NCBI RefSeq assembly: GCF_015355625.1
Contig: NZ_JACLAF010000010.1
Coordinates: forward strand, 124,001-188,000
DNA length: 64,000 bases
Source: Tamlana sp. I1
Lineage (GTDB): Bacteria > Bacteroidota > Bacteroidia > Flavobacteriales > Flavobacteriaceae
Direction of reading: 5' to 3'
Position numbers and translations under genes: made by a program. The notes below the pieces were generated by a model that saw only the letters and a list, made by a program, of their open reading frames with translations, ran no database searches and had not been told where the DNA came from. Below, in pieces: positions 1-64,000 of this stretch; within the stretch, counting starts at the first letter, position 1, and every line of letters starts with the position of its first letter.

Positions 1-497
1 CCGCGTTTATGTAACGAATCGCCCGACGAGTCTAAGGAAATCGTACAACGGTTTCTATCAATATGCACGTTTATTTTTAAGTCTGGGAATTTTAAATCGA
101 CATTCGGACGCTGTCCATCGGTGTCTCTAAATTTGTCTACAATGGCATCTTTGGTTTTTTGAGCAATGTATAAGGAATGTGAAAACAAATCGGAATGAAT
201 CGTAGCATCAACCGCTAAAGTACCTGTGGGTTTAAGGTATTTCGACCAATCCATTGCATAGATTTTATCGTATAAATCCTTTTCATTTTTAACGTTAAAA
301 GCATGAATGGGTTTTAAAATTTTAACTGCGGTACGCAAAGCTAAATTGGCTTTATACATAAAACCTTTATCGCCTGAAAAAGACACGTTTCGCACGCCTT
401 TTTTCACATATTGTGCACCCAATTGCGTTAATTCTCTTTCTAATAAATCTTCAAAGCCAAATAATGTTTTGGCAACCATATTGAAATTTTCTCCCAT
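1..497 (-). CDS. THUMP-domain class I SAM-dependent RNA methyltransferase (N-terminal part, runs off left edge)
   Basis: The reverse strand reads an open frame from an ATG at 495-497 to the window edge, giving about 165 residues that start MGENFNMVAKTLFGFEDLLE. This opening and the following THUMP-like segment (residues about 60-150, with LALRTAVKIL and YAMDWSKYL) match the flavobacterial RlmL/YcbY-like enzymes, which methylate guanine in 23S rRNA. The catalytic Rossmann domain lies outside the window, so activity cannot be judged. A second ATG at 477-479 is possible, but the longer start keeps the usual family N-terminus. A -7 promoter element lies about 40 bp upstream. The family assignment is good; the exact rRNA target is inference. 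Confidence 0.85.
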   Translation of the reverse strand, partial: MGENFNMVAKTLFGFEDLLERELTQLGAQYVKKGVRNVSFSGDKGFMYKANLALRTAVKILKPIHAFNVKNEKDLYDKIYAMDWSKYLKPTGTLAVDATIHSDLFSHSLYIAQKTKDAIVDKFRDTDGQRPNVDLKFPDLKINVHIDRNRCTISLDSSGDSLHKR

Positions 498-534
498 TTT
501 TTAAGTCTGTTGGCTTTTTACGCCTAATAGATTG

Positions 535-542
535 CAAAAATA
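535..542 (-). promoter_or_regulatory. Bacteroidota -7 promoter element for the THUMP methyltransferase
   Basis: On the minus strand the sequence is TATTTTTG, a full match to the Bacteroidota -7 consensus TAnnTTTG. It would give a leader of about 30 nt to the ATG at 497. I see no clear TTG at -33, so this is a partial promoter call. Confidence 0.4.
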
Positions 543-719
543 ATGTAATTTTGTGGCAAACGTAAAGTTTATTGATAATTCGGGTTAAGGACTAAAAATG
601 ACGTCTTTTATTTATGGCATTCGCCCCTAAATAATTTGAAAGTTTCAGCATCCTTTTTTAATAAGGAAACACAAAAACTTAGTCCGCAAAAGTTCTCGAG
701 CTAACCCAAAAACAAAAAG

Positions 720-740
720 AGATTCCTGTTTACACAGGAT
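720..740. repeat. Short palindromic repeat, copy A (shared with 26748-26769)
   Basis: The 20-mer AGATTCCTGTTTACACAGGA occurs here at 720-739 and again at 26748-26767. It is a small inverted repeat, TCCTGT and ACAGGA around TTAC. Here it sits directly against the ATG at 741, so it would be part of the 5' leader of the downstream methyltransferase. Confidence 0.6.
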
Positions 741-1478
741 ATGTTTATGACAAACGATACAGCAAATTGGTTCACCTCTTGGTTTGACACGCCATTTTAC
801 CACATTTTATACAAAGACAGAGACGATAGCGAGGCCCATGCCTTTATGGACACCCTGACCGACTATTTAAACCTTCCAGAACACGGAAAAATTTTAGATT
901 TAGCCTGCGGAAAAGGGCGCCATGCCCGTTATCTTAATAAAATTGGCTACGATGTTACAGGCGTAGATTTAAGCGCTAACAGCATTAAATTCGCCAAACA
1001 ATTTGAAAACCACCGCTTGCATTTCGCAGAACATGATATGTGCAAACCGTACCACAAGCAGTTTGACGCCGTTTTTAATCTGTTTACTAGTTTTGGTTAT
1101 TTTGAAAATGATGCCGATAATTTAGAAACCATAAAAGCGATTAAATCCGATTTAAACGAGTTTGGTTTTGGGGTTATCGATTTTATGAACAGTGAGTTTG
1201 TTATAGATAATTTAATTCCTGAAGAAACCAAAACCGTTGATGGCATTGATTTTTATCTAAAACGTTTTGTTGAAAATGGATATATTATAAAAGATATTAC
1301 CTTTACAGTCGATGAAAAAGTTTACAATTTTCAAGAACGTGTTCGTGCCTTTACTTTAGCCGATTTTGAAGCGCTTTTTGAAGCAGCCGACGTGTTTTTA
1401 TTGGATGTTTTTGGCGACTATAAATTGAATAAATTTAATGCTAAAACATCAGAACGATTAGTCATGATTTTTAAATAA
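741..1478 (+). CDS. Class I SAM-dependent methyltransferase
   Basis: This 245-residue protein has the SAM-binding motif I (ILDLACGKGRHARYL, residues 51-65) followed by an acidic end of strand 2 (GVDLS, 74-78), so it is a Rossmann-fold methyltransferase of the Methyltransf_25/UbiE-like type. Nothing in the sequence fixes the substrate. Two in-frame ATGs lie close together (741 and 747); the second gives MTNDTANW and is equally plausible. The gene is followed 47 nt later by a ZIP transporter on the same strand, but there is no obvious functional link. The methyltransferase class is safe; a specific function is not. Confidence 0.88.
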   Translation: MFMTNDTANWFTSWFDTPFYHILYKDRDDSEAHAFMDTLTDYLNLPEHGKILDLACGKGRHARYLNKIGYDVTGVDLSANSIKFAKQFENHRLHFAEHDMCKPYHKQFDAVFNLFTSFGYFENDADNLETIKAIKSDLNEFGFGVIDFMNSEFVIDNLIPEETKTVDGIDFYLKRFVENGYIIKDITFTVDEKVYNFQERVRAFTLADFEALFEAADVFLLDVFGDYKLNKFNAKTSERLVMIFK

Positions 1479-1525
1479 GTGGATGTTCCACATTTAATTT
1501 TACGCACGCTTACGTGTTTTATTGA

Positions 1526-2200
1526 ATGAATAAATTTTTATTTCCCATACTGGCAGTTATTTTAGGCTTTATTATAGCCTTACTTAGTAAAAAACAAAAA
1601 TCCTGGAACACCAAACTCCTACTCTCTTTTAGTGGTGCTTTTTTATTAGCCCTAACTCTTTTCGAGTTGTTACCAGAAGTTTATCATCATTTGGACACCA
1701 AACTTGCTGGCTTATTAATTATGGGCGGTATTTTGCTTCAAATTACCTTAGAGTTATTCTCGAAAGGAGCCGAACACGGGCATGTTCATATTCATAAAGG
1801 AAATTCAACATTTCCATGGACACTTTTTGTTAGTTTATGTATTCATAGTTTATTAGAAGGGTTTTCAATACACGACCACAACGATATGGTTTACGGCGTT
1901 TTAGTGCATAAAATCCCGATCGCAACTGTAATTACTTTGTTTTTAATGCAATCAAATTACAGCAAAACTCAAATTGGTGCTTTTCTACTCATTTTTGCAT
2001 TAATGACACCCCTAGGTACTTATATTTCACATAACTCAAGCTTTATTGGCGAATACGCCGATATGATGAATGCCATTGTAATTGGTATATTTTTCCACAT
2101 TTCAACAACCATTTTATTTGAAAGTGGCGACGGACACAAATTTAATTTATCAAAGTTTATAGCCATTATTTTAGGCGTTGGCATTGCTTATATGATTTAA
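1526..2200 (+). CDS. ZIP-family divalent metal transporter
   Basis: This 224-residue integral membrane protein should move Zn2+ or another divalent cation into the cytoplasm. It has the ZIP layout: hydrophobic segments near residues 4-20, 34-50, 60-78, 98-113, 124-140, 150-165 and 180-222, and a His-rich cytoplasmic loop (HGHVHIH, 84-90). The metal-site helices carry HSLLEG (107-112) and HKIP (128-131), which supply the usual His and Glu ligands. Metal specificity cannot be read from the sequence. A DUF4268 gene follows 30 nt downstream on the same strand and may be co-transcribed. Confidence 0.9.
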   Translation: MNKFLFPILAVILGFIIALLSKKQKSWNTKLLLSFSGAFLLALTLFELLPEVYHHLDTKLAGLLIMGGILLQITLELFSKGAEHGHVHIHKGNSTFPWTLFVSLCIHSLLEGFSIHDHNDMVYGVLVHKIPIATVITLFLMQSNYSKTQIGAFLLIFALMTPLGTYISHNSSFIGEYADMMNAIVIGIFFHISTTILFESGDGHKFNLSKFIAIILGVGIAYMI

Positions 2201-2230
2201 GTAAAACCATTTGAAACCCAATAAAAAAAC

Positions 2231-2659
2231 ATGTTCTCTAAAGAAGAATCTCGATTATTAAAACAAGAATTTTGGACCAGTTTCGGTAAATCGTTTCCAC
2301 GGAAATGGATTTTATACAACACGAAATTAAAAGGTTTTAATTTTAAGTTTCACTTTGATAATAAAACAGCTTCAGTGATTTTAGATTTAGAAGACGATCT
2401 AGAACATCGCATTAAATATTGGGAAAAATTATTGGCTTTAAAATCTATTCTTTTAGATGAATACCTTCCCGATGCTATTTTTGAAGAAGAATATATTTTA
2501 GAAAGTTATAAGGAAATCTCTAGAGTTTATGTGCCTTTAGAACAAAAAGTATCCATTCATAACAAAGCGACTTGGCAAGATGTAATGGTGTTTTTTAATG
2601 AAAAAATGAGCTTATTTGAAGCCTTTTTTGAAGAATATAAAGATATTATTGAAGGGTAA
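2231..2659 (+). CDS. DUF4268 domain protein
   Basis: This 142-residue soluble protein matches the DUF4268 family from start (FSKEESRLLKQEFWTSFG) to end. It has no signal peptide or membrane segment. Aromatic and acidic residues are frequent and the C-terminal half is predicted helical (NEKMSLFEAFFEEYKDII). The family occurs both alone and fused to restriction-type nuclease domains; the short stand-alone form seen here is common in flavobacteria and has no established function. It follows the ZIP gene with a 30-nt gap. Confidence 0.8.
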   Translation: MFSKEESRLLKQEFWTSFGKSFPRKWILYNTKLKGFNFKFHFDNKTASVILDLEDDLEHRIKYWEKLLALKSILLDEYLPDAIFEEEYILESYKEISRVYVPLEQKVSIHNKATWQDVMVFFNEKMSLFEAFFEEYKDIIEG

Positions 2660-2777
2660 TTGGGGTGATTTGTTTATTTGTTTAAACGTGTAATTGTTTA
2701 ATTAGTAACTCTTAAAATATCACAAACCCAAAATTGAAAACATTCGGTTAAACTCTTACATGAATTAACCATCTTTC

Positions 2778-2808
2778 AACCAAAAACCAGCAACCAAAAA
2801 CCAAAAAC
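2778..2808. repeat. 31-bp direct repeat, left copy flanking the ParDE module
   Basis: A 31-bp A/C-rich sequence (begins AACCAAAAACCAGCAACC) is identical to 3439-3469. The two copies bracket the ParD/ParE pair at 2881-3400 in the same orientation, so recombination between them would remove exactly that module. Confidence 0.85.
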
Positions 2809-2855
2809 TGAATACTTTTCTTTGACACCAACTTTAAAATGATGCGTAATTGGTG

Positions 2856-2863
2856 TATATTTG
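2856..2863 (+). promoter_or_regulatory. -7 promoter element of the parDE operon
   Basis: TATATTTG is a full match to TAnnTTTG and lies 18 bp before the ATG at 2881. Transcription would start near 2868, downstream of the alternative ATG at 2839, which supports the shorter ParD start. Confidence 0.55.
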
Positions 2864-2880
2864 CATCAAATGTTAAGATT

Positions 2881-3120
2881 ATGTCCAGACAAAGTATATC
2901 ATTTACAGAGCCGAACGATGAGTGGTTAAAAGATCTTGTAGAGAAAAAAGAGTATTCTAGTAAAAGCGAAATAGTAAACGATTTAATTAGACAGGCCAGA
3001 AAACAACAAATCCAAATTGATTGGGTTCGAGCCAAACTTGACAAAGCTGAAAAAAGCGGATTTACAAGTGACAATAAAAATGAAATTTTAGCCCAATCAA
3101 AGTCTTTATTGAATGGCTAA
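2881..3120 (+). CDS. ParD-family type II antitoxin (ribbon-helix-helix)
   Basis: This 79-residue protein should bind and neutralise the ParE toxin encoded next to it and repress its own operon. The N-terminal 45 residues (SISFTEPNDEWLKDLV, then YSSKSEIVNDLIRQARK) are a ribbon-helix-helix DNA-binding domain of the ParD/CopG type; the C-terminal part is the toxin-binding tail. I chose the ATG at 2881 because the -7 promoter box lies inside the longer open frame that begins at 2839, and because MSRQSISF is the expected family start. The stop overlaps the toxin start by 8 nt, so translation is coupled. Confidence 0.88.
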   Translation: MSRQSISFTEPNDEWLKDLVEKKEYSSKSEIVNDLIRQARKQQIQIDWVRAKLDKAEKSGFTSDNKNEILAQSKSLLNG

Positions 3121-3400
3121 ATACAGATTAAGCAATGAAGCTAAAAATGATTTAATAAGAATTCACCACTACGGCGTTAAAAAATTCGGATTAACTCAGG
3201 CTGAAAAATATTTTGAATCATTTTTTGAATATTTTGATATTATTTCCCAAAGGCCCTATTCTTTTGAATCGGTTGAATATATAAAAACGGGTTACAGACG
3301 TTGTGTATGTGGTTCAGACAGTATTTATTTTAAAATTAATGGGGACACTATAGATATAATGGCAATTGTAGGGAGCCAAGACTTAAATGAAATCCTGTAA
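3113..3400 (+). CDS. ParE/RelE-family type II toxin
   Basis: This 95-residue protein has the ParE/RelE fold signature: YRLSNEAKNDLIRIHHYG at the N-terminus, a helical hairpin, and a C-terminal strand with GYRRCVCGSDSIYFKI. ParE toxins of this class act on DNA gyrase, while RelE relatives cleave mRNA on the ribosome; the pairing with ParD favours ParE. It overlaps the antitoxin gene by 8 nt. The module is surrounded by 31-bp direct repeats, a sign that it may be a recent or removable insertion. Confidence 0.87.
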   Translation: MAKYRLSNEAKNDLIRIHHYGVKKFGLTQAEKYFESFFEYFDIISQRPYSFESVEYIKTGYRRCVCGSDSIYFKINGDTIDIMAIVGSQDLNEIL

Positions 3401-3438
3401 TAAAATTTTAGGTTTGCTCACAAAAAACTTATGTTTTT

Positions 3439-3469
3439 AACCAAAAACCAGCAACCAAAAACCAAAAAC
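3439..3469. repeat. 31-bp direct repeat, right copy flanking the ParDE module
   Basis: Identical over 31 bp to 2778-2808. It lies in an A/C-rich spacer (repeated CCAAAAAC units) between the toxin gene and the convergent GNAT gene. Confidence 0.85.
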
Positions 3470-3478
3470 CATTAACCA

Positions 3479-3976
3479 CTAACCAACCACCACCCTAACC
3501 ATCTCAAAATCATCCATAATAAAACCCTTTCCGATATCGGCAACTAAAGCGCCGTTGTTTTTAAAACCTAACTTTTCATAGGCATTTATGGCGCTGGTAT
3601 TATTTATATTCACGGTTAATCGTATTTTATTAAGCTGAAATTCATTAGCTTTTTCTTCAACAAATACAATGGCTTTTTTGCCTATTTTTTTTCCTCGAAA
3701 ATCGCTTAAAACATATATTTTACTTAAAAACAAGGCATTTTCTTCTGGTTTTATGGCCAGATAACCAATGGCTGTTTCTTCATAAAAAATTATAAAATAG
3801 TCAAAACCATCAGCTATTTGATTTTCAACAGCATTGGCCGATTGAAATTTTTCAAGCATATAATCAACTTGGGGTTTTCCAACGATAGGAATATAGTGTT
3901 CACGCCAAATAACAGCTGCTAAACGTTCTATTTCTAAATAATCTGAAACTGTATCTGCAAGCTTAAATTCAACCAT
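3479..3976 (-). CDS. GNAT-family N-acetyltransferase
   Basis: This 165-residue protein is a Gcn5-related acetyltransferase that uses acetyl-CoA. The acetyl-CoA pyrophosphate-binding loop is clear (RGKKIGKKA, residues 94-102), preceded by the strand LFLSKIYVLSDF and followed by the helix and the NTSAINAYEKLGF segment typical of the C-terminal half of the fold. The acceptor substrate is unknown. The gene starts 13 nt after the TrhA stop on the same strand and is the last gene of a GNAT/TrhA/DUF4294 operon read right to left. Confidence 0.9.
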   Translation of the reverse strand: MVEFKLADTVSDYLEIERLAAVIWREHYIPIVGKPQVDYMLEKFQSANAVENQIADGFDYFIIFYEETAIGYLAIKPEENALFLSKIYVLSDFRGKKIGKKAIVFVEEKANEFQLNKIRLTVNINNTSAINAYEKLGFKNNGALVADIGKGFIMDDFEMVRVVVG

Positions 3977-3989
3977 TTAAAATGAAGCT

Positions 3990-4616
3990 TTAAATAACAT
4001 AGTAGAAAATCATTAAAAAATGACATATAGCACCAGCTAAGACAAACAAATGCCAAATAAGGTGGTGGTATGGTATTTTTTGAACGGCATAAAAAATAAT
4101 ACCAAACATATAACACAAACCTCCTGCGCATAACAGCCAAATACCATCGCTACCTATGCTTTGCGATAAATTTGAAATATCAAAAATAATAAGCCAGCCC
4201 ATAACCACATATAATAAGGTAGAAATGACTTCAAATCGGCCTGTAAAAAACAATTTTAATATCATACCCACAAAGGCAATACCCCAAACGGTATAAAACA
4301 GTGGCCAACCTAAACTTTGGTGTAAGGCAATTAAAGTCACAGGCGTGTATGTGCCTGCAATTAAAAGGTAAATACAAATGTGATCTATAATTCTAAAAAA
4401 CTGTTTCCAGGGACCGTATTTAATGCTGTGGTAAAGTGTAGAAGCGCTAAATAAAATGATGATAGAAAGGCCGTAAACAATAACGCTAAAAAGACTCCAG
4501 TCGCTTTTTCCAGAATCGTGCTGTATTAATAACACTAAAGCTACAATACCAAATACAACGCCTAAAGCATGAGAAAAGGCGTTTAGTTTTTCTTCAAAAG
4601 GCGTTTGTTCAACCAT
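3990..4616 (-). CDS. trhA: PAQR-family membrane protein TrhA (haemolysin III family)
   Basis: This 208-residue protein has seven predicted membrane segments and the conserved N-terminal motif EEKLNAFSHALGVVFG, SASTLYHS near residue 57, and the C-terminal cluster HHLIWHLFVLAGAICHF. These His and Asp/Ser positions form the metal-binding site of the PAQR (adiponectin-receptor-like) superfamily. In bacteria TrhA is linked to membrane energy or lipid homeostasis; the name haemolysin III is historical. Its ATG directly follows the stop of the DUF4294 gene with no spacer, so the two are translationally linked. Confidence 0.92.
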   Translation of the reverse strand: MVEQTPFEEKLNAFSHALGVVFGIVALVLLIQHDSGKSDWSLFSVIVYGLSIIILFSASTLYHSIKYGPWKQFFRIIDHICIYLLIAGTYTPVTLIALHQSLGWPLFYTVWGIAFVGMILKLFFTGRFEVISTLLYVVMGWLIIFDISNLSQSIGSDGIWLLCAGGLCYMFGIIFYAVQKIPYHHLIWHLFVLAGAICHFLMIFYYVI

Positions 4617-5294
4617 TTATTCTGGCGTTTTTTGGTGCACCCATTTATTGGTTAAGTCGTAGTAATTAAATTCTACTGCAGATTTTTGCGGAACTAATAA
4701 TCCGTTTTGAAAACTGCGTTGTAAAATATCTTCAATTAAATAATCTTCCTTAACATTTACAGGATCAAACTTTCGTTTTAAAGAAATGCTAAACATACTT
4801 GCCGTAGTGTTGTACCAAAAAGCACGCCAGCCGCTACGCAATTCTTTAACCAAATCGAAGGCTGTTGTTCCTGTTTGTCGGTCTATTAATTTAACTAAAA
4901 TTTGCCCTTCGGTGCGTGTTAGCTTTTTTAACTCATCGGAAAACTCGCCTTCGATATACTTTTGAATATGTTTTGTGTAACGCTTTTTTTGTCGGTTTCT
5001 CTTCAGTGTTTTTAAATGAACGTTCATAGAATCTAAACGTTCTGCCGCCATTTTAGCATACGGATATACCTTTAAAGTTTTTCGTCTTAAAATTAAGTAA
5101 CGAATACGTTCTTCGCGATTGTCAAATTTTAGTTTTCCCAAAAGCACCACTTCATCTAAATTAATAGATTGTCTTGGCACAGAATCTCCTTCAATAATAA
5201 GATATTCAATGGCTGTGGTATCCTGTTCTGTTTCTTTAGTTTGAGAGAATACTAAAACTGGAAATAAAACCAATATATATTTTAAAAAATTCAT
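4617..5294 (-). CDS. DUF4294 domain protein, secreted
   Basis: This 225-residue protein begins with a signal peptide (MNFLKYILVLFPVLVFSQ, cleavage after about residue 18). The mature part has the DUF4294 core (VYPYAKMAAERLDSMNVHL) and a basic C-terminal half including LIDRQTGTTAFDLVKELRSG. The family is confined mostly to Bacteroidota and has no assigned function; export to the periplasm or outer membrane is likely. It is the first gene of a tightly packed operon with trhA and the GNAT gene, which suggests an envelope role but does not define one. Confidence 0.88.
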   Translation of the reverse strand: MNFLKYILVLFPVLVFSQTKETEQDTTAIEYLIIEGDSVPRQSINLDEVVLLGKLKFDNREERIRYLILRRKTLKVYPYAKMAAERLDSMNVHLKTLKRNRQKKRYTKHIQKYIEGEFSDELKKLTRTEGQILVKLIDRQTGTTAFDLVKELRSGWRAFWYNTTASMFSISLKRKFDPVNVKEDYLIEDILQRSFQNGLLVPQKSAVEFNYYDLTNKWVHQKTPE

Positions 5295-5473
5295 TTATTA
5301 TTTATGGGACAATTTTACTTTTCAAAGTTAAAGAATTTCTTCGCACCTCAAACGTCCACTTTACAGTATCTCACTTTATTTTAAGCTATTTTAACAAAAA
5401 TCACAGCCACAATATGTTATTTATTCATTTAGATTTCTATTAATATTATTACTTTAGTGCAAAACTTTTTTAA

Positions 5474-6562
5474 ATGGCAAACAAGAGCATTCTAAACAAA
5501 AAGTCGATGGACTTTTTAAAAAAATATTTGAATAATGCAGCCCCTACTGGCTATGAGTGGAACGGACAAAAACTATGGATGGATTACTTAAAACCATACG
5601 TAGACACTTTTATTACAGACACTTACGGAACTGCAGTTGGTGTTATAAATCCAGATGCAAAATACAAAGTAGTTATTGAAGGACATGCCGATGAAATATC
5701 ATGGTATGTTAATTATATTTCGGATAACGGATTAATTTACGTGATAAGAAATGGCGGAAGCGACCACCAAATTGCGCCTAGTAAAATTGTAAATATTCAC
5801 ACCAAAAACGGTTATGTAAAAGGTGTTTTTGGCTGGCCAGCAATTCACACTAGAGATAAATCGAACGAGCAGGCTCCAAAACCAGATAATATTACTATTG
5901 ATGTTGGCGCAAAAGACAAAGAAGAAGTTGAAAAATTAGGCGTTCACGTAGGATGTGTAATTACTTATCCAGATGAATTCCATATACTAAACGGCGATAA
6001 GTTTGTTTGTCGTGCCTTAGATAATCGTATGGGCGGTTTTATGATTGCCGAAGTAGCTCGTTTATTAAAGGAGAACAAAAAAACATTACCATTCGGACTC
6101 TACATTACTAATTCTGTACAAGAAGAAATTGGTTTACGTGGTGCCGAAATGATTACCCAAACTATAAAACCTAACGCAGCTATTGTTACCGATGTAACTC
6201 ACGATACGAGCACGCCAATGATTGAAATGAAAACACAAGGCGATTTACAAATTGGTAAAGGTCCTGTGGTAGCTTACGCCCCTGCTGTGCAACAAAAATT
6301 GCGTGATTTAATTACCGATACTGCCGAGACTAAGAAAATACCTTTCCAACGCTCTGCCCTATCTAGAGCTACTGGAACAGATACCGATGCTTTTGCTTAT
6401 AGCAATGGTGGCGTTGCTTCAGCATTAATTTCGTTACCACTTCGTTACATGCATACCACTGTTGAAATGGTACACAGAGACGATGTTGAAAACGTTATTA
6501 AATTAATTTACGAAACCTTACTAAATATTAAAGGTGGCGAAACCTTTAGTTATTTTGAATAA
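5474..6562 (+). CDS. M42-family metallo-aminopeptidase
   Basis: This 362-residue enzyme is a cytoplasmic dinuclear metal aminopeptidase of the M42 family (FrvX/PepA/TET type), which trims peptides from the N-terminus and usually forms dodecamers. The metal ligands expected for the family are visible: H71 in EGHADE, D183 in ALDNRMGG, the EE pair at 217-218 (QEEIGLRG, catalytic base and ligand), D240 in VTDVTHDT and H327 in RYMHTTVEMVH. The inserted PDZ-like domain corresponds to residues about 85-170. The gene stands alone and ends in a clear terminator. Confidence 0.93.
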   Translation: MANKSILNKKSMDFLKKYLNNAAPTGYEWNGQKLWMDYLKPYVDTFITDTYGTAVGVINPDAKYKVVIEGHADEISWYVNYISDNGLIYVIRNGGSDHQIAPSKIVNIHTKNGYVKGVFGWPAIHTRDKSNEQAPKPDNITIDVGAKDKEEVEKLGVHVGCVITYPDEFHILNGDKFVCRALDNRMGGFMIAEVARLLKENKKTLPFGLYITNSVQEEIGLRGAEMITQTIKPNAAIVTDVTHDTSTPMIEMKTQGDLQIGKGPVVAYAPAVQQKLRDLITDTAETKKIPFQRSALSRATGTDTDAFAYSNGGVASALISLPLRYMHTTVEMVHRDDVENVIKLIYETLLNIKGGETFSYFE

Positions 6563-6579
6563 TAAATAACTTTAATTTT

Positions 6580-6633
6580 AAACGTCATAACACGATTTTG
6601 AAAACCTTAAAATTCTTGTTATGGCGTTTTTTT
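6580..6633 (+). terminator. Rho-independent terminator of the M42 peptidase gene
   Basis: The arms AACGTCATAACA and TGTTATGGCGTT (one G-T pair) enclose a loop of about 22 nt and are followed by a run of T. It lies 18 nt after the stop codon. Confidence 0.8.
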
Positions 6634-6643
6634 ATTTGAAATT

Positions 6644-7201
6644 ATGGACGAATTAATCGACATAGCCGATAAAAATGGAAACCTTCTAGGCGTTTCCGAA
6701 CTCAAATCGGTAATCCACCAAAAAGGCTTGTACCACCATACTGCGCACATTTGGTTTTATACTGAAAATGGCGAGGTTTTACTATCGCAGCGTTCGGCAA
6801 AAAAAGCCATTTGTCCACTTATGTGGGATGTGTCTGTTGCAGGACATATTGATGCAGGCGAAACCGTAAAACAAGGTGCCATTAGAGAAACTTTTGAAGA
6901 AATTAAGGTTTCTATTTCTGAAAATGAGCTCATTGAAATAGGTGTTTTTGAATGTTTTCAAACCTATGAAAATGGCATTACTGATAACGAGTTTCACAAT
7001 ACATTTATTTCAAAATTAAACGTACCATTTTCAAATTTAATTCCTCAGGAAGAAGAAGTTGATGCTTTAAAGTTAGTCCCTTTAAAAGAATTTGATGCGC
7101 TTATTGAAAACATAAATGATGCCAATAATCATTTTGTGGCTTCAAATAAAGCGTATTACGAATTGGTTTCAAAAGCCATAAGAAATCAACTTTCAGTTTA
7201 A
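6644..7201 (+). CDS. Nudix hydrolase, isopentenyl-diphosphate-isomerase-like subgroup
   Basis: This 185-residue protein carries a Nudix box at residues 67-89 (GHIDAGETVKQGAIRETFEE), with the required Gly, REx2EE and acidic residues that bind Mg2+. The N-terminal part (LIDIADKNGNLLG, then HHTAHIWFYTENGEVLLSQR) matches the subgroup often labelled isopentenyl-diphosphate isomerase-like, which includes hydrolases of unknown diphosphate substrates. Without the isomerase Cys and Glu in context I would not call it Idi. It follows the M42 terminator closely and its stop is 10 nt from the convergent YceI gene. Confidence 0.87.
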   Translation: MDELIDIADKNGNLLGVSELKSVIHQKGLYHHTAHIWFYTENGEVLLSQRSAKKAICPLMWDVSVAGHIDAGETVKQGAIRETFEEIKVSISENELIEIGVFECFQTYENGITDNEFHNTFISKLNVPFSNLIPQEEEVDALKLVPLKEFDALIENINDANNHFVASNKAYYELVSKAIRNQLSV

Positions 7202-7211
7202 GAGATTTCAT

Positions 7212-7793
7212 TTAAACTTCTTCTAAAAACAATTTAAAAGCAATTTCAACATGGTTATCAATCTTAACCAAACCAAATAGTTTAGATGGAGTTTCAATAT
7301 TAAAATCGTCTAAAAGTAAGTTTAAGTTCCCAATAACTTCAAGTTTTTCTGTTTTATTAAAAACAATGGGAACCTTATAAGTATTGGTTACCCCAGCCAT
7401 GGTAATATCTACAACAACCTGAACATTATTTTGCTTTTTATAATTTTCAATTTCTTTTAAAATTAATCGTATATGCGGATGCTTCTTAGTTTTTATAATG
7501 TCTTTAAAATCTCTATTAATTCCTTTTCCGCCACAATCAAAATTTATATTATTTAAAACTAAAGCAGAATTTGTAAACTTTATTTTATGGCCTTCAATAT
7601 GATAATAAACAGGAATAGGCGATTTAAATTCAATAAAATTATAATCACATTCAAAACCTTTTACATTACTGGTTCCAACAACAGATAAGGTGCTTTCTGG
7701 CGCAACTTTAAAAGCTGTACTTTCTACGTTAGTATCTCTAGTTGTAAAACCAAATACGGTACACATTAAAACTAAAAATAATACCTTTTTCAT
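7212..7793 (-). CDS. YceI-family periplasmic protein
   Basis: This 193-residue protein has a short signal peptide (MKKVLFLVLMCTVFGF) and a YceI-like lipocalin domain that in relatives binds polyisoprenoid lipids. STLSVVGTSNVKGF near residue 35 aligns with SSLKIYGTSNLHDW in the YceI protein at 9227-9811, so the two are paralogues with similar openings. It lies downstream of the outer membrane barrel gene on the same strand, but a strong hairpin with a T-run separates them, so its expression may be lower or separate. It contains two Cys (C49 and C87 approximately) in the mature domain, unlike the other copy. The ligand is not determinable. Confidence 0.85.
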   Translation of the reverse strand: MKKVLFLVLMCTVFGFTTRDTNVESTAFKVAPESTLSVVGTSNVKGFECDYNFIEFKSPIPVYYHIEGHKIKFTNSALVLNNINFDCGGKGINRDFKDIIKTKKHPHIRLILKEIENYKKQNNVQVVVDITMAGVTNTYKVPIVFNKTEKLEVIGNLNLLLDDFNIETPSKLFGLVKIDNHVEIAFKLFLEEV

Positions 7794-7820
7794 GACTATA
7801 ATATTTACTTTTCAAGTTTA

Positions 7821-7874
7821 AAAAAAGTCTCAAAGCATAAGAATGAATTTAAATTCCTAGACTTTGAGACTTTT
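7821..7874 (-). terminator. Terminator between the barrel gene and the distal YceI gene
   Basis: On the minus strand the arms AAAAGTCTCAAAG and CTTTGAGACTTTT are a perfect 13-bp inverted repeat with a 26-nt loop and a following T-run. It could end or attenuate transcription from 9811-7892 before the second YceI gene. Confidence 0.75.
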
Positions 7875-7891
7875 ATATATTTATTTGATTC

Positions 7892-9187
7892 TTAGAAACT
7901 AATGGCAGCTTCTAACATAAATCCGTTGAATTTACCACCGTCTAAACGACCTGTAGCACCTTCATAGTTTTGACTCACATACTCAGCTTTCATTAAGATA
8001 TTTTTAGTCATAAACCAACCACCACCAGCTTGTACTCTTTCAATAGTGATGTCGTCAATTCCATCATATTCAGAGTTTACTGTATTGTAACGTCCGCCAA
8101 CATAGAAGTTCTCATTCTTTCCAAATCGGTATAATAACTCACCCGACAGTTGATCGGCAACACCAGTTAATTCTTCTGGTAAAAATTCTCCTGCACTATC
8201 ATAATTTGTTCCTCCTGAAGCTCTTTCAATTGTTCCAAAAAACTCAAAACCTTTATATCTAACAAATGGATTAAACATAACTGCCGTTACACTGTGTTTA
8301 AAGTTTGGAACAAAACGTCCTGATCTAAACCCAGATGAACCTGGAGCTTCCATAACGTGGTAGTATCTAGAACCTGCTCTGTCTGCAGAATATAAATACA
8401 AACTAGGTGTATATCCTGTAGTATAAATCGAACCAGTTAATCGTACTCTTAAATCTTTATTTAATTGTTTATCGTAACCCAATTTTCCTAAAAAAGCAGC
8501 ACCTCCTGTAGTTCCGTTTGCTTTTTTCTCAACAGATTGATTCAATTTTCCGTTTGCAAAACCAGCCATCACTAAAAAGCCATTTCTTTGGTAGTAAAGT
8601 TCGGCACCAACTTCGGTTGTAAACGAATCCATTATTAAGTTTCCAACAAATGGATTAAATAAAGTTTGTGCATTATCACTTCTTCTAAAATGCGCATCAC
8701 CATAGTTGTTTTCCATATGCCCTACTTTAAGGGTAGTATACTTCATGACATTTTCTAAAAGACCTTTACTAATAAAGTCTAATTTATCAATTTGAAAGTA
8801 CCCACCTTTTACGTATGGTTCTGGGTGATGACGTGAAGATAAATACGTTCTTAAGTGCATTCTAACACCATCTGCAAGTGCCACATCTAAATCTAAGTTT
8901 GCTGTTGCTAAGTTAAAATTAGCACCTAATTCTGCTAATTCATTACCTGCGCCTCCATTATTTGAATGGCTTAATGATTGAAACTGTAAAGTAGAAGCAC
9001 CACCTACTCTAACTTTCACTTTGTCAAATGTTGAAACCGTATCTTTTGGGGCTTCAAAAACGTTAATTCCAGATTTATCAGGTGATCTAAAATTATCGAT
9101 ATGTCGGTTGTTTTGAGCATAAAAACTAAGGCCAGATAAAACCGCCACAGTCAACATTACATTTTTAATAATTGATTTCATAATCAT
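7892..9187 (-). CDS. Outer membrane beta-barrel protein, porin-like
   Basis: This 431-residue protein has a signal peptide (residues 1-24, ending SFYAQ) and then alternating hydrophobic/polar strands rich in Gly, Tyr and Phe. It ends MLEAAISF with a C-terminal Phe, as outer membrane barrels do. Features such as GRYNTVNSEYDG and the paired strands about 12 residues apart suggest 14-18 strands. It resembles flavobacterial phosphate-selective/OprP-like porins, but I cannot name a substrate. ATGs at 9187 and 9181 are both possible. Two YceI genes flank it, pointing to a role with periplasmic lipid- or isoprenoid-binding proteins. Confidence 0.8.
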   Translation of the reverse strand: MIMKSIIKNVMLTVAVLSGLSFYAQNNRHIDNFRSPDKSGINVFEAPKDTVSTFDKVKVRVGGASTLQFQSLSHSNNGGAGNELAELGANFNLATANLDLDVALADGVRMHLRTYLSSRHHPEPYVKGGYFQIDKLDFISKGLLENVMKYTTLKVGHMENNYGDAHFRRSDNAQTLFNPFVGNLIMDSFTTEVGAELYYQRNGFLVMAGFANGKLNQSVEKKANGTTGGAAFLGKLGYDKQLNKDLRVRLTGSIYTTGYTPSLYLYSADRAGSRYYHVMEAPGSSGFRSGRFVPNFKHSVTAVMFNPFVRYKGFEFFGTIERASGGTNYDSAGEFLPEELTGVADQLSGELLYRFGKNENFYVGGRYNTVNSEYDGIDDITIERVQAGGGWFMTKNILMKAEYVSQNYEGATGRLDGGKFNGFMLEAAISF

Positions 9188-9226
9188 TCTTTTTTAATTG
9201 TTTGTAATTATACTTGTTGTTTGTTA

Positions 9227-9811
9227 TTATTTAAATTTTGTTGTGAATTTAATAGTCAAATCGTCGCCAGTAGTAATGGTTCCAAATAATGCTTTTGGAG
9301 GATCTACTTTAAAGTCGGTCATTTTAATTTTCTGTTCACCCATCAAGGTTACAAGTCCATCTTTAATGGTTGTACTAAATGCCATGGCAATGCTTTTTTT
9401 ACTACCTGCAATGGTTAAATCGCCCACAGCTTTCACGTTAAAAACACCATTTCCTTTAGCTTCAACAGTTTCAACTTTAGTTAATTGGAAAAGAATATTT
9501 TTATGTTTATCTGTTTTTAAAGCCTTATAAGTGTTTTTATCCATACCACCTTTGCCACTTTTTAAACTTTCGGCCTCGATTTGTATAGATAAAGCTTCAA
9601 TTTTACCATTTTCGATATCACTAAACTTAATTGTTCCTGATTGCTTTTCAGCATTTTCCTCCCAATCGTGTAAATTGGATGTGCCATAAATTTTTAAAGA
9701 CGAATCTTTATTTACTAATGTTAATTCCTGTGCTTGAGTTAAATTAACTGTGATAAATAAAAGAGCTACAAAAGTGAAAATGCTTTTAAATGATGTATTT
9801 TTAGTTTTCAT
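9227..9811 (-). CDS. YceI-family periplasmic protein (first gene of the YceI-barrel-YceI cluster)
   Basis: This 194-residue protein has a signal peptide ending near LTQAQ (residue 28) and a complete YceI domain: SSLKIYGTSNLHDWEE, MDKNTYKALKTDKHKNILF and the C-terminal DFKVDPPKALFGTITTGDDL. The MDxxxYxALxxxKHPxI segment is typical of the Bacteroidota subgroup. YceI proteins are lipocalin-like and bind long isoprenoid chains in the periplasm. It is 39 nt upstream of the barrel gene and the likely first gene of the operon, with a 52-bp dyad about 40 bp before its start. Confidence 0.88.
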   Translation of the reverse strand: MKTKNTSFKSIFTFVALLFITVNLTQAQELTLVNKDSSLKIYGTSNLHDWEENAEKQSGTIKFSDIENGKIEALSIQIEAESLKSGKGGMDKNTYKALKTDKHKNILFQLTKVETVEAKGNGVFNVKAVGDLTIAGSKKSIAMAFSTTIKDGLVTLMGEQKIKMTDFKVDPPKALFGTITTGDDLTIKFTTKFK

Positions 9812-9848
9812 TATTCTTTTTGTTTTTAATTATGTTACAAAGTTCAAT

Positions 9849-9900
9849 GTATTATCAACAATACAATATGATTTTTATCATGTTGGATTATTGATAATAC
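9849..9900. promoter_or_regulatory. 52-bp dyad upstream of the YceI-barrel-YceI operon, candidate operator with FNR/CRP-like core
   Basis: The outer arms GTATTATCAACAAT (9849-9862) and ATTATTGATAATAC (9887-9900) match at 13 of 14 positions. Inside them lies a second inverted repeat, CAATATGAT and ATCATGTTG around TTTT, whose centre reads TGATTTTTATCA (9869-9880), the TGAT-N4-ATCA core used by CRP/FNR proteins. The dyad ends 38 bp before the ATG at 9811. No gene ends here and there is no T-run, so an operator fits better than a terminator. Which regulator binds is inference. Confidence 0.5.
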
Positions 9901-10133
9901 AAAAAAAGCCTACTTAATTTGTAATATGTTGATTTTAAGGGTTAAGAATTAGGGAATTGGATTAATTAATTTTTTAAGATTTTAATCACAAAAAAATTTT
10001 TAAAATTCAGATGTTACACACATAATGTATTAACGTTGTGTTAAACAAAAAGGATTATAAACCTAATAATCATAATGCTTCACAACGCATTGACTTACTA
10101 ATAATTGGTTTACAAAGTGAGCAGATATATTCA

Positions 10134-10164
10134 TTGATTTTCCTTCGTAAAATTCATATATTTA
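10134..10164 (+). promoter_or_regulatory. Bacteroidota promoter of the acyl-CoA carboxylase operon
   Basis: TTG at 10134-10136, a 20-bp spacer, then TATATTTA at 10157-10164 (seven of eight bases of TAnnTTTG context). It precedes the ATG at 10185 by 20 bp. Its position inside the longer upstream open frame supports the downstream start for the biotin carrier. Confidence 0.5.
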
Positions 10165-10184
10165 CTAATATCATTTTTTTAACT

Positions 10185-10670
10185 ATGAGCGAAATTTATA
10201 CGGTAACAGTTAATAATGGAGAGTCTTTTGAAATATCACCCAACGCCATTTCTAAACTAGATTTGGTTAAAACTTCCAAAAAAAACTATCATATTCTGCA
10301 AAACAACACGGCTTTTCATGCTGAAGTTGCTCATTCCGATTTTCAAAATAAAACCTATCACATAAAAATAAATAACCAGAGTTACCGTGTTGAAATTAAA
10401 GATGACTTAGATGTACGCATTAAAAACATGGGCTTTACTTCCAAAACCACCCCTCAAATTGATACTATAAAAGCGCCCATGCCCGGCTTAATTCTTGAAA
10501 TTAATGTGAAAATTGGCCAAGAAGTTAAAGAAGATACTCCCCTACTTATTTTAGAAGCCATGAAAATGGAAAACAGTATTGTTTCACCCAGAGCAGGCAT
10601 TATAAAATCCATTTTAATTAAAAAAAGTGACGCTGTTGAAAAAGGTCAATTATTAATTGAATTTGAATAA
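10185..10670 (+). CDS. Biotin carboxyl carrier subunit of an acyl-CoA carboxylase
   Basis: This 161-residue protein carries the biotin of a multi-subunit carboxylase. The biotinyl domain is residues 92-161, with the biotinylated Lys127 in EAMKMEN and the usual Pro-Met-Pro-Gly turn (APMPGLI, 97-103) 30 residues before it. The N-terminal 90 residues are the linking region seen in propionyl/oxaloacetate-type carriers. An in-frame ATG at 10038 would add 49 residues without family resemblance, and a promoter lies within that extension, so I use 10185. It is the first gene of an operon with the biotin carboxylase and the carboxyltransferase. Confidence 0.9.
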   Translation: MSEIYTVTVNNGESFEISPNAISKLDLVKTSKKNYHILQNNTAFHAEVAHSDFQNKTYHIKINNQSYRVEIKDDLDVRIKNMGFTSKTTPQIDTIKAPMPGLILEINVKIGQEVKEDTPLLILEAMKMENSIVSPRAGIIKSILIKKSDAVEKGQLLIEFE

Positions 10671-10728
10671 ATAGGTTTTCTAAATCTAATTAACTATTTA
10701 AGCGATCATTTCTTTAAAAAATATTTCA

Positions 10729-12171
10729 ATGAATAAACTATTAGTCGCAAATCGAGGAGAAATTGCCATTAGAGTGATGAAAACCGCCAAAAAAATGGGC
10801 ATAAAATCGGTTGCTGTTTTTTCGGAAGTCGATAGAAACGCACCACATGTTAAGTTTGCCGATCAGGCCATTTGTATTGGCGAAGCACCTTCTAGTCAGT
10901 CCTATTTAAGAGGCGATAAAATTATTGAAGTTGCAAAAAAACTTCAAGTCGATGCCATTCATCCTGGCTATGGTTTTTTAAGTGAAAATGCAGCTTTCGC
11001 TGAATTGTGCGAAACAAATCATATTATTTTTGTTGGTCCGAAATCAAAAGCCATAAAAATTATGGGCAGTAAATTAGCTGCCAAAGAAGCTGTTAAAGCC
11101 TATAACATCCCCATGGTCCCAGGCATTGGTGAAGCCATAACCGATGTGAATAAAGCCATAAATATTGCAAAAAAAATAGGCTTTCCAATTCTTATAAAAG
11201 CTTCGGCCGGCGGTGGTGGTAAAGGCATGCGTGTGGTTGAAAAGGAAAGCGAATTAGAATCGCAAATGCAACGCGCCATTAGTGAAGCTACTTCGGCTTT
11301 TGGAGATGGCTCTGTTTTTATTGAAAAATATGTAACATCTCCCCGACATATTGAAATTCAAATTATGGCCGATAATCATGGGCATATACTCCATTTTTTT
11401 GAACGTGAATGCAGCATACAACGCAGACATCAAAAAGTTATTGAAGAAGCGCCTTCTTCCGTTTTAACGCCTAGTTTACGAGAAAAAATGGGTGAAGCAG
11501 CCATAAAAGTGGCTAAATCTTGTGATTATGTCGGTGCCGGAACCGTTGAGTTTTTATTGGACAACCAACATAATTTCTATTTTTTAGAAATGAACACCAG
11601 ATTACAGGTAGAACATCCTGTAACCGAATTAATTTCTGGAGTTGATTTGGTTGAACTTCAAATAAAAGTAGCCAGAAATGAACCGCTTCAAATACAACAA
11701 GAAGATTTAAAAATTCGAGGGCATGCTTTAGAATTACGTGTGTATGCTGAAGACCCTTTAAACGATTTCCTGCCTAGCGTAGGGCATTTGGAAACCTATA
11801 AAATCCCGACAGGAAAAGGCATTCGCGTAGATAATGGTTTTGAAGAAGGCATGGACATTCCTATTTATTATGATCCCATGCTTGCCAAATTAATTACCTA
11901 CGGGGAAACACGCGAAGAAGCCATTCAACTTATGATTAAAGCCATTGATAATTATCAGGTTAAGGGCGTAGAAACCACATTGGCTTTTGGAAAATTTGTT
12001 TGCAAACATGAGGCTTTTAAATCTGGAAATTTCGACACCCAATTTGTTAAAAAGCATTTCAGTAAAGAATTACTACAAAACGCATTTAATGATGAAGCCC
12101 AATTAGCAGCTTTAATTGCTGTAAAACAATATCTTGAAGACCAAAAAGTATTAAGACTTCCTAATTCATAA
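10729..12171 (+). CDS. accC: Biotin carboxylase subunit (AccC type)
   Basis: This 480-residue enzyme carboxylates biotin using ATP and bicarbonate. It has the three expected parts: N-terminal Rossmann-like domain (LLVANRGEIAIRV), ATP-grasp domain with HPGYGFLSEN, the Gly-rich loop SAGGGGKGMR and FLEMNTRLQVEHPVTE, and the C-terminal biotin carboxylase domain (GHALELRVYAED). The catalytic Glu/Arg pair sits in the EMNTRLQVEH segment. The length is about 30 residues longer than E. coli AccC, as in acyl-CoA carboxylases with a separate carrier. It lies 58 nt after the carrier gene and 19 nt before the carboxyltransferase. Confidence 0.95.
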   Translation: MNKLLVANRGEIAIRVMKTAKKMGIKSVAVFSEVDRNAPHVKFADQAICIGEAPSSQSYLRGDKIIEVAKKLQVDAIHPGYGFLSENAAFAELCETNHIIFVGPKSKAIKIMGSKLAAKEAVKAYNIPMVPGIGEAITDVNKAINIAKKIGFPILIKASAGGGGKGMRVVEKESELESQMQRAISEATSAFGDGSVFIEKYVTSPRHIEIQIMADNHGHILHFFERECSIQRRHQKVIEEAPSSVLTPSLREKMGEAAIKVAKSCDYVGAGTVEFLLDNQHNFYFLEMNTRLQVEHPVTELISGVDLVELQIKVARNEPLQIQQEDLKIRGHALELRVYAEDPLNDFLPSVGHLETYKIPTGKGIRVDNGFEEGMDIPIYYDPMLAKLITYGETREEAIQLMIKAIDNYQVKGVETTLAFGKFVCKHEAFKSGNFDTQFVKKHFSKELLQNAFNDEAQLAALIAVKQYLEDQKVLRLPNS

Positions 12172-12190
12172 GCATTAAAAACACAAATCC

Positions 12191-13732
12191 ATGAGCTCGA
12201 AAATAAAAAAACTTGAAGAACTTAAGGCTTTGTCGCAATTGGGCGGCGGACAAACACGTATTGACAAGCAACATGAAAAGCAAAAATTAACCGCTAGAGA
12301 GCGCATTCAATATTTGTTAGATGAAACCTCATTTGAAGAAATCGGCGCTTTAGTTACCCACCGCACCACCGATTTTGGCATGCAAGACGAAATCTATTAC
12401 GGCGATGGTGTAGTTACAGGATACGGCACTATTGATGGCAGACTTGTGTATGTTTACGCCCAAGATTTCACCGTTTTTGGAGGCGCATTATCGGAAACTC
12501 ATGCCGAAAAAATTTGTAAAATCATGGACATGGCCATAAAAATAGGCGCGCCTATTATTGGACTTAACGATTCTGGTGGCGCTAGAATTCAAGAAGGCGT
12601 ACGCTCGCTTGGTGGCTATGCCGATATATTTTACCGAAATGTGCAAGCTTCGGGCGTGATTCCGCAAATATCGGCCATTATGGGACCTTGCGCTGGTGGT
12701 GCGGTGTATTCGCCAGCAATAACCGATTTTACCCTAATGGTAGAAAACTCGAGCTACATGTTTGTTACAGGGCCTTCAGTGGTTAAAACCGTAACGAATG
12801 AAACTGTAAGCAGCGAAGATTTAGGAGGCGCGAATACCCACGCATCCAAATCGGGGGTAGCTCATAAAACATCTATTAACGACGTAGAATGTTTGGAAGA
12901 CATAAAAAAACTACTAAGTTATCTGCCTCAAAACAACACAGAGACTACAAAAAAAACAGATTGCGAATTGCATGATGAAGTTCGTGATGTGTTATCGGAC
13001 ATCGTTCCAGAAAACCCCAATAAACCCTACGACATGCATGCGGTTATTAAGGGGATTATTGATACCGATTCGTTTTACGAAATTCATAAAGATTACGCCG
13101 AAAGTATTATTGTTGGTTTTGCTCGATTGGGCGGAAGAAGCATTGGTATTGTCGCCAATCAGCCCATGTCCTTTGCAGGTGTTTTAGGGGTGAAAAGCTC
13201 TAGAAAAGCAGCACGATTCACCCGCTTTTGCGATTGTTTTAATATCCCTTTATTAGTTTTAGTCGATGTTCCTGGTTTCTTACCTGGAACCGATCAAGAG
13301 TGGAATGCCATAATTACGCACGGCGCCAAATTATTATATGCTTTTAGTGAAGCCACAGTACCTAGAATAACCGTAATTACCAGAAAAGCCTATGGCGGTG
13401 CTTACGATGTGATGAATTCTAAACATATTGGAGCCGATTTAAATTTCGCTTGGCCTGGTGCCGAAATTGCCGTTATGGGCGCCAAAGGAGCAAGTGAAAT
13501 TATTTTCAAAAAAGAACTATTGAAAGCTGAAAATCCTTCGGAGAAACTTGCTGAAAAAGAAAAAGAATACGCCGAAAAGTTTGCAAATCCGTATGAAGCT
13601 GCAAAACGTGGTTTTATAGATGAAGTCATTCTTCCAAAAAACACCCGAAGAAAACTAATAAAGGCTTTCGCTATGCTAGAAAACAAAGAAGTAAATACGC
13701 CTAAACGCAAACACGGGAATATACCATTGTAA
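12191..13732 (+). CDS. Acyl-CoA carboxylase carboxyltransferase (beta) subunit, propionyl-CoA/methylmalonyl type
   Basis: This 513-residue protein is the full-length carboxyltransferase, with both crotonase-like halves in one chain, as in PccB and methylmalonyl-CoA decarboxylase alpha. Visible motifs are the N-terminal [20 protein letters not shown], the first oxyanion loop [13 protein letters not shown], and the second half with [23 protein letters not shown] and the terminal [10 protein letters not shown]. Together with the biotin carrier and biotin carboxylase it forms one carboxylase. The acyl specificity (propionyl-CoA most likely) is family inference. Its stop is 5 nt from the stop of the convergent helicase-like gene. 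Confidence 0.93.
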
Positions 13733-13737
13733 AAAGA

Positions 13738-14355
13738 CTACCCTTTAAACTTGACAACCTGCGCGTTAAACATAAAACCATCTTGCCAACGCTCAAAACG
13801 GCTATCAAAATGTTCGCCGAAAACTAAATATTGACAACGTTCTATACTTTCGGGAGTACGGGTTACTTCAGCAAAATTTTGGTTTCCAAATAAAAATTCG
13901 GCATCTTCAACAATACACATTTGAAGCTTGTTTAAGTTAATACCATTTAAATAAAAAATCTTATTTAAACGTTTTGGTGTCGCAATAACAACATCAACCC
14001 CATCATAAATTTCATCTCGTTGGTGATCTATATTTTTCTCATCATAAGCACAATATACCCGTAAATCGGTACCACGTGAAAAGGCGTTAAATTCGAGTTC
14101 TAAGTCTAAAGCAGCTTGTTTGTCTTTTACAAAAATTAACGCTCTTGGCGCGTCTTCAAAAGCTTTTCCATTTAATTTCTGAATCACACTAAGCACTATA
14201 CTCGTTGTTTTCCCCGAACCTTTTGGAGCCATAACAAACATGCTTGCGCCGCCTTTAATTTTAGATAATATTAGTTTTTGAAGCGGTAAGGGTTCATTAA
14301 AACCTTTGCTTTCTAACGAATTTCTTAAAGGTTCAATGAGTTTTTTAAATGACAT
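13738..14355 (-). CDS. Single-domain DEAD-box-like ATPase (lacks the second helicase domain)
   Basis: This 205-residue protein corresponds only to the first RecA-like domain of a DEAD-box RNA helicase. It has a Q-motif-like opening (FNEPLPLQKLIL), Walker A (APKGSGKTT, residues 43-51), motif Ia (ALIFVKDKQAA), motif Ib (IATPKRL) and a motif II reading VEDAEF (149-154) instead of DEAD. Motif III (SAT) is not evident and motifs IV-VI are absent. The gene runs to its own stop without sign of a frameshift, so it looks like a genuine short form rather than debris. I expect ATP or RNA binding without independent helicase action. Confidence 0.75.
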   Translation of the reverse strand: MSFKKLIEPLRNSLESKGFNEPLPLQKLILSKIKGGASMFVMAPKGSGKTTSIVLSVIQKLNGKAFEDAPRALIFVKDKQAALDLELEFNAFSRGTDLRVYCAYDEKNIDHQRDEIYDGVDVVIATPKRLNKIFYLNGINLNKLQMCIVEDAEFLFGNQNFAEVTRTPESIERCQYLVFGEHFDSRFERWQDGFMFNAQVVKFKG

Positions 14356-14581
14356 AAAGCTTATTATTTATAGAAATGCAAAGATAGGATTATTAACGGC
14401 TAAGAAAAACTTATACACATTTCTATGGGGATTCATAAGGTTTTCCTTATGTTAGGAATCAAACTTAAAATATTCAAATTAAAATTCTTTAAATGTATTG
14501 TCTATTGAAATTATCGTAGTATAAATTCCTCTTAATTGAAATTGAAAAAGTTGATTAAAAGTTAAAATTCACGTTCATAAA

Positions 14582-14611
14582 TTGAATCATACCATTTAAT
14601 TTGTAAATTTG
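14582..14611 (+). promoter_or_regulatory. Promoter of the second toxin-antitoxin operon, apparently leaderless
   Basis: TTG at 14582-14584, 19-bp spacer, TAAATTTG at 14604-14611: a full consensus Bacteroidota promoter. The predicted start of transcription (about 14615-14618) coincides with the ATG at 14617, so the antitoxin mRNA would have almost no leader. Confidence 0.55.
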
Positions 14612-14616
14612 ATATT

Positions 14617-14850
14617 ATGGGTTTAAGCATAGAAAATAAAAAAATTGAATTAATACAATGGTTGTCAACATTGAATGACCAATCATTAATTGATAAATTA
14701 ATGATATTAAAAGAAAAGGAAAGAACCGATTGGTGGAATGAAATTTCTGAAAGCGAAAAAAATTCTATTGAAAAAGGAATTCAAGATGCTGATGACGGAA
14801 AATTAACTTCTCACTCTACCGTGAAGACCATATATGAAAAGTGGTTATAA
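14617..14850 (+). CDS. Antitoxin of a ParE/RelE-type module (addiction-module component family)
   Basis: This 77-residue protein is charged and helical throughout (LIQWLSTLNDQSLIDKLMIL, WWNEISESEKNSIEKGIQDA) and ends with TIYEKWL. The WWxEIS...IEKGIxDAxxGK pattern is typical of short antitoxins partnered with ParE/RelE toxins in Bacteroidota. It has no evident ribbon-helix-helix domain, so autoregulation may differ from ParD. The stop overlaps the toxin start by 17 nt. No alternative start fits, since the next Met is at residue 29. Confidence 0.72.
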   Translation: MGLSIENKKIELIQWLSTLNDQSLIDKLMILKEKERTDWWNEISESEKNSIEKGIQDADDGKLTSHSTVKTIYEKWL

Positions 14851-15136
14851 AATCCTTTGGACAGACCACGCTATTTCTGAATTAAAAGAGACTATTGAGT
14901 TTCTTGAAAAAATTTGGACCGAAAAAGAACTACGAAAATTTGCCGCTAAATTAAATCACACTATTGATTTGATATCTAAAATGCCCGAAATTTTTCCTGA
15001 ATCCATCGAGAAAAAAAATATTAGAAAAGCTGTTGTTGAAAAGCACAACAATTTATATTACCGTGTTAATAAAAATTCAGTCGAGATTATCTCATTATTT
15101 TCAAACAGAAAAAATCCGAAAAAGAAAAAGATATAA
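14834..15136 (+). CDS. ParE/RelE-family type II toxin
   Basis: This 100-residue protein has the plasmid-stabilisation/RelE pattern: YKILWTDHAISELKETIEFL at the N-terminus, a helical middle, KMPEIFPES, and a C-terminal sheet with NLYYRVNKNSVEIISLFSNRKNP. The final NRxNP is a recurring end in this family. It is translated from a start inside the antitoxin gene (17-nt overlap). The cellular target (gyrase or mRNA) cannot be told from the sequence. The Lys-rich tail KKKKI is unusual but short. Confidence 0.83.
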   Translation: MKSGYKILWTDHAISELKETIEFLEKIWTEKELRKFAAKLNHTIDLISKMPEIFPESIEKKNIRKAVVEKHNNLYYRVNKNSVEIISLFSNRKNPKKKKI

Positions 15137-15199
15137 AGCCACTACACAAGGTTAATATCTCTAATAAACATACAAAACAATTCAGAAAATAAACAAAGT

Positions 15200-15230
15200 A
15201 AAAAGGCACCCAAAAATGAGTGCCTTAAAA
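15200..15230 (-). terminator. Terminator downstream of the YceI gene at 15260
   Basis: AAGGCAC and GTGCCTT form a 7-bp stem around a 10-nt loop; on the minus strand it is followed by TTTTT. It lies 30 nt beyond the YceI stop and may also serve the convergent toxin gene. Confidence 0.6.
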
Positions 15231-15259
15231 CGCTATTAATCTTCCTTTTTCAAAAGAAA

Positions 15260-15838
15260 TTAAAATTCTAAATCTGCTACGATATCAAATTCATCGTAAA
15301 TGGCTTTATCTTTTAAATCATCAAAGAAACTAGCCGAACCGTAACGGATATCATATTTTGTTCTATCAATTTTTAATGATGCTGTTGCTTTATTTCCGTA
15401 AATAGAAATGGTAAAATCAATAGCATGTGTTTTACCTTTAATGGTTAAATCACCTGTAACATGGTAAGCATTTTTACCTGATGCTTTTACTTTTTTAAAG
15501 ACTAGAGTTGAGGTTGGAAATTTTTCAACACCAAAAAAATCATCCGATTTTAAGTGCCCATCTAGTTTTCCTTTGTATTCTCCTTCTAAATCTGTGCTCG
15601 ATAAAGTCGTCATATCCATAACAAACTCACCACCTACTAATTTATCTTTGTCAAACTCTAAAGTTCCCGATTTAATAGCAATCGTACCTTCGTGAGAACC
15701 TGTTACTTTATAGCCTTTCCAAACCACTTTGCTAGCCTCGGTTTTAACTGCTTTTTTTTCTCCACCAATAGTTGTAAATGATGATGCAAAAACAGTAACT
15801 AAAGCGATTACTGCTAATTTTTTAATTGTGTTTTTCAT
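15260..15838 (-). CDS. YceI-family periplasmic protein (third copy in the window)
   Basis: This 192-residue protein has a signal peptide (MKNTIKKLAVIALVTVFASS) and the canonical YceI lipocalin fold: SKVVWKGYKVTGSHEGTI, HLKSDDFFGVEKFPTS, YHVTGDLTIKGKTH and RTKYDIRYGSASFFDDL. The HLKSxDFFxVxKFP and DLTIKGxTxxI motifs line the isoprenoid-binding pocket in the family. This copy is closer to the classical YceI than the two at 7.2 and 9.2 kb. It is the last gene of a probable operon with a SnoaL-like protein and a Crp-like regulator. Confidence 0.92.
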   Translation of the reverse strand: MKNTIKKLAVIALVTVFASSFTTIGGEKKAVKTEASKVVWKGYKVTGSHEGTIAIKSGTLEFDKDKLVGGEFVMDMTTLSSTDLEGEYKGKLDGHLKSDDFFGVEKFPTSTLVFKKVKASGKNAYHVTGDLTIKGKTHAIDFTISIYGNKATASLKIDRTKYDIRYGSASFFDDLKDKAIYDEFDIVADLEF

Positions 15839-15869
15839 GTTTAATTATTTTACTTGTTTTTAATTTGAT

Positions 15870-16223
15870 TTATGATCCGTAATAAAAGCGTTCTTTAATA
15901 ATTTTTCCGTCTTTCCATTCTTGAACTGCCACTTGATTGTAGTTTTTAACGCCCCAATCTTTATGGGTATAATCATAATGCCACTCGACCATGGTGATGT
16001 TTTCGCCTACCGTTACTTTTAATGGTTTGGCACAACGAAACTCGGTAATCGATTCAAAAAAAGCTTCTTCGCGTTTTCTATTTAGACATTTTCCAATGCA
16101 TTCTGGATTGTCATTTTCTTGAATAATCACATCATCGTGATAAAACATTTCAAAGGCTTCTAAGGATTTACCTTGAAGAATAAGGTCGTTTACTTCACTT
16201 ATTTTTTCGATTAATTCGTGCAT
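15870..16223 (-). CDS. SnoaL-like / NTF2-fold protein
   Basis: This 117-residue protein has the NTF2-like pattern: an N-terminal helix (EKISEVNDLILQGKSLEAFE), MFYHDDVIIQEND, a central EEAFFESITEFRC, and C-terminal strands ENITMVEWHYDYTHKDWG and QVAVQEWKDGKIIKERFYYG. Such proteins are cone-shaped pockets that bind or isomerise small hydrophobic molecules; the substrate here is unknown. A longer frame begins at 16250, but MHELIEKI at 16223 is the natural start. It lies between the Crp-like regulator and a YceI gene on the same strand and is probably co-expressed with the YceI. Confidence 0.8.
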   Translation of the reverse strand: MHELIEKISEVNDLILQGKSLEAFEMFYHDDVIIQENDNPECIGKCLNRKREEAFFESITEFRCAKPLKVTVGENITMVEWHYDYTHKDWGVKNYNQVAVQEWKDGKIIKERFYYGS

Positions 16224-16297
16224 CACAGTTAATGAATTATGATGGTACAAATTTCGGCAAGAAGACTGAACTATAAAATGAAGTAGATTATTAAATG

Positions 16298-16317
16298 ATG
16301 TTAATCTAGATTAACAT
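16298..16317. promoter_or_regulatory. 20-bp perfect palindrome downstream of the Crp-like regulator, candidate operator
   Basis: ATGTTAATCTAGATTAACAT is a perfect palindrome with no loop, directly after the stop of the Crp-like gene and 75 bp before the SnoaL-like start. A loop-free dyad is a poor terminator and fits a homodimer binding site. The likely target gene pair is SnoaL-like plus YceI; the regulator is inferred. Confidence 0.45.
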
Positions 16318-16902
16318 TTACTGTTCTAGAATAAGCTGACTTTTAATTTTACTTAGAAATTCTTTAGTAATTCCAAGGTATGAAGCAATCATGTACTGCG
16401 GAATACGTTGCTCTATTAATGGATATTGATTTCTAAAAAACAGATATCTATCTTTTGCTGAAAGACTAAAATTTCGAATAATTCGTTTTTGTGAAGCGAC
16501 TAAGGCACGTTCTACGATAAGTCTGAATAAACGTTCTAATTTAGGAATTTCGGCATATAAATCCTCAATATCATCATGAGAAAACATGATTAATTCGGTG
16601 TTTTCTAGACATTGCACATTAAGATCGGCTGGGGTTTGGGTGATAAAACTACCAATATCGGAAGTCCACCAATTTTCAACCGAAAACATAATGATGTGCT
16701 CCTGCCCTTCTTCGTCTACAAAATAGGTTTTAGTACACCCCGAAATTACAAAACATTCATATTTACAAACATCGCCTTGCTGAATAACAAACTGCCCCTT
16801 TAAATATTTTCTATAACTTACTTTTGAAGTTAAAAAAGCTTCTTCTTTTTCGGTTAATTCTACAAAATTTCGAATGTAATCTAAAAGTGGCTGTATTTTC
16901 AT
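16318..16902 (-). CDS. Crp/Fnr-family transcriptional regulator
   Basis: This 194-residue protein has an N-terminal cyclic-nucleotide-binding-like beta-roll (GQFVIQQGDVCKYECFVISG, residues 36-55) and a C-terminal helix-turn-helix ending IPQYMIASYLGITKEFLSKI. This is the common Bacteroidota subtype, which usually lacks an intact cAMP pocket. Cys are at about 46, 50, 56 and 98; the C-x3-C-x5-C spacing is not a known Fe-S motif of FNR. It is divergent from an MFS exporter and precedes the SnoaL-like/YceI pair. A TTGATATCAA dyad at 16916-16925 sits just upstream of its start. Confidence 0.87.
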   Translation of the reverse strand: MKIQPLLDYIRNFVELTEKEEAFLTSKVSYRKYLKGQFVIQQGDVCKYECFVISGCTKTYFVDEEGQEHIIMFSVENWWTSDIGSFITQTPADLNVQCLENTELIMFSHDDIEDLYAEIPKLERLFRLIVERALVASQKRIIRNFSLSAKDRYLFFRNQYPLIEQRIPQYMIASYLGITKEFLSKIKSQLILEQ

Positions 16903-16989
16903 TTGAAGGTTTTAATTGATATCAAATTTAACAATAATATCATTGGATTAAAATATAGTTAAGAGGTTTAAAGCCTGATTTAATTGAAT

Positions 16990-16997
16990 TACTTTTG
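16990..16997 (+). promoter_or_regulatory. -7 promoter element of the MFS exporter, apparently leaderless
   Basis: TACTTTTG fully matches TAnnTTTG and ends 5 bp before the ATG at 17002, so transcription would begin at or next to the start codon. I see no -33 TTG at the right spacing. Confidence 0.4.
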
Positions 16998-17001
16998 AAG
17001 C

Positions 17002-18219
17002 ATGCAAAAAAACGAACATTTTAAGTTTGAATTTGTAGCCTTAATGGCTTCATTAATGTCTATAGTTGCCTTATCTATAGATGCGTTACTGCCTGCGTTG
17101 CCAGAAATAAGTCAGCATTTTGCCATTCAAGACACCTCTAAAAATCAATTATTAATTACCATGATTTTCCTTGGTATTGGTTTCGGACAACTCCTTTTCG
17201 GACCTTTATCGGATAGCTTCGGAAGAAAACCCATTGTTTTTGTTGGCTTTTTAGTTTTTATTATAGCAAGTATTGTTTGCGTTACTACCGATAATTTTGA
17301 AATTATGATTATTGGTCGGATTTTTCAAGGCGTAGGTTTATCCTCGCCTAGAAGTTTATCACTTTCCATGATTCGCGATTCCTTTGAAGGCGATTATATG
17401 GCGAAAATAGTATCGATAGTGGTCATGTTTTTTATTCTCGTTCCTGTAGTAGCACCAACATTGGGGCAGTTATTAATGTATGCCTTTAGTTGGGAAGCCA
17501 TTTTTTATTTCAACCTTATTTTTGGGGTTTTAATAATGATTTGGTTTTGGATTAGGCAACCTGAAACTTTACCTAAAGAACAGCGTATAAAATTCTCGAC
17601 AAACCTTTTTATTAATGGAACTAAAGAATTTTTTAAACAAAAAGAAGCGGTAGCGTTTACAGTAGTTTCAGGCTTTATTACAGGCTCGTTTATGGTGTAT
17701 TTAAGTACAGCTCAACAAATATTTCAGGAGCAATACCATCTCGCTGAAATGTTCCCCTATATTTTTGCGAGTTTAGCCATTTCTATTGGTCTGGCCACTT
17801 TTTTTAACAGCCGTTTGGTTGTAAAATTTGGCATGTGGCGCATTGCACATGTTGCCACGGCAGCCTATGCTATTGTTTCGGTGCTTTATGTGATTTTATT
17901 TTGGTCTGGAAACAACCCAAGCATTTATGTTTTACTAAGCTTTTTTGCTTTGCAGTTTTTTGCCGTTGGTTTCCTTTTTGGAAATTTAAGAGCCATCGCC
18001 ATGCAACCGCTTGGTCATATTGCTGGTATCGGTGCTGCAATTAATGGTTTTGCGTCTACCGTTATGGCGGTACCCATTGCGAATTACATTGGCGGATTTG
18101 TAAAACATTCCGTGTTACCCCTTTTCATAGGATTCTCAATTTTTGGCGTATTATCATTAATTATTTTTATGATTATGAAACGTAAAAAACAATTAATTCT
18201 AGCCAAATCAGCGGCTTAA
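17002..18219 (+). CDS. MFS drug exporter of the Bcr/CflA family
   Basis: This 405-residue protein has 12 predicted membrane helices and the signature of 12-TM drug/H+ antiporters: LSIDALLPALPEIS in TM1, FLGIGFGQLLFGPLSDSFGR (motif A at residues about 66-75) and GRIFQGVGLSSPRSLSLSMIRD in TM4. These match Bcr/CflA exporters, which expel compounds such as bicyclomycin and chloramphenicol; the natural substrate is unknown. It diverges from the Crp-like regulator, 99 bp apart, so joint control is possible. Its last 12 nt overlap the convergent DinB gene. Confidence 0.92.
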   Translation: MQKNEHFKFEFVALMASLMSIVALSIDALLPALPEISQHFAIQDTSKNQLLITMIFLGIGFGQLLFGPLSDSFGRKPIVFVGFLVFIIASIVCVTTDNFEIMIIGRIFQGVGLSSPRSLSLSMIRDSFEGDYMAKIVSIVVMFFILVPVVAPTLGQLLMYAFSWEAIFYFNLIFGVLIMIWFWIRQPETLPKEQRIKFSTNLFINGTKEFFKQKEAVAFTVVSGFITGSFMVYLSTAQQIFQEQYHLAEMFPYIFASLAISIGLATFFNSRLVVKFGMWRIAHVATAAYAIVSVLYVILFWSGNNPSIYVLLSFFALQFFAVGFLFGNLRAIAMQPLGHIAGIGAAINGFASTVMAVPIANYIGGFVKHSVLPLFIGFSIFGVLSLIIFMIMKRKKQLILAKSAA

Positions 18220-18738
18220 ATAACGGCTTTTTAAAACGCTTATATGATGCTTTTCATGACCTAAAATGATGAATGCAGCTGCGCGTGCAGACATGTCATG
18301 ATCGCTTACCGTGCCTATCTGTTTTAAATCTGAATCTGATAAACTTTTTATAAAAACGATTGAATTCTGGCGTACAGCTTCATATTCTTCAATTAAAGCT
18401 TCAATAGATTTTAAGCTGGCTTTTGAAGGTGCTATATAATCATCTTGATGGTAACCCGGCAACGGTGTTTTATCCTGTCTTGAAAGGCGTAAACATCTGT
18501 AAATAAACACCCGTTCGTTATCAATAATATGCTGAAACACCTCTTTAATCGTCCATTTTCCTGGTTGGTAAGCATAATCTAATTTAGTATTAGGAATGCT
18601 TTTGAAAAAAGCCAAAACAGCTTCTTTTCCTTTTGAAAAACCTTCTAATAAAGTAAAATCTGTGGGTGCTTCAACAATATAGGTTTTGTAATACGGGTGG
18701 TATTCAGTTGATTTTAATTCGGTTACTTTCATAAACAT
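18208..18738 (-). CDS. DinB-family protein (putative metal-dependent hydrolase/transferase)
   Basis: This 176-residue protein is a four-helix bundle of the DinB/YfiT type. The metal-binding His positions are present: QHIIDNERVFIYR (first His near residue 66), SDHDMSARAAAFI and GHEKHHISVLK (HxxxH at about 159-163). Related enzymes are thiol-S-transferases that act with bacillithiol or mycothiol; the bshB1 gene elsewhere in the window shows that bacillithiol is made, so a bacillithiol transferase is a reasonable hypothesis. Its ATG overlaps the stop of the ABC transporter gene (TAATG), so the two are coupled. Confidence 0.87.
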   Translation of the reverse strand: MFMKVTELKSTEYHPYYKTYIVEAPTDFTLLEGFSKGKEAVLAFFKSIPNTKLDYAYQPGKWTIKEVFQHIIDNERVFIYRCLRLSRQDKTPLPGYHQDDYIAPSKASLKSIEALIEEYEAVRQNSIVFIKSLSDSDLKQIGTVSDHDMSARAAAFIILGHEKHHISVLKSRYLSR

Positions 18739-20510
18739 TAAATTTTAGCTTGGTAGGTGTATAAATCAAAATATCTTCCGTTATTGGCAATCAGTTCGTC
18801 GTGAGTCCCACGTTCTATAATGTTTCCAGCTTCAATTACTAAAATCTGGTCTGCTTTTCTAATGGTACTCAATCGGTGTGCAATTACAATCGTGGTTCTA
18901 TCTTTAACCAATTCATTTAAACTTTTCTGAATTAAAGCTTCACTTTCTGTATCTAAATTTGAAGTGGCTTCATCTAAAATAATAATTTTCGGATTGGCTA
19001 AAATAGCGCGAGCAATAGCTAATCGCTGTCTCTGACCTCCCGATAGCTTCACGCCTCTTTCGCCGATTAATGTTTCTAAACCATCATCAAAACGGTCGGT
19101 AAATTCGTTAACATAGGCGGCTTTTACAGCGTTTTGTAATTCGTCTTCGGTAGCATTTGGCCTTGGAAATAGGATGTTTTCTCTAATGCTGCCTTCAAAT
19201 AAAAATTCGTCTTGTAAAACCACGCCCAAATACTTTCGGTAGCTCTGTAATTTTACTTTGGATAAGTCTTCATCATCAATAAAAACACGTCCGGATTTTG
19301 GAGTTAAAAAGGTTGCCGATAAGCCTGCAATAGTCGATTTTCCTGAACCCGAACTCCCAACCAAAGCCGTTACAGAGCCCGCTGGTGCTTTAAAACTGAT
19401 GTTATGAAGCACTTCTTTATCTTCTTCATATGAAAAAGACACATCTTCAAAAACAATATCGCCTTTCAAATTGTTAAGTTGAATGGTTCTGTTTACGTTG
19501 TCTTCTTCCGCAGTCATATTCATCAGCTCTTCGGTTCTATCCAAACCTGCTAAAGCTTCGGTTAACTGACTTCCAATATTACTCATTTGTACAATGGGCG
19601 CAATCATAAAACCAAGTACCAAAGTGAAAAATAGAAAATCACCCATAGTCATTTCATCTTGCATCATATAATACCCTCCAATGCCCATAATACCTGTGGT
19701 AGCCACACCTATTAAAAAAGTTGATGAGCTGGTCATTATAGAGGTTGCGGTTAAACTTTTCTTCACATTTTGAAATAATTTATCAACCCCTTTTTCAAAA
19801 ATTTGATTCTCTTGTTCTTCAGCATTAAAAGCTTTAATCACACGAACGCCTGCTAAAGTTTCGGTTAAACGGCCTTTTACTTCAGCATTTATTTTTCCGC
19901 GTACTCTAAAAATCGGACGAATATATTTAAAGGCGCGCAAAGCGATATAGCCAAAAATAGACAGTGGCACGAACACAAAAAGTGTCATCCATGCGTTTAG
20001 TTTTATCAAGATAATTAACGATACAATGGCCGTAAATGTTCCGCCAACCAATTGCACTAAACCAGTGCCAATTAAATTTCGAACCCCTTCAACATCACTC
20101 ATAATACGCGATACCAAACCGCCTGTTTTATTGTTATCAAAAAAACTAATGGGCAACGAGAGTACTTTTTTCTGAACTTTAGCACGTAATTCGCTAATTA
20201 AATACTGCGCCTGAACGCTTAAAATTTGAGTTAACGCATAAGAAGTAAGCGCCTGCACCAAAATAGCCACCAAAACAATGGCTATTAAAGTATACAGTTG
20301 CGAAGGATCTTTACTTGGCACCACATCATCTAAAAGCACTTTACTTTGCCATGGTAAAATAAGCCCAGCCAAACTTCGAATAACAATTAAAACTAAACCT
20401 ATAAAAACCAAATTTCGCCTAGGCCAAATAATGGTTTTAAAAGCTTGTGCCATGGTGACTTTAGGCGTTTTTTTATTGGTTTTTGAAGGTGTTTCTTGAA
20501 AATGTTTCAT
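18738..20510 (-). CDS. ABC exporter, fused membrane and ATPase domains (MsbA/lipid-drug type)
   Basis: This 590-residue half-transporter has six membrane helices (residues about 30-320) and a C-terminal nucleotide-binding domain with Walker A GSSGSGKST, signature LSGGQRQRLAIARA, Walker B IIILDEATSNLD and the H-loop IAHRLST. The arrangement fits exporters of lipid, drug or peptide such as MsbA; the cargo is unknown. The open frame extends to 20531 with a TTG, but the ATG at 20510 (MKHFQETPSK) is the natural start. DinB follows with an overlapping TAATG junction. Confidence 0.93.
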   Translation of the reverse strand: MKHFQETPSKTNKKTPKVTMAQAFKTIIWPRRNLVFIGLVLIVIRSLAGLILPWQSKVLLDDVVPSKDPSQLYTLIAIVLVAILVQALTSYALTQILSVQAQYLISELRAKVQKKVLSLPISFFDNNKTGGLVSRIMSDVEGVRNLIGTGLVQLVGGTFTAIVSLIILIKLNAWMTLFVFVPLSIFGYIALRAFKYIRPIFRVRGKINAEVKGRLTETLAGVRVIKAFNAEEQENQIFEKGVDKLFQNVKKSLTATSIMTSSSTFLIGVATTGIMGIGGYYMMQDEMTMGDFLFFTLVLGFMIAPIVQMSNIGSQLTEALAGLDRTEELMNMTAEEDNVNRTIQLNNLKGDIVFEDVSFSYEEDKEVLHNISFKAPAGSVTALVGSSGSGKSTIAGLSATFLTPKSGRVFIDDEDLSKVKLQSYRKYLGVVLQDEFLFEGSIRENILFPRPNATEDELQNAVKAAYVNEFTDRFDDGLETLIGERGVKLSGGQRQRLAIARAILANPKIIILDEATSNLDTESEALIQKSLNELVKDRTTIVIAHRLSTIRKADQILVIEAGNIIERGTHDELIANNGRYFDLYTYQAKI

Positions 20511-20737
20511 AACTATTTTTGAGTATAGCAAGGTATGTTTTTTTATTGAAAATTTATTTCATCTTCTAAATTTCAGTTACACAAAAGATTAGTGTTTCCT
20601 AGATGAAGAAACAGCCTACTACCACAATTAGAAACTACCGAATGATAACAAGAACTGACAAAAAAATAATATAAAATTAGTTTTAAAAATAGCTTAATTC
20701 ACTACTTTTAAAGTCTAAAAAATTAATTAAAACAATC

Positions 20738-21352
20738 ATGAAAATAATTGGAATTGGTAAAAACTACGTAAACGACAAAAGTGAAATTGCAGCGCTTAAA
20801 ACGGGACATCAACTTATTTTTTTAAAGGCTGAAAGTACTTTAGTTGAAAACAATGCGGATATTGTTTTTCCAAAAATTACTGAGCAACTTATTTATGAAG
20901 TTGAGTTGGTTGCTAAAATAGGCAAACAAGGTAAAGATATTTCGGAAGCCGATGCGGCCTCTTACATTAGCGAAATTGGTATAGGTATCGATTATACGGC
21001 TAAAGATGTGCTTGGCGCAAGCAGAGAAAACAAAGGCCCTTGGGCTTTAGCAAAAGGATTTGATGGTGCTTCGCCTGTAGCTGGTTTTAAACCGGTTTCT
21101 AATTTTTCTGATTTGAATGATATTAACTTCAACCTAGTCATTAATGGTGAAGAAAAACAAGCAGGAAACACTACGGATATGATTTATAATTTTGTTGAAA
21201 TTATTTCTTTCGTTTCTAAATATATGACTTTAGAGCCTGGCGATTTAATTTTCACAGGAACACCTGCTTCTGGCGCTGGACAAAACTTTAAAGGCGACCA
21301 CTTGCAAGCTTCAATTGAAGGTGAATTATTATTAGATTTTAAACTTATATAA
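20738..21352 (+). CDS. Fumarylacetoacetate hydrolase (FAH)-family protein
   Basis: This 204-residue protein is a compact FAH-fold enzyme. It shows the metal-site Glu in YEVELVAKIGK (E-x-E near residues 69-71), an Asp in IGIDYTAKDVL, and the C-terminal LEPGDLIFTGTPASGAG loop. FAH-family members of this small size act as acylpyruvate hydrolases or oxaloacetate decarboxylases/tautomerases. No pathway genes are nearby, so I leave the reaction open. It starts with MKIIGIGKNY and stands alone between the ABC exporter and a palindromic repeat. Confidence 0.88.
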   Translation: MKIIGIGKNYVNDKSEIAALKTGHQLIFLKAESTLVENNADIVFPKITEQLIYEVELVAKIGKQGKDISEADAASYISEIGIGIDYTAKDVLGASRENKGPWALAKGFDGASPVAGFKPVSNFSDLNDINFNLVINGEEKQAGNTTDMIYNFVEIISFVSKYMTLEPGDLIFTGTPASGAGQNFKGDHLQASIEGELLLDFKLI

Positions 21353-21364
21353 TCCCTTTTATCT

Positions 21365-21443
21365 GTTGTGTGTTTTGAAAAGTCAGTTCGAGTGATTTTC
21401 GATAGAAAATTGTATCGAGAACAGCCTTTTCAAAACACACAAC
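21365..21443. repeat. 79-bp intergenic palindrome with perfect 18-bp outer arms
   Basis: GTTGTGTGTTTTGAAAAG (21365-21382) and its exact reverse complement (21426-21443) enclose a second imperfect inverted repeat containing GTTCGAGTGATTTTCGAT and TATCGAGAAC. The inner GTTCGAG...TCGAGAAC part resembles a palindrome family I recall from many flavobacterial genomes. It lies between two co-oriented genes and would form a strong stem in any readthrough transcript. Confidence 0.75.
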
Positions 21444-21477
21444 CGTTTTTCTCCTATAAAAGTTCAACTAAAACCTT

Positions 21478-23397
21478 ATGAAAAACTCTATTGCAGAACG
21501 CGTTTTCGATTTTTTAGTAAAATACCCGCCTTTTAACCTTTTAAATACTCCGGATTTATTTGAAATCTCAAAAGAAGTCTCCATTATTTATTTAGAAAAA
21601 GGCGATACATTATTTGAAAAAGGCGATCCTGCAAAACCGCATTTTTATATGGTTAGAAATGGTGGTGTGAAATTAATTCATACCACAAAAGAGCAGACTC
21701 AAGAAATCATCAATATTAGCGATGCTGGTGATGTTTTTGGTGTTAGGCCACTAATTGCGAATGAAAACTACAAACTTTCGGCTACAGCCAACGAAGAATC
21801 TATAGTTTATGCCATTCCTATTAAAACTTTTACGGCAGTAACCCACAACAATGCTAGCGTTTACAAGTTTTTAATTACGGCCTTTGCAACCAATGCCTAC
21901 GACCCGTACACTGCCGAAGAAAGCGGTAAAATATTTGTAGATTATTTACCTAATAGTTCGCATGATATTGTAAATTTTCAAACCGCCAATTACACTAAAA
22001 ACCCTGTAACTTGTCATTTAGACTCGTCTCTAAAAGAGGCTGCCATAAAAATGAGTCTTCATAAAATTGGCTGTATTATTGTTATTGACGATGCTGAAAA
22101 TCCGGTTGGTATCATTACCAATTCAGATATTAAAAACAAAATTGCCACAGGCCGTTTTCCTATTGAAACTCAGGTGACAAATATTATGAATACGCCTGTA
22201 ATCACGAGTAAAAAGAATTTAACGGTGGCCGATGGGCAACTTATTATGCTGAAACATCACATTGGACATTTATGCATTACCAAAGATGGCACGGCAAACT
22301 CTAAACTTATTGGCGTACTTACACATCATGATGTTTTAGCGACTTTAGGCAACAATCCAACAGTTATTTTAAAAGAAATTACACGCGCCAATCGTACTAA
22401 AAAACTACGCGCAGCACGATTAAAAGCCAACAGCTTACTTAAAAATTATTTAGAACAAAACATTCCTGTGGGACATATTGTGAAATTAATTTCACAAATT
22501 AACGATGCCGTTACAGTGCGCGCTATTGAAATTGCCTTAAAAAAAATGCCTACCCATCCCCCTGTAAAATTTTCATGGATTGCTTTGGGAAGTCAAGGCA
22601 GGAAAGAACAATTACTATTTACAGACCAGGATAACGCGATTATTTTTGAAAATGTTTCTGAAGAAAAATACGAAGAAACTCAAACTTACTTCCTAGAACT
22701 AGCAAAACTAGTTACTAAATCTTTGAATAAAATTGGTTTTGAATATTGCGAAGCCGATATGATGGCAAGCAACCCCAAATGGTGTTTATCCATCACACAG
22801 TGGAAAAACCAATTTAACGATTGGATTTTGCATCCTGATGAAAAGGCTGTTTTATTATCTTCCATATTTTTCGATTTTAATCACATTTATGGCAACCCTG
22901 AATTTGCAAGCGATTTAACCGATTCTATTTTTGAAACTTTAGATCAAACTTCGTTATTTTTTAAATATTTAGGTCGCGATGCGGTGAAGAGTCCGTCGCC
23001 ATTAGGTTTTTTCAATCAATTTGCTGTTGAAAAAAACAGTGATCAAAAAGACCTTTTCAACATTAAAAGCCGAACCATTATGCCTTTGGTTGATGCGGCA
23101 CGATTGCTTACCTTAAAAAACAAAATAAAAGGCATTAATAATACCTCCGAGCGTTTTGAAGAATTGGCAAACTTAGATCCTAATAATAAAGAACTGTATC
23201 AATCTTGTTCTTATGCCTTCAAAGCATTAACAAAATTTAAAACCAAGCAAGGCATCCTTCATAATAATTCTGGAAAATACATCGAATTAAAAACCTTAAC
23301 TAAAGAGGAACAATTAAAATTAAGACGCTGTTTAAAACCTGTTCATGCCATTCAGGAAGTATTAAAATTACGTTTCGATTTAAAAAACTTCATGTAA
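21478..23397 (+). CDS. DUF294 putative nucleotidyltransferase with cNMP-binding and CBS domains
   Basis: This 639-residue protein has four parts: a cyclic-nucleotide-binding-like domain (residues about 15-130, with YLEKGDTLFEKGD), a CBS pair (about 175-290, IGCIIVIDDAENPVGIITNSD), a DUF294 nucleotidyltransferase domain with GSQGRKEQLLFTDQD near 371-386 (the GSxGRxE...TDxD catalytic pattern), and a C-terminal DUF294 helical domain. It is probably a cytoplasmic signalling protein that transfers nucleotides to a protein target in response to adenylates. The exonuclease gene starts 1 nt after its stop, and acs lies beyond. Confidence 0.88.
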   Translation: MKNSIAERVFDFLVKYPPFNLLNTPDLFEISKEVSIIYLEKGDTLFEKGDPAKPHFYMVRNGGVKLIHTTKEQTQEIINISDAGDVFGVRPLIANENYKLSATANEESIVYAIPIKTFTAVTHNNASVYKFLITAFATNAYDPYTAEESGKIFVDYLPNSSHDIVNFQTANYTKNPVTCHLDSSLKEAAIKMSLHKIGCIIVIDDAENPVGIITNSDIKNKIATGRFPIETQVTNIMNTPVITSKKNLTVADGQLIMLKHHIGHLCITKDGTANSKLIGVLTHHDVLATLGNNPTVILKEITRANRTKKLRAARLKANSLLKNYLEQNIPVGHIVKLISQINDAVTVRAIEIALKKMPTHPPVKFSWIALGSQGRKEQLLFTDQDNAIIFENVSEEKYEETQTYFLELAKLVTKSLNKIGFEYCEADMMASNPKWCLSITQWKNQFNDWILHPDEKAVLLSSIFFDFNHIYGNPEFASDLTDSIFETLDQTSLFFKYLGRDAVKSPSPLGFFNQFAVEKNSDQKDLFNIKSRTIMPLVDAARLLTLKNKIKGINNTSERFEELANLDPNNKELYQSCSYAFKALTKFKTKQGILHNNSGKYIELKTLTKEEQLKLRRCLKPVHAIQEVLKLRFDLKNFM

Positions 23398-23398
23398 T

Positions 23399-24061
23399 AT
23401 GAAATTCAATTGGTTTTCAAAAAAAAAGCAAGATTACCCACAGTTTTGGCTAGATTATCTGGAACATTTTAAAACAAAAAGTAAAAGTAATATTAACGAC
23501 ACCAGATTTATTGCTTTTGATACCGAAACAACAGGTTTTAGCATTAAAGAAGACCGCGTTTTATCCATTGGCGCTGTCTCCTTTACCAATAAAGTTATCG
23601 ATGTTAACAAAACCCTAGAACTTTACCTTCAGCAAGATGTTTTTAAAGCCGAATCTGTAAAAATTCACGGCATATTAAAAAGCAGTACCATTGATAAAAT
23701 AAATGAATTAGAAGCTCTTAAAACCTTTCTGGCTTACATTAAAAACGATGTTTTAATTGCCCATCATGCTAATTTTGATCGGGGTATGATTAACGAAATG
23801 CTTCAAAGGCACGGCTTAGGAAAATTAAAAAATGAATTTATAGACACGGGCGTCCTTTACAAAAAATCCATTCATGTTATTTATAGAGAAGAACAGCCCG
23901 CATACACTTTAGATTATTTGTGTAACGAGCTGAATGTTCCTATGGTAGATAGGCACACCGCCACTGGCGATGCGCTTATTACGGCTTTGGTGTTTTTAAA
24001 AATATTAGCCCGTTTAGACAAAAAAAAGCATCTAAATTGGGGCTATTTACTGCCTAAATAA
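23399..24061 (+). CDS. DnaQ-like 3'-5' exonuclease
   Basis: This 220-residue protein is a DEDDh exonuclease like the epsilon subunit of DNA polymerase III. Exo I is AFDTETTGF (D41 and E43), Exo II is IAHHANFDRGMI, and Exo III ends DRHTATGDALITA with the catalytic His. The N-terminal 30 residues are extra. It is translationally coupled to the upstream DUF294 gene (1-nt gap); this DUF294-exonuclease-acs neighbourhood occurs in many bacteria from memory, hinting at a role outside replication. Its stop is 1 nt from the stop of the convergent acs. Confidence 0.9.
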   Translation: MKFNWFSKKKQDYPQFWLDYLEHFKTKSKSNINDTRFIAFDTETTGFSIKEDRVLSIGAVSFTNKVIDVNKTLELYLQQDVFKAESVKIHGILKSSTIDKINELEALKTFLAYIKNDVLIAHHANFDRGMINEMLQRHGLGKLKNEFIDTGVLYKKSIHVIYREEQPAYTLDYLCNELNVPMVDRHTATGDALITALVFLKILARLDKKKHLNWGYLLPK

Positions 24062-24062
24062 T

Positions 24063-25970
24063 TTATAAGGCATTATCTATAATATCTTGTACCACTTCTG
24101 GATTTAACAAGGTACTTGTGTCCCCTAAATTACTAACATCTTTACAAGCAATTTTTCGTAAAATACGACGCATAATTTTTCCCGAACGGGTTTTAGGTAA
24201 ACCAGAAGTAAACTGTATTTTATCTAGCTTAGCAATTGGGCCAATGTGCTCGGTAATCATTTGATTAATTTCTTTACGCACATTATTCTGGTCGCGACTT
24301 TCGCCTGTATCTTTTAAAATCACATAGCCATAAAGTGCATTGCCTTTAATATCATGGGGGAAACCTACAACAGCAGATTCTGAAACTGCAGGGTGCTCGT
24401 TAATGGCATCTTCAATTGGAGCGGTTCCTAAATTATGACCAGATACAATAATAACATCGTCTACACGTCCTGTAATTCGGTAATACCCTACCTCATCACG
24501 TAAAGCGCCATCACCAGTGAAATATTTGTTTTCGAAAGCAGAAAAATAAGTCTCTTTATAACGGGTATGGTTGCCCCAAATAGTGCGTGCCATACTTGGC
24601 CAAGGAAACTTAATACACAAACGTCCATCAACTTGATTGCCTTTTAGCTCCTCGCCGTTTTCATCCATAAGTGCTGGCTGAATCCCTATAAACGGTAATG
24701 TTGCATAAGTTGGTTTGGTTGGGGTAACGAATGGAATTGGCGAAATCATGATTCCGCCTGTTTCGGTTTGCCACCAGGTATCTACAATCGGACTATTCTT
24801 TTTACCAACATTATCATTATACCAATGCCAAGCTTCCTCATTAATTGGCTCGCCAACAGATCCTAAAACTTTCAATGACGATAAATCGTGTTTTTCAACC
24901 AAATCAACCCCTTCTTTTGCTAAAGCACGAATGGCAGTTGGCGCGGTATAAAATTGTGTGATTTTATGCTTATCGATAATCTCCCAAAAACGACCGAAAT
25001 CAGGATAACTAGGAACACCTTCAAACATTACAGAAGTCGCACCATTTGCTAGCGGACCATAAACAATGTAACTGTGTCCTGTAATCCAACCAATGTCGGC
25101 AGTACACCAATAAATATCATTTTCTCTGTATTGAAACACATTTTTAAACGTGTAAGCTGTATAAACCATATAACCGCCTGTGGTATGTACCATACCTTTA
25201 GGTTTTCCGGTAGAACCTGATGTGTATAAAATAAACAACGGATCTTCAGCATTCATAATTTCAGCTTTACATACGTCTGATGCTTCATCTAGAAGCGGTT
25301 GCAACCATTCGTCTCTTCCTTCTTTCATTGAAATATCGGAATGAATACGTTTTGCCACTAAAACAGAATTTACTCCCGGACAATCTTCCAAAGCATCATC
25401 TACAATGCCTTTTAAATCGATGGTTTTAGCTCCACGGTAGGATCCATCGCTTGTAATTACCATTTTACAATCGCTATCGTTAATTCGGGTTGATAATGCT
25501 GTAGAAGAAAATCCTGCAAAAACCACCGAATGAATTGCGCCAATTCTAGCACAGGCCAATACCGAAATTGCTAATTCAGGAATCATGGGTAAATAAATAC
25601 AAACGCGATCGCCTTTTTTAATGCCTTTAGCTTTCAAAACATTGGCGAATTTATTTACACGTGCGTATAATTGTTTGTATGTAATATGCTCTGCAGGTTC
25701 ATCGGGGCTATTGGGTTCAAAAAGAATGGCGGTTTTATCGCCTCTAGTCGATAAGTGCCTGTCTATACAATTTTCGGTAATATTAAGTTGTGCGCCTTCA
25801 AACCATTTAATTTCTGGTTTGCTAAAATCCCAACTTAAAACCTTATCCCACTTTTTACGCCACATAAAATGCTCTTCGGCAACTTCTTCCCAGAAATTTT
25901 CAGGTTCTCTAATGGATTTACGATAAACTTGGTAGTATTCTTCTAAATGTTTGATATGATAATTACTCAT
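24063..25970 (-). CDS. acs: Acetyl-CoA synthetase (acetate--CoA ligase, AMP-forming)
   Basis: This 635-residue enzyme activates acetate to acetyl-CoA through acetyl-AMP. It shows the ACS N-terminal domain, the P-loop-like adenylation motif LYTSGSTGKPKGMVHT, the WWQTETGG segment that shapes the acetate pocket, YYRITGRVDDVI and the C-terminal catalytic and acetylation site PKTRSGKIMRRILRK. The length is close to that of E. coli Acs (652). The gene stands alone, with an 800-bp upstream spacer carrying several short palindromes. It is convergent with the exonuclease gene. Confidence 0.96.
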   Translation of the reverse strand: MSNYHIKHLEEYYQVYRKSIREPENFWEEVAEEHFMWRKKWDKVLSWDFSKPEIKWFEGAQLNITENCIDRHLSTRGDKTAILFEPNSPDEPAEHITYKQLYARVNKFANVLKAKGIKKGDRVCIYLPMIPELAISVLACARIGAIHSVVFAGFSSTALSTRINDSDCKMVITSDGSYRGAKTIDLKGIVDDALEDCPGVNSVLVAKRIHSDISMKEGRDEWLQPLLDEASDVCKAEIMNAEDPLFILYTSGSTGKPKGMVHTTGGYMVYTAYTFKNVFQYRENDIYWCTADIGWITGHSYIVYGPLANGATSVMFEGVPSYPDFGRFWEIIDKHKITQFYTAPTAIRALAKEGVDLVEKHDLSSLKVLGSVGEPINEEAWHWYNDNVGKKNSPIVDTWWQTETGGIMISPIPFVTPTKPTYATLPFIGIQPALMDENGEELKGNQVDGRLCIKFPWPSMARTIWGNHTRYKETYFSAFENKYFTGDGALRDEVGYYRITGRVDDVIIVSGHNLGTAPIEDAINEHPAVSESAVVGFPHDIKGNALYGYVILKDTGESRDQNNVRKEINQMITEHIGPIAKLDKIQFTSGLPKTRSGKIMRRILRKIACKDVSNLGDTSTLLNPEVVQDIIDNAL

Positions 25971-26700
25971 AATGTCTTTTTAATTTTTATGTGAAAACAT
26001 AAATTTTAGTTTCTTAAAGTTTGGTGTTCCTAAATTATCAATTTCCTGCGAACTTTCTAAGTTTTTTCTACGGAATACACGTTTCTGTAGCTTAACCTTT
26101 GTAATTAAACTATAAAAGACTAATCGCAGCTTCTCTAACTTAGTTTTGTTAAGCAGTAAAATTATTATTGAAAATCCGGTGAATTTTGAAGTGAAGTGAA
26201 TGCCTTAACCTGAAAAGGGAAAGGCATTCATTTTACTAAATGTTATTATAAAGTTTAGTTTAGTTGGTGGTGCTTTTGTTTAATACGAGTGGTTAATTCG
26301 GCAAAAAACACCATGTATTTTCGATTATAACATCAAAAAATGACATAATTTCTGCTAATATAGTATTTAGAATGTTAAAACCAATTATTTTTTTCAATAA
26401 TGCTATTTTCTGTTGAAAAAAAATTGAGATATGTTTGGATGCTGAAAGGTTTTATGGAAGTGGTACGGCGGTTTCGACAAGCTCAACCTGACAACTAGAT
26501 AACTTCAAAATTTATAACTCCTATTTATATTTTGTTTTAAAAGAACTTCTGCTTCACTTCTTGACTATTAAAATTAATGTATTTAGAGTGTTACGTACAA
26601 CTATCGAGAATTGATGGGTTTTCACAGATATAAATACAACACCATTTAAATATTGCCTTTTCCCCTACTTTGAAGCACTAATATCTTTATTTTAAGCACT
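25971..26700. other. Long intergenic spacer upstream of acs with short palindromes, no gene seen
   Basis: No credible reading frame is present. The spacer holds a perfect 9-bp inverted repeat GAATGCCTT/AAGGCATTC at 26198-26229, which could be in a long acs leader, and the sequence TTTCGACAAGCTCAACCTGA near 26474-26493, which matches the inner part of the palindromic elements at 32466 and 46691. The remainder is AT-rich and shows nothing I can name. Confidence 0.6.
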
Positions 26701-26730
26701 AAAAAAGCCTCTCGATTACACGAGAGGCTT
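26701..26730 (-). terminator. Rho-independent terminator of rpsA
   Basis: AAGCCTCTCG and CGAGAGGCTT form a perfect 10-bp stem with a 6-nt loop, followed on the minus strand by TTTTTT. It lies about 45 nt beyond the rpsA stop. Confidence 0.85.
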
Positions 26731-26747
26731 TAGATTATGTATGAATA

Positions 26748-26769
26748 AGATTCCTGTTTACACAGGAAT
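26748..26769. repeat. Short palindromic repeat, copy B (shared with 720-740)
   Basis: ATTCCTGT and ACAGGAAT, perfect 8-bp arms around TTAC. Twenty bases (AGATTCCTGTTTACACAGGA) are identical to 720-739. It sits between the rpsA stop and its terminator. Confidence 0.65.
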
Positions 26770-26775
26770 TAGCAA

Positions 26776-28608
26776 TTATGCTTTCCCGTCCATTTTATCT
26801 TTAAGCGCTTGTAAAGCGTCGTTAGCATCACCTAAAGTTGGTTTTGCTTCGGCAGCAGCACTAGCAGCTTTCTTAACAGCAGCTTTTACGTTTGCAACTT
26901 CTTCAGCTTTAAAAATGGCTGTATGAGACGCTACTACACGTTTAAACTCTTTGTTAAATTCGATAATTTTGAATTCAGCAGATTCACCTTTCTTAAGTTT
27001 GCTTCCATCTTCTTTCTCTAAGTGACGTGCTGGTACAAATGCAACGATATCTTCGTTAAATTCGATAGTAGCACCTTTGTCAACGATTTCAGAAATTTCA
27101 GCAGTATGAACTGTTCCTAAAGCGAACTCAGTTTCATACTTATCCCAAGGGTTAACTGTTGTTTGTTTGTGACCTAAAGATAATTTACGTCCTTCAACAT
27201 CTAATTCTAATACCACAACATCTAATTTATCGCCTACAGCGCAGAATTCAGATGGGTGCTTAATTTTCTTAGTCCAAGATAAATCAGAGATGTAAATTAA
27301 TCCGTCGATACCTTCTTCTAATTCAACAAAAACACCAAAGTTTGTAAAGTTACGTACAATACCAGTGTGTTTAGAACCTACAGGATATTTTCCAGTAATA
27401 TCAGTCCATGGATCAGCAGTTAATTGCTTAATACCAAGAGACATTTTACGATCTTCTCTATCTAAAGTTAAGATTACTGCTTCAACTTCATCACCTACAG
27501 AAACGAAATCTTGAGCAGAACGTAAATGTGTAGACCAAGACATTTCAGAAACGTGAATTAATCCTTCAACACCATCAGCAACCTCGATAAATGCACCGTA
27601 ATCAGCGATTACAACTACTTTACCTTTTACTTTATCTCCTACTTTTACAGTATCAGCTAAAGCTTCCCATGGGTGTTTAGATAATTGTTTAAGACCTAAT
27701 TGGATTCTTGATTTGTTTTCATCAAAATCAAGGATTACAACATTTAATTTTTGATCTAACTCAACAATCTCATTTGGATGGTTGATTCTAGACCAAGATA
27801 AATCTGTAATATGAACTAATCCGTCAACTCCACCAAGATCGATGAATACACCGTAAGAAGTAATGTTTTTAACAACACCTTCTAATACTTGACCTTTTTC
27901 TAATTGACCAATAATTTCTTTCTTTTGTTCTTCAATATCAGCCTCGATAAGTGCTTTATGAGAAACAACAACGTTTTTAAATTCGTGGTTGATTTTAACA
28001 ACTTTGAATTCCATTGTTTTATTTACGTACTGGTCGTAATCTCTAATTGGTTTCACGTCAATTTGAGAACCTGGTAAGAATGCTTCAATTCCGAAAACAT
28101 CTACAATCATACCACCTTTAGTTCTGCATTTAACAAAACCATTAACGATTTCACCTGATTCATGAGCCGCGTTAACACGATCCCATGCTTTAATTACACG
28201 TGCTTTTCTGTGAGATAATACTAATTGACCTGTTGCGTCTTCACGAACATCAATTAATACTTCTACTTTATCACCAACTGCTAAGTTAGGATTGTAACGA
28301 AATTCGTTTAAAGAAATAACACCTTCAGACTTTGCGTTGATGTCGATAATAGCATCACGATCTGTAATATGTACTACAGTTCCTTCTACAACTTCGTCAT
28401 CTAAAGTGTCAACGAAATTTTCAGCTACTAATTTTTCAAATTCTTTTAATTGTAAATCATCAACTTCATCAATACCTTCTTGGTAGTTGTGCCAGTTGAA
28501 TTCTTTTAAGAATTTTTCAGGGTTTGCTTTAGCTTCAGATACTTGTGGAGCTTCTACAGTTTTTGCTTCAGTTGCCTCAACTTCAGCTTGTTTTGCGTTT
28601 TCCGCCAT
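26776..28608 (-). CDS. rpsA: 30S ribosomal protein S1
   Basis: This 610-residue protein carries six S1/OB-fold RNA-binding repeats, each marked by a VxGxVxxIxxxGxFVxLGGxxGLxHxSDLSW pattern (for example SYGVFIDLGGVDGLVHITDL and NFGVFVELEEGIDGLIYISD). S1 binds mRNA and helps start translation, which matters in Bacteroidota because their leaders rarely have a Shine-Dalgarno sequence. The N-terminal 60 residues are acidic and Ala-rich, as usual in this phylum, and the tail is Ala/Lys-rich. The gene is monocistronic, with a structured leader of about 150 nt and a clear terminator. Confidence 0.97.
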   Translation of the reverse strand: MAENAKQAEVEATEAKTVEAPQVSEAKANPEKFLKEFNWHNYQEGIDEVDDLQLKEFEKLVAENFVDTLDDEVVEGTVVHITDRDAIIDINAKSEGVISLNEFRYNPNLAVGDKVEVLIDVREDATGQLVLSHRKARVIKAWDRVNAAHESGEIVNGFVKCRTKGGMIVDVFGIEAFLPGSQIDVKPIRDYDQYVNKTMEFKVVKINHEFKNVVVSHKALIEADIEEQKKEIIGQLEKGQVLEGVVKNITSYGVFIDLGGVDGLVHITDLSWSRINHPNEIVELDQKLNVVILDFDENKSRIQLGLKQLSKHPWEALADTVKVGDKVKGKVVVIADYGAFIEVADGVEGLIHVSEMSWSTHLRSAQDFVSVGDEVEAVILTLDREDRKMSLGIKQLTADPWTDITGKYPVGSKHTGIVRNFTNFGVFVELEEGIDGLIYISDLSWTKKIKHPSEFCAVGDKLDVVVLELDVEGRKLSLGHKQTTVNPWDKYETEFALGTVHTAEISEIVDKGATIEFNEDIVAFVPARHLEKEDGSKLKKGESAEFKIIEFNKEFKRVVASHTAIFKAEEVANVKAAVKKAASAAAEAKPTLGDANDALQALKDKMDGKA

Positions 28609-28687
28609 TTTAATGTGTGATAATGTAATTTTATGATTTACAACAAATTACATTATGTTTTGTATTCTGTATGTTTTGGAAGATTTA

Positions 28688-28755
28688 AGCGAATAACACA
28701 CAGAAGTGTTATATAAATTTTAGTTTCATTCCTTTTATCTTTCCACCGATTCGCT
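28688..28755 (-). promoter_or_regulatory. Structured 5' leader of rpsA, candidate autoregulatory element
   Basis: In the rpsA leader AGCGAAT and ATTCGCT (28688-28694 and 28749-28755) can pair and enclose about 54 nt. ATAACAC and GTGTTAT (28693-28712) form a tight hairpin that shares two or three bases with the outer stem, so the two structures partly exclude each other. This is what a switch controlling translation or transcription could look like; S1 autocontrol is known in E. coli, but I know of no described leader in Bacteroidota. Confidence 0.4.
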
Positions 28756-28765
28756 AAAAGGAGTG

Positions 28766-28773
28766 CAAAAATA
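28766..28773 (-). promoter_or_regulatory. -7 promoter element of rpsA
   Basis: On the minus strand TATTTTTG fully matches TAnnTTTG. It would start transcription near 28760 and give a leader of about 150 nt. No -33 TTG is obvious. Confidence 0.4.
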
Positions 28774-28954
28774 CATAATATTGAGCTAAATACCTAGAAA
28801 TGAGAAAATAAATTATAGTTGAACTGAAATGGTTTGAAAACAACCAAAATACCTCATAATTTCTCGTTTAAATTGTATCCTTTATATCTGATTATTTTCT
28901 TACCTTGTTGTACTTGAAAACAAATTTTTAACTTATTACAATAATTAATTAATC

Positions 28955-29335
28955 ATGACAACAAAAGAAAAATACCAACCCGTACTAGATTTAGGTGAAT
29001 CGTTACACATTAAAAATGGAGACGTAGTTGAAGACGCAGGCGTTTTAAAAGTTAAAGGTGAAGCTGCAACGCAATATGAAAAAAACTTATTATGGGATAA
29101 AATAAAAGCCATTGGTGGTGAAAACCCAGCAGATATTAAAGCTAATATTACGGTTGCAGACACTAGCGTTTATCACAGGCATGTGGTTAAAAGCGGTGAA
29201 ACTTTAGGGAAAATTGCTGTGCAGTATTATGGGAAAGCTTCAAAATACCAAGACATCTTTAAAGCAAACTCTGATATTTTAAAAAATCCAGATTTAATTC
29301 ATCCTGGTCAGGAATTAATTATTCCTAATTTGTAA
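28955..29335 (+). CDS. LysM-domain protein of the Kbp/YgaU type
   Basis: This 126-residue protein has no signal peptide. Residues about 10-70 look like a BON-type domain (KNGDVVEDAGVLKVKGEA), and residues 75-124 are a LysM domain (HVVKSGETLGKIAVQYYGKA through PGQELIIP). The layout matches E. coli Kbp (YgaU), a cytoplasmic K+-binding sensor, rather than an exported peptidoglycan-binding protein. That function is by analogy. The gene diverges from rpsA and ends in a strong terminator. Confidence 0.88.
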   Translation: MTTKEKYQPVLDLGESLHIKNGDVVEDAGVLKVKGEAATQYEKNLLWDKIKAIGGENPADIKANITVADTSVYHRHVVKSGETLGKIAVQYYGKASKYQDIFKANSDILKNPDLIHPGQELIIPNL

Positions 29336-29360
29336 CATCACAAATTTACAAGCTATATAA

Positions 29361-29397
29361 AACGAATCTTTAAATGTTTAAAGGTTCGTTTTTTTTT
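29361..29397 (+). terminator. Terminator of the LysM gene
   Basis: ACGAATCTTTAAA pairs with TTTAAAGGTTCGT (one G-T pair) around a short TG loop and is followed by about ten T. It begins 26 nt after the stop. Confidence 0.8.
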
Positions 29398-29399
29398 GT

Positions 29400-29495
29400 T
29401 GTAACACGAAGATTCTCAGAGAACGTACAGAGTTACACAAAGTATTATCCATCTGCGAGACTCGGTGAAAGCTCTGTGATACTCTACGTAACAAC
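29400..29495. repeat. Degenerate ACAGAG-type intergenic repeat
   Basis: Short related units such as TACAGAGTTACACAAAG and GCTCTGTGATACTCT follow each other. The same family appears inverted at 61560-61660 (CTCTGTGCAACTTTGTG, GAGACTCGCAGAG). It lies in the convergent gap between the LysM gene and cmk. Confidence 0.55.
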
Positions 29496-29498
29496 AGA

Positions 29499-30182
29499 TT
29501 ACAATTTAGCCTCCACTAAGGCAAGTAACTTCTCAAATTGCTCATCTCTTGATAAATTTGAATTATCAAATTCAATAGCATCTTCAGCCATTACCAAAGG
29601 GGAATCTTCTCGTGTAGTATCTAAGTGATCGCGTTCTTGAACATTTTTAAGAACAGCTTCAAAAGTTACTTGATCACCTTTATCAACAAGTTCATTATAA
29701 CGTCTTTCCGCTCTAGTTTCTGCGGAAGCAGTCATAAATATTTTAAGTTCGGCATTCGGAAAAACGACGGTTCCTATATCGCGACCGTCCATAACTACCG
29801 CTTTATTTTTTCCTAATTTTTGCTGCTGTTCTACTAATTTTTTACGCACTTCGGAAACCGATGCCACCGTACTTACAAAAGCAGAAACTTCTAAGGTTCT
29901 TATGTCTTTTTCAATATTTTCATCATTTAAATAAACTTCAGCAAAACCTAAAGCTTCATTAAATTTAAAAGTAATTTCGATATTTGGAAGTTGAGAAATT
30001 AATTCTTCAACATTAAAATTTTCTTTATCAATCAAACCATTTTGCATCGCATAAAATGCAACAGCACGATACATAGCGCCCGTATCAACATAAACATAAC
30101 CCAAATGTTTGGCTAATTGTTTTGCGACTGTACTTTTTCCTGTTGACGAAAACCCGTCTATGGCAATGGTGATTTTTTTCAT
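29499..30182 (-). CDS. cmk: (d)CMP kinase
   Basis: This 227-residue enzyme phosphorylates CMP and dCMP using ATP. The P-loop GFSSTGKST (residues 10-18), the substrate segment YVDTGAMYRAVAFYA, the VVMDGRDIGTVVFP motif that binds cytidylate, and the lid with TRAERRYNEL are all present. The length is normal. It follows porQ on the same strand, a pairing I recall from many Bacteroidota, but here the two are separated by 247 bp that include 14 perfect octamer repeats. Confidence 0.95.
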   Translation of the reverse strand: MKKITIAIDGFSSTGKSTVAKQLAKHLGYVYVDTGAMYRAVAFYAMQNGLIDKENFNVEELISQLPNIEITFKFNEALGFAEVYLNDENIEKDIRTLEVSAFVSTVASVSEVRKKLVEQQQKLGKNKAVVMDGRDIGTVVFPNAELKIFMTASAETRAERRYNELVDKGDQVTFEAVLKNVQERDHLDTTREDSPLVMAEDAIEFDNSNLSRDEQFEKLLALVEAKL

Positions 30183-30238
30183 TAAAATGTGTTGTGAGGT
30201 TTAAAAGTTATGAAGTTATAGAGTTATATGGTTATAGA

Positions 30239-30350
30239 GTTTCTAAGTTTCTAAGTTTCTAAGTTTCTAAGTTTCTAAGTTTCTAAGTTTCTAAGTTTCT
30301 AAGTTTCTAAGTTTCTAAGTTTCTAAGTTTCTAAGTTTCTAAGTTTCTAA
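30239..30350. repeat. Perfect tandem octamer array, (GTTTCTAA) x 14
   Basis: The 112 bp at 30239-30350 are 14 uninterrupted copies of GTTTCTAA. Flanks hold diverged forms (GGTTATAGA). The array lies in the porQ-cmk spacer. Perfect short arrays of this kind gain and lose units readily, so the copy number is expected to vary between strains. Confidence 0.97.
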
Positions 30351-30429
30351 GTGAAAGTTCTAAAAACTAAATTGTATTCAAGGATTTTTTGATAAAACTT
30401 ATTCATAACTTATAACTTTAAGTACTTTT

Positions 30430-31449
30430 CTATTGTAAATCTATTTGCAAACCAAAAAAGTTTGAATTTGCGGCGCTTGTATATTTAGCATAGGTATAAC
30501 TAAAGCGCATTTTATTCATTTTAATGGAAAGCCCTGCGGAAAGTCCTGAAAAATTACGTTGATCTACTATTCGCAATTCCTCTCCCCTTCTAAAGTTATA
30601 ACCCAAACGAATGTTGAAGCCGCTATCTGGAAATAATTCAACTCCTACGATGGTATGACGAATCACCTGCCCTAAAAACCCAACCTTTTCGGAAGTTTCA
30701 TTACCTTCTAAATCGCTTGTTGTTCTTGCTGGATTAGGCGAAGAAATTGGCCATTTTTGCAAATTTTCTAATGTAACATGCCAACGAATGGGAACATTTT
30801 CTAGTTTTTGAGAAACCCCTAATGCCATTTCGAAAGGCAAACGCTCGTAAACATCGGCGTAGGTTGTTATTTGTGTTCCTAGGTTTCTAATTACGAATGC
30901 GGCATTTAAATCCATGTCTTCATTAATATAGATAAGTCCCATGTCGACTGCCACTCCAAAAGAATTATACTGTTCTAATTTTGAAGAAATCAACTTAGCA
31001 TTCGTTCCGAAATAAAAATCGGAGCGCCCCAATTGAAGCGCATAACCTAAAGATAAAGCGGTTTCGTTTCCTGAAAAGGTTCCTGTAGAATTTCCATCTT
31101 CATCATAACCATCAAAAGTACCGTAATTAATATAAGTTACACCTGCATGAAAAGTTTGTGTTCGTCTATCGAAAGTATATGCATAAGCAGCAGTACCGTA
31201 ACTAATTCCGCCTAAATAACTGGTGTAATTTACTGCTAATTGATTATCCATTTCAACATTAATAGTTGCTGGATTAAAAAATGGCTGTGTAACATCGTAA
31301 TCGACATTTGTTAGCACTTTACCCCCTAATGCCGCCTGACGTGGTGAAGACACCAAGTTTAGGAATTGGTACGTAGATTCGCCTCCAACTTGAGCTGTTG
31401 CAGAAACACCAATGAGCAAACAAAAAAACGGGATAATTTTTTTTAGCAT
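30430..31449 (-). CDS. porQ: Type IX secretion system protein PorQ
   Basis: This 339-residue protein has a signal peptide ending ATAQ (residue 19) and the conserved PorQ opening GGESTYQFLNLVSSPRQAAL followed by GGKVLTNVDYDVTQPFFNPA. It is an outer membrane beta-barrel related to PorV. PorQ belongs to the cell-surface attachment complex (PorU, PorV, PorQ, PorZ) that takes cargo from the type IX translocon, cuts the C-terminal signal and anchors it. With gldF and gldG elsewhere in the window it points to a gliding or T9SS-using bacterium. cmk lies downstream on the same strand. Confidence 0.92.
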   Translation of the reverse strand: MLKKIIPFFCLLIGVSATAQVGGESTYQFLNLVSSPRQAALGGKVLTNVDYDVTQPFFNPATINVEMDNQLAVNYTSYLGGISYGTAAYAYTFDRRTQTFHAGVTYINYGTFDGYDEDGNSTGTFSGNETALSLGYALQLGRSDFYFGTNAKLISSKLEQYNSFGVAVDMGLIYINEDMDLNAAFVIRNLGTQITTYADVYERLPFEMALGVSQKLENVPIRWHVTLENLQKWPISSPNPARTTSDLEGNETSEKVGFLGQVIRHTIVGVELFPDSGFNIRLGYNFRRGEELRIVDQRNFSGLSAGLSIKMNKMRFSYTYAKYTSAANSNFFGLQIDLQ

Positions 31450-31550
31450 ATTTAGGATACAAAGGAAATAAAAAATTTCTTCAAAATCTTAATATAATTC
31501 AGTTGAATTGACTTGTAAATACATTCAAATTAAATTTTTTATTTAAAACC

Positions 31551-31572
31551 CTGCTTTCGCAAGAATGACAAC
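31551..31572. repeat. Remnant of a CCTGCTTTCGCAGGAATGAC-type intergenic repeat
   Basis: CCTGCTTTCGCAAGAATGAC resembles a short palindromic sequence I remember from many Bacteroidota intergenic regions, with one base disrupting the dyad. It lies in the 227-bp gap upstream of porQ, which otherwise shows nothing. Confidence 0.4.
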
Positions 31573-31676
31573 CGTAAAATAAACCCATTTAAAGTTATTG
31601 TTTAGGAAGTCAGTCTTAAAACGACAGCATGTATCATTTATTTTAAATAAACATAAGTTCTAATCCGTTTTTATAC

Positions 31677-32285
31677 TCATGGTTTAGTCTCTATCGTTCT
31701 AAAAGTTAAATTAATTCTAGGACTTATTACTTTTTTGGTTGGAGGTAAACGGTGTAGCCAATTGGTTTGTGTGCTGCCTTTCATAACCAATAAACTTCCT
31801 TTTTCTAAAATAACCGAAACCGTTTGTTTAATTTCTTTATGTTTAAACATGAATTTACGTTCTGCTCCAAAACTTAAGGAAGCAATTGCTCCATTTTTTT
31901 TCAAATCTTTTTCACCATCACTATGCCAAGCCATCCCCTCTGCGCCACTGTGATAAAGATTTAGTAAGCAAGAATTAAACGTTTCACCTGTTTTATGTTC
32001 TATAAGGGCCTTTAGCTCCAAAAGTTCTGGTGTCCATGGTAAAGCCGATTTTGTAGTTTTAGAATAAGTATAATCAAAGGGTTTATCGCCATACCAAGCT
32101 ACTTTTCGTTTGGTAACAATTAGTTTTCCAAAAATGATGGCTTTGTCGTTTTCCCATTGAATATCATGTAATAATTGCTCGAAATAATGCTGTGATTTTT
32201 CTAAATTCATCACAGGACCATAATAATTTACTTCGCCATCAAAAGGTAGAATATTGGGGTTTGGTATATTATTAAATAAGTCCAT
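31677..32285 (-). CDS. AlkB-like 2-oxoglutarate/Fe(II)-dependent dioxygenase
   Basis: This 202-residue protein matches the AlkB family that removes alkyl groups from N1-methyladenine and N3-methylcytosine in DNA or RNA. The Fe(II) ligands are H121 and D123 (WHSDGE) and H178 (WLHRLP); the 2-oxoglutarate contact is the Arg in SPRINLTFR (R190/R196). The PYGxxxY-like substrate loop NLYHSGAEGMAW precedes the HxD. It is a monocistronic gene with the 129-bp palindromic element about 180 bp upstream of its start. Confidence 0.93.
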   Translation of the reverse strand: MDLFNNIPNPNILPFDGEVNYYGPVMNLEKSQHYFEQLLHDIQWENDKAIIFGKLIVTKRKVAWYGDKPFDYTYSKTTKSALPWTPELLELKALIEHKTGETFNSCLLNLYHSGAEGMAWHSDGEKDLKKNGAIASLSFGAERKFMFKHKEIKQTVSVILEKGSLLVMKGSTQTNWLHRLPPTKKVISPRINLTFRTIETKP

Positions 32286-32465
32286 GTATAAAATTTGAGC
32301 TATTTACAAATATCCAAAAAGTTATAAATCTTAGGTTATGAAAACACTTAAAAATTCAAGAAAAAAAACCTCAAAATACAATTATAAAAGTGAGAAAGAG
32401 AAACTAAAAGCAACCTAAAAACAGGATACAGTACTAAGCTTTATATGTCTATTGATTAAACAAAA

Positions 32466-32594
32466 AAGAGGCTATCTGAAAAGTATCCTTGATGTCATTT
32501 TCAGCTTGTCGAAATATTTTTAATTGATTGCTAAACAATAGCGGTTTCGATATGCTGAAAAATCAAACTTAATTTACTTTTAAGATGGCCTCTT
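32466..32594. repeat. MITE-like palindromic element, copy 1
   Basis: AAGAGGCTATCTGAAAAGT at the left end is matched by the inverted ACTTTTAAGATGGCCTCTT at the right end. A 129-bp interior with a second inverted repeat (AGCTTGTCGAAAT and GGTTTCGATATGCT) carries no frame. The element at 46691-46826 is the same sequence in the opposite orientation, with roughly 80 percent of positions alike by eye. It lies between purC and the AlkB-like gene. Confidence 0.85.
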
Positions 32595-32630
32595 ATTCTA
32601 TAAATTTAGAACAATAAACGCGCTAAACGC

Positions 32631-33578
32631 TTATTTTAAATAGGCTAAAACATTAGCCTCAATACGCTCTTGAATATTACTTACATCGGCTTTTACAAAA
32701 GTTTCGCCTGTTATGTTTTCGTAAAGTTCGATATAGCGCTCGCTAACCGATTGAATGTATTCATCGCTCATAAATGGAACTTTTTGTCCTTCTAAACCTT
32801 GAAAACCGTTTGAAATTAACCATTGGCGTACAAACTCTTTACTTAATTGTTTTTGCGCTTCGCCTTTATCTTGACGTTCTTGATACCCTTCAGCATAAAA
32901 ATAACGTGATGAATCTGGCGTATGAATTTCATCAATTAACACTATTTGTCCGTCTTTAGTTTTTCCAAATTCATATTTAGTATCTACTAAAATTAAACCT
33001 CTTGATGCGGCAATTTCAGAACCACGTTGAAATAATTTACGGGTATAATCTTCTAATACAATATAATCTGCTTCTGAAACGATTCCCTTTTTCAAAATAT
33101 CTTCACGAGAAATATCTTCATCATGATCGCCCATTTCTGCTTTGGTTGCAGGCGTAATAATAGGTTCTGGAAAAGCATCGTTTTCTTTTAGCCCTTCTGG
33201 CATTGGCACTCCGCAAAGCATGCGTTTTCCGGCTTTGTACTCGCGCGCTGCATGCCCCGACATATAACCCCGAATTACCATTTCTACTTTAAAAGGTTCG
33301 CATAAATGACCAACCGCCACATTTGGGTCTGGTGTTGCAGTTAACCAGTTAGGAACTAAATCCTCTGTAGCCGCCATCATTTTGGTTGCTATTTGATTTA
33401 GAATTTGCCCTTTGTAAGGAATCCCTTTTGGCATTACAACATCGAAAGCTGAAAGTCTATCGGTTGCTACCATAACCAATTCTTCATCGTTAATATTATA
33501 CACGGCTCTTACTTTCCCTTTGTAAAGACTCTTTTGTCCTGGAAAATTGAAATTGGTATCAATTATTGTGTTACTCAT
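32631..33578 (-). CDS. purC: Phosphoribosylaminoimidazole-succinocarboxamide (SAICAR) synthase
   Basis: This 315-residue enzyme joins CAIR and aspartate with ATP in purine synthesis. It has the long PurC form: [13 protein letters not shown] opening (ATP-binding), [14 protein letters not shown], the conserved [12 protein letters not shown], and the catalytic [14 protein letters not shown] followed by [13 protein letters not shown]. In many flavobacteria I recall phoH next to purC; here 6.4 kb of accessory genes separate them. The 490-bp spacer upstream of the start shows no clear promoter. Confidence 0.96.
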
Positions 33579-34070
33579 TTTAAATAGATTTATAGTCTTG
33601 TGCTAGATGCTCGTTAATGCGTTAAGCCGTTCCTAGCGTTACCTTGTTTCTTCAATATATTTCACTCAATACTCTTTTTAAACGCTTCATTTCTTAACGA
33701 AAGTACAGCTAAAAAGTCCAATGAAAATATTGCGCAAAATAAAGTAAAATATATTAATTCTATCATTTGAATTTAGACTATTACATCTTGATTAACGTAT
33801 GAAACCAACAAAAGCCTTAAAAAACGTAGATTTTATTCAATAATTTTTGGTGTAAGCCGTTTTGAAGCACAAATTTTTCAACTAGTTTATAACTATGAGA
33901 CGAGGAAAAGCATTGTTTTACACAGCTCCTGAAAAATTTCCTTTTGAGGTGCTGATTATTATCCTGAATCCATATTTAATAACGAGTTTCACAAAAATTA
34001 AAACTAACTTTATACATTATGTAACTTTTATAAGTTTACTTAAACCTATTTAATTAAAACTTTGAAAAAA
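33579..34070. other. Intergenic region between purC and the VOC gene, nothing recognisable
   Basis: About 490 bp of AT-rich DNA. One 52-codon frame (33895-34053) lacks any family resemblance and I do not call it a gene. No terminator or promoter is convincing. Confidence 0.5.
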
Positions 34071-34457
34071 ATGCTTACTTTTTCATTAAATCATATTGCG
34101 CTTTCTGTTAAAAATGTTGATAAATCTGTTGATTTTTATAAAAAAGTACTTCAGCTTAAAGAGATTGAAAACACAGCTTCAAAATCAAAAACAAGATGGT
34201 TATTACTGAGTGAAGGCAAACAAATACATTTAATTCCCCGCTCAGATGCTGAAATAAAAGTCAATAAAGCTGTTCATTTTGCATTAGCTACTCCCGACAT
34301 CAATGCTTTTATCAAACATTTAGAAACTTTAAACATCGAATATTCCGATTGGCTCGATACACCAAAGAAAGATTATATTAGAAAAGACGGCATAAAACAA
34401 GTCTATTTTCAAGATATAAATGGCTATTGAATTGAAGTGAACGACGCTATTGAATAA
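34071..34457 (+). pseudogene. VOC (glyoxalase-fold) protein with an in-frame TGA in place of a conserved Trp
   Basis: From the ATG at 34071 the frame encodes a vicinal-oxygen-chelate protein: LNHIALSV (first metal His), KAVHFALATPD (second metal His) and QVYFQDINGY. At 34428-34430 the codon is TGA where relatives have TGG (Trp) in the DxxGYWIEV motif. The same frame continues IEVNDAIE to a TAA at 34455-34457, so a single base change truncates the protein by nine residues, including the Glu that serves as the third metal ligand. The upstream TTG at 34062 is an alternative start. TGA serves as a normal stop elsewhere (gldF), so recoding is unlikely. A sequencing error remains possible. Confidence 0.8.
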
Positions 34458-34547
34458 GAATTAATTTTGTTTCTGATAAAACCACTCACTAACAATTTAA
34501 GCCAATAAATCTATAGTATTCAATTCTTTAACCCGTAAAAAGTTGTT

Positions 34548-34916
34548 TTATTTTGAAAGCTGATAATTATTTACCAAAACTGAAGCTGAAATATGTAAAA
34601 CGCGCTCCAATTCTCTAATCATCTCAACAGTCAGTTTTTTCTTTTTATTCAAAATTTCTGAAACTCTACTTTTTCCTCCAATGATGCCAACTAAGTCTTT
34701 TTGTTTTAGATTCATTTCTTCCATTCTAATTTTTATGGCTTCAATAGGGTCTGGAGCTTCAATAGGATAATATTGATTTTCATAATTATCAATAAGCATT
34801 GATAATATTTCAGCTTCATCTCCCTCTTTTGTATCAGGAGCAGCATCAAATATAACTTCAAGTCTTTCTAGAGCTTTATCGTAATCTTGCTCCGTTTTTA
34901 TAGGTTTTATTTTCAT
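34548..34916 (-). CDS. higA: HigA-type antitoxin with XRE helix-turn-helix
   Basis: This 122-residue protein has an acidic N-terminal region (TEQDYDKALERLEVIFDA) that covers the toxin in relatives and a C-terminal HTH at residues about 65-110 (MRMEEMNLKQKDLVGIIG as DNA-binding start, then SRVSEILNKKKKLTVEMI). This matches the HigA family in which the N-terminal COG5499-like part precedes the HTH. It is the second gene of the operon, 12 nt after higB, the usual order for HigBA. Confidence 0.87.
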   Translation of the reverse strand: MKIKPIKTEQDYDKALERLEVIFDAAPDTKEGDEAEILSMLIDNYENQYYPIEAPDPIEAIKIRMEEMNLKQKDLVGIIGGKSRVSEILNKKKKLTVEMIRELERVLHISASVLVNNYQLSK

Positions 34917-34928
34917 GATCTTAATTTA

Positions 34929-35225
34929 TTAAATGGTGTCGGCATCTATTTTATCGTATTCGGAATGCGTACCAACAAATCTTATAAATGCCCATTGCCT
35001 GTCAAAATTAAATTTCACAATCAATCTATAAGAATTTCCTTTTATGTTGAAAACGATTCGACTATCTTTTAATATACTGGCATTTATGTAGGTTTGCTTA
35101 ACATCATTAGGAGATGTCCAATTTGAGTTTTTAGCTGTTTCATACCAGGTTTTCAAATATTGTTCAGAGTCAGCATGCTTTTCCCAAAACACTCTTAATG
35201 TTCTCTTTGCAATTATTCTTTTCAT
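34929..35225 (-). CDS. higB: HigB-type toxin (mRNA interferase)
   Basis: This 98-residue protein starts MKRIIAKRTLRVFWEKHADS and has the HigB pattern: LKTWYETAKNSNWTSPNDVK, then NASILKDSRIVFNIKGNSYR and LIVKFNFDRQWAFIRFVGTH. HigB toxins cut mRNA at the ribosome. Residues such as RIVFNIKGNSYRLIVK form the central sheet with a catalytic Arg/Lys. It is read first in the operon from a -7 promoter box 17 bp upstream, with a long inverted repeat just before it. Confidence 0.9.
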   Translation of the reverse strand: MKRIIAKRTLRVFWEKHADSEQYLKTWYETAKNSNWTSPNDVKQTYINASILKDSRIVFNIKGNSYRLIVKFNFDRQWAFIRFVGTHSEYDKIDADTI

Positions 35226-35241
35226 AAATAAAATTCTAATG

Positions 35242-35279
35242 CAAATGTAAAAAAAGTTCTCGAATAAAGAACTTTTTTT
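35242..35279 (-). promoter_or_regulatory. higBA promoter with adjoining inverted repeat (operator or terminator)
   Basis: On the minus strand TACATTTG (35242-35249) is a full -7 match. Directly upstream is a 12-bp perfect inverted repeat, AAAAAAAGTTCT/AGAACTTTTTTT with a 7-nt loop (35249-35279). It could be the HigA operator, or the terminator of the S41 gene upstream, since a T-run follows the stem in that direction. Confidence 0.5.
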
Positions 35280-35413
35280 GTTGTTTAAGTAACGCGTAAC
35301 GATGTTATATAATCCAATTAAACTTTGTTTCTGATAAAACCACTTACACTAACTCAATCTAATGTATTTGGGTATTGATGCTTTAATACTACGCAGTTAA
35401 CAAATTAATCTAT

Positions 35414-37417
35414 TTATTCTTTATCCGAAGTCAAAAATTCAATAGCGGTTTGAAGCACTACGTCTTCACATTGTTGTTTTTTTAATTCATTTTCTAAGGT
35501 GATTGGTACGCGAATATCTGGTGTCACACCTTTTCCTTCTAAATTAACTTCTTTGGTATTTGCAAAATAGGTTTGACCACCTGTGTAAGTAAACACCTGT
35601 TTTTTAGGTAATGTTACCACCGCTAAAATACCACCGGCGCCTTCTGTACCATGTTCTGCTATAACGGTGGCTCTGTTTTGAGATTGTAAATATTGTGAAA
35701 AGTATTCGGCAGCACTAGCCGATTTATCATCAACCAAAACAACAATTTTACCAGAATAATAAAGATTAGACTTAGGTGAATAGATTTTCATATTATTACT
35801 CCCTGCCTTTATAAATTCGTGCTGTTTCGGATCGTAATTATACAAATCTAACCAATTAAGCGGTGCAGGATTTTGCTCTGAAAAAAAATAAGAAGTCATC
35901 GTATACATCAAAATAAGAAGACCTCCTGAATTACCTCTTAAATCTATAATTATGCCTTTTCTATCATTTACTTTTGATAAAAAACCCTCGTAGGTCGCCA
36001 AAGTTACAGGTATTTCCTCAAAATTTTTCCATCGGATGTAGCCAATATTGCCCTCGTTGAAAAACTTATAACTAATTTGTAAGTCAGACTCATTACTGTC
36101 GCAAGATTTTTCAGAATAAGTGAAACTGTCAGCATCCTGAGTAACTAATTGCACCTTTTGAGGTTTCGTTTGATTAGGATTCTTATACGCTACGGCAACA
36201 TTGGTGCCTATCGGGAAATTGAAAAAGAAGTTTATACGTTCTAAAGCAATAGATTCATCCGTGCCTTTACTGGTGTTTATGGGGATATCCTCCATATGCT
36301 CTGCTGGTGTCTTTCCATTAACACTTACGATTTCGGTACCTACTACCCAACCCGCTTTTTTAGCAGGTGAGTTTTCTGCTATCGTTGTAACTACAAAACG
36401 ACCATCTGAAAGTTCGACTACAGACACACCAAGCGAACCGCCCCAAAGTTCCCCCAGTTTTTTATAGTACTTACTCACTAAGGCCATATCATAGCTGGAT
36501 GTTTGTACATGGGCATCTTTAAGTGAAATAGATAGGTCTTTTATAGCAATAAAATAATCTCCGGTATCCTTTCTTTTTTCCGCGTCTTTAATCTCATCCT
36601 GATACTTGGCTCTAATTTTTTCCCAATCCAGGTTTCTCTTTTTTGTATAAGCATAGCGTTCTTTTAGGAGATCGATAAGTGCATTATAAGCTTCAACTAA
36701 GCCCATTTCAGAAAAATCTGGGGCATCGTTTTTGGCAGTTGGTTCCAACAAATCCATAACACCATTAGAGTCACGACTAAATTGAATAGAACCATCACCT
36801 TTTATAGTCGCCAGAGTATAGCCTGTTTCCAGATTGGTTACTTGATCATCATCGGTAAACATTTTTTTATCCTTACCCCAATTTTTAGGGAATACTTGCT
36901 TATTGTCTGAAGCATAAATTAAAAGGGTACCCTCTGAAATTTGTTCCGTTTCAGAATTTAATGTTACCGATTGATACCCGTTTTGTTCTAATTGATCTAA
37001 ATAGGAATCACCATACATATTCAGTCCTATTTGCGTATAAAAAACTTGCACCCCTTGTTTGGAGCTGTTTTTCTTATCAAAATTGACGAACCTCCCATTT
37101 GGTTGGATGGGTAAATCTATTTCGAAAGTTGTAGGTGACGGATAAATAGGACTTGTAGAGCGTCCTAAAATCTGACTTTTCATAGGAACAAATAAACTAT
37201 CGGCATCGCCTTTTATAGCATAGGAAAAATCCATTAAGGCAAAGGTTGGGCTATGGTAGTATTTAGGAATCAAATAACTTTTGTAATCTAGTTTTCCTGA
37301 TATTTTCTTTACACCATTTTCTGTTTGCGCTTCTACTCCACCTCCTAAAAACAAAAGTACTAGTGGCAAAATTGCTAGTTTCAAAATTTTAAAATCTAGA
37401 TGTTGTTTTGGTTTCAT
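35414..37417 (-). CDS. S41-family (C-terminal processing) peptidase with PDZ domain, secreted
   Basis: This 667-residue protein has an N-terminal signal (LAILPLVLLFLGGGVEAQ), a long N-terminal region (residues 30-230) without a clear family, a helical segment (about 235-310), a PDZ-like domain (about 330-410, ENSPAKKAGWVVGTEIVSVN) and an S41 protease core (about 455-640). GNSGGLL shapes the oxyanion site and DDKSASAAEYF near residue 565 holds the catalytic Ser. Members of this group act in the periplasm or at the surface. It is monocistronic within the accessory block between purC and phoH. Confidence 0.9.
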   Translation of the reverse strand: MKPKQHLDFKILKLAILPLVLLFLGGGVEAQTENGVKKISGKLDYKSYLIPKYYHSPTFALMDFSYAIKGDADSLFVPMKSQILGRSTSPIYPSPTTFEIDLPIQPNGRFVNFDKKNSSKQGVQVFYTQIGLNMYGDSYLDQLEQNGYQSVTLNSETEQISEGTLLIYASDNKQVFPKNWGKDKKMFTDDDQVTNLETGYTLATIKGDGSIQFSRDSNGVMDLLEPTAKNDAPDFSEMGLVEAYNALIDLLKERYAYTKKRNLDWEKIRAKYQDEIKDAEKRKDTGDYFIAIKDLSISLKDAHVQTSSYDMALVSKYYKKLGELWGGSLGVSVVELSDGRFVVTTIAENSPAKKAGWVVGTEIVSVNGKTPAEHMEDIPINTSKGTDESIALERINFFFNFPIGTNVAVAYKNPNQTKPQKVQLVTQDADSFTYSEKSCDSNESDLQISYKFFNEGNIGYIRWKNFEEIPVTLATYEGFLSKVNDRKGIIIDLRGNSGGLLILMYTMTSYFFSEQNPAPLNWLDLYNYDPKQHEFIKAGSNNMKIYSPKSNLYYSGKIVVLVDDKSASAAEYFSQYLQSQNRATVIAEHGTEGAGGILAVVTLPKKQVFTYTGGQTYFANTKEVNLEGKGVTPDIRVPITLENELKKQQCEDVVLQTAIEFLTSDKE

Positions 37418-37643
37418 GTGATTGGTGTTGTTTGTTTGAATTTAGAATTTAGGTTTGGACTTAAATTAGTTCGCGAAAATAAAAGTACTTATTTTCCGAT
37501 AAGCACTTAGCTAAATCTTTATATTTTGTTTTTTCTTTTATGTACTAAAGCCTGATCAAAAAATTTGTTGAACTTAATAAACATTCCTAACCCTAGAATT
37601 AGGACCAAAAACCGTATTAATTATAGCCATTATTGCAATAGAT

Positions 37644-38717
37644 TCATTCTATAGTTAATTCAAATTCCTTCTCTATATGATTCTTAGGATAGAACAAGAT
37701 GAAATTAAGCATTACATCAGATGATGAAAATGCTCTGTACTTATTTCCCCATACTTTGGCTGCTTTTTCTTTTGGTTGTTTTGAGTTTAAAATCTCTATA
37801 AATATAGGTCGAACAATCTTTTTATAATCATAAAAAGACAAATTTGGGTCAGCTTTAAATATATCATAATTAACTTTAGAAACCGCCATACCCCCCTCTG
37901 GAATTGAAGTAGCATCAGAAGGAATACTTTTATCATCATTTTTTAGTTTTTCAAAATTGAAATATGGTATTTGTGATATTCTATTTCCATAATCATCAAT
38001 ATTAACAAAAGAAAAATTAATTTCTTCCGTATTCTGTTTGAAATCTAAAATGACTTTGTTTTCATAAAAATCTATAACTTTAAAATCTAGGCTTCCTATT
38101 TTTAAAGATTGACCTTTATTTAACTTATTAATTTTAACATAATGGTAATCCAGGATAAAACTACTTTTAAATTTAATTTTTCCTTTTAAATTTTCCTTAT
38201 TCTCTTTGGAACTTATTTTGAAAGATTTAGTAATAGTCTTCCAATCATTAGAATATGATTTACCATCTTTAAAACCAGATGAAAATTTTGAACCAAAGGT
38301 TACACTACCATCCTTTTTTATTTGAATATTTTTAAGATTTTGATCTTTAATTTGATTATTGAGAATTAATAGTTTAAAAATATTTGATAGTCCTCCTTTT
38401 ATATAAGAAGGAAAATAAGAATCAAATTCTATAACAAGGTCAGAAAAAGGATCGTCTATAATTTTAATTTTTGAGTTTATAGCTAATGTATCTAATGCAC
38501 TCTCCAATTGTTTATTAGTATATTTTTTCTCTACCCAAGGAAGCTTATAGTTTTCATCTAATTCTGAATAATACTTTTGGTTTTTAAAAAGCCCAGAATT
38601 CATCCCGTACATTATTTTTTCATAGATTTCAATTTCATCTACTTTTGTGGAATCAATTTCTTGCCCTAAGACTGTTAATGAAAAAAGACTGAATATTATA
38701 ATACCTGTTTTTTTCAT
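37644..38717 (-). CDS. Secreted protein of unknown function
   Basis: This 357-residue protein has a signal peptide (MKKTGIIIFSLFSLTVLGQ) and an otherwise unrecognised mature part rich in Lys, Asn, Ile and Ser, with several predicted beta strands (KIKFKSSFILDYHYVKIN, LKIGSLDFKVIDFYENKVIL). Its composition is more AT-driven than the core genes around it. It starts 14 nt after the end of the attC-like palindrome and follows the GIY-YIG gene on the same strand, so both may be passenger genes. No conserved domain could be assigned by eye. Confidence 0.7.
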   Translation of the reverse strand: MKKTGIIIFSLFSLTVLGQEIDSTKVDEIEIYEKIMYGMNSGLFKNQKYYSELDENYKLPWVEKKYTNKQLESALDTLAINSKIKIIDDPFSDLVIEFDSYFPSYIKGGLSNIFKLLILNNQIKDQNLKNIQIKKDGSVTFGSKFSSGFKDGKSYSNDWKTITKSFKISSKENKENLKGKIKFKSSFILDYHYVKINKLNKGQSLKIGSLDFKVIDFYENKVILDFKQNTEEINFSFVNIDDYGNRISQIPYFNFEKLKNDDKSIPSDATSIPEGGMAVSKVNYDIFKADPNLSFYDYKKIVRPIFIEILNSKQPKEKAAKVWGNKYRAFSSSDVMLNFILFYPKNHIEKEFELTIE

Positions 38718-38730
38718 TTTTTAATTTTTG

Positions 38731-38864
38731 GTAACGGCTACATGTATAATTTAGTTGCGTATTTCGGGACTAATTTAACAAACAAAACTGAGAGCGAGAA
38801 AATTCCGAAGGAATTTGCCAAGTAATGACTGACCAAAGCAATTAATTATACATATTGTTGTGTG
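38731..38864. repeat. Palindromic cassette-boundary element, attC-like
   Basis: Outer arms ATGTATAATT (38742-38751) and AATTATACAT (38844-38853) pair, extended by GTTGC and GCAA. Inside, AAATTCC-GAA-GGAATTT (38800-38816) forms a compact hairpin. The element ends in TTGTTGTGTG (38855-38864), which recurs inverted as CACACAACAA at 39724-39733 on the other side of the GIY-YIG gene. From memory, sequences like this accompany single-gene cassettes in Bacteroidota; no integrase is present here. Confidence 0.55.
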
Positions 38865-38880
38865 AAGTACTTTTTCGTAC

Positions 38881-39696
38881 TTAATTGGCATTATACCCAA
38901 ATTTTCTACTTAATAAGGTTTCTTTCCACCAACTTTCTCGTTCAATTATTACTTCGTTTTCGGTGGTAGATTTGAATATATCTAAAATTGAAAATCGGAA
39001 GAATTGTTTAATATGGTTAAACTCTAAATTTTTGAGTTCTTTATTTCCTCCATTTCCAATTTTAACATAGGATTTCCAACGATTTAAAATCATTTCATCT
39101 CCGTAAGCTGAACCAACATACATTTTTCCGTTAGAAATATCTGTTATTAAGTAAACTCCTTTTTGGTTTCGTAATGCTGTTTTCCAAGTATCTTTTGTAA
39201 TTACTCGTGAAAGTTCGTTCCATGATATATTTACTTTATCATAACCTGGAAAAATATCATTATCAAAAATATCTGGTAAAATTTGAGCAATTTCGCAGTC
39301 GTTAATTACTGAAGTTGCTTTTCTAACCATATTTTGAGATTTGTTCTTAAATCTTACTATTATTCGACCAAAATATTTCTCATATTCTTTCAATGTTTCG
39401 TATTCGTATCCAATTCCGTTCTGAACATTCAAATCTTTTGTTATTCTCCCAATATGAAATAAAAGCCAAAGGTTTTCATTGTTTTTAATGCGAATAAAGC
39501 CGACAGTGACCTGTCCTGTTTTATAAGATTTCATTTTGTTGTAATTCCAATAATGTCCGCCAAGAATAGTGTCCATTTCATTATTCTTAAACATTTCAAT
39601 TGGATTCCAATTCCCTCCAAACATTAAATTAAATCTGATTTTGGTATTGTTTAGATTTTCTAATTTTAAAATGTCGTTTAATTTAATAGAGTTCAT
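38881..39696 (-). CDS. GIY-YIG nuclease-domain protein
   Basis: This 271-residue protein ends in a GIY-YIG nuclease domain: GVYLI (180-184), YVGSA (193-197), Arg206 in NRWKSY and the metal-binding Glu near 252-254 (IIERESWW). The first 170 residues, with GGHYWNYNKMKSYKTGQV and VGFIRIKNNENLWLLFHIGR, are an N-terminal domain that I do not recognise. GIY-YIG stand-alone proteins of this layout occur as accessory genes and may cut DNA or RNA. The gene is bounded by the inverted sequences TTGTTGTGTG and CACACAACAA, which suggests that it was acquired as a cassette. Confidence 0.85.
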   Translation of the reverse strand: MNSIKLNDILKLENLNNTKIRFNLMFGGNWNPIEMFKNNEMDTILGGHYWNYNKMKSYKTGQVTVGFIRIKNNENLWLLFHIGRITKDLNVQNGIGYEYETLKEYEKYFGRIIVRFKNKSQNMVRKATSVINDCEIAQILPDIFDNDIFPGYDKVNISWNELSRVITKDTWKTALRNQKGVYLITDISNGKMYVGSAYGDEMILNRWKSYVKIGNGGNKELKNLEFNHIKQFFRFSILDIFKSTTENEVIIERESWWKETLLSRKFGYNAN

Positions 39697-39723
39697 TCAG
39701 ATTTCGAGGTTTTTCGGGTATTA

Positions 39724-39733
39724 CACACAACAA
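39724..39733. repeat. 10-bp inverted boundary repeat of the GIY-YIG cassette
   Basis: CACACAACAA is the exact reverse complement of TTGTTGTGTG at 38855-38864. The two bracket the GIY-YIG gene with about 860 bp between them. Confidence 0.5.
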
Positions 39734-39817
39734 GAGCATATCAACCATATACTCCTATAATTTTTTTAATTCAACCCAAAAATTAAAATCAATAACAATT
39801 TTAGGGCTAATCTTAAA

Positions 39818-39854
39818 AAAAGATGATGGTATGTTTTACACAACCGTCATCTTT
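39818..39854 (-). terminator. Terminator of the phoH transcript
   Basis: Read on the minus strand, AAAGATGACGGTT pairs with the copy ending in CATCATCTTT, with one mismatch, and a T7 run follows. It lies 180 nt past the phoH stop, before the accessory block, so purC cannot be reached from the phoH promoter. Confidence 0.65.
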
Positions 39855-40033
39855 CATATTTCATATTTTTAATATTTTAATGTTATCAACCAAGCATCAT
39901 GGTTTTTCAGGTCTTTAACTTTGTGCTCCTGCCCCCTAGCCCTGATTGTAGTGGCATCCTTTTTTGCCTCTTAAAGGGCGAAAAAGATATAACGGAAAGC
40001 AGGTTTCTGCTCCTGAAAAAAATTATGCCATTT

Positions 40034-40987
40034 TTAGTCTGCGTTTTCTATGCTTTTATAAGCTTCAATCACTTTTTTAACGAGTTTATGACGAATAACA
40101 TCTTTATCGTCTAGGAAAATCATGCCTACACCTTCCACATTTTTTAAGATGAGTAAAGCTTCTTTAAGTCCGGAAATGGTACGGCGCGGCAAATCGATTT
40201 GACCAGGATCGCCCGTTAATAGAAACTTGGCGTTTTTTCCCATACGGGTTAAAAACATTTTCATTTGGGCGTGGGTGGTGTTTTGTCCTTCATCTAAAAT
40301 CACGAAGGCATTATCTAAGGTTCGACCGCGCATAAAGGCCAGAGGCGCGATTTGAATAGTACCATTTTCGATATAATGCGCGAGTTTTTCGGGAGCAATC
40401 ATATCCCTTAACGCATCGTATAAAGGTTGCATGTAAGGGTCTAATTTTTCTTTTAAATCGCCCGGAAGGAATCCTAAATTCTCTCCTGCTTCTACCGCTG
40501 GACGGGTTAAAATGATACGCTTAACTTCCTTGTTTTTTAAGGCTTGAACCGCCAAGGCTACGCCCGTATAGGTTTTTCCGGTTCCTGCTGGTCCGATGGC
40601 AAAAACCATATCGTTTTTACGCATAAGCTCGACCATTTTACGTTGGTTTGCTGTTTGCGCTTTTATAAGCCTGCCGCTTACGCCGTGCACTATTACTTCG
40701 CCGCTTTTTTCGGAGGTGGAATAATCGTCGCTACTCTGGCTGGTTAACACACGCTCGATAACATTTTCGTCTAGCTTGTTATATTTTGCGAAATGTTTTA
40801 AAAGCATGGTAATACGCCTATCAAATTCTTCTAGCAATTCTTCATCGCCAAAGGCTTTAATTTTTGTGCCACGCGCTACAATTTTTAGTTTTGGGAAATA
40901 TTTTTTTAAAAGTTCAATATTGGTGTTTTGTGCTCCAAAAAACTCTTTTGGAGAAATCTCTTCAAGTTCGATGATTATTTCGTTCAA
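40034..40987 (-). CDS. phoH: PhoH-family ATPase
   Basis: This 317-residue protein is a cytoplasmic P-loop ATPase of the PhoH family. It has Walker A GPAGTGKT (residues 132-139), LTRPAVEAGENLGFLPGD, Walker B AFVILDEGQNTT (about 228-239) and an ending with GLKEALLILKNVEG. PhoH-like proteins are thought to act as RNA-linked helicases/ATPases, sometimes with YbeY. The start is a TTG (minus-strand, 40985-40987); the encoded NEIIIELEEISPKEFFGAQ is the standard flavobacterial N-terminus and I see no upstream ATG. It diverges from the SAM hydrolase gene. Confidence 0.93.
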   Translation of the reverse strand: MNEIIIELEEISPKEFFGAQNTNIELLKKYFPKLKIVARGTKIKAFGDEELLEEFDRRITMLLKHFAKYNKLDENVIERVLTSQSSDDYSTSEKSGEVIVHGVSGRLIKAQTANQRKMVELMRKNDMVFAIGPAGTGKTYTGVALAVQALKNKEVKRIILTRPAVEAGENLGFLPGDLKEKLDPYMQPLYDALRDMIAPEKLAHYIENGTIQIAPLAFMRGRTLDNAFVILDEGQNTTHAQMKMFLTRMGKNAKFLLTGDPGQIDLPRRTISGLKEALLILKNVEGVGMIFLDDKDVIRHKLVKKVIEAYKSIENAD

Positions 40988-41207
40988 AGGCGTAAATTTA
41001 ATTTTGTTCCAATTAAATACTATCAGACCAAATGATTAGTTTTATAAATTCTTATTTCAAGGAATAAGTTGGTGTAAGCTACATTTTTAATTTAAAATAT
41101 AAAAACGAAAACGAAAATTTATGTAGGTTTGTATCACATATTTGTGAAACTCGAAATTAAGGGCATTTGAGTGACAAAACACTAAAAAAACACCAACAAT
41201 TTTGCCA

Positions 41208-42104
41208 ATGGCAATTATTACATTAACAACCGATTTTGGAGAAAAAGATTATTTTGCAGGGGCTACACGAGGCGCGATTTACAGCGAATTATCTGATGTA
41301 ACCATTGTTGATATCTCGCATTCTATTTCGCCTTTTAACATCCCGGAAGCCGCCTATATTATACAAAATGCCTACAGCAGTTTCCCGAAAGGCACCATAC
41401 ATATTATTGGAATTGACTCTGAGATAAACCCTGAAAATAAGCACATTGCCATTAAGCTAGACGATCATTATTTTATTTGTGCCAACAATGGTATTATGAG
41501 TATGATTTGTTCGGAAATTGCACCAGAAAAAATTGTTGAGATAAACATTCACGATAAAATTAGCACCAATTTTCCTGTATTGGATGTTTTTGTAAAAGTA
41601 GCTTGCCACATTGCTCGTGGTGGAACGCTTGATGTTATTGGGAAAAGCATTCCTGAAATTAAACCTATTAAAAACATTGTGCCTTATGTAAATGACGATA
41701 AAACCCAAATTATGGGTAGCGTTATTTATATTGATAATTACGGTAATGTGATAACCAATATTAAGCGTAACTTTTTTGAAAACATACAAAAAGGCCGTGC
41801 TTATGAGATTGCTGCTAGAAACTATAAATTCAATAAAATTAATCAGAAATACAGCGATATCGTTAATTTTGATATTCCTGAAAACAAACGAAATGATGAA
41901 GGCAAAAGGTTAGTGCTTTTTAATTCGGGGAATTTTTTAGAAATTGCAATTTATAAAAGTAATAACGAAACTGTTGGTAGTGCCGCATCCCTTTTAGGAC
42001 TAGGTTTAATGGATACAGTAAGTGTGAAATTTATTCCAGATCCTATTAATTCGGATGCTACTGAATTGCCGCATAATATTCATAAAATTTCCGATTACGA
42101 ATAA
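41208..42104 (+). CDS. S-adenosyl-L-methionine hydrolase / hydroxide adenosyltransferase (DUF62 family)
   Basis: This 298-residue protein starts MAIITLTTDFGEKDYFAG and contains ISPFNIPEAAYIIQNAY and the C-terminal IDNYGNVITNIKRNFF, the pattern of the DUF62/fluorinase superfamily. Bacterial members of this type use water or halide to split SAM into adenosine and methionine, and the conserved Asp, Arg and His active site is expected. The frame can be read from a TTG at 41202, but the ATG at 41208 gives the usual start. A neighbourhood of phoH, this gene and gldF is one I remember from flavobacteria. Confidence 0.9.
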   Translation: MAIITLTTDFGEKDYFAGATRGAIYSELSDVTIVDISHSISPFNIPEAAYIIQNAYSSFPKGTIHIIGIDSEINPENKHIAIKLDDHYFICANNGIMSMICSEIAPEKIVEINIHDKISTNFPVLDVFVKVACHIARGGTLDVIGKSIPEIKPIKNIVPYVNDDKTQIMGSVIYIDNYGNVITNIKRNFFENIQKGRAYEIAARNYKFNKINQKYSDIVNFDIPENKRNDEGKRLVLFNSGNFLEIAIYKSNNETVGSAASLLGLGLMDTVSVKFIPDPINSDATELPHNIHKISDYE

Positions 42105-42111
42105 TAATGGA

Positions 42112-42263
42112 TGGATGAAGACAGAAGACGGGAGACAGAAGACGGGGGACCGGAGACGGGAGACGGGAGACGGATGAAAAAAATGACAGGAGACAGATGA
42201 CAGGAGACCGGAGCCAAAAACAAACAACTAACAACCAATAACCAATAACCAATAACCAATAAC
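42112..42263. repeat. Purine-rich GACGGGA and AACCAAT degenerate tandem repeats
   Basis: About 150 bp between the SAM hydrolase gene and gldF. First comes a G/A-only stretch of GAAGAC/GACGGGAGA/GACAGGAGA units, then AACCAAT repeated about four times and ending 8 bp before the gldF ATG. It is richer in G than its surroundings. Related CCAAAAAC, GGTTATT and AACCAAT units are found at 2778, 3439 and 63450. Confidence 0.7.
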
Positions 42264-42272
42264 CAAAACTAA

Positions 42273-42992
42273 ATGTTCGCCATTTTAAGAAAAGAAATAA
42301 ATTCATTTTTTGCATCGCCCATCGGCTATTTAGTCATTGGTATATTTATCGTACTAAACGGACTATTTTTATGGGTTTTTAAAGGCGAATTCAATATTTT
42401 AGATTATGGTTTTGCCGATTTATCGTCGTTTTTCTTATTAGCGCCTTGGATTCTTATTTTCTTAATTCCCGCGGTGACTATGCGTAGTTTTTCAGATGAA
42501 AAAAAACAAGGTACTTTAGAATTACTGCTTACTAAACCCATCTCGCTTTTCAACATTGTTTTGGGTAAATATTTTGGTGCTTTTATTTTAATATTAATTG
42601 CGCTTTTACCAACGCTACTTTACGTTTATACAGTGTATCAATTAGGAAATCCTGAAGGTAATTTAGATATGGGTAGCACTTTAGGTTCGTATTTCGGACT
42701 TCTATTTTTAGTGGCTGCATACACGGCAATTGGCGTGTTTGCTTCAACGCTTTCAGACAATCAAATCGTGGCTTTTATTTCTGCAGTTTTTATTTGTTTT
42801 CTGTTTTACATTGGTTTTGAAGGTCTTGCCGATATCATTTCTAGTCCGTTTACAGAACAACTTGGCATGAGCGCGCATTTTAAAAGCATGAGCCGCGGGG
42901 TTTTAGACACGCGCGATATATTATATTTTTTAAGCATAACAATCTTCTTTTTAATGCTAACCAAATTAAATTTGAATAAAGCCAACGCATGA
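42273..42992 (+). CDS. gldF: Gliding-motility ABC transporter permease GldF
   Basis: This 239-residue protein is an ABC-2 type permease with about six membrane helices. Its start FAILRKEINSFFASPIGYLV and the loop TMRSFSDEKKQGTLELLLTK are the standard GldF signatures. With GldA and GldG it forms an ABC transporter required for gliding in Flavobacterium johnsoniae, although some strains glide without it. No gldA is in this window. The stop overlaps the next ATG (ATGA) and the downstream gene is a small BamE-like protein rather than gldG. Confidence 0.95.
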   Translation: MFAILRKEINSFFASPIGYLVIGIFIVLNGLFLWVFKGEFNILDYGFADLSSFFLLAPWILIFLIPAVTMRSFSDEKKQGTLELLLTKPISLFNIVLGKYFGAFILILIALLPTLLYVYTVYQLGNPEGNLDMGSTLGSYFGLLFLVAAYTAIGVFASTLSDNQIVAFISAVFICFLFYIGFEGLADIISSPFTEQLGMSAHFKSMSRGVLDTRDILYFLSITIFFLMLTKLNLNKANA

Positions 42993-43474
42993 TTTTAACA
43001 CCTATTTTTATCATTTCAATGTGTATCGTTTTTGTGCTTGTTTGGCTATTCATGAACACCATAGACAAACGCAAATGGCTCACTTTTTTAATTAGTTTAG
43101 TGTTAGCACCTATCGCCTATTTTTATTTGTTTTATCCTGTTTTAAACATATTTAGCAGTTACCATCACGAAAAATATTTCAATGCCGAAGCATGGGCAGA
43201 CCAACCTGAACTCCGTTTTGAAATGCTAGACAATATGGTACAGGATAGTTTGCTTATTGGCAAAAACAAAAACGAAGTAAAATCCCTTTTAGGAAAAAGC
43301 GAATGGTTTGGTTGGGATGATGCCATTAAGGCTAATTCGCAAGATAAATGGAATTATAATTTAGGTTTTAAACCTGGAGCTTTTAATAACAGTCAAGAAT
43401 GTATTGAACTTGATTTTAAAAATGATAAAGTAACCAGTTTAAGAACCTATCAATTAGAAAAAACTTTTGAATAA
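42989..43474 (+). CDS. Membrane protein with BamE-like domain, inserted between gldF and gldG
   Basis: This 161-residue protein has two N-terminal membrane helices (residues 3-20 and 30-52), then an exported-looking domain. Residues about 80-160 (DSLLIGKNKNEVKSLLGKSE, then WNYNLGFKPGAF, IELDFKNDKVTSLRTYQ) follow the SmpA/BamE pattern of a short alpha-beta domain. It overlaps gldF by 4 nt and gldG by 8 nt, so translation of all three is linked. I do not know it as a standard gliding gene; it could be an accessory subunit or an unrelated protein carried in the operon. Confidence 0.7.
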   Translation: MILTPIFIISMCIVFVLVWLFMNTIDKRKWLTFLISLVLAPIAYFYLFYPVLNIFSSYHHEKYFNAEAWADQPELRFEMLDNMVQDSLLIGKNKNEVKSLLGKSEWFGWDDAIKANSQDKWNYNLGFKPGAFNNSQECIELDFKNDKVTSLRTYQLEKTFE

Positions 43475-45134
43475 AAACACAAAACACATATTAATAAGCC
43501 TTATCGTTTTAATAGCGATAAACCTAATTGGCAGTAAAGTTTTTAAACGATTTGACTTAACATCCGATAAACGCTATACGTTAAGCACTTCGGCTATTAA
43601 CACCGTTAAAGACCTTGAATCGCCAATTATTATTGATGTCTTTCTAGAGGGCGATGGTTTTCCTTCGGAATTTAGACGCCTAAAAAAAGAAACCCAGCAA
43701 TTGCTTGAAGAGTTTGCTGCCGAAAACAACAATATCATTTTCAACTTTATTAATCCTATTGAAGAAGATGCCACTCGAGAACGCAATATTCAGCAATTAA
43801 CGCAACGTGGTTTAACACCAATGCAATTGAATGTTACCGAAAACGGAAAATCTTCGCAAGCCTTAATTTTCCCTTGGGCGCTAGCAAGTTATAAAGAAAA
43901 AACAGTTATTATTCCCTTAGTAAAAAATAAAATAGGTGCTTCCCAACAGGAACTAGTAACCAATTCTGTGCAGCATTTAGAGTACGCTTTCGCGGATGGA
44001 TTTAGCAAACTTACTACACCTAAAAAACGAAAAATCGCTATTTTAAAGGGCAACAAACAACTGGAAGACAAATACATTGCCGATTTTGTTAGAAAAATTG
44101 GCGAATACTATTTTATTGCACCTTTTACTTTAGATAGTGTTTCAAAAAACCCGCAAAAAACGCTTCAAGATTTAACAAAATTCGATTTAATTATTTCGGC
44201 AAAACCTACTGAAGCTTTTACGGAGAAGGAAAAACTTGTACTGGATCAATTCACCATGAATGGCGGAAAAAGCCTGTGGTTAATTGATGCTGTTGCGATG
44301 GAAAAAGACAGCTTATACAATGCTAACGGTACTAATGTTGCCATTTCTAGAGATTTAAATCTTACCGATTTCTTTTTTCAGTACGGTGTTCGTGTCAACC
44401 CCGAAATGGTTAGCACCCTGTATTCTGCACCTATTACTCTAGCCATTGGCGAAGGGAGTCAGTCGCAGTTTCAACATTTACAATGGCCCTATTCGCCGCT
44501 GGCGGGCACGAGTAGCCACCACCCTATTGTTAATAATCTAAATTTGGTAAAATTCGATTTCGCGAATCAAATTGACACCCTTAAAAACAACATTAAAAAA
44601 ACCATTTTATTAGAAACTGCGCCTTTAACAAAATTAGAAGGCACGCCGCGTGTGGTAAGTTTAAGCGTGGTGACTAAGGAACAAAACCCAGATGTTTTCA
44701 ACGCTGGAAACCAAACCTTAGCAGTTTTATTAGAAGGCGAATTTAACTCGGTTTATAGCAATCGAATTAAACCGTTTAAACTTTCGAATGAAAAAGATAA
44801 AAGCAGTCCAACCAAAATGATTGTGATTGCCGATGGTGATATTATAAAAAATGATGTTGTTAAAAATGCACCACAAGAATTAGGATTCGACAGATGGACC
44901 GGACAAACCTACGGAAACAAAGAATTTTTACTGAATGCCGTTAATTATTTATTAGACGATAGCGGACTTATAAACATTCGTTCTAGAGAAATAGCAGTTG
45001 CGTTTTTAAATCAGCAAAAAATTGCATCAGAAAAAACCAAGTGGCAACTTGTAAACATTGTACTTCCGTTGGTTTTACTCGCGCTTTTTGGTATTGGTTT
45101 TAATTACTTCAGAAAGAAAAAATACGCTGCCTAA
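43467..45134 (+). CDS. gldG: Gliding-motility protein GldG
   Basis: This 555-residue protein has an N-terminal membrane anchor (residues 8-24, HILISLIVLIAINLIGSK) and then KRFDLTSDKRYTLS, the hallmark of GldG, followed by a large ABC_transp_aux domain and a C-terminal membrane helix (about 528-545). GldG is thought to be the extracellular or periplasmic-facing part of the GldAFG transporter. It starts with TTG inside the previous gene; MNKNTKHIL is the expected family start and no closer ATG exists. dnaN follows after 174 bp, with its own promoter. Confidence 0.94.
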   Translation: MNKNTKHILISLIVLIAINLIGSKVFKRFDLTSDKRYTLSTSAINTVKDLESPIIIDVFLEGDGFPSEFRRLKKETQQLLEEFAAENNNIIFNFINPIEEDATRERNIQQLTQRGLTPMQLNVTENGKSSQALIFPWALASYKEKTVIIPLVKNKIGASQQELVTNSVQHLEYAFADGFSKLTTPKKRKIAILKGNKQLEDKYIADFVRKIGEYYFIAPFTLDSVSKNPQKTLQDLTKFDLIISAKPTEAFTEKEKLVLDQFTMNGGKSLWLIDAVAMEKDSLYNANGTNVAISRDLNLTDFFFQYGVRVNPEMVSTLYSAPITLAIGEGSQSQFQHLQWPYSPLAGTSSHHPIVNNLNLVKFDFANQIDTLKNNIKKTILLETAPLTKLEGTPRVVSLSVVTKEQNPDVFNAGNQTLAVLLEGEFNSVYSNRIKPFKLSNEKDKSSPTKMIVIADGDIIKNDVVKNAPQELGFDRWTGQTYGNKEFLLNAVNYLLDDSGLINIRSREIAVAFLNQQKIASEKTKWQLVNIVLPLVLLALFGIGFNYFRKKKYAA

Positions 45135-45173
45135 ATGTTAATAAGTTTGTTTCCAAATATAAGGTGTTTAGAA

Positions 45174-45181
45174 TATATTTG
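45174..45181 (+). promoter_or_regulatory. -7 promoter element of dnaN
   Basis: TATATTTG is a full match to TAnnTTTG, with a TTG 24 bp upstream (slightly long spacing). It would give dnaN a leader of about 120 nt and separate it from gldG. Confidence 0.45.
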
Positions 45182-45308
45182 TATGAAGCATAATTACAAT
45201 TAAAACTAAGCTAGTTAGATAAAATAAAGAGTGCTTTTAGTCCATTTTAATTGGAAAAACAAAAATCTCTTTACGGCACGAGTCTTAGAAAAATCATAAT
45301 ATTTTCTC

Positions 45309-46427
45309 ATGAAGTTTATAGTATCAAGTACTTATTTATTAAAACAATTACAGGTTTTAGGTGGTGTAATTAACAGTTCGAACACCTTACCAATTTTAGA
45401 TAATTTCTTATTTGAGTTAGACCATAGCCAGCTTACAATTTCGGCAAGCGATTTAGAAACCACCATGGCTTCTAAATTAGAAGTTGAAAGCGATAGCACG
45501 GGTAGCGTTGCCATTCCTGCACGTTTGTTATTAGATACTTTAAAAACATTTCCTGAGCAGCCCTTAACTTTTGTTGTTGAAGATAATAACACGGTTGAAA
45601 TTAGCTCAAATCATGGTAAATATGCTTTAGCTTACGCTGATGGAAAAGAGTTTCCTAAAGCTGTAGCACTAGAAGACCCGAGCAAAACAGTAGTTATTGG
45701 CGATGTTTTAGCAACCGCTATTAGTAAAACCATATTTGCTGCTGGAAACGACGATTTACGCCCTGTTATGAGCGGTGTATTCTTTCAGTTTTCAACCGAA
45801 GGTTTAACTTTTGTTGCTACCGATGCGCATAAATTAGTAAAATATACACGCGAAGATATTAAAGCCAATCAAGTGGCAGAATTTATCATGCCTAAGAAAC
45901 CTTTAAATCTTTTAAAAGGTATTTTAGCAGCTAGCGAAGATGATGTAACGATTGAATATAACGAGTCTAACGCCAAATTTACTTTTGAAAATTCAGAATT
46001 AATTTGCCGTTTAATTGATGGAAAATATCCTAATTACGAAGCGGTTATTCCTAAAGAAAATCCTAACAAATTAGTAATTAACAGAAATCAGTTTTTAAAC
46101 TCTGTGCGTCGTGTTAGTATTTTCTCAAACAAAACAACACACCAAATTCGATTAAAAATTGCAGGAGCCGAACTTAATATTTCTGCGGAAGACATCGATT
46201 ATAGCAACAAAGCTGAAGAGCGTTTAACCTGCGATTATCAAGGTGATGATATGCAAATTGGTTTCAACTCCCGTTTTTTAACTGAAATGTTAAACAATCT
46301 AAATGCTGATGAAGTACAATTAGAGATGAGCATGCCAAATAGAGCTGGAATTTTAACGCCTATTGACGGACTTGACGAAGGTGAACAAGTAACCATGTTG
46401 GTTATGCCTGTGATGTTAAACAGCTAA
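45309..46427 (+). CDS. dnaN: DNA polymerase III beta subunit (sliding clamp)
   Basis: This 372-residue protein forms the ring clamp that holds DNA polymerase III on DNA. The three clamp domains are evident: MKFIVSSTYLLKQLQVLGG at the start, RPVMSGVFFQF in domain 2, and the C-terminal MLVMPVML motif that interacts with polymerase and other partners. The length is normal. It has its own promoter and terminator, so it is monocistronic. It lies 174 bp after gldG. Confidence 0.97.
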   Translation: MKFIVSSTYLLKQLQVLGGVINSSNTLPILDNFLFELDHSQLTISASDLETTMASKLEVESDSTGSVAIPARLLLDTLKTFPEQPLTFVVEDNNTVEISSNHGKYALAYADGKEFPKAVALEDPSKTVVIGDVLATAISKTIFAAGNDDLRPVMSGVFFQFSTEGLTFVATDAHKLVKYTREDIKANQVAEFIMPKKPLNLLKGILAASEDDVTIEYNESNAKFTFENSELICRLIDGKYPNYEAVIPKENPNKLVINRNQFLNSVRRVSIFSNKTTHQIRLKIAGAELNISAEDIDYSNKAEERLTCDYQGDDMQIGFNSRFLTEMLNNLNADEVQLEMSMPNRAGILTPIDGLDEGEQVTMLVMPVMLNS

Positions 46428-46477
46428 TCTATCTATTCTAGTAAAATTTCTGAAAATATTCAGGTGAAAAATATATT

Positions 46478-46510
46478 AAACAGTATCAATTTTTTGATGC
46501 TGTTTTTTTT
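46478..46510 (+). terminator. Terminator of dnaN
   Basis: AACAGTATCAA pairs with TTGATGCTGTT (one mismatch) around a short T loop, followed by T8. It starts about 50 nt after the stop. Confidence 0.75.
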
Positions 46511-46690
46511 ATGACATTCTCATACGGATATAGCTTTGATACCAATTACAACATAACACAATGATTAAATTTTAAACTATTGATTGGTATCATATCACAA
46601 AACTATTGAATACTTTAACTTGACAAAAGCGTTACCGAAAGCTCTTCATGATTAAAAAAGCGTAAAATCTCATCAAAATTAATCACAAAA

Positions 46691-46826
46691 AAGAGGCTGT
46701 CTGAAAAGTCAGTTAAATTTGATTTATCAGATTAAGCTTGTCGAAACCGATATTGATTAGCAATCAGTTAAAAATATTTCGACAGGCTAAATAGGACATC
46801 AAGTATACTTTTCAAACAGCCTCCTT
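46691..46826. repeat. MITE-like palindromic element, copy 2 (inverted relative to copy 1)
   Basis: It begins AAGAGGCTGTCTGAAAAGT and ends with the inverted ACTTTTCAAACAGCCTCC. Reverse-complemented, it follows copy 1 (32466-32594) along the whole length, including GTCGAAATATTTTTAA and CTTGATGTC. It lies in the convergent gap between dnaN and the DUF4136 gene. No transposase frame is inside. Confidence 0.85.
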
Positions 46827-46853
46827 TTTACAAAATAAGTTTTATCCTATACC

Positions 46854-47441
46854 CTATTTTTTAATAGGCTTAACAGGGTAAGATTTCATTAACTTCTTTA
46901 TTTTTCTAGGAATTGTTTTTTCACGTTTCTTTGGCTTTTCATTAACTACAGAAGTGATAACACCTTGCCAAACAAGTTTCTTTGAACCCTCGTCGTACAT
47001 ATCCACTACAAAGGTTCCTTCTTTATAATCGTCTTCATTATAGGTTGTCGTAGCAGAAACCATTCCAGTTCCCATACCCATACCATAACCCCAGCCCCAT
47101 CGGCCCATTCCGTAACCCATACCGCCATTAAAATCGGTATAAGCTGTAGTGCTTGTTTTATTGTTAACCACAATATATAAGGTTACTGCAGCATCACCAC
47201 CTGTTTGCACTAATTTCAATCCTCGACTATCAAATTGAGATTTCATCGCATCGGTGATTCTTTTCTTGTCAAAATCGGTTAAAATTTTGTCGCTATCTTT
47301 TTCCCAACCTGCAAACGAGTAGGTTTTATATTTTGTAAAATCGATAGATTTATCATAATCACTTTTAACCTGAGCAAAAGCAGATACCGATAGTAATAGT
47401 GCAATAAACGGAATACTTAAAAATTTCATTCTTGATTTCAT
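46854..47441 (-). CDS. DUF4136 envelope protein
   Basis: This 195-residue protein has a signal peptide (FLSIPFIALLLSVSAFAQ) and the DUF4136 pattern: DYDKSIDFTKYKTYSFAGW, ITDAMKSQFDSRGLKLV and GTFVVDMYDEGSKKLVWQG. The family is exported, often a lipoprotein, and has no proven function. An insertion at residues about 106-125 is made of Gly, Met, Trp and Tyr (GGMGYGMGRWGWGYGMG), unlike the usual short loop here. The C-terminal 30 residues are very Lys-rich. An outer membrane barrel gene lies upstream on the same strand. Confidence 0.88.
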   Translation of the reverse strand: MKSRMKFLSIPFIALLLSVSAFAQVKSDYDKSIDFTKYKTYSFAGWEKDSDKILTDFDKKRITDAMKSQFDSRGLKLVQTGGDAAVTLYIVVNNKTSTTAYTDFNGGMGYGMGRWGWGYGMGMGTGMVSATTTYNEDDYKEGTFVVDMYDEGSKKLVWQGVITSVVNEKPKKREKTIPRKIKKLMKSYPVKPIKK

Positions 47442-47596
47442 ATTTCAAAATTTAACTAGTTATTATTAATTAATATTAAAGACAAAGTCTTTTCTTTTTT
47501 ATGTTTTTTAATTAGTAGCGTTTTATATTGCTTAAAAGCTCAGTAAATATAAATAATTAAAGCAAACTGAAATTTGAAAAATTTAATAAATAACTG

Positions 47597-48736
47597 TTAA
47601 TTTCTCTGATTCCAAGATGAACCAAAAACGATGTAATAACCAAAATCATTATTCGACCAGGCCACATCCATGCCCACTCTTAATTTAAATTTACGAGCTA
47701 TTAAATATCTAAAACCAGAACCATAGTTGTAAACTAAATTAGCATTGGCGAAGTTCTCATTTTCCTTTACTGCTTTAGCCATTCCTGCAAAACCTACAGC
47801 GCTCCAACGCATAGTAAAATCGTATCGTTGTTCTGTTTCAAATAAATAAGTAGATTTCCCTTGGTATCTCGCTTTTGGCACCCCTCTTAATTCTACCGCT
47901 GGTTCTAAATAAAATGGGCCATCATTACTTTGAAATTCCAACTGTAAGCGAAATCCGCTAACCCAATTGTGCTTCACTTTAATAAATTGAAGCGCTGAAA
48001 TCCTAAGATCCTGGAAATTATAATCACTTCCTGTCCATTGCTCATTTATGTGGTATGTTGAATTAAAAAAGCTCCCCGAATCTGGTGTAAACATAGAATC
48101 GCGACTATCGTATTCCAGAACTAATGCCGGACTACTTAATGTGCTAGATATGTCTTTTTCTTTAACAAAATCTGGTAGGTTTTGAAATTCAAATTCTGGG
48201 GTAATCTCACTATGCATATAAGCATATTCAAGACCCGCATAAAATTTAGTATCCCAAAGCTGCTTCATAAAAGTTAATACAACGGGAGTCGATTTAAAAT
48301 TAAATTCAAATTCCTTTTCACCTTGATTTAATACATTTCTATAGAAATCCATATTTATAGACCCATGGCCTGTAGCAAATGTGTACTTAAATTTATGTTT
48401 GGTATTAAAACCTAAATGATAAATGCCTGCTCCCCAAGATTTATTTGCGGAATAGCCTCCAAAAATAGCGGTAATATTTGGTGGTGTATAGTTTTTAGTG
48501 GGATGCTTATTGGGCTTTATAAAAATAGGACCTCCCATTATTCCAAAATCACCTAAAGCCGGTTCTGTAATAGGTTGAGCAAAAGGGATAAACCCCTGTG
48601 GATTCAATAAAAAATCACTAAAATCTAATTTATTATCTAATGAATCTTTAAAAACATATTTATGCTTTTTTTGTGCCTGTACAGATAAAACAAAAAATAA
48701 ACAGAAAAAGATGAAATAAGAGTAACAATGCTTCAT
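47597..48736 (-). CDS. Outer membrane barrel protein, BamA/Omp85-like without POTRA domains
   Basis: This 379-residue protein has a signal peptide ending VQAQ (residue 21) and a C-terminal region that resembles the Omp85 barrel: LVLEYDSRDSMFTPDSGSFF, then LRGVPKARYQGKSTYLFE and WSAVGFAGMAK. The sequence equivalent to the VRGF loop of BamA reads LRGV. There is no room for POTRA repeats, so it is a short barrel of the bacterial-surface-antigen type. It does not end in an aromatic residue (WNQRN), which is unusual for a barrel. It is read toward the DUF4136 gene with a 155-bp gap. Confidence 0.8.
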   Translation of the reverse strand: MKHCYSYFIFFCLFFVLSVQAQKKHKYVFKDSLDNKLDFSDFLLNPQGFIPFAQPITEPALGDFGIMGGPIFIKPNKHPTKNYTPPNITAIFGGYSANKSWGAGIYHLGFNTKHKFKYTFATGHGSINMDFYRNVLNQGEKEFEFNFKSTPVVLTFMKQLWDTKFYAGLEYAYMHSEITPEFEFQNLPDFVKEKDISSTLSSPALVLEYDSRDSMFTPDSGSFFNSTYHINEQWTGSDYNFQDLRISALQFIKVKHNWVSGFRLQLEFQSNDGPFYLEPAVELRGVPKARYQGKSTYLFETEQRYDFTMRWSAVGFAGMAKAVKENENFANANLVYNYGSGFRYLIARKFKLRVGMDVAWSNNDFGYYIVFGSSWNQRN

Positions 48737-49029
48737 TACAATCGATTTATATGTAAATGTACTAATTAGATATTTATTTTATAAAACCATATTTCCTATT
48801 ACTATTAATGAATCAGAATAAGTTATTTAAAAACATCAAATTATACATCATCATAAAAATAATAAAACAAAAACTAACAGACATTTAAAACCACGCATTT
48901 ATGAATAATAGCATAACCAAACCCCTTCAATATTTGTTTTAAAAATTAGCATAATAATAAGAAGCATTGTATTTTCGGCACAATAAAAACAAACAGTAAC
49001 GTTATCATTTAAAATTTAACCCATTCTAT

Positions 49030-49785
49030 ATGCCTCGTTTAACTTTCTTGCTTATTTTATTGATTTCTGTGTTTACTTATGCTCAAAATGACGCCATTGG
49101 AGCACATGAAAAACTTACGTTTACAGCATCTTATAACATGTCTGGCATCTTAACCGATTTGGCCGAAGTAACCATGGAAACAAGTCCTGTAAAAACATCG
49201 AAAGCCACTTTATTACGATTAAAATGTACGGCAACCACATACAGCAAATGGGATAATTTTTTCAAAATTAGAGATTTATACGAAAGCTACGTAAATCCTA
49301 AAACCCTTACCCCTTATTTGTATAACCGTGATATTAATGAAGGTGGTTATTACAAAAACATGAAATACACCTATAGCCATAAAAGCCATACGGTAAAAAC
49401 GGTTCAGAAAAAACGTAATAATAATGTTGAAAACAAAACGGTAAGCATTGGTGCGAATACTAAGGATGTGATTTCTACGCTATACAGCATCAGATTATTA
49501 GATTTTGAAACCATGGCTGTTGGAACATCAAAATCATTCAACATTATTTTTGATCGTGAAGAAGCGAAAGCACAAATAAAATATTTAGGAACCGAAACTA
49601 TTTCTACGGCTTTAGGGAGCAAAAAATGTCATAAAATCGCTTTAGGCTCGTCACAGTCGAACGCAGTAAAAGGCACCTTATATTTTACGGCCGATGCCAA
49701 TAAAATTCCTGTTTACGGAAAATTTAAAATTCCTGTTGGTAATGGCGAATTAAAAATTAAATCGGCTTCAGGACTTAAAAACTAA
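49030..49785 (+). CDS. DUF3108 periplasmic protein
   Basis: This 251-residue protein has a signal peptide (PRLTFLLILLISVFTYAQ) and a DUF3108 domain: AHEKLTFTASYNMSGILTDL, the repeated strands around YESYVNPKTLTPYLYNRDIN and the C-terminal IPVYGKFKIPVGNGELKIKS. The predicted fold is all-beta. Its function is unknown; relatives in proteobacteria are thought to be involved with sugars or the envelope. A small membrane protein follows 7 nt downstream and is probably co-translated. About 290 bp of AT-rich DNA precede it without a clear promoter. Confidence 0.87.
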   Translation: MPRLTFLLILLISVFTYAQNDAIGAHEKLTFTASYNMSGILTDLAEVTMETSPVKTSKATLLRLKCTATTYSKWDNFFKIRDLYESYVNPKTLTPYLYNRDINEGGYYKNMKYTYSHKSHTVKTVQKKRNNNVENKTVSIGANTKDVISTLYSIRLLDFETMAVGTSKSFNIIFDREEAKAQIKYLGTETISTALGSKKCHKIALGSSQSNAVKGTLYFTADANKIPVYGKFKIPVGNGELKIKSASGLKN

Positions 49786-49792
49786 ACATAAA

Positions 49793-50173
49793 ATGAAAAA
49801 ACTTTTTACCATACTAGCCCTTGTTTTAGCAGTTTTAACGGTTATTTTTGCGGTTTTACCACTATCTAACCTAGCTATTTTTCCTGGAATTCCTGCATTA
49901 ATATTCGGAATTGCCGCTTACTTTTTATCAAAAAAAACAGGCGAAATAAAAAAAAGTATTCAATTTTCTATACTACTCACGGCTTTGGCTTTAATTTTAG
50001 CAACCTACAAAGCTGCATTCACCAAAACTGAAGTTGCCAACACCGAAACTTTAGAAGCCACAGAAACCAAACTTGAAGAAGAATCGATTGAAGAATTAGA
50101 AGGTCTTGAACTAGATGATATCGAAATTGATGATTCTGAATTGGAAGGTGTTGAAATTGATATGGAGGAATAG
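49793..50173 (+). CDS. Small membrane protein with acidic tail, unknown
   Basis: This 126-residue protein has two or three hydrophobic segments (residues 3-25, 28-44 and 57-70) and a C-terminal tail of about 45 residues dominated by Glu and Asp, with ELEGLELDDIEIDDSELEGV near the end. No family is recognised. It starts 7 nt after the DUF3108 stop, so it is very likely expressed together with it. The tail could bind cations or a basic partner at the membrane, but that is speculation. Confidence 0.75.
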   Translation: MKKLFTILALVLAVLTVIFAVLPLSNLAIFPGIPALIFGIAAYFLSKKTGEIKKSIQFSILLTALALILATYKAAFTKTEVANTETLEATETKLEEESIEELEGLELDDIEIDDSELEGVEIDMEE

Positions 50174-50432
50174 TTGGAGATTTTTTTTATTTAATAACAA
50201 GTCACGATTCTATCCTAGCTGAAGAACTCATTTTAAAAGTCTATCCATAAAACATTTCCAGCATTGAATATAAAATGCTGTTTTAACTTTATCAATGTGA
50301 GTTGCTTATACGCTATATCCAAATTATCCTATGGCAAATACTCGGTTATAAACACGTAACTTTCCATTTACATAAATGTATTGTATACTACTGATGAAGC
50401 TACAAAAGTATCCATATAATTCAACTTTTAGT

Positions 50433-50440
50433 TATCTTTG
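50433..50440 (+). promoter_or_regulatory. -7 promoter element of the toxin-antitoxin pair
   Basis: TATCTTTG fully matches TAnnTTTG and gives a leader of about 22 nt to the ATG at 50467. No -33 TTG is evident. Confidence 0.45.
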
Positions 50441-50466
50441 CTAAAATATAACGACAAATAAACTGT

Positions 50467-50799
50467 ATGAAACCTAAATTTGAAGTTGTTTTTCTTGAAC
50501 AAGCTATTGAGTTTATGTCCAAATTGGATGCCAAAGCGAAAAAGAAAATCTACTTCAATTTGGATAAAGCAAAACTTGAAAATAATCCAAAGCTATTTAA
50601 GAAACTAACTGAGGACATTTGGGAATTTAGAACACTTTATCAAGGAATTCAATACAGACTCTTTGCTTTTTGGGATAAAACTGATAAAACCGAAACGCTT
50701 GTGCTATCTACTCATGGAATGATAAAAAAGGTAAGCAAGGTTCCAAAATCAGAAATAGAAAAGGCATTGAAAGTTAGATCTGAATATTTTAATGAATAA
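50467..50799 (+). CDS. RelE/HigB-like toxin (Gp49 type)
   Basis: This 110-residue protein matches the phage-derived Gp49/HigB-like toxins: EVVFLEQAIEFMSKLDAKAK, then LTEDIWEFRTLYQGIQYRLF and TLVLSTHGMIKKVSKVPKSE. The WEFRTLYxGxxYRxFAFWD block is diagnostic. Toxins of this type cleave mRNA on the ribosome. The antitoxin follows 18 nt later, the reversed gene order typical for HigBA. It is unrelated by sequence to the HigB at 34929. Confidence 0.9.
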   Translation: MKPKFEVVFLEQAIEFMSKLDAKAKKKIYFNLDKAKLENNPKLFKKLTEDIWEFRTLYQGIQYRLFAFWDKTDKTETLVLSTHGMIKKVSKVPKSEIEKALKVRSEYFNE

Positions 50800-50817
50800 A
50801 CTTTTAAGATTATAGCA

Positions 50818-51144
50818 ATGAAAAATAAAAAAATGAAAATGATGACACTTGACCAAATGAAGGCCAAGGACATTGGTGAAGTTGGAACACCAGAACGTGA
50901 CAAATACGAATTTGATTTACGAATGGAAGTGCTTGGAGATATGATAAAATCTGTCCGAAAAGAACGCAATTTAACTCAAGAACAGCTCGGAGAATTAATA
51001 GGGGTTCAAAAATCACAAATATCCAAATTGGAAAGAAACACCAAAAACGTAACCATCGAAACTATTTTAAAAGTATTTAGTGCATTGAAAGCAAACGTTC
51101 GATTTAGTGTTGAAATGGATGAATCGGAATTTAATCTAGCATAA
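50818..51144 (+). CDS. XRE-type antitoxin (HigA-like)
   Basis: This 108-residue protein has an N-terminal segment (GEVGTPERDKYEFDLRMEV) and an HTH of the XRE class at residues about 48-100 (SVRKERNLTQEQLGELIGV, then KSQISKLERNTKNVTIETI). It should neutralise the preceding Gp49-type toxin and repress the operon. Several Met near the start (1, 6, 8, 9) leave the exact start uncertain. It follows the toxin gene with an 18-nt gap. Confidence 0.87.
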   Translation: MKNKKMKMMTLDQMKAKDIGEVGTPERDKYEFDLRMEVLGDMIKSVRKERNLTQEQLGELIGVQKSQISKLERNTKNVTIETILKVFSALKANVRFSVEMDESEFNLA

Positions 51145-51313
51145 ATAATCAAGGCAATTGTATATAATAGTAAAATCTGTAACAGATTAAACTTATTATT
51201 ATAAATGCATTTTATAAAAACAGTCGGCTATTCACTGTTAAAATAGGTTGAAAATCAACTTTCAATACATACAATTTTGTAATATAGCATATCAATTATA
51301 AATTCTATACACT

Positions 51314-52318
51314 TTGAAAAATGTAATCGCCTTCCTCTGTATGGCCGTTTTATTTACGTCATGCATCTCTTCACAAAACAAAAAGAAAAATAACGACAAC
51401 CCTGAAGTCTATGCAAAAACAATTACAGCCGAGGCTTTAAAGAAAAACCTATACATTTATGCTTCCGATGAATTTGAAGGACGCGGTACAGGCGAACCTG
51501 GACAAAAGAAGGCTGTTGAGTTTCTAAAAAACTTCTACATTGCTAATGAAATTTCGTCACCCCTTGGAGAAGGCAATTATTTTCAAAAAGTGCCTTCATC
51601 TTTCCTTCCATCAGGAACAAAAGATTCTGAAAATGTTGTTGCTTATATAAAAGGTTCTGAAAAGCCAGATGAAGTACTTATTATTTCTGCACATTTAGAT
51701 CATATAGGCGTGTCTTCAAATGGAGAAATTAATAATGGTGCTGATGATGATGGCTCTGGAACTGTAGCTATTTTAGAAATAGCCAAAGCTTTTAAGGCTG
51801 CCGAAAAAGCTGGTCACGGACCAAAACGAACTATTCTATTCCTACATGTTACTGCGGAAGAAATTGGCTTACAAGGTTCTAAATATTATACCGATGTGGA
51901 GCCTATTTTCCCTTTAAAAAATACAGTTACCGATTTAAACATCGATATGATTGGCCGAGTTGACCAAAAACACGAAGGCAAAAAAAACTACTTGTACTTA
52001 ATAGGTTCAGACAAACTAAGTAAAGAATTACACGAAGTATCGGAAGCTGTAAACAAAAAATATGTGAACCTAGATTTGGATTACACTTACAACGATGAAA
52101 ACGACCCAAACCGTTTCTATTACCGTTCAGACCATTATAATTTTGCTAAAAACAATATTCCTGTAATTTTCTATTTTAACGGCACACACGCCGATTATCA
52201 TAGACCTAGCGATACCCCAGATAAAATTAATTACGAATTTTTAGAAACCCGTACACGTCTTGTGTTCTATACCGCTTGGGAGCTTGCTAATAGAGAAAAT
52301 CGTGTAAAATTAGATTAA
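51314..52318 (+). CDS. M28-family zinc peptidase, lipoprotein
   Basis: This 334-residue protein is an exported aminopeptidase of the M28 family. The metal and catalytic residues appear in order: HLDHIG (His ligand), NNGADDDGSG (bridging Asp), HVTAEEIGLQGS (catalytic and ligand Glu), LNIDMIGR (Asp) and THADYHRPSD (His). The start is a TTG at 51314: the encoded MKNVIAFLCMAVLFTSC is a full lipoprotein signal with lipobox LFTSC (Cys17), while the first ATG would leave too short a signal. It is monocistronic and ends at a shared bidirectional terminator. Confidence 0.93.
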   Translation: MKNVIAFLCMAVLFTSCISSQNKKKNNDNPEVYAKTITAEALKKNLYIYASDEFEGRGTGEPGQKKAVEFLKNFYIANEISSPLGEGNYFQKVPSSFLPSGTKDSENVVAYIKGSEKPDEVLIISAHLDHIGVSSNGEINNGADDDGSGTVAILEIAKAFKAAEKAGHGPKRTILFLHVTAEEIGLQGSKYYTDVEPIFPLKNTVTDLNIDMIGRVDQKHEGKKNYLYLIGSDKLSKELHEVSEAVNKKYVNLDLDYTYNDENDPNRFYYRSDHYNFAKNNIPVIFYFNGTHADYHRPSDTPDKINYEFLETRTRLVFYTAWELANRENRVKLD

Positions 52319-52341
52319 TTTCAATCATTTAAAACCACAAA

Positions 52342-52371
52342 AAAAGCCTTTCAATTTCTTGAAAGGCTTTT
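52342..52371. terminator. Bidirectional terminator between the M28 peptidase and tRNA-His
   Basis: AAAAGCCTTTCAA and TTGAAAGGCTTTT form a perfect 13-bp stem with a 4-nt loop, with A and T runs on either side. It can serve both convergent transcripts. Confidence 0.85.
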
Positions 52372-52378
52372 ACTTTTG

Positions 52379-52453
52379 GGTGGAAGACCGGATTCGAACC
52401 GGCGACCCTTGGTACCACAAACCAATGCTCTAACCAACTGAGCTACAACCACC
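52379..52453 (-). tRNA. tRNA-His (GTG anticodon)
   Basis: The minus strand folds into a cloverleaf with D-stem GCTC/GAGC, a 5-bp anticodon stem TTGGT/ACCAA around the loop TTGTGGT (anticodon GTG), T-stem GCCGG/CCGGT and loop TTCGAAT. A G-1 precedes G1, as tRNA-His needs, and pairs with C73. The CCA end is not fully encoded. The acceptor stem is GTGGTTG against CTTCCAC, so positions 5-68 and 6-67 are U-U mismatches. The other stems are regular. Confidence 0.93.
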
Positions 52454-52567
52454 GTGTAACTGCATTTTGTAATGCGTGTGCAAATGTAAACGTTTTAAGT
52501 GTTATCTACAAAGACTTTTTTCAAAATTTTACACAAAAATTAAAAATATTTTCAACCAAAAAGCTAA

Positions 52568-53287
52568 CTACTTTAAATCGAACAAACTACTAACAGCGGC
52601 ATAGCGTTCCACATTAAAACCTTCGGCATGCTCTACACCTATTAAGCGTCCTAAATCGCGAGCACGATAAATTATACTATCTGTAAAATTTTTGCTAGAT
52701 ATTGGTGTTTCGGGTGCTTTGCTTGTGGCATCATAAAACTGGGTTTTATACGCTAAAACAGCGTCCATTTTTTTTTCTATAAAGCCAGAAACATCCACAA
52801 CAAAATCTGGTTCTAAATTTTTCCATTGTATGTAATGATAAACATGTTTAGGGCGCCATTGGTTTTGTAAAACACCATCTTCTAAAGCAGTTTCAATTTT
52901 AATTAAACCACTTAAAAAACAAGCATCGCTAACTAATTTACTTCCTTTTCCATGGTCGATATGCCTATCGTCAATCGCGTTGCACAACACGATTTCTGGT
53001 TGGTATTTTCGAAGTATTTTAATGATTTCTAATTGATGTGATTTATCATTAACAAAAAAAGCATCAGCAAATCCTAAATTTTCTCTAACCGAAACTCCTA
53101 AAATTTCAGCAGCATCTGCCGCTTCTGTTTTTCTTGTTTCCGCAGTACCTCGTGTGCCTAATTCACCACGAGTTAAATCTAAAATCCCAACTTTTTTACC
53201 ATTTGCAACTTCTTTAGCTATGGTGGCACCACAACCTAATTCTACATCGTCTGGATGCGCGCCAATGGCTAGAATATCTAATTTCAT
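52568..53287 (-). CDS. bshB1: Bacillithiol biosynthesis deacetylase BshB1
   Basis: This 239-residue Zn enzyme removes the acetyl group from GlcNAc-malate during bacillithiol synthesis. The PIG-L/LmbE motifs are clear: AHPDDVELG (residues 10-18, with the HPDD zinc and catalytic residues), IDDRHIDHGKGS near 110-121 (second His pair) and TRGELGTRGTAETRKTEA. The variant matches BshB1 rather than the mycothiol enzyme. Bacillithiol is the main thiol of many Bacteroidota. The other bsh genes are not in this window. It is followed by the tRNA and preceded by a 155-bp palindrome-rich spacer. Confidence 0.94.
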   Translation of the reverse strand: MKLDILAIGAHPDDVELGCGATIAKEVANGKKVGILDLTRGELGTRGTAETRKTEAADAAEILGVSVRENLGFADAFFVNDKSHQLEIIKILRKYQPEIVLCNAIDDRHIDHGKGSKLVSDACFLSGLIKIETALEDGVLQNQWRPKHVYHYIQWKNLEPDFVVDVSGFIEKKMDAVLAYKTQFYDATSKAPETPISSKNFTDSIIYRARDLGRLIGVEHAEGFNVERYAAVSSLFDLK

Positions 53288-53370
53288 CTATTTAATTTTA
53301 TTTTCAGAAAGATTTACAAATTAAGAAATTTTCATGGCTTCAATTCATGTTTGTCCTCAATAATATTGCT

Positions 53371-53525
53371 GTTCATTTTTTTCATTGATAAAAAAACGAA
53401 CCAAAAAAATCTAGGCTGACGAATATTTATCTAAATTTTTCATTCGACACCTAAATTTCAGGAACTCGCTTTGAAAATTTCTAGAAAATTATAAAAATCG
53501 GTTTAGCTCAAACAGCCTGAAATTT
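53371..53525. repeat. Intergenic palindrome cluster upstream of bshB1
   Basis: GTTCATTTTTTT (53371-53382) pairs with AAAAAAACGAAC (53390-53401), 11 of 12 positions. AAATTTCAGG (53453-53462) and CCTGAAATTT (53516-53525) are a perfect 10-bp inverted repeat. The sequence TTTTTTGGTTCGTTTTTT around the first dyad resembles a repeat I recall from other flavobacteria. No gene fits in the 357-bp gap. Confidence 0.55.
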
Positions 53526-53644
53526 CACGGTGTTTTCACTTCAAATTTTACGATAAATTTTCGATAGGCCATAAAAAACAATCTTAAAATAATAATGTTG
53601 AATTTCAATTTAATTATAGACTCTAATCTTGTTTTATAAAATCA

Positions 53645-54520
53645 TTAAAACCTCCATGCCACAATGCGAGACAATTTATTGCCCTGTCCCATTGGTATGA
53701 TTTTCACTTCCTTAACGCCAAGTTTTTTTAAAGACACTTGCATGCCTTTTACCAAATCTTTTTTAGAAACCAAAGTTGTAAACCACTTACACTGCGTTTT
53801 ATACAGCGAACTTTCATAAAGGTAATTATGAATAAAAGCCTTCTCCCCGCCTTTGTACCATAATTCATTTTGGGTGCCTGCAAAGTTTCGAACCACTTGG
53901 TCGCCTTCCGCTTTTAATCCTTTCAATTTTCTCGCAGTGGCTTCTAAAGCGTCTGCTTCCGATTTAAAAAATGGAGGATTACAAATAGCTACCGAAAATT
54001 GATCCTCTTCATTTAAAATTCCTTTAAATATCAAAGCCGCATCCGTTTGCTGTCTTAATGAAATAAAGTCGTTTAATTTGTTTTTATTGATGATGTGTTG
54101 CGCGTTTGATAGCGATTTTTTATCAATATCGGTACCTACAAAATGCCAGTTATATTCAGCATGCCCCAATAATGGGTAAATGCAACTGGCGCCTGTACCA
54201 ATATCTAAAACCTTAATGTCTTTTTTTATGTTTGAAGCTTCCAAGAGCTGGGCAACATGATGAATATAATCTACACGACCTGGAATAGGCGGACATAAAT
54301 TTCGTTCGGGGAAATCCCAGTATTTTATGTTATAATACTTTTGTAACAATGCTTTGTTTAAAGCTTTAACCGCTTTTGGGTTTGCGAAATCTACCGTTTG
54401 TTTATTGTATTTGTTTTCAAAAACATAAGGTTCCAATTCAGGGAAAACCGACTTTAAAGATTCTAAATCGTAACCTGATTTATGTTTATTCTTCGGATGA
54501 AAATTTGAATGTGTTTTGAT
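53645..54520 (-). CDS. rlmF: 23S rRNA (adenine-1618 N6)-methyltransferase RlmF, no canonical start codon
   Basis: This enzyme methylates A1618 of 23S rRNA. It carries VDFANPKAVKALNKALL, WDFPERNLCPPIPGRVDYIH, SAM motif VLDIGTG and the catalytic NPPF. The conserved N-terminus (FHPKNKHKSGYDLESL) continues upstream of the only TTG at 54436, yet between an in-frame TGA (54527-54529) and that TTG there is no ATG, GTG or TTG. The best start is an ATC at 54518-54520, which would give KTHSNFHPKNKHKSGYD and a 291-residue protein. I give that start. Either AUC is used, the start codon is mutated, or a base is wrong. Calling from the TTG (263 residues) would drop conserved residues. Confidence 0.75.
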   Translation of the reverse strand: MKTHSNFHPKNKHKSGYDLESLKSVFPELEPYVFENKYNKQTVDFANPKAVKALNKALLQKYYNIKYWDFPERNLCPPIPGRVDYIHHVAQLLEASNIKKDIKVLDIGTGASCIYPLLGHAEYNWHFVGTDIDKKSLSNAQHIINKNKLNDFISLRQQTDAALIFKGILNEEDQFSVAICNPPFFKSEADALEATARKLKGLKAEGDQVVRNFAGTQNELWYKGGEKAFIHNYLYESSLYKTQCKWFTTLVSKKDLVKGMQVSLKKLGVKEVKIIPMGQGNKLSRIVAWRF

Positions 54521-54783
54521 GGCTTTTCAGTTTAAATGATGAACTTGTAATCTTGTAGCTCTAAACTACAAAGGTCAAAATAATTTTGCATCTAAGTTGT
54601 TCTATTTCTGTTTTTTGTGATTTTTAATTTCAAAATACTGAAATTCCTTCTTTAAAAACATGTTTTATCACTATAATAAAACTCAATTAGAAGCAAACTA
54701 AGCATAAATTGTTTCAATTTTAATTATCAAATTCTGCACTTAGTAAGCTGCAAAATCTTACTATATTCGTAAAAAATTTAAAT

Positions 54784-55440
54784 ATGTTAAAAGCAGTTAT
54801 TTTTGATATGGACGGGGTGATTATAGATAGCGAACCTATGCATAATCAAGCCTATCATAATATGTTTGATGAAGTTGGTATTAGCGTGTCTTCAGACCTT
54901 TACGAATCGTTTACTGGGCAATCTACCATAAATATTTGTAAAAAACTTTGCGACCATTTTGAGTTAAGTCACCCACCAGAAACTTTGGTGCAATTGAAAC
55001 GCAAGCACTTTAAACAATTTTTTGATTACAATTCTACCTTAGGCTTAATTGACGGCGTTTTAGATTTAATAAAAGATTATCACAGTAACGGATTAACACT
55101 TGTTCTAGGGTCTTCGGCATCTATGACCAGCATCAATCAAATTTTCGATAGATTTGATTTAAACCAATATTTTACTGCAAAATTAAGTGGTGGCGATTTA
55201 AAAGAATCGAAACCTCATCCTGAAATTTTTATTAAAGCTGCTGAAGCTACAGGGTTTAAAAAGGAAGAGTGTTTTGTTATTGAAGATTCTACCAACGGCA
55301 TTAAAGCGGCAAAAAGCGCCGACATTTTCTGTGTTGGCTTTGATAGTTTTCATTCTAAAAACCAAGATTATAGCCAAGCAGATTTGGTGGTTTCAGATTT
55401 TAAAGAGATTACCTATAAAAAAATGCTTTCCTATTTTTAA
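54784..55440 (+). CDS. HAD-family phosphatase (beta-phosphoglucomutase-like)
   Basis: This 218-residue enzyme belongs to HAD subfamily IA. The nucleophile motif FDMDGVIIDSEP carries D8 and D10; motif II is VLGSSASM, motif III is SKPHPEIF and motif IV is VIEDSTNGIKAA. The layout matches beta-phosphoglucomutase and small phosphatases of the YcjU/YfbT group. Substrate is unknown. The stop lies 2 nt from the stop of a convergent 52-residue gene. Confidence 0.92.
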   Translation: MLKAVIFDMDGVIIDSEPMHNQAYHNMFDEVGISVSSDLYESFTGQSTINICKKLCDHFELSHPPETLVQLKRKHFKQFFDYNSTLGLIDGVLDLIKDYHSNGLTLVLGSSASMTSINQIFDRFDLNQYFTAKLSGGDLKESKPHPEIFIKAAEATGFKKEECFVIEDSTNGIKAAKSADIFCVGFDSFHSKNQDYSQADLVVSDFKEITYKKMLSYF

Positions 55441-55442
55441 AC

Positions 55443-55601
55443 TTATTCGGTTTCTTTTTGCGCGTTCACTTTTTGGATAATGGCTTTTAATCGTGCCTTT
55501 CTAGCAGCCTCTTCTGCCTTCTTTTTATTTTGCTTTCTATCCATTAACTTAGAATGCTTCGCTTTATTTTTTGTGTTTTTCTCGCGACCTGTTTTTGCCA
55601 T
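55443..55601 (-). CDS. Small basic conserved protein, 52 residues
   Basis: The minus strand from the ATG at 55599-55601 encodes 52 residues that start MAKTGREKNTKNKAKHS, continue LMDRKQNKKKAEEAARKARL and end KVNAQKETE. It is highly charged, with no hydrophobic core, and almost entirely helical or disordered. I recognise it as a small protein common in flavobacteria, without a known role; a nucleic-acid or ribosome association would fit its charge. It is shorter than usual prediction cut-offs. It ends 2 nt from the HAD gene stop and lies 24 nt upstream of mscL. Confidence 0.75.
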   Translation of the reverse strand: MAKTGREKNTKNKAKHSKLMDRKQNKKKAEEAARKARLKAIIQKVNAQKETE

Positions 55602-55624
55602 AATACTTCGTTAATTTGTGAAAC

Positions 55625-56071
55625 TTATTGTTTTTTAGTTTTTAATAAACTGTTTTGCTCTTCCATAAGCGATGTGAGTTTAGATAACAACTCAATATCC
55701 TTTGGGGTTGCCACTGTTTTATCTTTGGTATCCTGTGCTTTATTTCTTAGCTTATTCATAAATTTAACGACAATAAAAACCGTAAAACCAACAATTAGAA
55801 AATCGATCATTGCTTCGCCTAATGCACCGTAACCAATAGCCACTTCTTCTTTTAAAATTGCATCTGAAGCATCTAAAACAGCATCTTTAAGAATGATTTT
55901 TTTATGCTGAAAATTAACGCCTTCCGTTAATAGAGAAAGCGGTGGTAAAAATACTTTTTTCACTAAAACATCGATAACTTTATTAAATGATGCGCCAATT
56001 ATAATGCCCACGGCCATATCCATCATGTTTCCTTTTACCGCAAATTCCTTAAATTCTTTAAGTAACTTCAT
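55625..56071 (-). CDS. mscL: Large-conductance mechanosensitive channel MscL
   Basis: This 148-residue channel opens on membrane tension to release solutes in osmotic downshock. It starts MKLLKEFKEFAVKGNMMDMA with the conserved TM1 (MAVGIIIGASFNKVIDVLV), a periplasmic loop, TM2 (MIDFLIVGFTVFIVVKFM) and a charged C-terminal helix. The gene could be read three codons further upstream from a TTG at 56080, but the ATG at 56071 is the normal start. The loop between the helices is somewhat longer than in E. coli MscL (136 residues). It lies in a run of minus-strand genes with the small basic protein. Confidence 0.95.
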   Translation of the reverse strand: MKLLKEFKEFAVKGNMMDMAVGIIIGASFNKVIDVLVKKVFLPPLSLLTEGVNFQHKKIILKDAVLDASDAILKEEVAIGYGALGEAMIDFLIVGFTVFIVVKFMNKLRNKAQDTKDKTVATPKDIELLSKLTSLMEEQNSLLKTKKQ

Positions 56072-56163
56072 ATTATTCAATTTATAAAACAGCTTTAAAA
56101 CTGCAAAGATATTGGTTTACTTAAACATTGTACAAAGTAATTTGAACGAACCGTTATTATCTG

Positions 56164-56239
56164 CTTTTAAGCACATATTTAACATTATTAGCTTAAAAAC
56201 TAATATTTTAATTTATTAGCTTAAAAGATTATAATTTTG
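56164..56239 (+). promoter_or_regulatory. Promoter and repeated GCTTAAAAG sites upstream of the satD operon
   Basis: Three copies of GCTTAAAAG (one base varying) lie at 56164-56172 (inverted), 56191-56199 and 56219-56227, at 27-28 bp spacing. The last two sit in the longer direct repeat TATTAGCTTAAAA (56186-56198, 56214-56226). Four bp after the third copy is a -7 box, TAATTTTG (56232-56239). The array is where an operator would be, and SatD has its own HTH, so autoregulation is plausible. Confidence 0.55.
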
Positions 56240-56291
56240 TTATTCTGAATAAAAAACAATACATTTGATAGATAGATTAGTGCACATATAT

Positions 56292-56894
56292 ATGACAAGC
56301 ATAATAACAGGCGATATTATAAACTCAAAAGAAAGCTCTCCAAAAAATTGGTTAGAGCCACTAAAATTGGTACTAAATCACTTTGGAAACAGCCCTGCGA
56401 CATGGGAAATATTTAGAGGGGATAGTTTTCAATTGGAAGTTGCCCCAGAACAGGCTTTAGAGGCTTGTATATTGATAAAAGCTACCATAAAACAATTTAA
56501 AAATATTGATGTGAGGCTGGCTATTGGCATTGGCGAAAAATCGTTTGTTTCAGATAAAATAACAGAATCTAACGGAGAAGCTTTTATTAATTCGGGCGTT
56601 TGTTTTGAAGAGTTAAAAAAAACAACTTTAGCAGTAAAATCATCTTTTGAAACGTTTGACACCCCAATAAACATCATGTTAGAATTGGCGCAACTCACCA
56701 TAAATTATTGGTCGAGCACATCGGCTTTATTAATAAAAACAACCTTAGAACATCCTGATTTTAATCAGAGTGAACTAGCCAAAACTTTAGGAAAAACGCA
56801 AGGAAACATTAGTCAAGGCTTAAAACGCGCTGGTTTCGACGAACTTTTTAAACTTCTAAATTATTACAAAACCCAAATACAAACCATATGCTAA
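56292..56894 (+). CDS. SatD-family protein: nucleotide-cyclase/GGDEF-like domain plus helix-turn-helix
   Basis: This 200-residue protein starts MTSIITGDIINSKES and matches the SatD family. Residues 1-130 follow the outline of class III nucleotide cyclase palm domains: strand-Asp (IITGDIINS, D8), hairpin FRGDSFQLE (D44), VRLAIGIG (74-81) and the NGEAFINSG loop (94-102). Residues about 145-190 are a winged HTH (FNQSELAKTLGKTQGNISQG). I read it as a DNA-binding protein with a nucleotide-sensing or -making domain; catalysis is uncertain. The TTG at 56265 is an alternative start. The stop overlaps the DUF3307 gene by 7 nt. Confidence 0.8.
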   Translation: MTSIITGDIINSKESSPKNWLEPLKLVLNHFGNSPATWEIFRGDSFQLEVAPEQALEACILIKATIKQFKNIDVRLAIGIGEKSFVSDKITESNGEAFINSGVCFEELKKTTLAVKSSFETFDTPINIMLELAQLTINYWSSTSALLIKTTLEHPDFNQSELAKTLGKTQGNISQGLKRAGFDELFKLLNYYKTQIQTIC

Positions 56895-57604
56895 TTCTGG
56901 CACTTAAATTAATTTTAGCTCATCTTATTGGAGATTTTCTATTACAACCAAATAGCTGGGTAACACATAAAGAAACCTACAAACACAAATCGAAATTTCT
57001 ATATTGGCATATATTAGTGCAATTCTGTGCGCTTATTCTCGTACTTCAATTCAACTTTAAATATTGGGCAGGTATACTAATTATATCTATTTCGCATTAT
57101 ATTATTGATCTTATAAAACTGCATCTTAAATCGTCTGTGAATAACCGTTATTTATTTGCTTTAGATCAATTAGCACACCTCATCATCATTGCATTGGTTG
57201 TAAAAATCTACGAACCTTTTGCATTTAGTTTCAATGTGCTTTTTAATGCTAAAAACTTATTATTTATAACCAGTTTAATTTGTTTAACCAAGGTTTCATC
57301 AGTGATTATGAAAACCATCATATCCAAATGGGATTTATCCGAATTTACCGAAGCCTCTTCATTAGAAAATGCTGGCGCTTATATTGGCATTCTAGAACGC
57401 TTGTTTGTTTTCGCCTTTATTGTTACCAACCATTGGGAAGGTGTAGGCTTTTTAATTGCGGCAAAATCGGTATTTAGATTTGGAGATTTATCGAAAGCAA
57501 AAGACCGAAAACTTACAGAATACATATTAATAGGCACTTTGTTAAGCTTCGGATTAGCGATAATTTTCGCTTTGGGCTTCAATTATGTATTAAAGCTGGT
57601 TTAG
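56888..57604 (+). CDS. DUF3307 membrane protein, partner of SatD
   Basis: This 238-residue protein has six or seven membrane segments and the DUF3307 hallmarks: LAHLIGDFLLQPNSWV at the N-terminus, ISHYIIDLIKLHLK and FALDQLAHLIII, with repeated His and Asp inside the helices. The family has no assigned activity. It overlaps the SatD gene by 7 nt, and I recall this pair from other Bacteroidota, so they probably work together; the charged intramembrane residues suggest an enzyme or a metal site rather than a simple channel. Its stop overlaps the convergent DM13 gene end by 4 nt. Confidence 0.85.
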   Translation: MLILALKLILAHLIGDFLLQPNSWVTHKETYKHKSKFLYWHILVQFCALILVLQFNFKYWAGILIISISHYIIDLIKLHLKSSVNNRYLFALDQLAHLIIIALVVKIYEPFAFSFNVLFNAKNLLFITSLICLTKVSSVIMKTIISKWDLSEFTEASSLENAGAYIGILERLFVFAFIVTNHWEGVGFLIAAKSVFRFGDLSKAKDRKLTEYILIGTLLSFGLAIIFALGFNYVLKLV

Positions 57605-58029
57605 TTCATTTCTAGAATAGCGTTACCGAAATTAACACCAAAAGGCACACACCAAACAATGACATAATTATATTCTGAAAAATCTACATTATCTGGGATA
57701 TCATATTCGTATTCTCCGTCTAAACCTTTTAAAGCTCCTAAGGAAATATACTCGCTAGCGTTGGCATCGGTTGCTAAATAGAGTTCTAATGAAGGACCTT
57801 CATCAGACTTAAAATTAGAAAGCTTTAAAACCGTTTTTTCTTTATTTACAGAAGCTACGCCCGAGGTTGGGTGTGCTACAGAAATAAAATTCCCGCTATA
57901 CGTTGCTTCATCTTCCATATCCATGTTTTCCTCCATGGTCATGTCTTCTTCATTAATTGATGCATCATCACTTGAAGAACATGCAGTTAAACAAATAGCA
58001 CTAAAAAGAATTAAAAAATACGATTTCAT
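57601..58029 (-). CDS. DM13-domain lipoprotein
   Basis: This 142-residue protein has a lipoprotein signal, MKSYFLILFSAICLTAC, with the lipobox LTAC (Cys17), then a linker rich in Asp, Glu and Met (about residues 22-45) and a DM13 domain with GVASVNKEKTVLKLSNFKSD, LELYLATDANASEYISLG and the Cys motif YVIVWCVPFGVNFG. DM13 domains are predicted electron-transfer or redox modules because of that conserved Cys. A longer frame from 58134 overlaps ccsBA and is not needed. It lies just after ccsBA on the same strand. Confidence 0.88.
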   Translation of the reverse strand: MKSYFLILFSAICLTACSSSDDASINEEDMTMEENMDMEDEATYSGNFISVAHPTSGVASVNKEKTVLKLSNFKSDEGPSLELYLATDANASEYISLGALKGLDGEYEYDIPDNVDFSEYNYVIVWCVPFGVNFGNAILEMN

Positions 58030-58105
58030 AATATGTTGTGTTAAGTTAGTATCCTTCATAAGTCGAAAGCTACTGAAAAACTTTACACAATTCATCAATA
58101 AAAAA

Positions 58106-61100
58106 TTACTTTTTATAATACTTTGAATAACCACGATAAGAGAAAAATCCTAAAATGGCAATAAGTCCGCAGGCAATAGCTATAAATTTCACGCTCACAA
58201 TTTGATCGCCACTGGCATAACTATGCAATCCAGCTAAGTAGAAATTCACTCCGAAATACGTCATTAAAATACTAGAAAATGCAACGATTGATAATAAGTT
58301 AAAAATCCATCGTCCGCGTAGTCCTGGCACCAAACGCATGTGAATTACAAAAGCATAAATCATAATACTAATAAGTGCCCAGGTTTCTTTAGGATCCCAG
58401 CCCCAATAGCGTCCCCAACTTTCATTAGCCCACATACCACCAAGAAAGTTTCCTATGGTAAGCATAACCAATCCAACGGTTAAAGCCATTTCAGTGATAA
58501 TAGTTAACTCTTTAATATTTAAATCCATTTTCACTTTATTGGCCTTATTGGTAAAAATCATTAAGAATAGCGACACAATCCCTAAAATCATACCCAAAGT
58601 AAATGGTCCGTAACTTGCTACAATAACCGCCACATGAATCATAAGCCAATAACTGTTTAAAACAGGTTGTAAATTAGCAATAGCAGGATCCATCCAGTTC
58701 CAATGTGCAATCATTAAAATCATAGCGGTTACAAACGCTCCTGCTGCAATAGTTAGGTTAGACGATTTTCTTTTAAGAACATCACCTATTGAAGCTGATA
58801 TAGTCGCTAAAACCCCTGAAGGTTTTACAGCAGACGCTTTTTTGCCCGCTTTACTTATTCCTGTGATTAAACCAAATAACATGGTTGACCATGCCACATA
58901 AATCATAGACTCGTAAGCATCACTCCAAGGTGCGTGACCAGAAATGTACCATCTTGCTATTAATCCTGCTGTATGTAATACAAACAGTCCTATTATTATG
59001 AATTTAAAAAAATTTATAGCGCCATTTACAAATTTTCGTTTATCATTAAAAATTTGAACAATTAGTAAGATAAACATTAGTGTTCCTGCATATAAATACC
59101 AACTAAACAACTTCTTAAAAATATCGTATTTATTATACAGTATTTCGGCATTTATCTTTTTATCACTAAGCATGACTTTGCCTCCGTAACGATGTTGTGT
59201 TTTTTCAAAAGCTGTTAAGAGTTTTTCAGATTCACTAAAATCGCCTGTTTTTTTGGCTTCATTTAAGGTAAACAAATAGGTTCTGAAACCATTTTTAACA
59301 AAATTACTGTAAAGCGAATCTTTTATAACCGACATATGCTGCGCATAATCGTAAGTAGAAATCCACTTATTATTTGGATCTTCTGGAATTGGGAATATTT
59401 TTAACGACATCCCTTCAATAGCATTATACAGTAAACTAACACGTTGGTCGGTTTCTTTAAATTCCTTTTGAAAACCAGTAGGCACTTGTGCTTTGTAAGC
59501 TTCATCTAAAAATGGGCCTAAAATATATTCGCCACGTTCTGTAAAGAAATCGGCTAAAGCCACATACTTTTCTTCTTTTGGAATATGAAGAAGATGTCTT
59601 ATCGAATCACCTTTTTTAGGCTTTAAATAAATGATTGGTACATTATACCAAAGCATCGGACTTTCTTGAATGGACAGGAATACTTGATTGGCATCAAAAT
59701 CGCCATAAGTATCACTTTTACTTAATTTACGAAGCATTTCTGATGCATAAGTATCTACAGGCATCATTCGCCCGCTTAAATCTTGAATCACTAAATTCCC
59801 AAATTTATCGGCGTGTGCTTTCGGTGTAATATTGCTATGTAGAATAGAATCTATTTGTGCTTTGGTTGGTTTAGAGTGGTTATGACCATCATTAGCCGAA
59901 TGTTCATGATCTTGTGCAAAACCTGTCAAACTTAAACACAGCACTAAAACTGTGAGTATTTTAGCTTTTTTAGCTTTAACTTTTTCCAACTGCTTTTTCA
60001 AATCTCCAAATCGAGAATGTTTACTAAACAAAATAGCCATTAATCCAAAATACAACATAAAATAGCCAATATAAGTAAGCATAGTCCCCCAATAATCATG
60101 GTTTACAGAAAGTACCGTCCCTTTTTCATCAGGATCGAAACTCGATTGAAAAAAGCGGTACCCGCCATGATCTAGAATATTATTCATGTAAATTTTATAG
60201 TCGAAGTCTTCTTGGTTTTTATCTATAACCGTAACTTCACTAGAATATGCCGAAAAACCACGTTCTGTTCCTGGGTAGCGCTCGGCTTCAAAATCGTTTA
60301 ATTTTATTGAAAAAGGCAATTCTAGAACTTTCGAACCGTATTTAAACGCGAAATCTAATCCGCCAACACTTATCTGTTTAAACATACCTCCACTTCCCTT
60401 ATTTCCAAGGATGCTAATACTTTTAGATTCACCGTTAGTGGTAACTCTAAGTTTAACTCCATCGGTACTGCTATTTTTAAGGATTTCTGAAGCTTTAACT
60501 ACATCAAACTCTCCTTTTACAACTGGCTTTGGAAATACCATCTGCATGTTTCCAATCACATATCTTGATCTTAAAACCAAAGGTTGTAAACTATCTTTTA
60601 CCAACTTACCTTGTGCCATGGTTGCCATGGTCATGTACTCGCCTTCAAAAGGAGAATTTATAGATAAATCGCCATTTTTATAGGTAATATTTATGGCGCC
60701 TTCTGTAGGTTTATTTAAAGCAATAAGAATTCCGTGAACGCTTTGTACTTCACCTACTTTAAGAAAATGATTGTGTGGTCCATTACTTCCTGCTTCTACT
60801 AACTTTAAATATTCTTCGCCATTTTCATTCGGAACGATATCTTCTTCAGCTCCAACAATAAACTTTTCTAATTCGATATTTACAGGTTGATTATGGTATT
60901 TTGTATCTATTTCAAAATGATTATTTAAACGTCCTGAAAAATCAACTTCACGTTCAATTGGCAAACGCTGTGGCACGCCATCAATTTTATAATCGCCATC
61001 GATGTAAGTTGTAATATATGTTTTTTGAGAAAGAAAGGTGTTTTCGGTGGCGCCTTCACGAATGGCCATCATACCTTCAAAACTAGCATAACGTGTAATA

Positions 61101-61390
61101 AACGCCCCAATTAGAATAAAAATAAAAGATAAATGCAAGATGAAAGTCGCCCATTTTTCCTTTTTATAGAGCCTGTATCTAAAAACATTTCCAACAAAAT
61201 TAATTACGAAAAACACCATAATGGCTTCAAACCACCATGCGTTGTAAATTAAATTTCGTGTATATGGCGTTGGTGATGTGTCTTGGCCGGCGTCTAAAAA
61301 AGTTCCTACTGCCATAGCTGCTGCAAATACTATGAATAAAACGGCTGTAAGTTTAGTTGAAAAGAAAATGTTAGCGAGTCTTTTTTGCAT
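58106..61390 (-). CDS. ccsBA: Cytochrome c biogenesis protein, ResB-CcsA fusion
   Basis: This 1094-residue membrane protein combines ResB (CcsB) and CcsA, the haem delivery and ligation machinery of system II. The N-terminal half has three helices and a long periplasmic part; around residues 490-510 there is a His-rich link (DHEHSANDGHNHSK); the middle has a second periplasmic domain; the C-terminal 300 residues carry the haem-handling WWD motif (WGRYWGWDPKETW, near residue 998) and flanking His. The fusion is common in Bacteroidota. It suggests that periplasmic c-type cytochromes are made. A DM13 redox lipoprotein follows. Confidence 0.95.
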   Translation of the reverse strand: MQKRLANIFFSTKLTAVLFIVFAAAMAVGTFLDAGQDTSPTPYTRNLIYNAWWFEAIMVFFVINFVGNVFRYRLYKKEKWATFILHLSFIFILIGAFITRYASFEGMMAIREGATENTFLSQKTYITTYIDGDYKIDGVPQRLPIEREVDFSGRLNNHFEIDTKYHNQPVNIELEKFIVGAEEDIVPNENGEEYLKLVEAGSNGPHNHFLKVGEVQSVHGILIALNKPTEGAINITYKNGDLSINSPFEGEYMTMATMAQGKLVKDSLQPLVLRSRYVIGNMQMVFPKPVVKGEFDVVKASEILKNSSTDGVKLRVTTNGESKSISILGNKGSGGMFKQISVGGLDFAFKYGSKVLELPFSIKLNDFEAERYPGTERGFSAYSSEVTVIDKNQEDFDYKIYMNNILDHGGYRFFQSSFDPDEKGTVLSVNHDYWGTMLTYIGYFMLYFGLMAILFSKHSRFGDLKKQLEKVKAKKAKILTVLVLCLSLTGFAQDHEHSANDGHNHSKPTKAQIDSILHSNITPKAHADKFGNLVIQDLSGRMMPVDTYASEMLRKLSKSDTYGDFDANQVFLSIQESPMLWYNVPIIYLKPKKGDSIRHLLHIPKEEKYVALADFFTERGEYILGPFLDEAYKAQVPTGFQKEFKETDQRVSLLYNAIEGMSLKIFPIPEDPNNKWISTYDYAQHMSVIKDSLYSNFVKNGFRTYLFTLNEAKKTGDFSESEKLLTAFEKTQHRYGGKVMLSDKKINAEILYNKYDIFKKLFSWYLYAGTLMFILLIVQIFNDKRKFVNGAINFFKFIIIGLFVLHTAGLIARWYISGHAPWSDAYESMIYVAWSTMLFGLITGISKAGKKASAVKPSGVLATISASIGDVLKRKSSNLTIAAGAFVTAMILMIAHWNWMDPAIANLQPVLNSYWLMIHVAVIVASYGPFTLGMILGIVSLFLMIFTNKANKVKMDLNIKELTIITEMALTVGLVMLTIGNFLGGMWANESWGRYWGWDPKETWALISIMIYAFVIHMRLVPGLRGRWIFNLLSIVAFSSILMTYFGVNFYLAGLHSYASGDQIVSVKFIAIACGLIAILGFFSYRGYSKYYKK

Positions 61391-61559
61391 AATAGTAACC
61401 TATTTTTGAGGTCGCGCAAATTTAAGAATTTAAGTTTGTTTTGAAGTGTTAAAGTATTCAAAAAAAGAGACTAATTCCGTAAGAAGTAGATGGAATTAAT
61501 ACCTTTATATTCGTCGTGTCTTTCTTGTGAAATTTTGAGGAATGTATTATTTTACTGAG

Positions 61560-61660
61560 ATTTACAAAGGCTTGATTTTGTGATTTATTCTCCGTGAAAC
61601 TCTGTGGTTACTCTGTGCAACTTTGTGTAAATATGATACTACACTGAGACTCGCAGAGAA
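61560..61660. repeat. Degenerate CTCTGTG-type intergenic repeat
   Basis: CTCTGTGGTTACTCTGTGCA and CTTTGTGTAAATATG are repeated variants of one short unit, followed by GAGACTCGCAGAG. It is the inverted counterpart of 29400-29495. It fills part of the 307-bp gap between ccsBA and the truncated haemoglobin. Confidence 0.55.
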
Positions 61661-61697
61661 AAATCATCTCACTATAAACTGTGACTGTAAACTGAGA

Positions 61698-62093
61698 CTA
61701 AACCCTACCTCCTCTAGCTTCAAATATTTTCATATACAAAAAAGTGCCCATTTTACGAGCGCGGTGCTTGGCATTTTGGGCATAATCGCCTTCGAAGAGC
61801 TCGTCGATAGTTTCAAACCACAAATTAATCCAGAGTCCGAAATGGCGTTCATTAATACAATGATTATTGTCCTGATCAACTTTAATGTGCGCCTCTAAAG
61901 GATTTCCTAGATATTTTGTTTTTAGGAACAAACTCGCTTCCCAAAAGTTGGTTAAATTTTCAATATGTGCAGGCCAATCTTTAATCAGGTTGTTAAAAAA
62001 CGGTCCTAACTCTTCATCACTTCGAATTTTATCATAGAAAGAAGACACGAGTAAATGCACATCTTCTCTGGTTTTAATATCTTTTTTCTGCAT
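61698..62093 (-). CDS. Group III truncated haemoglobin
   Basis: This 131-residue protein is a small haem protein of the TrHb3 class. It has DVHLLVSSFYDKIRSDEELG (A/B helices), the FF at the B-C turn (GPFFNNLI), and the proximal His at about residue 84 in NERHFGLWINLWFETIDELF, the signature of group III. Such proteins bind O2 or NO and are often linked to NO or O2 handling in microaerobic bacteria. It is read away from ccsBA. No regulator is adjacent. Confidence 0.93.
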   Translation of the reverse strand: MQKKDIKTREDVHLLVSSFYDKIRSDEELGPFFNNLIKDWPAHIENLTNFWEASLFLKTKYLGNPLEAHIKVDQDNNHCINERHFGLWINLWFETIDELFEGDYAQNAKHRARKMGTFLYMKIFEARGGRV

Positions 62094-62150
62094 CTAACAA
62101 AGATAGCACAATTGGTTTTTAAATAGGCTAATATTGTCTATTTTAGCGGT

Positions 62151-62918
62151 ATGATTTCAGTAGTAATTCTTGGCGCAGGCAACGTTGCCACACACTTGTT
62201 TAAAGCGTTTAATAAAACCGATGAAGTTTCTGTAATACAATGGTATAACAGAAATTTAGACACCATAAAACCATTTAAAAACTTGGTTGAAATAACCAAC
62301 GATTTAAATGCTTTAAAAGAAGCCGATGTTTACATTTTAGCCGTTAGCGATGATGTAATTGGCGAACTTTCATCTAAATTACCTTTTGAAAACCGATTGG
62401 TTGTACACACTTCCGGAGGTGTTGGTGTTTACGAATTAGACAAAAAACATAAACGTGGCGTGCTATATCCCTTGCAGACTTTCAGTAAGAATGCTGAAAT
62501 AGATTTTGCAAACGTTCCTATTTGTATTGAAACTATCGACAAAAAAAGTTATCCGCTTTTAAAGCAATTGGCACGAAGCTTAGGAAGCCCAACAAAACGT
62601 GTTAATAGCGACCAACGTCGTGTGTTACACGCTGCGGCAGTTTTTGTAAATAATTTTACCAATCAGCTTTATCGTATTGGTCATGAAATTACAGAAAGTG
62701 AAGGCGCCGAATTCGATTTGCTAAAACCACTAATTCTAGAAACTGCCAAAAAAGTTCAAGATATGTCGCCGTATATGGCGCAAACAGGGCCTGCTAAACG
62801 CAACGATAAAAAAACTATAAAAAAACATGTGAAGCTTTTAAAAAAGCAAGAGCATAAAGACATTTATAATTTACTAACAGATTCTATAAAACAAACCCAT
62901 GGAAGAAAAAAGCTATAA
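62151..62918 (+). CDS. DUF2520 Rossmann-fold protein (NADP-dependent oxidoreductase-like)
   Basis: This 255-residue protein has a Rossmann opening VVILGAGNVATHL (GxGxxA, residues 8-13) and the DUF2520 C-terminal helical domain with RVLHAAAVFVNNFTNQLY and MAQTGPAKRNDKKT. It belongs to the 6-phosphogluconate/F420-dependent oxidoreductase-like superfamily, without a known substrate. It overlaps the downstream KdsC-like gene by 20 nt. This DUF2520, KdsC-like and UbiA order is one I remember from flavobacteria. Confidence 0.9.
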   Translation: MISVVILGAGNVATHLFKAFNKTDEVSVIQWYNRNLDTIKPFKNLVEITNDLNALKEADVYILAVSDDVIGELSSKLPFENRLVVHTSGGVGVYELDKKHKRGVLYPLQTFSKNAEIDFANVPICIETIDKKSYPLLKQLARSLGSPTKRVNSDQRRVLHAAAVFVNNFTNQLYRIGHEITESEGAEFDLLKPLILETAKKVQDMSPYMAQTGPAKRNDKKTIKKHVKLLKKQEHKDIYNLLTDSIKQTHGRKKL

Positions 62919-63429
62919 AGAATATTTAGAACACATTACAACTTTTATTTTTGATGTTGATGGTGTTTTAACCGATGGATCTGTAACTGTAACAACTACG
63001 GGCGAAATGTTAAGAACCATGAATATTAAAGATGGTTATGCATTAAAAACAGCTGTAGACCGAGGGTTTAACGTGTGTATTATTTCGGGAGGTTCTAATG
63101 AAGGTGTTCGCATTCGCTTAGAAGGTTTAGGCATTACCGATATATATTTAGGGGCTCACAACAAAATAGAGCAGCTTGACGATTATTTCACCAAAAAAGA
63201 TATCGTTTCAGAAAACGTGTTATACATGGGCGACGACATCCCTGACTACCCCGTTATGAAAGGCATTGGTTTGCCTTGTTGTCCGCAAGATGCTGTTCCT
63301 GAAATTAAAAACATTTCAAAATACATTTCACATAAAAAAGGAGGCAAAGGTGCCGTTCGCGATGTTATCGAACAAGTTTTAAAAGTTCAAGGAAAATGGA
63401 GTGGCAATTTTTCAGCTAAGTATGATTGA
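62899..63429 (+). CDS. KdsC-like HAD phosphatase (KDO-8-phosphate phosphatase family)
   Basis: This 176-residue HAD enzyme of subclass C0 has the nucleophile motif FDVDGVLTDGSV (D19 and D21), SGGSNEGVR as motif II and YMGDDIPDYPVM as the metal-binding motif IV. This is the tetrameric KdsC layout, which removes the phosphate from KDO-8-phosphate. Its position by DUF2520 and UbiA instead of KDO genes leaves the substrate open. It overlaps the DUF2520 gene by 20 nt. The start ATG at 62899 is inside the preceding gene. Confidence 0.9.
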   Translation: MEEKSYKEYLEHITTFIFDVDGVLTDGSVTVTTTGEMLRTMNIKDGYALKTAVDRGFNVCIISGGSNEGVRIRLEGLGITDIYLGAHNKIEQLDDYFTKKDIVSENVLYMGDDIPDYPVMKGIGLPCCPQDAVPEIKNISKYISHKKGGKGAVRDVIEQVLKVQGKWSGNFSAKYD

Positions 63430-63435
63430 TTGAAT

Positions 63436-63595
63436 TTGGTTGTTGGTTGATGGTTGTTGGTTATTGGTTATTGGTTATTGGTTATTAACAAACTAACTTT
63501 TTAACTCCATAACAACTTTTAACCGCATCACTTCATAACTTCCTAACTTTCTAACTCCTTAACTACATAACCCCTTAACCCCCTAACTCCAAACT
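63436..63595. repeat. Degenerate GGTTATT and TAACYYC tandem repeats before the UbiA gene
   Basis: First GGTTATT repeated about four times after GTTGTTGGTTGATGG, then a pyrimidine-rich run of loosely repeated TAACTCC/CTAACTTT/TAACCCC units up to the ATG. It is the mirror of the AACCAAT repeats at 42230-42263. Confidence 0.6.
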
Positions 63596-63601
63596 AAAAA
63601 A

Positions 63602-64000
63602 ATGCATAACCTTCTAACCCTCATCCGTTGGAAAAACCTCATCATGATTGGCCTTGTGCAATTACTGGTTAAGTATGCACTTTTAGAGCCTTTTGGGGTG
63701 GCAACGGCTTTAAATGGTTTTGGCATTACATTGCTTATTCTTTCAACCATTTTTATCGCTGCTGCAGGAAATATTATAAACGATATACAGGACGTTGAAA
63801 CCGACGAAATAAACAAACCCAATAAAGTTATTGTTGGAAAATCAATTTCAGAAAAAACAGCATACAACCTTTTTATTGCTTTTAATCTTATTGGTGTTGC
63901 CCTTGGCTTTTATGTCTCGCATTGGGTAGGTAAAGCACCATTTTTCACCATATTTGTTTTAATTTCAGCATTGCTTTATGTGTATGCAACTACTTTAAAA
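63602..64000 (+). CDS. UbiA-family prenyltransferase, geranylgeranylglycerol-phosphate-type (N-terminal part, runs off right edge)
   Basis: This partial gene encodes 133 residues to the window end. It has a short N-terminal amphipathic stretch (NLLTLIRWKNLIMIGLVQ), then helices and the first Asp-rich motif NDIQDVETDEINKPNK (N60, D61, D64, D68), which binds Mg2+-diphosphate in UbiA prenyltransferases. It is of the subgroup annotated as geranylgeranylglycerol-phosphate geranylgeranyltransferase in flavobacteria; the true acceptor there is not settled. It is co-oriented with the DUF2520 and KdsC-like genes. Confidence 0.88.
   Translation, partial: MHNLLTLIRWKNLIMIGLVQLLVKYALLEPFGVATALNGFGITLLILSTIFIAAAGNIINDIQDVETDEINKPNKVIVGKSISEKTAYNLFIAFNLIGVALGFYVSHWVGKAPFFTIFVLISALLYVYATTLK

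Follow-up and report, generated by a model that had tools for sequence, protein, structure and literature searches.

In the window, by which we mean the whole stretch of 64,000 nucleotides that was analysed, the gene satD is followed on the same strand by a gene for a membrane protein of the DUF3307 family and is preceded by three inverted repeats (Table 1). The two reading frames overlap by seven bases, ATGCTAA, in keeping with the translational coupling that had been proposed for them. Upstream of satD lies mscL, in divergent orientation. Downstream of the DUF3307 gene, the minus strand carries a gene for a DM13-domain protein (57601–58029) and, also near the cassette, a gene for a 1094-aa protein (58106–61390) which we take to resemble a fused cytochrome c biogenesis factor.

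Table 1. Features of the satD–DUF3307 locus, in window coordinates.
Feature	Position	Strand	Remarks
satD	56292..56894 (ATG at 56292, TAA ending at 56894)	+	Predicted palm, residues 1–136; HTH, residues 142–199
DUF3307 membrane-protein gene	56888..57604	+	PF11750, 103.7 bits; overlaps satD
Operator copy 1, TATCTGCTTTTAAGCACATA	56158..56177		Degenerate inverted repeat; centre 28.0 bp from that of copy 2
Operator copy 2, TATTAGCTTAAAAACTAATA	56186..56205		Outer arms perfect
Operator copy 3, TATTAGCTTAAAAGATTATA	56214..56233		
Candidate −7 element, TAATTTTG	56232..56239	+	Overlaps copy 3 at its end; phase offset −2, shared with relatives
Candidate −7 element, TACATTTG	56260..56267	+	Exactly 28 bp beyond TAATTTTG
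Asp8 codon (ITGDIINS)	56313..56315	+	Presumed metal ligand 1; conserved in 178/181
Asp44 codon (FRGDSFQ)	56421..56423	+	Presumed metal ligand 2; conserved in 179/181
Recognition helix region, SatD residues 169–179 (TQGNISQGLKR)	56796..56828	+	From covariation; AF2 helix 170–179
Putative SatD specificity residues 169, 171, 172 and 175	Within the recognition helix region		From covariation

The window protein scores 26.8 bits against the Pfam model PF16264, under the cut-off of 29, and its name is therefore based not on its own score but on its homology to congeneric proteins above the cut-off (G291, G084 and G583 at 33.7–43 bits, and L031 at 37.3). The last of these is 87% identical to the window SatD.

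The original prediction had placed three copies of GCTTAAAAG upstream of satD at a spacing of 27–28 bp. There are three regularly spaced repeats; however, the proposed unit and the count of its copies were imprecise. Only two copies of GCTTAAAAG are exact, and these lie on opposite strands (56164–56172, minus; 56219–56227, plus), the middle site being GCTTAAAAA (56191–56199). As a repeat unit the 9-mer was rejected, being found in the window at chance level (40 matches with at most one mismatch, 40.2 expected). What is in fact repeated is an inverted repeat of 20 bp, here TATTAG-N8-CTAATA, present in three copies with centres 28.0 and 28.0 bp apart. At a lag of 28, the self-identity of the 150 nt upstream of satD is 0.557, compared with a shuffle mean of 0.331, and none of 500 shuffles reached the observed value. 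A score based on palindromes only (17 versus 15.0 for the window, reached by 4 of 100 shuffles) had too little power for individual AT-rich loci and often chose the wrong centres, and lag analysis was used in its place. Two units in register (at most three mismatches in 24 positions) occur once in the 4.04-Mb genome, at satD, and the reversed control pattern does not occur; single sites with at most two mismatches were matched 628 times genome-wide, against 726 matches to the reversed pattern, and are thus at control level. From this distribution of sites, SatD looks like a local regulator in the genome of the window.

It had been expected that satD genes of related genomes would share such upstream sites, and arrays indeed adjoin satD across the phylum and beyond. 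For 163 non-redundant loci, the mean excess self-identity of the 150 nt before satD was 0.131 ± 0.007 at lag 28 and 0.072 at lag 56, lag 29 coming next with 0.027, and the control region 400–550 nt upstream gave −0.019 at lag 28. The best lag between 15 and 49 was 28 in 113 loci and 29 in 26 (139/163 together), compared with 1 and 5 (6/163) after one dinucleotide shuffle per locus. The 24 of 163 loci without a 28/29-bp signal include a GC-rich family with a divergent SatD (L124, L125, L129–L131) as well as L109 and L193. Most loci combine outer TAT..ATA arms with an inner triplet that is specific to the clade (TAG, AAG, CGG, CTG, CGT, TCC and others); alternative outer arms are ATTCG (L052, L053, L062, L063, L142) and (A)TCAAC (L113, L114, L116). 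Three operator copies are present in 81 of 113 loci, four in 29, six in 2 and two in 1.

Plasmid loci and loci from a viral collection were scanned with a period left free between 20 and 40 and with 12 single-base shuffles per locus. The period was 28 or 29 in 10 of 13; eight of these ten beat all 12 of their own shuffles, and L207 (period 29) and L208 (28) fell below the largest shuffle. It was missing in L204, L209 and L214, among them the Sphingomonas cassette that lies beside a Pycsar set. The ten include the Vibrio array, which consists of three TTAGCC..GGCTAA sites, and two near-identical haloarchaeal loci with sites of the GTTCGCC..CGAAC type. The evidence for the period comes from the free scans (15–49 and 20–40), a choice between 28 and 29 only being no evidence for it.

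In two genomes whose satD has the matching half-site, TATCGG sites numbered 207 against 185 for the control (G375) and 261 against 181 (G428), which gave no clear regulon, and in three genomes of other types the numbers were 111/144, 179/175 and 43/29. The pattern in G428 was TATCGG-N8-CCGATA with at most two mismatches, compared with its reversed form, and possibly marks other targets. The excess may be noise, since G131, whose satD has a different half-site, also gave 43 against 29.

The link between array and protein was assessed by covariation. Locus pairs with palms 45–80% identical were used, and protein columns were ranked by how well they predict a shared half-site triplet; 17 of the 130 registered loci, some in poor register and six with other outer arms, were left out. 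Columns 175, 172, 169 and 171 took the first four places among the 200 of SatD, and each of them falls in the recognition helix region. When the DUF3307 columns were included as well, to serve as a control with the same ancestry (437 columns in all, 112 of the 113 loci having DUF3307), residue 175 still ranked first in each of three identity bands, and in the 0.6–0.85 band two positions from the first HTH helix, SatD residues 145 and 147, ranked high too. Glu175 goes with C at half-site position 4 in 30 of 31 loci and Gln175 with TAG or AAG in 31 of 38, and all six TCC loci carry Lys175. The correspondence is not one-to-one, as Lys175 is found with other triplets in 9 of 15 loci and Glu175 is absent from 18 of the 48 loci with C at position 4. 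Spanning more than 100 natural variants, this code from residue 175 to the half-site is a rare resource for work on specificity.

The array might instead be the target of another protein, or a feature that bends the promoter, with SatD sharing only its genomic place. This would agree with the AT-rich nature of the Bacteroidota sites, with the loss of loci with other outer arms to the covariation filter and with the computational origin of the case for SatD binding. However, the half-site tracks the SatD recognition helix above any DUF3307 column, and the array accompanies satD from phylum to phylum and in both domains, so we consider this explanation very improbable. Since the half-site covaries with the recognition helix, SatD almost certainly binds the sites of its own promoter array, as far as sequence comparison can indicate, probably as a dimer; the earlier proposal that SatD controls its own operon is thereby strongly supported.

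The position of the promoter relative to the array points in the same direction. Exact matches to TANNTTTG, which we take to be the Bacteroidota −7 motif, were counted in the interval that opens 10 nt upstream of where the last operator copy ends and closes at the start codon; 44 of 113 loci have one or more. Of the 52 occurrences, 46 lie at −4 to −2 from an operator end, modulo the period. When the leaders were shuffled 500 times, the mean was 4.2 occurrences, 1.8 of them in phase, and the largest values were 12 and 6. For the 28 loci with leaders of at least 40 nt, 28 of 30 occurrences were in phase, compared with 0.3 after shuffling. In the window, the −7 box noted earlier at the last site was recovered as TAATTTTG, which abuts the third copy, and the promoter is locked to the phase of the array, since the two −7 candidates are 28 bp apart. 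TACATTTG is repeated in several near relatives, as seen by eye in the upstream sequences, and the TTG of TAATTTTG may instead serve as the −33 element of the −7 candidate that follows. That the array overlaps the −7 element in a fixed phase suggests that the promoter is occluded, and in this way repressed. Thus SatD probably represses its own promoter, to judge from this geometry, the alternative being an activator that acts from the array sites. The distance from the last operator to the ATG is only 0–10 nt in 48 of 113 loci, so that satD transcripts may be leaderless there.

Residues 1–136 of SatD are predicted to form a palm of the nucleotide-cyclase/Cas10/GGDEF type (AF2, pLDDT 95), and the best matches of the palm model among solved structures belong to this superfamily. 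The resemblance to such palms, which had been read from the order of four motifs (IITGDIINS, FRGDSFQLE, VRLAIGIG, NGEAFINSG, all of them present), is therefore upheld by structure prediction. The same is true of the HTH that had been placed after the palm: it has only sub-threshold matches in Pfam, yet it is clear in the AF2 model, with helices at 142–153, 159–166 and 170–179. The two Asp residues, placed as metal ligands by motif, are conserved as had been anticipated, D8 in 178 and D44 in 179 of 181 SatD loci. Among 12 aligned SatDs (Bacteroidota, Proteobacteria, one haloarchaeon and one contig from a viral collection) only G7, D8, S12, G43, D44, Q47 and R75 are invariant.

With the two metal-binding Asp kept in the modelled palm, SatD probably binds a nucleotide and may convert it, the chemistry being an inference. 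In predicted fold and in the order of its metal-Asp motifs, it is like the class III nucleotidyl cyclases, GGDEF proteins, the Cas10 palm and GTP cyclohydrolase III. It differs in having RGDSF rather than GGDEF, no conserved class III Asn/Arg and an HTH that would read its own promoter. The GG[DE]EF signature is absent from SatD, and where S45 is replaced by E (25/181) the first Gly of GGDEF is still lacking. With respect to class III cyclases, the predicted palm fold and the two metal Asp are present; however, the transition-state Asn/Arg is not conserved at SatD positions 99 and 103, the register presumably being that of the AC motif. In the 179 SatDs other than those of L109 and L193, V, I or Q prevails at position 99, and position 103 is E in 91 and R in 45. 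For this reason we do not assign SatD to the class III cyclases. Mycobacterial cyclase-HTH regulators such as Rv0386 also combine a cyclase domain and an HTH in one chain; an ATPase domain lies between the two in the Rv0386 type only, and we know of no such operator arrays for these regulators.

The window DUF3307 protein matches PF11750 over residues 6–124 with 103.7 bits, well above the cut-off of 23. The original prediction had described a polytopic protein with His and Asp inside membrane helices. H12, D16, H70, D74, D93 and H97 do fall in predicted helices and do not vary among the 26 sequences aligned, whereas the transmembrane nature of these helices was judged by eye, from hydrophobicity. 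Across domains, H12, D16 and H97 are found in 10 of 10 sequences, and H70, D74 and D93 in nearly all. These conserved residues make it plausible that the protein has a site for a metal or for protons within the membrane. The predicted structure (pLDDT 87, pTM 0.61) gave no fold match among solved structures.

PHROG 2470, a phage membrane-protein family, matches only the N-terminal half of the DUF3307 protein (residues 2–106), as it does for the E. coli and haloarchaeal copies, and is a possible phage-borne counterpart of DUF3307. A tblastn search of phages with the window DUF3307 and the Enterobacter kobei SatD gave no match. Beside divergent SatDs (L219, L222–L224, L226 and L227; L134 and L135) there is a DUF3307 variant of which chiefly the C-terminal half is recognised, the N-terminal half being either replaced or too divergent.

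The locus set, 202 loci less 21 repeats, was chosen by the presence of SatD (181/181), and for this reason we make no claim about an asymmetry of breakage between toxin and antitoxin. DUF3307 follows SatD in 178 of the 181 loci and is whole and in a single frame in 170. The three loci without DUF3307 are L109, L183 and L193. In L109 (G315) and L193 (G150) both Asp are lost (K/N and E/N) and there is no array, the rest of SatD being kept; L183 retains D8 and D44 and the 28/29-bp signal. In a sample of 299 genomes from the family, 163 have SatD, as do 75 of 296 sampled from the phylum; DUF3307 was found in 85 of those 296. Among the 11 genomes with DUF3307 and no SatD match, seven have a divergent SatD adjoining it and four have none that was detected (L218, L220, L221 and L225, of which L221 is a fragment).

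The pair is carried on plasmids in Vibrio, Enterobacter, Klebsiella, Escherichia, Pseudomonas, Pseudoalteromonas, Salinivibrio, Sphingomonas and two haloarchaea, and, within the Bacteroidota, in Segatella. In Agrobacterium, SatD is accompanied by a short hypothetical protein, to which the DUF3307 match corresponds. On the 3,770-bp E. coli plasmid pEC34A, the only annotated features besides the pair are Rop, MobA and a single small hypothetical ORF, in a gene table reported to be incomplete, and five K. pneumoniae plasmids equal in length to pEC34A match both genes. Megablast of the K. pneumoniae plasmid cassette against E. coli genomes gave no match. The chromosomal places of the Bacteroidota cassettes are stable within genus groups and differ between groups; of 36 loci, 12 lie beside mscL, 8 at a second place and 5 at a third.

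According to extracts of PMC11323703, satD of S. pyogenes, which we link to the present gene by name, occurs in 178 of 249 genomes, yet is essential in the transposon studies compared; the same extracts tie the sat genes of S. mutans to acid stress. Acid tolerance is also the context of the sat genes in extracts of PMC10326533, and those of PMC12005413 call the S. suis satD product a 'DNA-binding protein'. DUF3307 yielded one mention in a search listing (PMC8504454, in extract). The literature searched, which held few subscription papers and in part first-ranked matches, contained no molecular function for SatD or DUF3307, no operator array or nucleotide fold for either and no statement on DUF3307 beside streptococcal satD.

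The best explanation of the locus, to which we assign a probability of about 0.5, is a self-regulating two-gene module in which SatD restrains DUF3307. SatD would bind the array of 20-bp inverted repeats at its own promoter, with their spacing of 28 (or 29) bp, and repress this promoter through the phase-locked overlap with the −7 element. Its palm would bind, and possibly convert, a nucleotide; the state of this nucleotide, or the product formed, would act together with repression to hold the co-translated DUF3307 protein in check. If SatD or the nucleotide were lost, DUF3307 would be freed to act on the membrane. We infer, as had the original prediction, that SatD may answer to its membrane partner or signal through it, and would narrow this to a probable restraint of the partner. 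Restraint is suggested by the shape of the operon, by carriage on 3.8-kb plasmids with little besides the pair, by the two neighbouring defence systems described below and by the report of a satD that is accessory yet essential.

Autoregulated toxin–antitoxin operons have a DNA-binding first gene, an overlapping second gene, palindromes over the promoter and plasmid carriage, and the cassette is like them in all four respects; binding of the first gene product to operators in the shared promoter is, for SatD, a computational result. The cassette differs from them in the enzyme-like palm of SatD and in DUF3307 being a many-helix membrane protein, the toxicity of which is conjectural. Another parallel is Panoptes, where, in the extracts of PMC12657230, a small palm enzyme (mCpol) constitutively restrains a toxic membrane protein (2TM-beta). 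Both systems pair a small palm enzyme with a membrane protein; the present one differs in the HTH of SatD, in the operator array and in the larger, multi-helix DUF3307. That SatD restrains DUF3307 in the manner of an antitoxin or of the inhibitory signalling in Panoptes is an analogy for which we see an even chance; it is favoured because the S. pyogenes satD, accessory yet essential in the extracts cited, looks like an antidote, and because of the Panoptes precedent. The loss of D8, D44 and the array in two of the three SatDs without DUF3307 also speaks for restraint. Against it, the third of these (L183) keeps both Asp and the signal, DUF3307 occurs without a detected SatD in 4 of 11 genomes checked, which is awkward for a toxin, and the stable chromosomal places fit ordinary vertical genes. 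The module as a whole is also weakened by the 24 of 163 loci and the 3 of 13 plasmid or viral-collection loci that have no 28/29-bp signal, by the imperfect correspondence between residue 175 and half-site and by the missing fold match for DUF3307.

These places also suit the main rival of restraint, an operon for stress or homeostasis in which SatD senses a nucleotide (for instance the ATP/GTP state) and tunes a non-toxic membrane transporter, channel or enzyme, with no part in addiction or defence. The stable location within genus groups, beside mscL in the clade of the window, the presence of SatD in 163 of 299 genomes of the family and the conserved His/Asp in the DUF3307 helices, which suggest a transport or metal site, all agree with such a role, as do the family name, 'secretion and acid tolerance', and the link of the S. 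mutans sat genes to acid stress in the extracts of PMC11323703. However, the operon would then have to be patchy in the phylum (75/296), to ride on tiny plasmids with little else annotated, to lose the Asp pair in two of three SatDs without DUF3307 and to be accessory yet essential in the same extracts. We consider it possible, at a clearly lower probability than restraint.

With the present results, two poorly known families become a single testable module. If SatD does restrain DUF3307, this could explain the accessory yet essential satD of S. pyogenes and could add a palm-based addiction or defence module common to Bacteria and to plasmids of Archaea. A more specific version of restraint is a mobile inhibitory-signalling cassette of a new kind, in bacteria and on archaeal plasmids, in which SatD would be both the repressor that reads the operators and the palm that makes or holds a nucleotide silencing DUF3307, so that loss of SatD or of the nucleotide, on plasmid loss or phage attack, releases the effector. 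We offer it tentatively, as rather unlikely in this full form. Were it true, the phage copies of the DUF3307 N-terminal half in PHROG 2470 would be candidate blockers.

Twelve plasmid neighbourhoods, one of them unannotated, were viewed, and PADLOC was run on chosen neighbours in six. Two, to be taken as cases and not as a statistic, hold a clear defence system. On the Enterobacter plasmid, the Gabija genes GajA (E 3.7e-235) and GajB (1.5e-232) stop ∼2 kb short of the cassette, and an IS3 transposase lies in the interval. On the Sphingomonas plasmid, a Pycsar set (PycC, 4.3e-183; 2TM effector; E2) adjoins the cassette, which itself has no 28/29-bp array and a SatD that matches no Pfam model. 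These neighbours, the anatomy of a palm with a membrane protein and the PHROG 2470 match to the DUF3307 N-terminal half would all suit an activated defence resembling Pycsar, in which phage infection would activate the SatD palm, the palm product would open the DUF3307 effector and the HTH would keep prior expression low. However, neither window protein, SatD or DUF3307, has a PADLOC match up to E 10, the class III Asn/Arg (at the positions we presume for them) is not conserved in SatD, and an essential satD would be left unexplained. We regard activated defence as unlikely.

The SatD of pEC34A matches only HTH-bearing models in PADLOC, the best at 8.8e-5. Four further PADLOC matches were not counted as defence systems: an ABC-F protein in L212 (mad3, 1.1e-52), an ImmA/IrrE protein in L214 (RmrA, 3.3e-8), a HEPN protein in L215 (PDC-S09, 4.6e-8) and a DUF4365 protein in L210 (PDC-M02A, 1.1e-4). 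An annotated DUF4365 protein lies near the cassette on both the Enterobacter (L210, 18500–22360) and the Agrobacterium (L215, 1089–2879) plasmids.
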